Source: an uncultured Blautia sp. (GTDB taxonomy: Bacteria; Bacillota_A; Clostridia; Lachnospirales; Lachnospiraceae). Taken from it: a stretch of DNA of 22,676 nt. The stretch covers positions 1 to 22,676 of the forward strand of contig CAJLTE010000049.1 of assembly GCA_905209435.1 (NCBI GenBank), written 5' to 3'. Shown here one piece after another: positions 1-22,676 of the stretch. Position numbers and translations under genes: made by a program. Every line of letters begins with the position of its first letter. Within the stretch, counting starts at the first letter, position 1. The notes beneath the pieces were generated by a model. That model worked only from the letters and a program-made list of their open reading frames with translations, did no database searches and was not told where the DNA came from.

Positions 1-31
1 TTTTCTTATTCTATTACCCAAACGAACCGTT

Positions 32-163
32 CTATATTGTTACTTCCATATGTACTGTACTCTTACTGATCCCAAATTTCTTTGCCGCCTGACGTACCGT
101 CGCCTTTGTTTCAATAATATAATTTGCAATTTCCACTGCCCGCTCCTCGATATAATCTTTCAC
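32..163 (-). pseudogene. spoIIID: Truncated SpoIIID-like sporulation regulator
   Basis: The 43-residue product matches the N-terminal half of SpoIIID, the mother-cell DNA-binding regulator of sporulation. It opens with KDYIEERAVEIANYIIETK and carries the helix-turn-helix core VRQAAKKFGISKSTVH at residues 23-38. Intact SpoIIID is about 80-95 residues, so the C-terminal basic region is missing. A TAG stop follows VT where family members continue with ER. Skipping about 5 bases restores ER, but the following residues no longer look like SpoIIID before another stop. I chose the GTG at 163 because a perfect GGAGG (171-175) sits 7 bases upstream, and homology begins exactly there; a longer ATG start at 226 adds unrelated residues. 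A sigma-E-like promoter lies just upstream. It is probably a decayed paralogue, unless the short HTH is still used on its own. Confidence 0.7.
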
Positions 164-192
164 GGATAAGCCTCCGAAGACGCTGTTTTTAC

Positions 193-221
193 AGTGTATG
201 CACAGAAGTTTTCGGATATGT
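193..221 (-). promoter_or_regulatory. Sigma-E-like promoter for the spoIIID fragment
   Basis: On the minus strand, CATACACT (193-200) fits the mother-cell sigma-E -10 consensus CATACAnT. ACATATC (215-221) partly fits the -35 KMATATT, with a 14-base spacer, typical for sigma-E. The site is 30 bases upstream of the GTG start and fits the known sigma-E control of spoIIID. The -35 box has two mismatches. Confidence 0.5.
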
Positions 222-226
222 AGCAA

Positions 227-763
227 TTAATTTTTCCGTGTCAGTTCCTGATATTGGTCAAGAACAGCCATAATATTACTTGTAGCAATTTGATAAGATT
301 TTGCTACAAGCTTGTTAGCATTAACACTTAAAATCAACTTTTTTGCCTTAAAATTTGTTGCTTCTTTTTTCTTTTGTATATCATCCACCTGTTTTCCAAT
401 ATATACTTGTTCCACATCTTTACAAAACCAGATAAAGTCATACCCTTTATCATTGCAGTAACTTTTAGCCATTTCCAGAAATTTTGCATCATCTGGCTTT
501 GTATTATAATCATCACAGTCAAAACAATAAATTACTTTTGATCGATTATTTTTAGATCCTGCTTTATATTGAGAAACCAGTTTTCCTATTTCTTTTTCTT
601 TCTTACTGCTCTTATAGTTTCCTTTTCCATCCATATATACAACACTCAATTTAACCTGGGTTCGTTCATATGAATAGAAATGTTCTATCGTATCTTTAAT
701 GTATATCCAATCCGAATTGCATTTCTTATTTGTCTCAACGACAAAAATTAACTGGGTTCCCAT
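227..763 (-). CDS. Small TOPRIM/RloB-like protein paired with an ATPase
   Basis: This 178-residue protein has no family I can name with certainty. It starts with a hydrophobic strand (QLIFVVETNKK). Near residues 78-85 it has VIYCFDCDDYN, with acidic residues following a beta strand, then a predicted helix and a second strand ending YDFIWFCKDVEQVYIG. That order (glutamate after strand 1, DxDD after a later strand) is what TOPRIM-like nuclease effectors such as RloB show. The ATG overlaps the TAA of the upstream ATPase by one base (TAATG), and its ribosome binding site (GGGGG, 7 bases upstream) lies inside the ATPase coding end. The two genes are therefore translationally coupled. The likely role is the effector of a two-gene ATPase system. 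The nuclease assignment is an inference from motif order, with low to moderate confidence. Confidence 0.6.
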   Translation of the reverse strand: MGTQLIFVVETNKKCNSDWIYIKDTIEHFYSYERTQVKLSVVYMDGKGNYKSSKKEKEIGKLVSQYKAGSKNNRSKVIYCFDCDDYNTKPDDAKFLEMAKSYCNDKGYDFIWFCKDVEQVYIGKQVDDIQKKKEATNFKAKKLILSVNANKLVAKSYQIATSNIMAVLDQYQELTRKN

Positions 764-2139
764 TATTCATCCCCCTCATCTGAACCAAACACTCCTATAA
801 AGTCAATAGAATCTACATTAAATGGTGATCCTTCGATCATTCCATTTCTGTAAAGTTTAGATGGGGAATAATTTCCACTCTTCGTCCATGGATAAATTTT
901 ATGGTCTTCTGACAGAAAATCTATTGATTTTTTCCGTTGTTTCAAAACATCCATCGGTCCAACATTATGTGTAGTGAAGCAAAGCTGTCCCTCCCCGTAT
1001 TCCATCAAATATTCCAACAATGCACAAAGGTAAACATCATGAAGATTGGAATCAAACTCATCTATAAATACAATCCCGCCATGAACCATTTCTTTCAGAT
1101 ACATATACAACTTCATCAGCTTTTTTATACCAGTGCTTTCATATTCTGCATGAATTTTGTAAGACTCATAAACCATCACCAGATCACAAATCCAAAAATT
1201 ATGATTTTCTTTCCTGTCAATTTCAATCCCTCTCAAATCAGATTTAAAAATATGCAAAAAATCATATAACGCATTAATTGTCTTTTCAAATTTTCCATAT
1301 TCTTCCTCATATACCCAATTTTCAGAAACTGATATCTCTTCAAAACAATCATTATTCATTTCCAAAAAACTGATCATTAATGAATTAATTTCATCCTCAT
1401 TTTTTACTTTATCATGATAGATTTCCAGAGAATTACGAGTAACATATTCTCTATGATCATCTGATTGATCCAAATATACATATATCTTTTTTCCCAAAAT
1501 GTAAAGTGTACATATACTGACAAAAAGAAAGCCTTTTATTTCTTTAGATTGTTTTGCTGCCGGAATCAATATTTTCTCACTAAATAAAGCACTCATTGAA
1601 GCAGAAGATAACAAATTCATAGTCTTTTTTAAAATATCACGTGAAATTTTATCATGTTCTTCATTTTTATAAAAGATAATATCTTCTCCTTTGAATATCT
1701 CGAAAATAGTTTCCATAGGTTCTTTCCTGGATGTCGCTTTTCTGTAAGACAAACATTCATGAGAAATAATATATTTTCCCATATTATCTTTTGATAAAGT
1801 TACACTATATTTATAAATAAACAATCCGCTTCCTAATTTCGCCAAATATTCAGTTTCTATAAACAATTCATTTGTTTTCTTGTTTATAATTTCATCCAGA
1901 TTTTTCTGAACAATAGGATTATTTAAGTAGCCAGAATTCGTGATCAGATTTTTTAATATTTCAACAGAAGTTATAATACCCGACTTACCGGAACCATTCA
2001 TACCATAAATTCCCTTAATATTATATTTCTGTGTATCAAGTTCCTTTGAAATAGTTTTCTTGTAAAAAGATAATGACACAAGCTGATCTAATGTCTTTAC
2101 TCCCTTAACCGAATAATTAAGCAAATAGATATCCTTCAT
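763..2139 (-). CDS. ABC/SMC-type AAA ATPase, candidate defence sensor
   Basis: This is a 458-residue ATPase of the AAA_15/AAA_21 (overcoming-lysogenization/RloA-like) type. Walker A is GMNGSGKS at residues 46-53, after a short N-terminal beta region. A long insert of mixed helices follows. Walker B, IVFIDEFD, is at about 356-363, and an H-loop-like TTHN at about 389-392. The C-terminus ends with a conserved-looking SPFNVDSIDFIGVFG. Such ATPases normally act with a nuclease partner, as in PARIS, Septu and some retron systems; here the partner is the overlapping downstream gene. I chose the ATG at 2139 because GGAGG (2149-2153) lies 9 bases upstream; an upstream in-frame ATG at 2295 would run into the neighbouring IS remnant. 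AT-rich composition and the adjoining IS remnant suggest horizontal transfer. It is intact by length. Confidence 0.75.
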   Translation of the reverse strand: MKDIYLLNYSVKGVKTLDQLVSLSFYKKTISKELDTQKYNIKGIYGMNGSGKSGIITSVEILKNLITNSGYLNNPIVQKNLDEIINKKTNELFIETEYLAKLGSGLFIYKYSVTLSKDNMGKYIISHECLSYRKATSRKEPMETIFEIFKGEDIIFYKNEEHDKISRDILKKTMNLLSSASMSALFSEKILIPAAKQSKEIKGFLFVSICTLYILGKKIYVYLDQSDDHREYVTRNSLEIYHDKVKNEDEINSLMISFLEMNNDCFEEISVSENWVYEEEYGKFEKTINALYDFLHIFKSDLRGIEIDRKENHNFWICDLVMVYESYKIHAEYESTGIKKLMKLYMYLKEMVHGGIVFIDEFDSNLHDVYLCALLEYLMEYGEGQLCFTTHNVGPMDVLKQRKKSIDFLSEDHKIYPWTKSGNYSPSKLYRNGMIEGSPFNVDSIDFIGVFGSDEGDE

Positions 2140-2192
2140 TCCTGTATACCTCCTGTTCATATTCTTAATATACCCCATTTTATATAAAAAAT

Positions 2193-2209
2193 AAATACAA
2201 ATTGTATTT
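2193..2209. promoter_or_regulatory. 17-base palindrome upstream of the ATPase gene
   Basis: AAATACAA-A-TTGTATTT is a perfect 8+1+8 palindrome, 54 bases upstream of the ATPase start and 17 bases before the IS orfA start. It could be an operator for the ATPase operon or part of the old IS end. No regulator gene is adjacent. Confidence 0.4.
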
Positions 2210-2225
2210 TTTATTCCATTTTTTA

Positions 2226-2801
2226 TGACTAAATATTCTTTTGAATTCAAGAAAAAAATTGTTTTAGCATACTTGAACAAAGAAGGTGGGTACAAATATC
2301 ATTCTAAAACATACGGCGTTTCTGGTAAAACAAGTATTGAAAAATGGGTTCATAATTATTAAACTTTTGGAGATGAAGGTTTATTGCGCTCCCGCAAAAA
2401 TGAATATATTCTTTCGAAAAAAGCTTTCTGTTGTAGAATTATATTTATCAAGTGAAATCTCATATCAAGATTTAGCTCTGCAAGAAGGAATTACTAACCC
2501 ATGTATGATTACGAGCTGGGTTAATCGCTTTCGAGCAGCTGGTTCTGATGCGTTGAGACCACATAAGAAAGGCCGAAAGAAAACATTGGGTAAATCAGGT
2601 AAGAATCCGAAAATAGCACCATTAGAAGAGCTTTCCGTTGACACAAGTGCAGAGCATGTAAAAGAACTGGAAGATGAACTTCTGAAGTTAAGAATAGAGA
2701 ATGCACTTTTAAAAGAACTGAGGAGACTGCGTTTAAAGGACCAAGCAAAAATGAGAGAACGGCAAGAATCATCATCAGTCTCCGAAGACAATTCAAATTA
2801 A
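2226..2801 (+). pseudogene. IS150-like transposase orfA, broken
   Basis: The frame from ATG 2226 begins MTKYSFEFKKKIVLAYL and shows the first HTH (KYHSKTYGVSGKTSIEKWV), then hits a TAA after HNY at about 2359. The same frame continues as TFGDEGLLRSRKNE, which is the expected orfA sequence, so the stop is a point nonsense change. A second lesion, a one-base-type frameshift near 2400-2420, moves the reading into another frame for the second HTH (YQDLALQEGI, SWVNRFRAAG) and the coiled-coil end rich in E, L and K. In IS150 elements orfA supplies DNA binding and is joined to orfB by programmed frameshifting. Neither a full orfA nor a fusion can be made here. Confidence 0.8.
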
Positions 2802-3275
2802 AAGAACTTCTCTCATATACCGGAATGCCAAAATCCACATATATGTACTGGCAAAAGCGTTTTGATAGAGAAAATCCAGATCGGAAAATTGAGGAAAAAA
2901 CACTTCAAATACGTAAAGAACATAATGGATGCTTTAGATAATGCACTTGAGATCATTGCAGACTGCCCGTACAGAAAAACTTTTCATTCTGATCAAGGAT
3001 GGTCTTACCAGATGAAAGCATACTCTCATAGACTAAAAGAAGAATGCATATTTCAAAGTATGTCACAAAAGGGAAACTGCCTGGATAATTCTGTAATGGA
3101 AAACTTTTTTGGACTACTCAATCAAGAAATTTACTATGGTGTCGTTTACTATAGCTACGAGGAATTAAAATCTGAGATAGAACATTTTACAAAATACTAC
3201 AATGAGAAACGAATAAATGAGAAGTTAGGATGGATGAGCCCCGTTCAATACAGGATCCATCTTCTAGCTGCATAA
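2755..3275 (+). pseudogene. IS150-like transposase orfB with internal deletion
   Basis: The 5' part encodes RIIISLRRQFKLKELLSYTG and GMPKSTYMYWQKRF, as in the N-terminus of IS150 OrfB, up to EHNGCF at about 2935, then a stop. From about 2922, in a different frame, the C-terminal part resumes: LDNALEIIADCPY, HSDQGWSYQ (second catalytic Asp), GNCLDNSVMENFF (catalytic Glu) and the conserved end WMSPVQYRIHLLAA. About 100-110 residues between these parts, including the first catalytic Asp region, are absent. The two pieces share GGATGCTTT/ATGCTTTAGA at the join, which suggests deletion at a short repeat. The product would be inactive. Confidence 0.8.
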
Positions 3276-3282
3276 AGAAAAA

Positions 3283-3304
3283 CGAGACGGCCAAAGTCGT
3301 CTCG
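3283..3304. repeat. Stem-loop at the IS right end
   Basis: CGAGACG (3283-3289) and CGTCTCG (3298-3304) form a perfect 7-bp stem with an 8-base loop, 7 bases after the orfB stop and preceded by an A run. On the minus strand it is followed by TTTTTCTTT, so it could stop transcription entering from the sstT side. Confidence 0.5.
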
Positions 3305-3366
3305 CAAAAGTCTAACTTTAAACGGCCGCCCTCACCGGACGACCGTCGTATGGGATTTCCCATTTC

Positions 3367-4593
3367 TTATTTAAATTTAATCTCTTTTCCTTCCAGTCTC
3401 CACTGTCTGAATTCTGCGGATGCAGATAACAGAAGGTCTGAGGAGGAGTTCAGGGCTGTTTCTACAGAATCCTGAATTACGCCGATAATGAACCCTACAG
3501 CAACAACCTGCATGGAAATGTCATCGGAAATTCCGAACAGGGAGCATGCCATTGGGATCAGAAGAAGTGATCCGCCGGCTACACCGGAAGCACCGCATGC
3601 TGACAGCGCAGCAAGGAGACTCAGAATGATGGCTGTCGGAATATCTACATGGATACCAAGTGTAAATGCAGTTGCCATTGTCATAACTGTAATAGTAATG
3701 GCTGCACCGTCCATGTTAATAGTAGCACCAAGCGGAATGGTTACAGAATAAGTATCTCTGTCTAATCCCATCTCTTCGCAGACTTTCATATTTACCGGAA
3801 TGTTCGCTGCGGAACTTCTTGTAAAGAATGCTGTCAGCGCACTTCTCTTCAGGCAGTGGAAGATCAATGGATAAGGATTCTGGCGGATACACCAGTAAAC
3901 CAGAAGTGGGTTTGTTACGAAATAGATGAAAAGCATACATCCTACAAGAAGGACAAGCAATTTTCCATATGTTGTAAAAATCTCCAGACCATTGGTTGAT
4001 ACTGTATTAAATACCAAGCCAAAGATTCCTACAGGTGCAAGGTTAATGATCCATGTTACTACCATAGAAATTCCGTCTGCAACATCAGCCAGAACTTTTT
4101 TAGTCATCTTATCTGCTACACGGAATGCAAGTCCCAGCAGGATTGCCCACATCAGGATTCCTACATAGTTTGCATTTACCAACGATGATACCGGATTTGC
4201 AACTACATTCAGAAGCAGATTATTTAATACTTCTGCAATACCCTGCGGTGCACTTGTATCTGTTGCTGCTGTAGCAAGTGTCAGCTTTACAGGAAATGCC
4301 ATACTTGCAAATACTGCGATCACTGCTGCCAGTACTGTACTGAACATATACAGAATGATAACCGTCTTAATAACACCGCCATGAGATTTTCCTGCATTGC
4401 ACAGAGAACTGATAACAAGGAAAAATACCAGTAACGGCGCAATAGCCTTTAATGCACTTACAAAGACATCACCCAGGATTGTAATACCTGTTGCCTGCGG
4501 TACAGCGATTCCAAGAATCGCACCCAGGATCAGGCCCACCAGAATCCTCTTTACCAGAGCGATCTCTGTCCATTTGTCCCATAATTTCTTCAT
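3367..4593 (-). CDS. sstT: Serine/threonine:sodium symporter SstT
   Basis: The 408-residue protein matches SstT (E. coli 414 aa), a dicarboxylate/amino acid:cation symporter (DAACS) that imports L-serine and L-threonine with sodium at the inner membrane. It starts KLWDKWTEIALVKRILVGL and has about eight hydrophobic segments, a serine-rich reentrant loop (AFFTRSSAANIPVN), the cation-binding motif GATINMDGAAITI, and a second hairpin near SACGASGVAGGSLLLIP. The ATG at 4593 was chosen because GAGG (4603-4606) lies 9 bases upstream and the family start is exactly MKKLW; a longer in-frame extension to 4695 would include the promoter. It is a single-gene unit with its own promoter at 4642-4670, separated from the upstream sugar operon by a terminator. 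Confidence 0.93.
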   Translation of the reverse strand: MKKLWDKWTEIALVKRILVGLILGAILGIAVPQATGITILGDVFVSALKAIAPLLVFFLVISSLCNAGKSHGGVIKTVIILYMFSTVLAAVIAVFASMAFPVKLTLATAATDTSAPQGIAEVLNNLLLNVVANPVSSLVNANYVGILMWAILLGLAFRVADKMTKKVLADVADGISMVVTWIINLAPVGIFGLVFNTVSTNGLEIFTTYGKLLVLLVGCMLFIYFVTNPLLVYWCIRQNPYPLIFHCLKRSALTAFFTRSSAANIPVNMKVCEEMGLDRDTYSVTIPLGATINMDGAAITITVMTMATAFTLGIHVDIPTAIILSLLAALSACGASGVAGGSLLLIPMACSLFGISDDISMQVVAVGFIIGVIQDSVETALNSSSDLLLSASAEFRQWRLEGKEIKFK

Positions 4594-4641
4594 TTCTTTG
4601 TTCCTCTTTCCCTTTAGTTTGGTAAAACACTGATACGTTAC

Positions 4642-4670
4642 ATTATAAAGGAAAACACAGAAATATGCAA
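4642..4670 (-). promoter_or_regulatory. Sigma-A promoter of sstT
   Basis: On the minus strand TTGCAT (4665-4670), a 17-base spacer and a perfect TATAAT (4642-4647) lie about 50 bases upstream of the sstT start. Confidence 0.75.
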
Positions 4671-4693
4671 GAAAAGCGCAAAAAAAGATACAC

Positions 4694-4740
4694 AAAAAAG
4701 TTCCCTGTCTGCTACGTTATACAGATCAAACAGGGAACTT
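4694..4740 (-). terminator. Terminator of the polyol operon
   Basis: An 11-bp perfect stem (4698-4708 with 4730-4740, AAGTTCCCTGT and its complement) is followed on the minus strand by a T run (4694-4699). It lies 40 bases after the dehydrogenase stop and closes the ABC transporter/dehydrogenase unit before the sstT promoter. A T run on the plus side is weaker. Confidence 0.85.
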
Positions 4741-4780
4741 TATTTTGCATTACTGAATCGTAAGGATTTTCTGATTACTA

Positions 4781-5836
4781 TTATTTAATTTTGATAACAG
4801 CTTTTACAAGGTCTGTCTTGTTGTTTACAGCCTCATCATAAGCATCTTTAATATGATCCAGATCAAATTCATGAGTTACGATGCTCTTAACATTGATAGC
4901 TCCGCTTGCAACCGCTGCGATTGCTTTTGGATAAATGTTTTTGTAACGGAATACAGATTTGATGGTAGCTTCTTTGTCCATGATCTGTGCGAAATTGTAT
5001 GTAATCTCCTCTTTGGAAGAAATACCAACTAATGTAATTGTTCCACCTCTTCTTACGATAAATGGAGTCTGAGCGATTGTTACAGGTGATCCTGCTGTCT
5101 CGAATACAACATCTGCTCCACGTCCGCCAGTGAGTTCTTTGATTTTCTCAAGAGCGTCTTCTTTTCCGCTGTTGATAACTGCTGTTGCGCCTAATTCCAT
5201 AGCTTTATCCAGACGGGCCTGTACAAGGTCAGCTACGATGATCTGTCCTGCGCCGTGAGCTTTGCATGCAAGTAATGTTACAAGACCGATGCATCCGGAT
5301 CCAAGGATAACAACTGTATCGCCAGTTCCAACTGCACCCTGTTCTGCTGCATAGAAACCTACAGATAATGGCTCGATCAGTGCACCTTCTTTAGTGGATA
5401 CATTGTCAGGAAGTTTAAAGCACATATCTTCAGGGAAAGCGATAAACTCTTCGTTGCAGCCCTGAACAGGAGGTGTTGCAAGGAATACAACATCCGGGCA
5501 GAGATTGTAATGACCGGATTTACAGAATTCGCATTTACCACAGGTAATTCCTGGTTCCAGAGCAACTCTGTCACCTACTTTAAGATTCTCTACATCTTTG
5601 CCAACTTCTACGATAGTACCTGCGCACTCATGTCCAAGCATGAAGTCCTGAGACAGGTCTACTTTATATGCTCCGCAGTTTCCATTGTGATAGTAATGTA
5701 CGTCGGAACCACAGATTCCTACATATTCCAGAGATACAAGAACTTCTTTGTCTTTTACCTCCGGAACTGGAACTTCTTTGATCACCATATTGTCAGTGCC
5801 TCTCATAACTGCACTTTTCTGTAACATTTTTTTCAT
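4781..5836 (-). CDS. Zinc-dependent polyol (sorbitol/xylitol-type) dehydrogenase
   Basis: This 351-residue medium-chain dehydrogenase resembles L-iditol (sorbitol) and xylitol dehydrogenases, which oxidise a sugar alcohol to the ketose with NAD in the cytoplasm. The catalytic zinc ligands are Cys42 (GICGSDVH), His69 and Glu70 (GHECAG), with Glu155 (LIEPLSVG). The structural zinc cysteines are 99, 102, 105 and 113. The Rossmann motif GSGCIG is at 179-184 and the following VADL suggests NAD over NADP. A GGGG ribosome binding site lies about 9 bases before the ATG. It is the last gene of the ABC transporter operon, 104 bases after the binding-protein gene and separated from it by a stable hairpin. 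The context suggests it acts on the imported sugar alcohol; the exact substrate cannot be read from sequence. Confidence 0.9.
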   Translation of the reverse strand: MKKMLQKSAVMRGTDNMVIKEVPVPEVKDKEVLVSLEYVGICGSDVHYYHNGNCGAYKVDLSQDFMLGHECAGTIVEVGKDVENLKVGDRVALEPGITCGKCEFCKSGHYNLCPDVVFLATPPVQGCNEEFIAFPEDMCFKLPDNVSTKEGALIEPLSVGFYAAEQGAVGTGDTVVILGSGCIGLVTLLACKAHGAGQIIVADLVQARLDKAMELGATAVINSGKEDALEKIKELTGGRGADVVFETAGSPVTIAQTPFIVRRGGTITLVGISSKEEITYNFAQIMDKEATIKSVFRYKNIYPKAIAAVASGAINVKSIVTHEFDLDHIKDAYDEAVNNKTDLVKAVIKIK

Positions 5837-5897
5837 GATATGTTTCCCCTTTCTGTTTGCTGCATTCTGTCTGAAATAACCGGATAGTCAACCACAG

Positions 5898-5928
5898 ATT
5901 GCCCGGTATGAATTTCACACCGGGCAAT
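5898..5928. repeat. Intercistronic stem-loop between binding protein and dehydrogenase
   Basis: ATTGCCCGGT (5898-5907) pairs perfectly with ACCGGGCAAT (5919-5928) around an 11-base loop. No T run follows on the coding strand, so it is more likely an mRNA-stabilising or partial attenuation element, as commonly seen after ABC binding-protein genes, than a full terminator. Confidence 0.7.
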
Positions 5929-5940
5929 GCTGATTCCTTC

Positions 5941-6987
5941 TTATTCCTCGGCTGCTTTTACGTCGTCTTCTGTAAGTTCGCCGTTGTCAATATAAATCTG
6001 GATATAATCATCTACGTTATCTGCATTGATTTCCGGAGCATCTACATAGTCGTTTACGTCTGTTACTTCCATTTCACCATTAACGATCTTTTCTGCATAT
6101 TCCATGTTCTTTTCAGCAAGGTCTGCTGCAGACTGTAATGCTGTTGAGGTCAGAAGGCCTTCTTTGATCAGCAGGCATCCCTGAGCTGTTCCGTCAACAC
6201 CATATGCAAGGAAGTTTGGTGTTCCGTCTTCGTTGAAATAATCTTTGTTTTCTCTGATTGCTTCGATCGCACCAGCTGCCATGTTATCATTCATGGAAAT
6301 GATAGCGTCGATATGTGTTCCTGCCTGTACCCAGGATTCCATCAGTGTAAGTGCTTCATCACTGTTCCAGTTTGCAAAATCTTCATAAAGAATTTTTACA
6401 TCAGAACGTTTGTCAAAGAAGTACTGATCCCATGCTTCACGTCTCTTATCAGCGTGATAGTTTCCGGATGGTCCTTTTAATACAACAACGTTTGCATTTT
6501 CAGGAATTTCATCTACAGCTCTTTCAGCGCTGACTTTTGCCTGCTCGATCGGGTCTGCATCGACTGTACCTGTTCCGGCCATAACTGATGTGTCATCTCC
6601 ACCGTCAAGGTCATTCTGATGTGTTGTCGGGTTTGTTGTAACAACAGGGATACCTGCATCTATAAGCTGCTGAACATATGGAGCCTGTGCACCATTGTTG
6701 TTGGACTGTACGATAACGAGATCATACTGTTTTGTGATACAATCTTCAAGAAGACCGTTCTCTTTATTATCATCACCTTCACCGCTTACACATGTAAGGT
6801 CAATATCATCATAGTTCTCTGCCTGTTTTTTCATTTCAGTTGTCAGCCATGCAGCGAATGTATCAGCACTGGCACGTGCTACGAAGCACACTCTCTTTGC
6901 GTCAGCTGCGCTTACACTTGTTGCGGAAACCATAGATGCTGCCATAACACCTGCTAATAATAATGCTCCAACTTTTTTTGCTTTCAT
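5941..6987 (-). CDS. Sugar ABC transporter substrate-binding protein
   Basis: This 348-residue protein belongs to the ribose/galactose-type periplasmic-binding-protein family (Peripla_BP_4). It captures a sugar outside the membrane and delivers it to the permease encoded next. A signal peptide is clear (MKAKK, hydrophobic LLLAGVMAASMVSA, cleavage near SVSA-AD at about residue 27). Core segments follow family order: KRVCFVARASADTFAAWLTTE, the VIVQSNNNGA strand, IPVVTTNPTT, VVVLKGPSGNYHADKR in the middle, and ISMNDNMAAGAIEAI. There is no lipobox cysteine at the signal cleavage site, unlike most Gram-positive binding proteins. The start has GGAGG 9 bases upstream. The ligand is probably a pentose or polyol, given the dehydrogenase that follows. 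Confidence 0.9.
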   Translation of the reverse strand: MKAKKVGALLLAGVMAASMVSATSVSAADAKRVCFVARASADTFAAWLTTEMKKQAENYDDIDLTCVSGEGDDNKENGLLEDCITKQYDLVIVQSNNNGAQAPYVQQLIDAGIPVVTTNPTTHQNDLDGGDDTSVMAGTGTVDADPIEQAKVSAERAVDEIPENANVVVLKGPSGNYHADKRREAWDQYFFDKRSDVKILYEDFANWNSDEALTLMESWVQAGTHIDAIISMNDNMAAGAIEAIRENKDYFNEDGTPNFLAYGVDGTAQGCLLIKEGLLTSTALQSAADLAEKNMEYAEKIVNGEMEVTDVNDYVDAPEINADNVDDYIQIYIDNGELTEDDVKAAEE

Positions 6988-7049
6988 AAAATTTTTCCTC
7001 CTTTTAATTTGGATAGTTTGGGATTTTATTTTGCATTGCTTTTTGTTTT

Positions 7050-8030
7050 TTATTTTGACTCTTTGCTTTCATCTTTTACGATAATAACTTTTCTGGACTT
7101 TTTGGATTTGCTTACTACATCAAATGCAACTGCCAGTACGATAATTGCACCTTCAATGATCTGCTGAATATAAGAGTTAACACCCAGAAGGTTCATAACG
7201 TTCTCAAGGAAACCAATGATAAATGCACCTGCGATAGTTCCGCTTACAGTACCGATACCACCTGTAAAGGAAGTACCACCAACGATGGCTGCAGTTAAAC
7301 CTGTCATTTCATATCCGATCGCGCCGTTTGGAAGACCGGCATTGTTTCTTGCCATGAAGATCATACCTGCGAGGCCTGTCATAATACCGTTTAATATGTA
7401 AGATTTATAAATGTTTCTCTTTGCATTGATACCGCTCGCTTCTGCTGCAGGACGGCTGCCGCCGATTGCATACAGTGCACGTCCGTATCTTGTGTTGTTT
7501 ACCAGGTACCATACGATAACTGTAACAATGATTACCAGAATTACCGGAACCGGAATCGGTCCAACCATTCCCTGTCCGATCTTAACAAAATTGCCTAACT
7601 GAAGAATGTTCTGTCCACCTGTAAAGTAAAGTGCAAGACCTCTGGCTGCCTGCTGCATACCAAGAGTTGCGATAAATGCCGGAACATTAAATTCAGCGAT
7701 AAAGAATGCGTTTACAAGGTTACATCCGATACCTGTTGCCACTGCTACGATCAGAGCAAGCAGAATGGAGTTTGTTGCTTTGTATACAGATACTGAGTAT
7801 ACACCGGCCAGCGCCAGTACTGAACCAACTGACAGATCAAGGAATCCACTGATGATCAGGAGCATTTCGCCGTATGCTATCAGAATTCCCACACATAACT
7901 GTCTGGTAACGTTGATCAGGTTGCTGTACTGAAGAAAGTAAGGGCTGATTATACTACAGGCCACAAACAATACGAGCAGTACGATATAAATACTGAATTT
8001 TTGTAAATTGGTTGATTTTTTTGCTTTCAT
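7050..8030 (-). CDS. Sugar ABC transporter permease (RbsC-like)
   Basis: The 326-residue membrane protein is of the BPD_transp_2 family (ribose/xylose/galactose permeases RbsC, XylH, MglC). About eight to ten hydrophobic segments are visible, starting at IYIVLLVLFVACSII. Family landmarks include SGFLDLSVGSVLALAG, VPAFIATLGMQQAARGLAL, GRALYAIGGSRPAAEASGI (the loop that contacts the ATPase) and AAIVGGTSFTGGIGTVSGT. A charged lysine-rich C-terminus ends the protein. GGAGG lies 8 bases before the ATG. The gene begins 19 bases after the ATPase stop and ends 62 bases before the binding-protein start, so it is translated from the same message. A single permease suggests a homodimeric channel. Confidence 0.93.
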   Translation of the reverse strand: MKAKKSTNLQKFSIYIVLLVLFVACSIISPYFLQYSNLINVTRQLCVGILIAYGEMLLIISGFLDLSVGSVLALAGVYSVSVYKATNSILLALIVAVATGIGCNLVNAFFIAEFNVPAFIATLGMQQAARGLALYFTGGQNILQLGNFVKIGQGMVGPIPVPVILVIIVTVIVWYLVNNTRYGRALYAIGGSRPAAEASGINAKRNIYKSYILNGIMTGLAGMIFMARNNAGLPNGAIGYEMTGLTAAIVGGTSFTGGIGTVSGTIAGAFIIGFLENVMNLLGVNSYIQQIIEGAIIVLAVAFDVVSKSKKSRKVIIVKDESKESK

Positions 8031-8049
8031 CTTTTTACCCTCCGCACGA

Positions 8050-9546
8050 TCAGCTGTTTTTCAGACCAGTAGCAAATTTCATAATGGTCTCCTGAGAAAA
8101 TTCATTTCTGTTGATGCATCCGCTTATTTTTCCCTGACACATAATGTAAATTCTGTCACACATTCCGATCAGTTCCGGAAGTTCTGATGAAACCATAATT
8201 ACGGCCTTGCCTTCTTTTACAATATCTGTGATCAGTTTATAAATCTCAAATTTAGCTCCGACATCAATACCTCTTGTAGGCTCATCCAGGATCATGATAT
8301 CCGGCTCACACAGAAGCCATCTTGCCAGAAGCACCTTCTGCTGGTTTCCACCTGAAAGAGTGGAGATCGCAGTATCAAGAGTTGGTGTCTTTACATGCAT
8401 CTTGTCAAAGCTTTCTTTGACTGATTTTTTCTCTTTTGCTTTGTGCGTGTATCCTTTATAAATAATTCTCTCAAGGCTGGCCAGACTGGCATTTTCCATA
8501 ACACTTCGAACAGGAATAATTCCGTCGTCTCGTCTGCTCTCTGAAAGCATTACCATCTTCTGCTGAATACTGTCATGTGGACATTTAATCTTTGCTTCCT
8601 GTCCGTTGATCAGTATCTGTCCGGAATCATGAGGATCAAGTCCGAAGACTGCTCTCATTGTTTCTGTTCTTCCGGCACCTACCAGACCCGCAAATCCAAC
8701 AATCTCACCTTTAGATACATGGAAGTTGATATCTTCGAAAAGATCTTTTCTTGAGAAGTTCTTTACTTCCAGTGCTGTTGATCCAATCTTTACCTCTTCT
8801 TTCGGATATACATTATCAAGCTTACGTCCAACCATTCTTGCAATGACTGTATCCAGATCCAGATCCTCAACTCTGTCTGTAGAAACAACCGCTCCATCTC
8901 TTAAGACTGTGATATCATCTGCAATACGGAAAACCTCTTCCATTTTATGTGAAATGTAAATGATTGAAATTCCCTGTGCCTTCAATTCCTCAATCTTTTT
9001 AAACAGGTTCTCGACTTCTCTGTCTGTAATAGAGGATGTCGGCTCATCCATGATGATAACCTGTGCATTATTTGTAACTGCTTTAATGATCTCAAGCATC
9101 TGAATATCAGACACTGTAAGAGTTTTCAGTTTCTGTGTCGGTTCATATGGAAGATTCTCATCTTTCAGGAACTGCTTCGCATCTCTTCTGATCTTCTTCC
9201 AGTCAACCTTTCCGAATTTGTTTACCGGAAGTCTTCCAAGGAAAAGATTCTCTTCAACAGAAAGCTCCGGAACGTAGTTTAATTCCTGTGCTACCATGGA
9301 AATTCCCATTTCCATTGCCTGTATAGGATTTTTGATCGTTACCGGTTTCTCATCAAGATAGATCTGACCTTTATCTGCCTGATAAAGTCCCATGATGATC
9401 TTCATCAGTGTGGATTTTCCCGCTCCGTTTTCCCCACATAACGCATGAACGGTTCCTTTTCTCACTGCAAAATCAATACCACTTAATGCCTTTACACCAG
9501 GGAAAGATTTCTCTACTCCGCTGACGCGCATCTTGATTTCGTCCAT
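8050..9546 (-). CDS. Sugar ABC transporter ATPase with two ABC domains (RbsA/MglA-like)
   Basis: The 498-residue cytoplasmic ATPase has two fused nucleotide-binding domains, the hallmark of ribose/galactose/xylose importers. Domain one has Walker A GENGAGKST (38-46) and Walker B VIIMDEPTS, with a poor signature (LTVSDIQML). Domain two has a weak Walker A (GLVGAGRTE, the catalytic lysine replaced by Arg), but a good signature LSGGNQQKV and Walker B IMILDEPTRG. This division between the halves is normal in the RbsA family, where one of the two sites is degenerate. It is the first gene of the operon, directly after a near-consensus promoter at 9600-9628. The upstream GGCGG is a modest ribosome binding site. 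Confidence 0.93.
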   Translation of the reverse strand: MDEIKMRVSGVEKSFPGVKALSGIDFAVRKGTVHALCGENGAGKSTLMKIIMGLYQADKGQIYLDEKPVTIKNPIQAMEMGISMVAQELNYVPELSVEENLFLGRLPVNKFGKVDWKKIRRDAKQFLKDENLPYEPTQKLKTLTVSDIQMLEIIKAVTNNAQVIIMDEPTSSITDREVENLFKKIEELKAQGISIIYISHKMEEVFRIADDITVLRDGAVVSTDRVEDLDLDTVIARMVGRKLDNVYPKEEVKIGSTALEVKNFSRKDLFEDINFHVSKGEIVGFAGLVGAGRTETMRAVFGLDPHDSGQILINGQEAKIKCPHDSIQQKMVMLSESRRDDGIIPVRSVMENASLASLERIIYKGYTHKAKEKKSVKESFDKMHVKTPTLDTAISTLSGGNQQKVLLARWLLCEPDIMILDEPTRGIDVGAKFEIYKLITDIVKEGKAVIMVSSELPELIGMCDRIYIMCQGKISGCINRNEFSQETIMKFATGLKNS

Positions 9547-9599
9547 TGCTTCACCGCCTTCTCAATTTCAATTTTGCTTCGTTTGCTTTTCTGATTAAG

Positions 9600-9628
9600 A
9601 GTATATTCTTCCGCGTCACTTATGTCAA
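9600..9628 (-). promoter_or_regulatory. Sigma-A promoter of the sugar operon
   Basis: On the minus strand a perfect TTGACA (9623-9628) and TATACT (9600-9605) are 17 bases apart. The site sits 54 bases upstream of the ATPase start and would be strong unless repressed. Confidence 0.9.
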
Positions 9629-9657
9629 TACTTTTATTTAAGTTTGTAAATAGTATT
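9627..9657. promoter_or_regulatory. Candidate ROK operator next to the operon promoter
   Basis: An imperfect inverted repeat (AATACTTTTATTTA, a short centre, then TAAATAGTATT) overlaps the edge of the -35 box. It contains TTTATTTAAGT (9633-9643), which recurs with one mismatch as TTTACTTAAGT at 9762-9772 near the ROK gene. Paired AT-rich sites flanking a divergent promoter region fit ROK repressor binding, but no binding data can be read here. Confidence 0.45.
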
Positions 9658-9715
9658 GCATTTTATTCTTATATTTTTGTGCATAATTAATATTATCACT
9701 TTCTTTTTATATTTA

Positions 9716-9743
9716 TTGATAATTTATTAACATTATTTATGTT
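9716..9743 (+). promoter_or_regulatory. Possible promoter of the ROK regulator
   Basis: TTGATA (9716-9721) and TATGTT (9738-9743) are 16 bases apart. A start near 9750 would give a leader of about 75 bases that contains the second TTTACTTAAGT site. The -10 box is only a partial match. Confidence 0.4.
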
Positions 9744-9823
9744 AGTCTTTTAACAAAAGTTTTTACTTAAGTGCTGGCATTTTTGTCAGAAAAGTGGTAA
9801 TATTATATCAGAACAGGAGTGTG

Positions 9824-10948
9824 ATGGATTTCATGAATGATTTCTTTACAAAAAGTACAATATCCGGAGATATTTACAGATTTTTATATTTTAACGGGCA
9901 GAGTTCCCGTCAGGAAGTTTCTCAGGCGCTGGGAATCAGTCTTCCTACAACTACACGGAATCTGAATGCACTGCAGGAAGAAGGTCTGATTGAAAACGCC
10001 GGTGAATTTCAGTCAACCGGCGGAAGAAAGGCCGTAATTTATCAGTGTGTTTCCAATTCCCGCTATGCTGTTGGAATCGATATCACCCGTAATCACCTTA
10101 CTATCGTACTGATCGATCTGACTCTGAACATTATCGACAGCAAGCGAATGCGGATTCCTTTCAGAGAAACTCACGAATACTTTTCCATTCTTCAGGAAGA
10201 ATTCGAAACTATTGTTTCTTCCAACATTAAAGACCGCTCCAGACTTCTGGGTGTAGGTATTTCTCTTCCCGCTATTATCGGAGAAGACCGTAAAACAGTT
10301 ACATATGCAACGGTAATCCCGCTTTCATTGAATATCTACAACTTTTTCAGTAATTATATTCATGAGCCGTATCTGTTTTTCAATGACGCTAATTCTGCAG
10401 GTCTGGCTGAAAGCTGGAAAGGCGACTATACAGATTCTGTTGTCTATCTTTCTCTTAGCAGCAGTATCGGTGGAGCCTACATGAATGGCCGAAGTATTTA
10501 TACTGGTTCCAATAATCGAGGTGGTGAATTTGGTCATATCACCATTGTTCCGCACGGAAAACGCTGTTACTGTGGTCGTGACGGCTGCCTGGATGCTTAC
10601 TGTAATGCCAATACACTGACGGATTTTACTGAAGGCAATCTGAAAGAATTTTTTGAGATACTGAAGTCTGGAAATAGTAGAGGAATTCTGAATGTGTTTG
10701 ATGAATATATGGATCATCTTGCCATTGCAGTAAATAACCTGCGTATGTGTTTCGACTGCGATGTCATTCTTGGCGGAAATGTAGGTGCTTATATGTCCGA
10801 CTATCTTGATGATTTCCGCGAGAAGGCAATCAAATTGAACCCATTTGAAAAAGACGGCAGTTATATCCGTGTCTGCCACTACCGCACTGCTGCTTCCGCT
10901 GTTGGTGCAGCTATTTATTACATCGATAAGTTTGTGCAAAATTTCTGA
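9824..10948 (+). CDS. ROK-family transcriptional regulator
   Basis: The 374-residue protein has an N-terminal winged HTH (about residues 10-60; helix SSRQEVSQALGIS then LPTTTRNLNALQEEG) followed by TGGRKA and a ROK sugar-kinase-like domain from about residue 80. The zinc-binding ROK signature is present: GGEFGH at 233-238 and CYCGRDGC at 248-255. Such NagC/XylR-like proteins repress sugar genes and release DNA on binding the sugar or its phosphate. It is divergent from the polyol transport operon, so control of that operon and of itself is likely. The ATG at 9824 has AGGAG only 4 bases upstream; ATG 9833 (13 bases) and GTG 9794 are alternatives, with homology starting around DFMNDFF. Confidence 0.9.
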   Translation: MDFMNDFFTKSTISGDIYRFLYFNGQSSRQEVSQALGISLPTTTRNLNALQEEGLIENAGEFQSTGGRKAVIYQCVSNSRYAVGIDITRNHLTIVLIDLTLNIIDSKRMRIPFRETHEYFSILQEEFETIVSSNIKDRSRLLGVGISLPAIIGEDRKTVTYATVIPLSLNIYNFFSNYIHEPYLFFNDANSAGLAESWKGDYTDSVVYLSLSSSIGGAYMNGRSIYTGSNNRGGEFGHITIVPHGKRCYCGRDGCLDAYCNANTLTDFTEGNLKEFFEILKSGNSRGILNVFDEYMDHLAIAVNNLRMCFDCDVILGGNVGAYMSDYLDDFREKAIKLNPFEKDGSYIRVCHYRTAASAVGAAIYYIDKFVQNF

Positions 10949-10953
10949 TCCAC

Positions 10954-11001
10954 AAAAAAGAAGAACCTCCACCATTTTACAGTGGCTGTTCTTCTTTTTT
11001 T
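10954..11001. terminator. Bidirectional terminator between the ROK and alarmone genes
   Basis: A 13-bp stem (10954-10966 with 10988-11000) is A-rich on the left and T-rich on the right, so it ends the ROK transcript on plus with a run of seven T, and can also end the alarmone synthetase transcript on minus. Its right arm lies inside the last codons of the convergent alarmone synthetase. Confidence 0.8.
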
Positions 11002-11621
11002 GCTCTGGCGGATATTCTTTCCTGCTGGTGATCCGCCTCATTATATTGTTCAAATCTGCTCTCGATTTCTACCAGCATATTTGCATATTCCCGTAATTCA
11101 TCGCGAAGCTGTTCTTTGTCCGCTCGTTCTTTCTTATAAGAAATTCGATGTTCCATGCTTGCCCAGAAATCCATGGACATAGTTCGAAACTGTATCTCCA
11201 CCGGAAAATATTCCATTCCATCCAGACAATATACCGGCACACCTACGATAACATGATAGCTTCGATATCCGTTAGGTTTCGGACTGCCAATATAGTCACG
11301 TTCCTTAATCACGATCAGGTCACTCTGACTCTTCAGGATCTCTGTCAAGTTATAAATATCATCTACAAAATAACAGATTACCCTGACTCCCGCAATATCC
11401 TGCAAATAATCTTTTGCATTCATCACAGTAGGCTCTTTTTCCTTGCGTTGCAGCTTCTCCTCAATACTCTGCTTCTTCTTTATCCTGCACTGAATGTTGT
11501 GGATCGGTCTCGCAGACGCTTCCCCGTACAGGTTATGGTTTAGTACATCCAGACGTGTAAGAAGCATCTGTTTGGCATCCTCATACGGTTGTATAAATTC
11601 ATAGTATTCTTCATCTGTCAT
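10977..11621 (-). CDS. Small alarmone synthetase (RelQ/YjbM-type GTP pyrophosphokinase)
   Basis: This 214-residue protein is a stand-alone (p)ppGpp synthetase of the RelA/SpoT superfamily. It transfers pyrophosphate from ATP to GTP or GDP in the cytoplasm during stress. Visible motifs are RIKKKQSIEEKL (46-57), DIAGVRVIC (75-83, with the metal-binding Asp), KPNGYRSYH (115-123) and EIQFRTMSMDFW (142-153, with the catalytic Glu). It lacks the HD hydrolase, TGS and ACT domains of long RelA/SpoT proteins, as expected for this class. I chose ATG 11621 because AGGAGA lies 7 bases upstream; an in-frame ATG at 11654 has no such site. The tail is rich in Gln, Lys and Glu. It converges on the ROK gene and appears to be a single-gene unit. 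Confidence 0.92.
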   Translation of the reverse strand: MTDEEYYEFIQPYEDAKQMLLTRLDVLNHNLYGEASARPIHNIQCRIKKKQSIEEKLQRKEKEPTVMNAKDYLQDIAGVRVICYFVDDIYNLTEILKSQSDLIVIKERDYIGSPKPNGYRSYHVIVGVPVYCLDGMEYFPVEIQFRTMSMDFWASMEHRISYKKERADKEQLRDELREYANMLVEIESRFEQYNEADHQQERISARAKKEEQPL

Positions 11622-11671
11622 ATTTATTTCTCCTGTAAAACTGTTACTGTTCACCCCGCAGCCAGCAACAC

Positions 11672-11688
11672 GCTTTGCGATGCAAAGC
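11672..11688. repeat. Short perfect hairpin in the alarmone synthetase leader
   Basis: GCTTTGC (11672-11678), loop GAT, GCAAAGC (11682-11688). It lies 51 bases upstream of the synthetase start, so it would be in its 5' leader if transcription begins further upstream. No T run on the coding strand. Confidence 0.5.
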
Positions 11689-11786
11689 CTTCCCCATTAC
11701 GTCCTCATCATACAGGAAAAATGTGTTCAATTGATGTTTGAATTATAATCATTTTATAAACAATCCTGCTGCATTCTATTTTCGAT

Positions 11787-11825
11787 CAAACAGATATTCG
11801 CAATCCGCTTCGCTATTTGGTTAAA
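11787..11825. repeat. Dispersed intergenic repeat, copy 1
   Basis: CAAACAGATATTCGCAAT (11787-11804) matches 17171-17188 at 17 of 18 bases. ATTTGGTTAAA (11815-11825) is identical to 17209-17219. The two blocks are 10 bases apart here and 20 bases apart in the other copy. This copy overlaps the end of the MATE pseudogene, including its stop codon. Confidence 0.6.
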
Positions 11826-12904
11826 CACCCTTACCTGTATACGATGTAACTTTCCGCATATAGATCAGACCTGTCAGATCCGCCAGAATCCATCCGATCG
11901 GAACTGCTGCCCAGATGCCTTTTACTCCAATAGCAGGAACAGCTGACAGCACATAAGCCAGCACAACACGTGTTCCAAGGGAAATCACACTTTCCTGCAC
12001 CATAATTCTGTGCCACAAAAGTAGAAAATGCATTTCCAAAATCCTGAACAGGCATATAGGCAAAGGAATCAATCTTCACTGCTGCCGCAAATGCCGCCAT
12101 AACCGCAGTTCCAAAACTGTTGACCAACCCCTGTACCATCAGGATACCCAGATTCATAATAGACTGCTGCATACAGGTTAGCACAGACAGCCCTGTAATT
12201 TCTTTCAGAATAGAAGTATCCCACTTCATATGACATTTATTCACTCTCAGATGTGGGAATTTCACATAATAATAAATCATGATCCCTGCACCTGAAACAT
12301 ACTGGAAAAATACCGTTGCACCTGCTGCTCCTTTCACTCCCCAATGAAAAACAAGCACAAACAACAGATCCAGCAAAATATTCAGTACAGCAGAGAAAGC
12401 CAGAAATATCAGCGGCACTACTGAATTTCCTACTGCCCTCAACAGATTAGCAAAATAATTATATAAGAAGGTAGCCACCATTCCCATAAAAATAATCCAA
12501 AGATAATCTCTCATCAGTCCCTGGATCTCTGCCGGAATCTGCAGTAACCGAATAATCAATCCCAATTTCCATACCACCAGGAAATTCAAAGCCAGCGTGA
12601 TCGCCCCAATCAGCACAAAGGACAGAAAGAAGCTCTTCTTAAGTCTGTCTGTATCTCCGGCTCCATACTGCATGGAAAAAAAGGCACTGCTTCCCATACA
12701 AAGTCCCAGTATAATAGAAGTCAGAAACACCATCAAAGTATAAGCAGATCCCACTGCCGCCAGTGCATCTGCCCCCAGAAAACGACCCACGATCAGTGTA
12801 TCCGCGATATTATAGCATTGCTGCAAAAGATTTCCTATCATAAGAGGAAATGCAAACTTCAGGAGTTTCCCTGTAATGCTGCCTTCTGTCAGATTGTATT
12901 CCAT
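11821..12904 (-). pseudogene. MATE-family efflux pump with internal deletion
   Basis: The 5' part encodes a clear MATE drug/sodium antiporter: TEGSITGKLLKFAFPLMIGNL, YNIADTLIVGRFLG, and about eight membrane segments, up to FSTFVAQNYGAGK near 12025. MATE proteins of this type are about 445 residues. After GAGK the reading jumps directly, out of frame, to sequence that in another frame gives VISLGTRVVLAYVLSA and PAIGVKGIWAAVPIGW, the normal C-terminal end, stopping at 11821. About 100 residues between these parts are missing and the frame is lost. The open frame instead runs on in nonsense sequence to 11831. The pump is almost certainly inactive. The ATG at 12904 has GGGAG 16 bases upstream, an unusually long spacing. 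Confidence 0.85.
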
Positions 12905-13136
12905 AATTTATTTCATTTACTCCCTTTCCTATTGCTCTGTCAAAAACCAGGTTTATCCTGATATGCGTAAAACAGCCAGAACACTACGTTGAAATTAACT
13001 CCGCAATATTCCAGCTGTTCTTGTTTTAAACGAATAATAAATTCTTAACTATTCAGTTTTATGAGCAGCCAGTGTATCTGCAAATTAATTTTTAAACTAA
13101 CCATCCGCATCACACAAGCTTATTTTTTTCTAAATT

Positions 13137-14225
13137 TTAAAGAATATATTTCTTTAACGCAGTTGTAAATTCCTGGATTCTCTCCTCTGCAATCTCTTTC
13201 AATGTAACATCCTGCATACTCTGGATATAACCCTGCTCCTGTTTATATAACCATTTATTTACAGATGGGCTGATCTTTTCATAATGATTGGCTTTCATCC
13301 AGTCCTCAAAACTGATTGGTGTTGCATAACCAAGTTTCTCATCCAGCAAAGCTTTAAAATCAATCTTGTCTGCACGGGCCAGCATTTCTTTCCAGAACTC
13401 CAACACTTCTTCTACATGCTCATGAATCTCATAGCGTCTCGCACCGCCATCATAAATAATGCATTTCTCAAATAACGGATTTCTCATAGATAAGGTCTCT
13501 CTTCTGAATTCCGGTGCAATGATGCCATCTTTCCAGTAAAAGTCTACATCCGGGAGATTGATGCCGGATACACCTTTGTCCTGATAGGTGCTGAAGATTC
13601 CTTCATAATATACTGTGATAAATCCTTCAAACTCTGGCCAGAACTCGCGGATTTCCTTTGTCAGACGCTCCAGGATCGTAATTCCTGTAGTTCCGCCGAT
13701 CGTAAAGATAATGATGTTGCGGAGTCTTGCACCGTGTTCTCTGTAGAAGTCTGTTACATAACGTAAGCAGTGAATCAGAGTCTCGCCTGTTGCAATAATA
13801 TCACCGATCAGCAGTGTGCTGTCCGGCACCATTGTCAGCTTACTGTATTTAATTTCCAGACCTGCAATCTCATCTTCATTGAACACACGCTCACTGGAAA
13901 GGAAGCTGATGTCATGAACACGGATATGTTCTCTGTAGCAGCTTTCTTCAAGCGGGTAATTTAATGCTCCGCGAAGGATTGACAGAATATTCGCAGTTGT
14001 AACTTTCTTCTGCTCCTTGAAGTAGTAAAGCATCTGAGAAGTGGACGGGATCAGGCAATGATAAACCTCATATCCAACTACCTCCGGTGTATTCAAAAGC
14101 TTTCTTGTCTCCGCCTCAGAAACCACATAATATTCATTCTCGTAGTTTCCGCCCTCCAGACGATAGCAGTCTACGCCCTGCTCTGAAAACTCCGGCACCA
14201 GTTTTACATCATTCCAGTTTTCCAT
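13137..14225 (-). CDS. Phosphoribosyltransferase-like protein of unknown function
   Basis: The 362-residue protein has no name I can assign. Its central part looks like a type I phosphoribosyltransferase fold: SILRGAL at 82-88 resembles the first (PPi) loop of uracil phosphoribosyltransferases, and LLIGDIIATGETL at 138-150 fits the PRPP-binding motif (hydrophobic strand, acidic residue, then ATGxT). The classic double acidic pair is reduced to one Asp (G-D instead of D-D or E-D). N- and C-terminal regions of about 75 and 200 residues are specific to this protein; they include FEDWMKANHYEKISPSVNKW. There are no membrane segments. GGAGG lies 8 bases before the ATG, and a near-perfect promoter precedes the gene. 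It is monocistronic. It could be a PRPP-dependent enzyme or regulator of nucleotide metabolism. Confidence 0.75.
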   Translation of the reverse strand: MENWNDVKLVPEFSEQGVDCYRLEGGNYENEYYVVSEAETRKLLNTPEVVGYEVYHCLIPSTSQMLYYFKEQKKVTTANILSILRGALNYPLEESCYREHIRVHDISFLSSERVFNEDEIAGLEIKYSKLTMVPDSTLLIGDIIATGETLIHCLRYVTDFYREHGARLRNIIIFTIGGTTGITILERLTKEIREFWPEFEGFITVYYEGIFSTYQDKGVSGINLPDVDFYWKDGIIAPEFRRETLSMRNPLFEKCIIYDGGARRYEIHEHVEEVLEFWKEMLARADKIDFKALLDEKLGYATPISFEDWMKANHYEKISPSVNKWLYKQEQGYIQSMQDVTLKEIAEERIQEFTTALKKYIL

Positions 14226-14372
14226 TTACTTATCCTCCATCTTCTCTTATGTACCACCAAGCGATTTCCACACATCTTTTTTCTATCTGGCTATCCGCTC
14301 TCTGGTATCTATATACCACACAGTAAAACAGCCAGCTTTTTCATTATTAAAAGCCAGCTCCTATTAGAGATA

Positions 14373-14401
14373 ATAGTAGGCTAAACTCCGATTATTGTCA
14401 A
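14373..14401 (-). promoter_or_regulatory. Sigma-A promoter of the phosphoribosyltransferase-like gene
   Basis: On the minus strand a perfect TTGACA (14396-14401) and TACTAT (14373-14378) are separated by 17 bases. It would give a leader of about 140 bases that contains repeated AGCTGGCT blocks and a weak GCTTTT/AAAAGC hairpin (about 14330-14360). Confidence 0.8.
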
Positions 14402-14422
14402 CCCTGTAAACAGGCATTTTGC

Positions 14423-14451
14423 TTGTGTTTATTATTTTATATCTGTATAAT
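14423..14451 (+). promoter_or_regulatory. Promoter of the asparaginase gene
   Basis: TTGTGT (14423-14428) and a perfect TATAAT (14446-14451) are 17 bases apart. Transcription would start near 14458, giving a leader of about 175 bases. The two divergent promoters are only 21 bases apart. Confidence 0.6.
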
Positions 14452-14501
14452 TATCATTATCAGACACAAATTAGAATTTAGACCCAAACAATCAATCAAG
14501 C

Positions 14502-14602
14502 CAGACAATGTCTGCTTATATCCTAATAGCTGTTCCACAGCTTTTTAACTGGGCAAGTCCTTTGCTTCAATGCACAAAGCAATAAGCAATGGTGGACTTG
14601 CC
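14502..14602 (+). promoter_or_regulatory. Structured 5' leader of the asparaginase gene
   Basis: Three hairpins follow one another. CAGACA-A-TGTCTG (14502-14514) is a perfect palindrome. AGCTGT-TCC-ACAGCT followed by TTTTT (about 14528-14547) looks like a small intrinsic terminator. GGCAAGTCC (14552-14560) pairs with GGACTTGCC (14594-14602), with a nested TTGCTT/AAGCAA stem. The order suggests an attenuator, but I recognise no known riboswitch class. Confidence 0.5.
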
Positions 14603-14633
14603 ACAAATATTATAAGGAGTTTCAACAACTGTT

Positions 14634-15638
14634 ATGAAGAAAAAAATCCTGCTTATCGCTACAGGCGGTACCATCGCATCCAAATATACGGAAGACGGAC
14701 TTTCCCCGCAGATTTCCGCTGAGGAATTGTTACAGTATATCCCTGCTGCCGGAGATTTCTGCACTATTGATACCATCCAGCCATTTTCACTGGACAGTAC
14801 CAATGTCTGTGCTTCCCACTGGCTGGAGCTTGCAAAACTTATTGAAAAGAAATACGAATTTTACGATGGCTTCGTTATCTGCCATGGCACTGATACCATG
14901 GCTTACACAGCAGCCGCGCTCTCCTATCTGATTCAGAACAACCGTCGTCCGATCGTTATCACAGGCGCACAGAAACCCATCGATCTGGCGATCACAGATG
15001 CCCGTTCCAATCTCCTGGACAGCCTTCGTTTCGCATCCCATGACAGAGCACACGGCATCTGCATTGTATTCGGCGGAAAAGTTATCGCAGGTACCAGAGC
15101 AAAAAAAGAATTTTCCAAAAGTTACAATGCTTTTTCCAGCATTAATTATCCGGATATCGCTTCCATCCACGACAGCCGGATCATCTTTTACATTGATGAC
15201 AAAGACCAGAATACACGGCCACTTGTCTTTTATCACGAAATGAATAACCGGATCTTTCTCATGAAGCTGATCCCGGGTACAGACGGTAAGATCCTGGATA
15301 TGCTGTCACCTTCCTATGATGGACTGATCATCGAATCCTTCGGAGTCGGTGGGCTCCCCAATTACGGAAACGACAGCTTCCTCCACGCCCTCTCCGACTG
15401 GATGGAAGCAGGCAAACTGGTCTGCATGGCAACACAGGTCACACATGAAGGAAGCGATATGGAAGTCTATCAGGTAGGAAAAGTCATCAAAGACAAATTC
15501 CCGGTACTGGAATCCTACGACATGACCCTCGAAGCATCTGTTACCAAAATGATGTGGGTATTGGGCCAGACGAAAGATTTGGAAAAATGCAGGGAATTGT
15601 TTTACACTACGGTAAACCATGATCTGCTGTTTGTATGA
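14634..15638 (+). CDS. ansA: L-asparaginase, type I-like
   Basis: The 334-residue enzyme hydrolyses L-asparagine to aspartate and ammonia. It has no signal peptide, so it acts in the cytoplasm, and the sequence HGTDTMAYTAAALSYLI is closer to the E. coli type I enzyme than to the secreted type II. The two catalytic threonines are in TGGTIAS (Thr13) and HGTDTM (Thr86, with Asp87). The catalytic lysine is in GTRAKKEF. SFGVGGLPNYGND follows near residue 240. Length is typical (about 330-340). The ATG at 14634 has AAGGAG 14 bases upstream, unusually far; no closer in-frame start codon exists. The gene has its own promoter and a structured leader. Confidence 0.92.
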   Translation: MKKKILLIATGGTIASKYTEDGLSPQISAEELLQYIPAAGDFCTIDTIQPFSLDSTNVCASHWLELAKLIEKKYEFYDGFVICHGTDTMAYTAAALSYLIQNNRRPIVITGAQKPIDLAITDARSNLLDSLRFASHDRAHGICIVFGGKVIAGTRAKKEFSKSYNAFSSINYPDIASIHDSRIIFYIDDKDQNTRPLVFYHEMNNRIFLMKLIPGTDGKILDMLSPSYDGLIIESFGVGGLPNYGNDSFLHALSDWMEAGKLVCMATQVTHEGSDMEVYQVGKVIKDKFPVLESYDMTLEASVTKMMWVLGQTKDLEKCRELFYTTVNHDLLFV

Positions 15639-15683
15639 CAAAACTATCTGTTTGTTTTCCATGTAATAAAAAGTAAGGATATT

Positions 15684-15887
15684 ATGTCCGTTAATACTAC
15701 ACCTATTGATAATTTATACAAAAAAATTCCAAAGGATTCTAAATTATCATTTGATATTGAACATTCATCTGATTCTTTTTATTCTGAACAAAATATGACA
15801 CAGCTTCATAAATCTGCACAGCAGGTAAAAGAAGGTAAGATTATAACAAAGACAATGTAAGAGTTGGAGGCAATGGCTGATGAGTAA
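15684..15887 (+). pseudogene. RelB/DinJ-like antitoxin remnant with premature stop
   Basis: A 58-codon frame from ATG 15684 reads SKLSFDIEHSSDSFYSEQNM, then QLHKSAQQVKEGKIITKTM and TAA (15858-15860). In the same frame the sequence continues ELEAMADE to a second TAA at 15885, which is the normal end of this family (KTMEELEAMA). The stop therefore looks like a GAA-to-TAA change. The N-terminal part (about 20 residues) does not look like the usual ribbon-helix-helix domain, so the front of the antitoxin is lost or replaced; only the C-terminal toxin-binding half is recognisable. No toxin gene lies downstream. The same segment is about 63 percent identical (22 of 35 positions) to the tail of the DUF2284 protein at 21426-22028. 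Confidence 0.7.
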
Positions 15888-15896
15888 TAAAATGTC

Positions 15897-15930
15897 CCCC
15901 CGCAAATTGCGGGGGATTTTCTTATTTTTA
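15897..15930 (+). terminator. Strong GC-rich terminator
   Basis: CCCCCGC (15897-15903), loop of 5, GCGGGGG (15909-15915), then ATTTTCTTATTTTT. It lies 9 bases after the second stop of the antitoxin remnant and probably ends asparaginase or antitoxin transcription before citC. Confidence 0.85.
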
Positions 15931-15957
15931 TATTCCTTTTCAGAATAAGCTGTATCA

Positions 15958-15986
15958 TTTACTTTTAGCCAAATTTTATTTATAAT
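15958..15986 (+). promoter_or_regulatory. Promoter of citC
   Basis: TTTACT (15958-15963), a 17-base spacer and a perfect TATAAT (15981-15986) lie 49 bases upstream of the citC start. Confidence 0.6.
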
Positions 15987-16015
15987 TCAAATAACACTAC
16001 TTTTATTTTGAATTA
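15983..16015. promoter_or_regulatory. Inverted repeat over the citC promoter
   Basis: TAATTCAAA (15983-15991) and TTTGAATTA (16007-16015) are perfect 9-base inverted arms, 15 bases apart. The left arm overlaps the -10 box and the right arm covers the likely start of transcription, a position suited to a repressor. Confidence 0.45.
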
Positions 16016-16035
16016 AATCTACAGGAGTAAATTTT

Positions 16036-17124
16036 ATGTCAAACTATAGTATAGCAAAAATATATCCTAACGACCGCTTTGCAAATTCTCAGATTGAGAA
16101 GCTGCTTCAGGAAGAAGGAATCCGCAGAGATCCTAATCTGGATTATACATGTGGAATGTATGATGAAGATATGAATATCATTGCCACCGGCAGTCTTTTC
16201 GGTAATACTCTGCGATGTATGGCAGTCAGTCATCTGCATCAGGGCGAGGGGCTTATGAATGAGATTGTAACTCATCTGATCGAGATTCAGTTTGAACGCG
16301 GGAATACGCATTTGTTTCTTTATACGAAATGCGACACTGCGAAATTCTTCGGGGATCTTGGGTTCTCGGAGATTGCAAGGGTGTCTGATCAGCTTGTGTT
16401 TATGGAAAATAAACGAACTGGATTTTCTGATTATCTGAAAAAGCTCCAGAATAACTGTACTAAAAACACTCCATCTTCTGATAATAATATAGAATGTTCC
16501 CGGAACACTCAAAATATCGCAGCTCTTGTCATGAATGCCAATCCATTCACCAACGGGCATTTATATCTGGTAGAAAAGGCTGCCGCTGAAAATGATATTC
16601 TGCATCTGTTTATGGTCAGTGAGGATGCAAGTCTGGTGCCTTATTCTGTACGTAAAAGACTTATTATGGAAGCAACTTCACATTTGCCAAATATCTGCTA
16701 TCATGACAGCGGTCCTTATATCATCAGCAATGCAACTTTCCCAAGCTATTTTCAGAAAGACGAATCTTCTGTTATCACCGGACACGCTTTGCTGGATCTT
16801 ACCATCTTTAAATCTATCGCACAGACACTGCATATCAACCGCAGATATGTAGGCGAAGAACCGACCAGTCAAGTAACAAGAATTTACAACCAGATTATGG
16901 CAGAGGAACTGCCGAAATCAGATATTGAATGTATTATTGTACCGCGTCTGGAACATGACGGAACTGCTATCAGTGCCTCGACTGTACGGCAGGCGATCCA
17001 TGATGGAAAAATTGAATCTATTAAACCACTCGTTCCGGAAGCCACATACCAATTCTTTACAAGTTCTGAAGCAGACGAGATTATTAAAAAAATTCAGGAA
17101 CATGAAAACGTAATTCATTACTGA
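16036..17124 (+). CDS. citC: Citrate lyase ligase CitC
   Basis: The 362-residue enzyme is [citrate (pro-3S)-lyase] ligase, which uses ATP and acetate to acetylate the prosthetic-group thiol on the CitD subunit and so switch citrate lyase on. The N-terminal about 135 residues are a GNAT-like domain. The C-terminal part is a cytidylyltransferase-like nucleotide-binding domain with the HxGH-type motif NPFTNGH at 169-175. DGTAISASTVRQAI near the end is the second ATP-site motif (ISxSxVR). AGGAG lies 8 bases before the ATG. It is followed 112 bases later by citX, presumably in one transcript. The structural lyase genes citD, citE and citF, which usually adjoin citC, are absent from the window. Confidence 0.93.
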   Translation: MSNYSIAKIYPNDRFANSQIEKLLQEEGIRRDPNLDYTCGMYDEDMNIIATGSLFGNTLRCMAVSHLHQGEGLMNEIVTHLIEIQFERGNTHLFLYTKCDTAKFFGDLGFSEIARVSDQLVFMENKRTGFSDYLKKLQNNCTKNTPSSDNNIECSRNTQNIAALVMNANPFTNGHLYLVEKAAAENDILHLFMVSEDASLVPYSVRKRLIMEATSHLPNICYHDSGPYIISNATFPSYFQKDESSVITGHALLDLTIFKSIAQTLHINRRYVGEEPTSQVTRIYNQIMAEELPKSDIECIIVPRLEHDGTAISASTVRQAIHDGKIESIKPLVPEATYQFFTSSEADEIIKKIQEHENVIHY

Positions 17125-17219
17125 TAAGTCAGGCGGATAAAATCATTCGCTTTGCTACTTACTCATAAGTCAAGCAGATATTCGCAATTGAAGCAAGGGA
17201 TTTACTTGATTTGGTTAAA
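17124..17219. repeat. Imperfect tandem and dispersed repeats between citC and citX
   Basis: ATAAGTCAGGCGGATA (17124-17139) is repeated as ATAAGTCAAGCAGATA (17165-17180), 14 of 16 identical, 41 bases apart. The second unit runs into the dispersed repeat copy 2 (17171-17188 and 17209-17219) described at 11787. It fills most of the citC-citX gap and overlaps the citC stop. Confidence 0.6.
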
Positions 17220-17236
17220 ATAAAGGAGAATAGATT

Positions 17237-17752
17237 ATGTTACATGGAGAAACCGTAATGCTTACAGATATGCTGGATTGCCGCGAACGACGTGCCAGAA
17301 AACAGGATGAGTATCGGAAAAAATATCACACTACTATTATTTCTTTCTGCATGAATATTCCTGGTCCAATTAAGACAAACGAGGATATTACAAAGGTGTT
17401 CCACAGCGGTGTTCACGGTATTCTTCAATACCTGGAAGACAATCATATCGCAATTCTGGAATCTGTAGAATATAACGAAAAGACAGGCAATGAACTAATC
17501 CTTGCAGTCGACTGTAAAGACAGCAAACGTATCAAAGATGCCACGACCCATATCGAAGAAACCCATCCCATCGGCAGACTTTTCGATATTGACGTCCTTG
17601 ATCCAAACGGAAATAAAATGTCCCGAAATACATTCCGAAAATGCTTTATCTGCAACTGCCAGGCACAGGAATGTGCATCCAGACGCAGGCACAGCGTCCC
17701 TGAAATGCAGGAATTTATTGATTCAAAGATCCAGAAATATCTTTATTCTTAA
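17237..17752 (+). CDS. citX: Citrate lyase holo-[acyl-carrier protein] synthase CitX
   Basis: The 171-residue protein attaches the triphosphoribosyl-dephospho-CoA prosthetic group to the CitD acyl-carrier subunit of citrate lyase. Conserved elements are GETVMLTDMLDCRERRA at the start, ISFCMNIPGPIK at 35-46, GRLFDIDVLD at 113-122 (acidic metal/ligand site), RKCFIC at 134-139 and CASRRRHS at 146-153. Length is typical (about 170-185). AAGGAG lies 8 bases before the ATG. The prosthetic-group precursor enzyme CitG and the lyase subunits are not here, so it must serve genes elsewhere or be a relic. A terminator-like hairpin follows 31 bases downstream. Confidence 0.93.
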   Translation: MLHGETVMLTDMLDCRERRARKQDEYRKKYHTTIISFCMNIPGPIKTNEDITKVFHSGVHGILQYLEDNHIAILESVEYNEKTGNELILAVDCKDSKRIKDATTHIEETHPIGRLFDIDVLDPNGNKMSRNTFRKCFICNCQAQECASRRRHSVPEMQEFIDSKIQKYLYS

Positions 17753-17782
17753 CAATAAAATTTATTCTTTTAATTATTTCAA

Positions 17783-17804
17783 AGGCACCTCTTTCGAGGT
17801 GCCT
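17783..17804. terminator. Convergent terminator after citX and the HEPN remnant
   Basis: AGGCACCTC (17783-17791), loop TTTC, GAGGTGCCT (17796-17804). It is a perfect 9-bp stem between convergent genes, AT-rich on both sides but without a strict T run. It probably works in both directions. Confidence 0.65.
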
Positions 17805-17849
17805 CATTCAATTTCCCATTCTACAAACGTTTTATTTTATATTTTTCAA

Positions 17850-18083
17850 TTAATATTGAATACCTTTCTCTGCCAGATATTTTTCTATCTCATCAATAAT
17901 AAGCTTCGATGAATTATACTGGTCTGTTGCATCTGTTAAAGATGCAACATAAAAATCATCATAATAGCTACGATTTATTGAATCCTTGTAATGTTGGCTT
18001 CCTAAACATAGTGCAGCTACTCCTAATGTCTCCACTGCATTTCGAATGCGGTATATACATAAATCTTCTTTCTTATTATTCAC
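17850..18083 (-). pseudogene. HEPN-domain toxin (HepT-like) with an in-frame internal deletion
   Basis: The 77-residue product starts like a HepT/HEPN protein: CIYRIRNAVETLGVAALCL, then HYKDSINRSYY at 31-41. The next residues, DDFYVASLTDATDQYN, are the usual C-terminal helix that normally follows about 55-65 residues later, where SYY is separated from DYDDFYVA by the helices carrying the catalytic RxxxxH motif. That segment is missing, and the join is at a shared Y/YD position, in frame. Full-length relatives are about 125-135 residues. The GTG at 18083, with GGGGG 9 bases upstream, overlaps the preceding nucleotidyltransferase by 8 bases, the normal MNT/HEPN arrangement. The product should be an inactive toxin. 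Confidence 0.75.
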
Positions 18084-18411
18084 AGATTACTACCCCCTCA
18101 TCCCTCACATTTCGGTAAAAAGGTAACGTATCAACCCAATACTCATACTGGGCTTCATTTTTAATAATAGGAGAAAATTCTATTCCTGTATTTATTTCAA
18201 ATTCAAATGCAAGATCATAAATATCATTCTTTACCAATCGAATTTCTTCATCAGACATTTTCACTAAAATCATAATATCTATATCAGAATTCTCCTGAAA
18301 GTCTCCTCTTGCATATGATCCATATACGATAACCTTTGTCAGTTTATCTCCCAAAATGTGTCTTAATTCTTGAGAAAATCTATATATGATACTCCTGATA
18401 TTTTCTGGCAT
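18076..18411 (-). CDS. MNT-type nucleotidyltransferase antitoxin
   Basis: This 111-residue minimal nucleotidyltransferase has the signature GSYARG at 31-36 and the catalytic aspartates Asp43 and Asp45 in ENSDIDIMI. In MNT/HEPN toxin-antitoxin systems such proteins (MntA) neutralise the HEPN RNase by AMPylating it. The gene is complete in length (family about 95-140). The downstream HEPN gene overlaps it by 8 bases but has lost its catalytic core, so this antitoxin may no longer have an active partner. The ribosome binding site before ATG 18411 is a modest GGGAAG. Confidence 0.85.
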   Translation of the reverse strand: MPENIRSIIYRFSQELRHILGDKLTKVIVYGSYARGDFQENSDIDIMILVKMSDEEIRLVKNDIYDLAFEFEINTGIEFSPIIKNEAQYEYWVDTLPFYRNVRDEGVVICE

Positions 18412-18560
18412 ACGATCACTTCCCTATATTAGTATCCAATCAATTTGTATATTTACATGTTAACATAAGTTTTTTGTTACATCAAGTTTCCCTTATCAGA
18501 AGTTCTCGACAAAACTTGAGCTTATTTGTATACCTGAAATATACACCAAATCCTTACAGC

Positions 18561-18600
18561 AAAAAACACCGACTGTAATAATCCTCCATTACAACCGGTG
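18561..18600 (-). terminator. Terminator of fucO
   Basis: Stem CACCG(AC)TGTAAT (18567-18579) pairs with ATTACA(AC)CGGTG (18588-18600) around AATCCTCC, followed on minus by TTTTTT (18561-18566). It lies 29 bases after the fucO stop. The plus strand also has a T run, so it may be bidirectional. Confidence 0.85.
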
Positions 18601-18628
18601 CTTTTTTTATCTTTTATGAAATTATTAA

Positions 18629-19774
18629 TTACATAATCTTACGGAACAGATCTTTCAAATCTTCTACGCTTGCATCTTTCGGGTTTCCTGGTGCGCATGC
18701 GTCTGCGTGTGCGGATTCTGCCAGGAACTGGAGGTCTTCTTCTTTGATCGCTTCCAGTTTAGTCGGAATTCCTACATCAACAGAAAGTTTCTTAACAGCA
18801 TCGATTGCTGCTTTTCTGTATTCATCCTGAGACATTTCATCTACACCTTTTACGCCCATTGCTCTGGCAATCTCACGATATTTCTCACCTGTGCATTCCT
18901 GATTGTATTCCATAACAATTGGAAGCATCATTGCGCAGGCAACACCGTGTGGTGTGTCATAAACAGCACCAAGTGTATGAGCCATGGAATGAGCGATTCC
19001 AAGACCTACGTTAGAGAATCCCATACCAGCGATATACTGTCCAAGAGCCATTCCTTCACGACCTTCTTTTGTGTTTTCAACAGCACCGCGGAGAGATTTG
19101 GAGATCAGCTCGATTGCTTTTAAATGGAACATATCTGTCATTTCCCACGCAGCTTTTGTTGTATATCCTTCGATTGCATGAGTGAGGGCATCCATACCTG
19201 TGGAAGCTGTCAGTCCCTTTGGCATGGAGGACATCATTTCAGGATCAATAACTGCGATGATCGGCATGTCATGTGGGTCAACGCATACAAATTTACGTTT
19301 TCTTTCTACATCTGTGATAACGTAATTGATAGTTACCTCTGCTGCTGTACCTGCTGTTGTCGGAACTGCAATGATCGGTACACAAGGTTTCTTAGTTGGA
19401 GCTGTACCTTCAAGACTTCTTACGTCTTCAAATTCAGGGTTTGCAATGATGATACCGATTGCTTTGGAAGTGTCCATGGAAGAACCGCCGCCGATTGCAA
19501 TCAGATAATCTGCGCCTGAATTCTTAAATGCCTGAACACCATGCTGTACGTTCTCGATTGTCGGGTTCGGTTTGATGTCTGAATACAGTTCATATGCAAG
19601 TCCGTTTTTCTCAAGAATGTCTGTAACTTTGCTTGTTACATGGAATTTTACAAGATCAGGGTCAGAACATACGAAAGCTTTCTTAAAGCCATGTGCTTTT
19701 GCTTCGTTTGCGATTTCCTCGATCGCTCCTGCTCCGTGATAAGATGTCTGATTTAAGTTAATTCTGTTTGCCAT
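18629..19774 (-). CDS. fucO: Lactaldehyde reductase FucO (iron-dependent alcohol dehydrogenase)
   Basis: The 381-residue enzyme closely follows E. coli FucO, which reduces L-lactaldehyde to 1,2-propanediol with NADH (last step of fermenting fucose or rhamnose). Shared stretches include GADYLIAIGGGS, VPTTAGTAAEVTINYVITD, RKFVCVDPHDMP and LGQYIAGMGFSNVGLG. The iron ligands Asp195, His199, His262 and His276 are all present. The start MANRINLN is chosen because E. coli FucO begins MANRMILN and AAAGGAA lies about 11-12 bases upstream. No fucose isomerase, kinase or aldolase gene is in the window. Upstream lie a strong inverted repeat and a TetR gene in the same orientation, which may regulate it. 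Confidence 0.93.
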   Translation of the reverse strand: MANRINLNQTSYHGAGAIEEIANEAKAHGFKKAFVCSDPDLVKFHVTSKVTDILEKNGLAYELYSDIKPNPTIENVQHGVQAFKNSGADYLIAIGGGSSMDTSKAIGIIIANPEFEDVRSLEGTAPTKKPCVPIIAVPTTAGTAAEVTINYVITDVERKRKFVCVDPHDMPIIAVIDPEMMSSMPKGLTASTGMDALTHAIEGYTTKAAWEMTDMFHLKAIELISKSLRGAVENTKEGREGMALGQYIAGMGFSNVGLGIAHSMAHTLGAVYDTPHGVACAMMLPIVMEYNQECTGEKYREIARAMGVKGVDEMSQDEYRKAAIDAVKKLSVDVGIPTKLEAIKEEDLQFLAESAHADACAPGNPKDASVEDLKDLFRKIM

Positions 19775-19871
19775 AATGATTTCCATTCCTTTCAGTATTC
19801 TGTAGTATTGGTGTATCGCAGAACACAATTTATTTTGTCTTCGGTAAGCTTCCGCATCGCTTATCTTTGTT

Positions 19872-19933
19872 ATTATCTTAACAATATAAATTCAAAAAAG
19901 AAAGTTACACTTTCGTTCAAGTGTAACTTTCTT
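19872..19933 (-). promoter_or_regulatory. Perfect 15-bp inverted repeat in the fucO control region
   Basis: AAGAAAGTTACACTT (19898-19912), loop of 6 (19913-19918), AAGTGTAACTTTCTT (19919-19933). On the minus strand it is followed by TTTTTT, so it could be the terminator of the TetR gene, but its GC content is low. It sits 20 bases upstream of a possible fucO -10 box (GATAAT, 19872-19877) that has no good -35, so it could equally be the TetR operator acting as an activator site. Confidence 0.6.
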
Positions 19934-20033
19934 ACAAAATTTGTGCAATAGATACGAAAATCAATGTTCAAAATTATACATTAATACAAAACAAAAATTC
20001 TTTTAATATAATTCTGGAAATAATTTGTTATAT

Positions 20034-20612
20034 TTATGACAATATTTCAAGTTTTTCAAACAACTCCGAGAGTTTCCCAGGCATACCGTCAACCAGAATT
20101 TTTGCCAATCCCTCCGGTGTACATTCCAGTTCTCCCAGTACCCATTTTACAGTCATATAAATCGAACTCTGGCAGTACATTTCCAGAATGCAATGTATCG
20201 CCTCATCTGGAATTCCTCCTGTTTTCTCACGGATCAGATTCTCATAGAAAGCCAAAATCAGTTCAAAGTCATGCTGACGCAGACTATTCTGGCTGTCGTA
20301 CTTAAACGCCGCAGCAAAGAAAATATGCTCCTCCTGAATATAAGTGAACTTCTTTACCAGAGCATCATAAACCGTTTTTCCCATTCCCATGTGCTCAAAA
20401 GATTTCGCCAAAAGCTTATCAAAATACCAGTTGATCAGATCAAATTTGTCCATAAAATTTCGATAGAAAGTCTGTCTGGTAACACCACAGTTTTCTGTGA
20501 TCTGTTTTACCGTAATATTATCTACAGACATTGTTTTCATGCATTCTTTCATCGACTGTGCAAGACGATATTTTGTTTTTTCCCCTTTAACATTTTCTGC
20601 TGTCAGTTCCAT
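20034..20612 (-). CDS. TetR-family regulator (DhaS-like)
   Basis: The 192-residue protein has an N-terminal TetR HTH: ITVKQITENCGVTRQTFYRNF at about 33-53, followed by FDLINWYFDKL. The ligand domain is helical and less conserved. The short linker and LINWYF resemble DhaS-type regulators, which activate dihydroxyacetone kinase or related genes in Firmicutes. The ATG at 20612 was chosen because AGGGG is 7-8 bases upstream; a longer start at 20672 overlaps the promoter. It lies 259 bases upstream of fucO in the same orientation with a perfect inverted repeat between them, so control of fucO is the simplest guess. Its effector is unknown. Confidence 0.85.
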   Translation of the reverse strand: MELTAENVKGEKTKYRLAQSMKECMKTMSVDNITVKQITENCGVTRQTFYRNFMDKFDLINWYFDKLLAKSFEHMGMGKTVYDALVKKFTYIQEEHIFFAAAFKYDSQNSLRQHDFELILAFYENLIREKTGGIPDEAIHCILEMYCQSSIYMTVKWVLGELECTPEGLAKILVDGMPGKLSELFEKLEILS

Positions 20613-20646
20613 AGATATTCCCCTCACAGATAATTTTACTGCTCTT

Positions 20647-20655
20647 ATTATAACA
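20647..20655 (-). promoter_or_regulatory. Extended -10 promoter of the TetR gene
   Basis: On the minus strand TGT-TATAAT (20647-20655) is an extended -10 box 34 bases upstream of the start codon; no good -35 is seen. Confidence 0.5.
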
Positions 20656-20723
20656 AGCAATTCACAAAACAACCAGTCTCATTATAAAATCGAAGAAATA
20701 TTTCAAAAATCTTTGATAAAATA

Positions 20724-20752
20724 TTGACAAGCCATGTCCTTTGCGTTATTAT
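20724..20752 (+). promoter_or_regulatory. Promoter of the cobalamin riboswitch
   Basis: Perfect TTGACA (20724-20729), 17-base spacer, TATTAT (20747-20752). Transcription would begin near 20760, about 25 bases before the riboswitch. Confidence 0.8.
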
Positions 20753-20784
20753 AAGGTTAGTATAATTCCATACAGAACATATTA

Positions 20785-20963
20785 AGTGCTGATACCGCAG
20801 AGAAAAGGCGGTACAGAGAGAGGGAATCAGGTGAGAAACCTGAGCGATCCGGTCACTGTAACAGAGGAGCAGATCTCAGTATTCCATTGTGCCATAGCAT
20901 GAGAAGGAGAGACGCGCGATGATCCTGGAGCCAGGAAACCTGCTTAGTATGGCGAGGTTAAAC
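20785..20963 (+). promoter_or_regulatory. Cobalamin (vitamin B12) riboswitch
   Basis: The conserved core is readable in order: GGGAATCAGGTGAGAAACC (20822-20840), CCGGTCACTGTAAC (20849-20862), then GAGAAGGAGAGACGC and the B12-box segment GGAGCCAGGAAACCTGC (20927-20943). These match the consensus of the adenosyl/aquo-cobalamin riboswitch, with a slightly changed CACTG stretch (GTCACTG in place of GCCACTG). A P2-like stem (ATACCGC/GCGGTA) precedes it. Binding cobalamin would normally cut off expression of a downstream uptake, synthesis or B12-independent enzyme gene. Here the terminator follows, but no gene lies within 370 bases. Confidence 0.9.
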
Positions 20964-20980
20964 TTCCGTGTAAAGTGTAA

Positions 20981-21049
20981 CAACCAACTCCGTTGAATCC
21001 GCAGCTTCGGAGTGTTGTCTGCTTTGATCGATAAAGGCAGACATTTTTT
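20981..21049 (+). terminator. Riboswitch expression platform: alternate hairpin and terminator
   Basis: CAAC...CTCCG (20981-20992) pairs with CGGAG.GTTG (21008-21017), then TGTCTGC (21016-21022) pairs with GCAGACA (21037-21043) before TTTTTT (21044-21049). The first hairpin overlaps the left arm of the second by two bases, so they compete, as in a transcription-control platform. Confidence 0.75.
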
Positions 21050-21212
21050 ATGGAATAGCGCCTGTTCTTTATGAATTATACATGATTAAATGGCAGGCGA
21101 TACTACTTCGATTATATTCGTTCCCTCCGCGCACTCATGAACGATATACATTTTCTACCTCGGAGTAGCATCGCTCCCTCTATAAAAAATAGTATAATTT
21201 CTTTATTCGTTG

Positions 21213-21239
21213 ACGGTCATATGATGAACCGTTTTTTTA
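21213..21239 (+). terminator. Possible weak terminator
   Basis: ACGGT-CAT (21213-21220) pairs with ATG-ACCGT (21224-21232, one bulge) followed by seven T. It could stop read-through from the riboswitch transcript. Confidence 0.5.
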
Positions 21240-21354
21240 TATTTTTCAGCTTTCATCCCAATCAGAATATCTACAAAACAACTGATTTCATTTACCCTTC
21301 TTGTTTAAAAAATCCCATTTTTCACTGCCATATCTGTTTTTCTCTCTCCAAAAA

Positions 21355-21363
21355 TGCTATAAT
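21355..21363 (+). promoter_or_regulatory. Extended -10 promoter of the DUF2284 gene
   Basis: TGC-TATAAT (21355-21363) is a perfect extended -10 box 63 bases upstream of the start codon, with a poor -35 (near 21335). It shows that the DUF2284 gene can be transcribed without the riboswitch. Confidence 0.6.
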
Positions 21364-21380
21364 TCAACTATTCGGATACT

Positions 21381-21394
21381 TTGTAATAGTACAA
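21381..21394. promoter_or_regulatory. Small palindrome downstream of the DUF2284 promoter
   Basis: TTGTA-ATAG-TACAA (21381-21394) is a perfect 5+4+5 inverted repeat between the -10 box and the ribosome binding site. It could be an operator; no regulator is adjacent. Confidence 0.35.
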
Positions 21395-21425
21395 TGTTTT
21401 TGTTCTACTGAAGGGAGACATTCTT

Positions 21426-22028
21426 ATGGATTTAATAAAAGAAGCACTTTCCATGGGCTTTGCAAATGCAGCGATCATGGATACGAAAGACCTGGTATTT
21501 GTACCAGAATACAGACAGTTCTGCGAAGACAATCTCTGCGGAAATTATAACCTGGTTCCTGCATGTCCACCTGCCTGCGGTACTGTTGAGGAAATGCATG
21601 AGAAAGCAATGAAATATGAGAAGGCACTGGTTCTCCAGACTGTCCTGAAAGATCCAGTCATGGATCCGGTTCTTTTTAAGCAAGCGAAGCATGCGCAGAA
21701 TATTCTTACGGAACAGCTTGCCAAATGGATGCAGGAAAATGGAAAAGAAGATGTCCTGATCATGAGCGCAGGACCGTATAAGAATTGTTCCTGTATGTCT
21801 GCCTACAGTGTGGATGCGCAGAAAATGGCTGATGCGGTTGGTATGGTCTGTTGGGCAGATGATTCAGATGTGAGATTCTTCACACAGATTTTGTTTCACG
21901 AAGACACTTTAGACCCATTCTATTCTGAACAGAATATGGCTTCAATTCATAAATCAATTCAGCAGATAAACGATGGAAAAATCGTATCCAAAACGATAGA
22001 TGAATTAGAGCAAATGGAAAATAACTAA
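21426..22028 (+). CDS. DUF2284 metal-binding protein with a RelB/DinJ-like C-terminal tail
   Basis: Residues 1-157 are a DUF2284 protein, a predicted metal-binding family of unknown function. Cysteines Cys33, Cys38, Cys47 and Cys51 (CGNYNLVPACPPACGT) and a CSC pair at 121-123 could hold a metal or iron-sulfur centre. Residues 163-200 (DPFYSEQNM, HKSIQQINDGK, KTIDELEQM) instead match the C-terminal toxin-binding segment of RelB/DinJ antitoxins. DUF2284 proteins normally end near the FFTQILF strand, so this is a fusion. A second copy of the tail is the broken remnant at 15684. AAGGGAG lies about 8 bases before the ATG. No toxin gene is seen. The function is unknown; metal handling and toxin capture are only suggestions. 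Confidence 0.75.
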   Translation: MDLIKEALSMGFANAAIMDTKDLVFVPEYRQFCEDNLCGNYNLVPACPPACGTVEEMHEKAMKYEKALVLQTVLKDPVMDPVLFKQAKHAQNILTEQLAKWMQENGKEDVLIMSAGPYKNCSCMSAYSVDAQKMADAVGMVCWADDSDVRFFTQILFHEDTLDPFYSEQNMASIHKSIQQINDGKIVSKTIDELEQMENN

Positions 22029-22040
22029 GAATCCTATAAA

Positions 22041-22094
22041 ATATGGCTGCACTGTATCTGGATTTAACTCAGATATAGCGTAGCCGTATTTTTT
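22041..22094 (+). terminator. Terminator after the DUF2284 gene
   Basis: ATATGGCT (22041-22048) pairs with AGCCGTAT (22082-22089, one G-U pair) outside an inner TATCTG/CAGATA stem, followed by TTTTTT. It lies 13 bases after the stop. Confidence 0.75.
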
Positions 22095-22146
22095 ACAGTT
22101 TGCAGTTTATACTTATTTATACTCTACTTTCTGCCTTTCGCAGATC

Positions 22147-22676
22147 TCACTCTTCTTCACGATGCTTATGATGTTCGTGACGTTTATGGTGTTTGTCATC
22201 CATCTTATGATGGTGTCCATGCTTATGTTTCGCATTTCCGCACACTTCACATCCAACTTCTATCTTCCCCTGTGTATCCTCATCCCAGGTTCCGTAGGAA
22301 ACCATCGGAGTATCTTTCATAATACACAGACTAATGGTCTGGTAAAGAATAATACCCCCCATTTTCGCTCTGTATACAAACAGTTCACGTCCAAAGTAAT
22401 CACAGATTCTTCCCAGTACTTCGCCCTCTTTAAATGTCTCACCCGGCTGTTTCGCAGAATACCAGCATCCTGATACCGGTGCGTCCTCATAGATGACAGG
22501 ACTTACTTCTACCGGTGGTTTTCCATGCATATGGGATTTACCGCGAAGAACTCCGAGATGTCTGAGAATATTCTTTACATCATGAACGTCTTCTGCCACC
22601 AGGTCTTCACACCAGCGGGAGCTGTGTCCACGTTCCAGCAGGATACTTGGGATTCCCATGCTTCCGGCATAGTTGT
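22147..22676 (-). CDS. Aspartoacylase/succinylglutamate desuccinylase-family protein, 5' end outside window
   Basis: The visible C-terminal part (about 176 residues) belongs to the AstE/AspA zinc-hydrolase family (M14-like), which removes an acyl group from an amino acid amide bond. GIPSILLERGHSS carries the conserved catalytic Glu strand (LLERG); the zinc-ligand region lies upstream, beyond the edge. The beta-barrel domain follows (APVSGCWYSAKQPGETFKEG, GRELFVYRAKMGGIILY). The last about 40 residues are unusual: a CEVCGN motif then a tail in which 11 of about 30 residues are His, together with Lys and Glu. The frame continues without a stop to the window edge (NYAGSMGIP), so the gene is partial and the internal ATG at 22659 is not its start. 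Confidence 0.85.
   Translation of the reverse strand, partial: NYAGSMGIPSILLERGHSSRWCEDLVAEDVHDVKNILRHLGVLRGKSHMHGKPPVEVSPVIYEDAPVSGCWYSAKQPGETFKEGEVLGRICDYFGRELFVYRAKMGGIILYQTISLCIMKDTPMVSYGTWDEDTQGKIEVGCEVCGNAKHKHGHHHKMDDKHHKRHEHHKHREEE

Follow-up and report, generated by a model that had tools for sequence, protein, structure and literature searches.

A RelB-type antitoxin tail captured at the end of a Blautia DUF2284 gene

How a complete protein of one family comes to end in a segment that belongs to another is the question raised by an open reading frame at positions 21426–22028 (+ strand) of a 22,676-nucleotide stretch of DNA from an uncultured Blautia sp., the whole of which we analysed and call the window. 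The bounds of the frame are exact, and it encodes a protein of 200 amino acids. An earlier note on this DNA had assigned residues 1–157 to a cysteine-rich DUF2284 domain and residues 163–200 to the toxin-binding end of a RelB/DinJ-type antitoxin, and had proposed that the protein is either a redox- or metal-sensing antitoxin or a harmless fusion. The domain is indeed present: residues 1–160 (21426..21905, +) match PF10050 at 76.4 bits against a curated cut-off of 25 (E 2.7e-21), and in the 18-sequence alignment (A5) Cys33, Cys38, Cys47, Cys123 and Cys142 are invariant and Cys51 is nearly so. Further Pfam matches of the fusion protein (P0001) to CdiI_N and Sm_like fell below cut-off and were discarded. 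An AlphaFold model computed from 18 sequences (mean pLDDT 75, pTM 0.69) predicts a mostly folded body over residues 1–160, with residues 38–49 and 117–122 below 50, and places the tail outside this core as helices at 168–182 and 190–196, at low to middling confidence (block means 46–70). Foldseek returned nothing for this model at E ≤ 0.001, and a sequence search gave no convincing match to solved DUF2284 structures. Among open-licence papers we found none that names DUF2284 together with Blautia; the family otherwise appears there as table entries.

Upstream of the fusion gene, an extended -10 motif, TGCTATAAT, was read by eye at 21355..21363 (+), and TGTTATAAT occupies the matching place upstream of four tail-less relatives; given this shared motif, we take the fusion gene to be expressed in the manner of these relatives. 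Farther upstream lies a cobalamin riboswitch (RF00174, 90 bits; 20767–20961, +) with a promoter-like site at 20724–20752 and a terminator-like site at 21016–21043; immediately beyond the riboswitch no B12 gene is evident. No cobalamin riboswitch was found in the related loci L057, L001, L058 and L059, and in locus L002 one is located elsewhere (11979–12172, −).

The tail comprises residues 161–200 and the stop codon (21906..22028, +), with Thr161–Leu162 as a linker and RelB homology beginning at Asp163 (base 21912). A query that combined the tail with a second, decayed antitoxin remnant in the window (15684–15887, with X at its stop) collected 38 proteins at E ≤ 1. Some of these, P0122 and P0124 among them, are 90-residue antitoxins with a PF04221 annotation, and their final 38 residues align with fusion residues 163–200. 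That these residues are a RelB-type toxin-binding end was confirmed by identity at 24 of 35 positions to P0122, the top scorer among eight full-length relatives compared, and by a profile from 15 full-length RelBs, which gave the tail 55.9 bits against 9.3 for the top of 500 shuffled tails; this score is not fully independent, because the 15 RelBs had been retrieved with a query profile that included the tail. The same profile reported nothing at E 10 for 45 tail-less DUF2284 proteins or for fusion residues 1–160. With a profile score of 56.0 bits the tail lies within the leave-one-out range of 22 antitoxins (42.9–64.5), and the remnant segment, its stop set to X, scored 59.9. Used alone as a query, the tail hit seven loci spread over 6 of the 64 genus genomes (threshold E ≤ 0.1, lowest 1.9e-5); among the five loci inspected, four have the full RelB/DinJ layout and one is short. 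Neither Pfam nor NCBIfam has a model that matched the tail alone, even with E allowed to reach 10, so the expectation that it would score against RelB/DinJ profiles held for our own profile and failed for the curated ones; the Pfam RelB match on P0122 and P0124 ends at their residue 56, barely into the segment homologous to the tail.

Within that segment the tail keeps all eight invariant or near-invariant positions (D, P, F, Y, S, N, Q and G) of a 19-row RelB alignment (A4). At residue 196 it alone has Gln, where 12 antitoxins of a 13-row alignment (A6) have Ala, and it ends in ENN. The N terminus of the fusion, by Pfam scan, carries DUF2284 in place of a ribbon-helix-helix domain. In the PDB, the best match to the tail profile is chain A of 6l8g, a 38-residue 'Antitoxin' in an entry that also contains YoeB (E 0.44). 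The tail may thus bind YoeB, an interaction with which its sequence is compatible and which that sequence does not prove. The graft of a RelB-type segment onto a DUF2284 protein is real.

Comparison with a tail-less site in a relative (genome G016, locus L057) delimits the graft. Matches of G016 to window positions 21410–21904 (93.5%) and 22027–22674 (87.6%) adjoin each other in that genome, overlapping by 4 bases; the window therefore holds an extra stretch of about 122 bp (21905..22026, +), with AAGA at both junctions. The insert starts immediately past the point where the domain would normally finish and gives the reading frame a new terminus and stop codon; the repeated AAGA may be either a target duplication or microhomology. 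DUF2284 homologues at E ≤ 1e-20 occur in 29 of 64 genus genomes, and as the tail is absent from every one of the 29, we infer that the window lineage gained the insert rather than that all its relatives lost it. Also tail-less are a homologue in G001 (locus L001) that is 99% identical over residues 1–160 and ends in HED, and one in a strain titled Blautia wexlerae (L002, 94%). The earlier note had named a common occurrence of this ending among DUF2284 homologues as a ground for rejecting its idea; none of the 29 genus homologues and none of the 45 listed tail-less relatives ends so. Spacers at tail-less sites were considered as deletion remains of a tail and rejected on shuffle tests: for the L028 spacer 180 of 1,000 shuffles matched the insert as well and 24 of 1,000 matched the remnant as well, and for L030 the corresponding counts were 345 and 371 of 1,000.

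Among the 120 homologues listed, of 463, the tail is present in 75 (872 contigs as printed), absent from 45 and partial in none. Named tail-bearing proteins come from Blautia wexlerae (P0048, 97% identical), Blautia sp. and uncultured Blautia (P0034 and P0060) and a Eubacteriales MAG (P0059), and the tail-less 90% clusters P0084, P0085, P0086 and P0087 hold 435, 248, 1,356 and 345 member sequences. Query residues 158–200 returned exactly 75 proteins of 110–350 amino acids, the identical set of near-identical DUF2284 fusions, a search that may miss diverged fusions because it requires shared 5-residue words; a 99-residue fragment, P0121, also has the fusion's tail. The bodies of tail-bearing proteins vary at common sites (14, 58, 59, 62, 78, 100, 101, 105 and 110), and the P0060 body lies one residue from tail-less P0085 and one from tail-less P0086 while its tail is that of P0001. 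The presence of the tail on differing body haplotypes suggests that recombination spread it between strains of different background, or that it was lost repeatedly. Across the 75 fusions there are 50 distinct substitutions per 160 body residues versus 7 per 40 tail residues, a weak sign of constraint or youth, and the absence of cut tails in the 75 clusters could reflect youth or selection.

The toxin that such antitoxins neutralize is indicated by their neighbours. A P0124-like antitoxin (E ≤ 1e-20) was found in 12 of 397 genomes of the family of G001, which we take to be Lachnospiraceae, and in 7 of the 12 a YoeB-like open reading frame lies directly 3′ of it (L061, L062, L063, L065, L067, L069 and L071); an eighth YoeB-like neighbour, L086, is at the same place as L066. 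Read by eye, the toxin is apparently broken at L060/L085 and L064/L093, and none was seen at L068 or L070. Relatives of P0122 (E ≤ 1e-8) occur in 11 of 64 Blautia-group genomes, and among 14 places inspected, by eye, YoeB-like neighbours stand at L014, L016 and L018 and other toxins at L021, L022 and L025–L027. Pfam confirmed YoeB (PF06769) for all four toxins tested, three from family loci and the one after L014. Two YefM-type antitoxins bearing the tail's second half were checked against PF02604, of which one scored above and one just below the cut-off. The partner toxin of such antitoxins is therefore likely to be mostly YoeB, judging from gene neighbourhoods, and not the RelE/YafQ type that had been anticipated. 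In an IMG/VR contig (L083), a RelB-type antitoxin and a YoeB-like frame occupy 2992–3532, and the flanking genes look to us, by eye, like phage tail genes. Plasmid records (13, one of them a Blautia plasmid at 31%) and phage records (4) also contain distant RelB homologues; DUF2284 was not found in viral contigs, and in plasmids gave distant matches only.

The remnant at 15684..15887 (+) has no N-terminal DNA-binding part and carries an in-frame stop near its end. It is the decayed antitoxin mentioned in the earlier note, and its identity to the tail, 22 of 35 residues, is exactly as given there, the distance to the fusion measuring 5.5 kb instead of 6 kb; at the DNA level remnant and tail agree in 72 of 101 aligned columns. 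The remnant finishes with ATGAGTAA, which to the eye looks like the overlapping start of the toxin gene in intact operons, but a toxin gene was not found behind it. A 58-residue protein with 19 members (P0129) is 98% identical to the remnant, and the asparaginase-remnant block (~14414–15906) has no counterpart at the equivalent position of L001 or within 20 kb of G016. A YoeB profile and tblastn gave nothing above noise in the window, a scope that leaves room for an intact YoeB elsewhere in the genome, and the next gene found downstream of the fusion (22147–22659, −) has no Pfam match at E 0.01. Matches to PF06769 at E ≤ 1e-5 occur in 14 of 64 genus genomes, some of them fragments; at the same threshold none was found in G016, G064 or G002, which are among the four genomes nearest by DUF2284. 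We read the remnant and the fragments as a decayed relB–yoeB system whose pieces would have been left in several places. G001 (Blautia sp. MSJ-9), the fourth of these nearest genomes, has a 30-residue YoeB match; the fragment at L080 1740–1841 covers the last 34 positions of the YoeB profile, its C-terminal end, and the 4 kb around it hold no RelB-profile match.

Elsewhere in the window, at 17850–18411 (−), a nucleotidyltransferase (PF01909; PADLOC PDC-S09) overlaps a 77-residue partner with no Pfam or PADLOC match, a pair that we take to be of nucleotidyltransferase/HEPN type. At 227–2295 (−), an AbiLi-like AAA ATPase (PADLOC E 2.2e-32) is followed by a 178-residue protein with no Pfam or PADLOC match, and an integrase-core frame (2862–3275) lies close by.

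Similar tails stand on other proteins. A 13-row tail profile gave 103 matches in 69 of the 397 family genomes; 46 of the matches were inspected, including every one in an open frame of at least 125. In 391 genomes of the class, presumably Clostridia, it gave 55 matches in 41 genomes, with no frame above 147 and three new matches inspected. Genomes G086 and G124 were common to the two draws. Clear tail additions were seen on an ATPase_2/DUF234 protein (L123), whose homologues were sought in 60 genomes and occupy 11 places spread over 10 other ones, with no tail at any of the nine places inspected, and on an ion channel (L115), whose three homologues in 80 genomes all lack it. A ParE toxin (PF05016; L149) bears a YefM-type half-tail, a candidate addition, and L092, L095, L101 and L105 are stranded antitoxin ends. 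A LysR protein ending in SDPFYSEINMKRL (L119), a 12-residue stub, is suggestive and was left uncounted as a weak match (E 9.2e-4 per genome over 397 genomes), and an internal match in L116 (19.5 bits) was taken as chance. Tails on several unrelated proteins imply that grafting has happened more than once, at low frequency. A bolder proposal would make YoeB-binding tails a portable C-terminal tag, grafted repeatedly by gut Clostridia onto unrelated, independently expressed proteins (DUF2284, ATPase_2/DUF234, ion channel and ParE) and protecting against YoeB addiction without a toxin; we consider this doubtful. In open-licence papers we found no report of antitoxin tails grafted onto unrelated proteins, and none on toxin–antitoxin systems of Blautia wexlerae.

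Capture of the tail is established by the existence of a tail-less site, the relatives found without a tail, the antitoxin-like score and the similar tails elsewhere. For its consequence we lean, with somewhat more confidence than doubt, towards a captured antitoxin tail that is tolerated on a DUF2284 gene and possibly still binds YoeB. An ordinary DUF2284 gene would have had its stop codon pushed downstream by about 122 bp of inserted DNA that brought in the final ~38 codons of a relB of the relB–yoeB type, together with its stop. The protein would keep its DUF2284 role, and the tail would be a helical extension that the protein tolerates, perhaps still able to bind YoeB and probably outside any dedicated sensor or toxin–antitoxin module; recombination would have carried it from strain to strain. 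The harmless fusion entertained in the earlier note agrees with this reading. A chance resemblance or an assembly artefact, for which one could cite the silence of the curated Pfam and NCBIfam models, is scarcely credible against 55.9 bits versus at most 9.3 over 500 shuffles and a tail found on 872 contigs as printed.

It is possible, if on balance unlikely, that the tail works as an orphan antitoxin, capturing from its place on a separately expressed protein the YoeB of incoming phages or plasmids, a form of anti-addiction, or that of an orphan yoeB in the cell. The eight conserved RelB positions, the top PDB match that shares its entry with YoeB (6l8g_A, at E 0.44), the conserved promoter motif and the pairs of antitoxin and YoeB-like frame seen by eye in two viral contigs (RelB type in L083, YefM type in L084) would all fit such a role, and anti-addiction by chromosomal antitoxins is described in PMC7354431. 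However, YoeB was not found beside the fusion or in the window, the nearest relatives lack an intact one, and the tail shares 24 of 35 residues with the relative most like it and has Gln196 in place of a near-invariant Ala (A6); changed contact points would, according to PMC7256200, restrict antitoxin cross-reactivity between YoeB–YefM operons. Rather less probable is a role of the tail as a handle for proteases, through which the DUF2284 protein would become unstable or respond to stress, a notion that draws on the Lon requirement of heat-activated YoeB (PMC4554461) and on the predicted position of the tail outside the core; a degradation tag would not need conserved toxin-contact residues. 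We hold a metal- or redox-sensing antitoxin, in which the tail would hold a toxin under the control of the cysteine domain, to be very improbable. Conserved cysteines and an undecayed tail do share one chain, but the same cysteines are kept in tail-less DUF2284 homologues, which suggests that they serve something else, all the fusions found are near-identical proteins, and the window shows no toxin gene nearby; this part of the earlier note gained no support.

At this locus a toxin-binding peptide is clearly joined to an intact protein of another family, and a relative still shows the tail-less form of the site. Working grafts of this kind would amount to an escape from addiction modules that needs no toxin; grafts that do not work show antitoxin debris turning into coding sequence.

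Like other members of DUF2284 (PF10050, predicted to bind metal), the fusion has the full domain and the conserved cysteines, but it runs to residue 200 where close tail-less relatives end at about residue 155–167. With RelB/DinJ antitoxins (PF04221) of relB–yoeB operons it shares the C-terminal ~38 residues, including the eight A4 positions, whereas it lacks their ribbon-helix-helix half, has no adjoining yoeB that we could find and places the segment behind a complete foreign domain. Some Phd/YefM antitoxins (PF02604), which pair with YoeB, end in the tail's second half, GKxVxKTxEELExM, and several adjoin a YoeB-like frame; their N-terminal fold differs, however, and the DPFYSE half is absent. 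Orphan and anti-addiction antitoxins, as portrayed in PMC7354431, are likewise antitoxin segments without their toxin, but those orphans are antitoxin genes, whereas here the segment is a tail on an unrelated protein.
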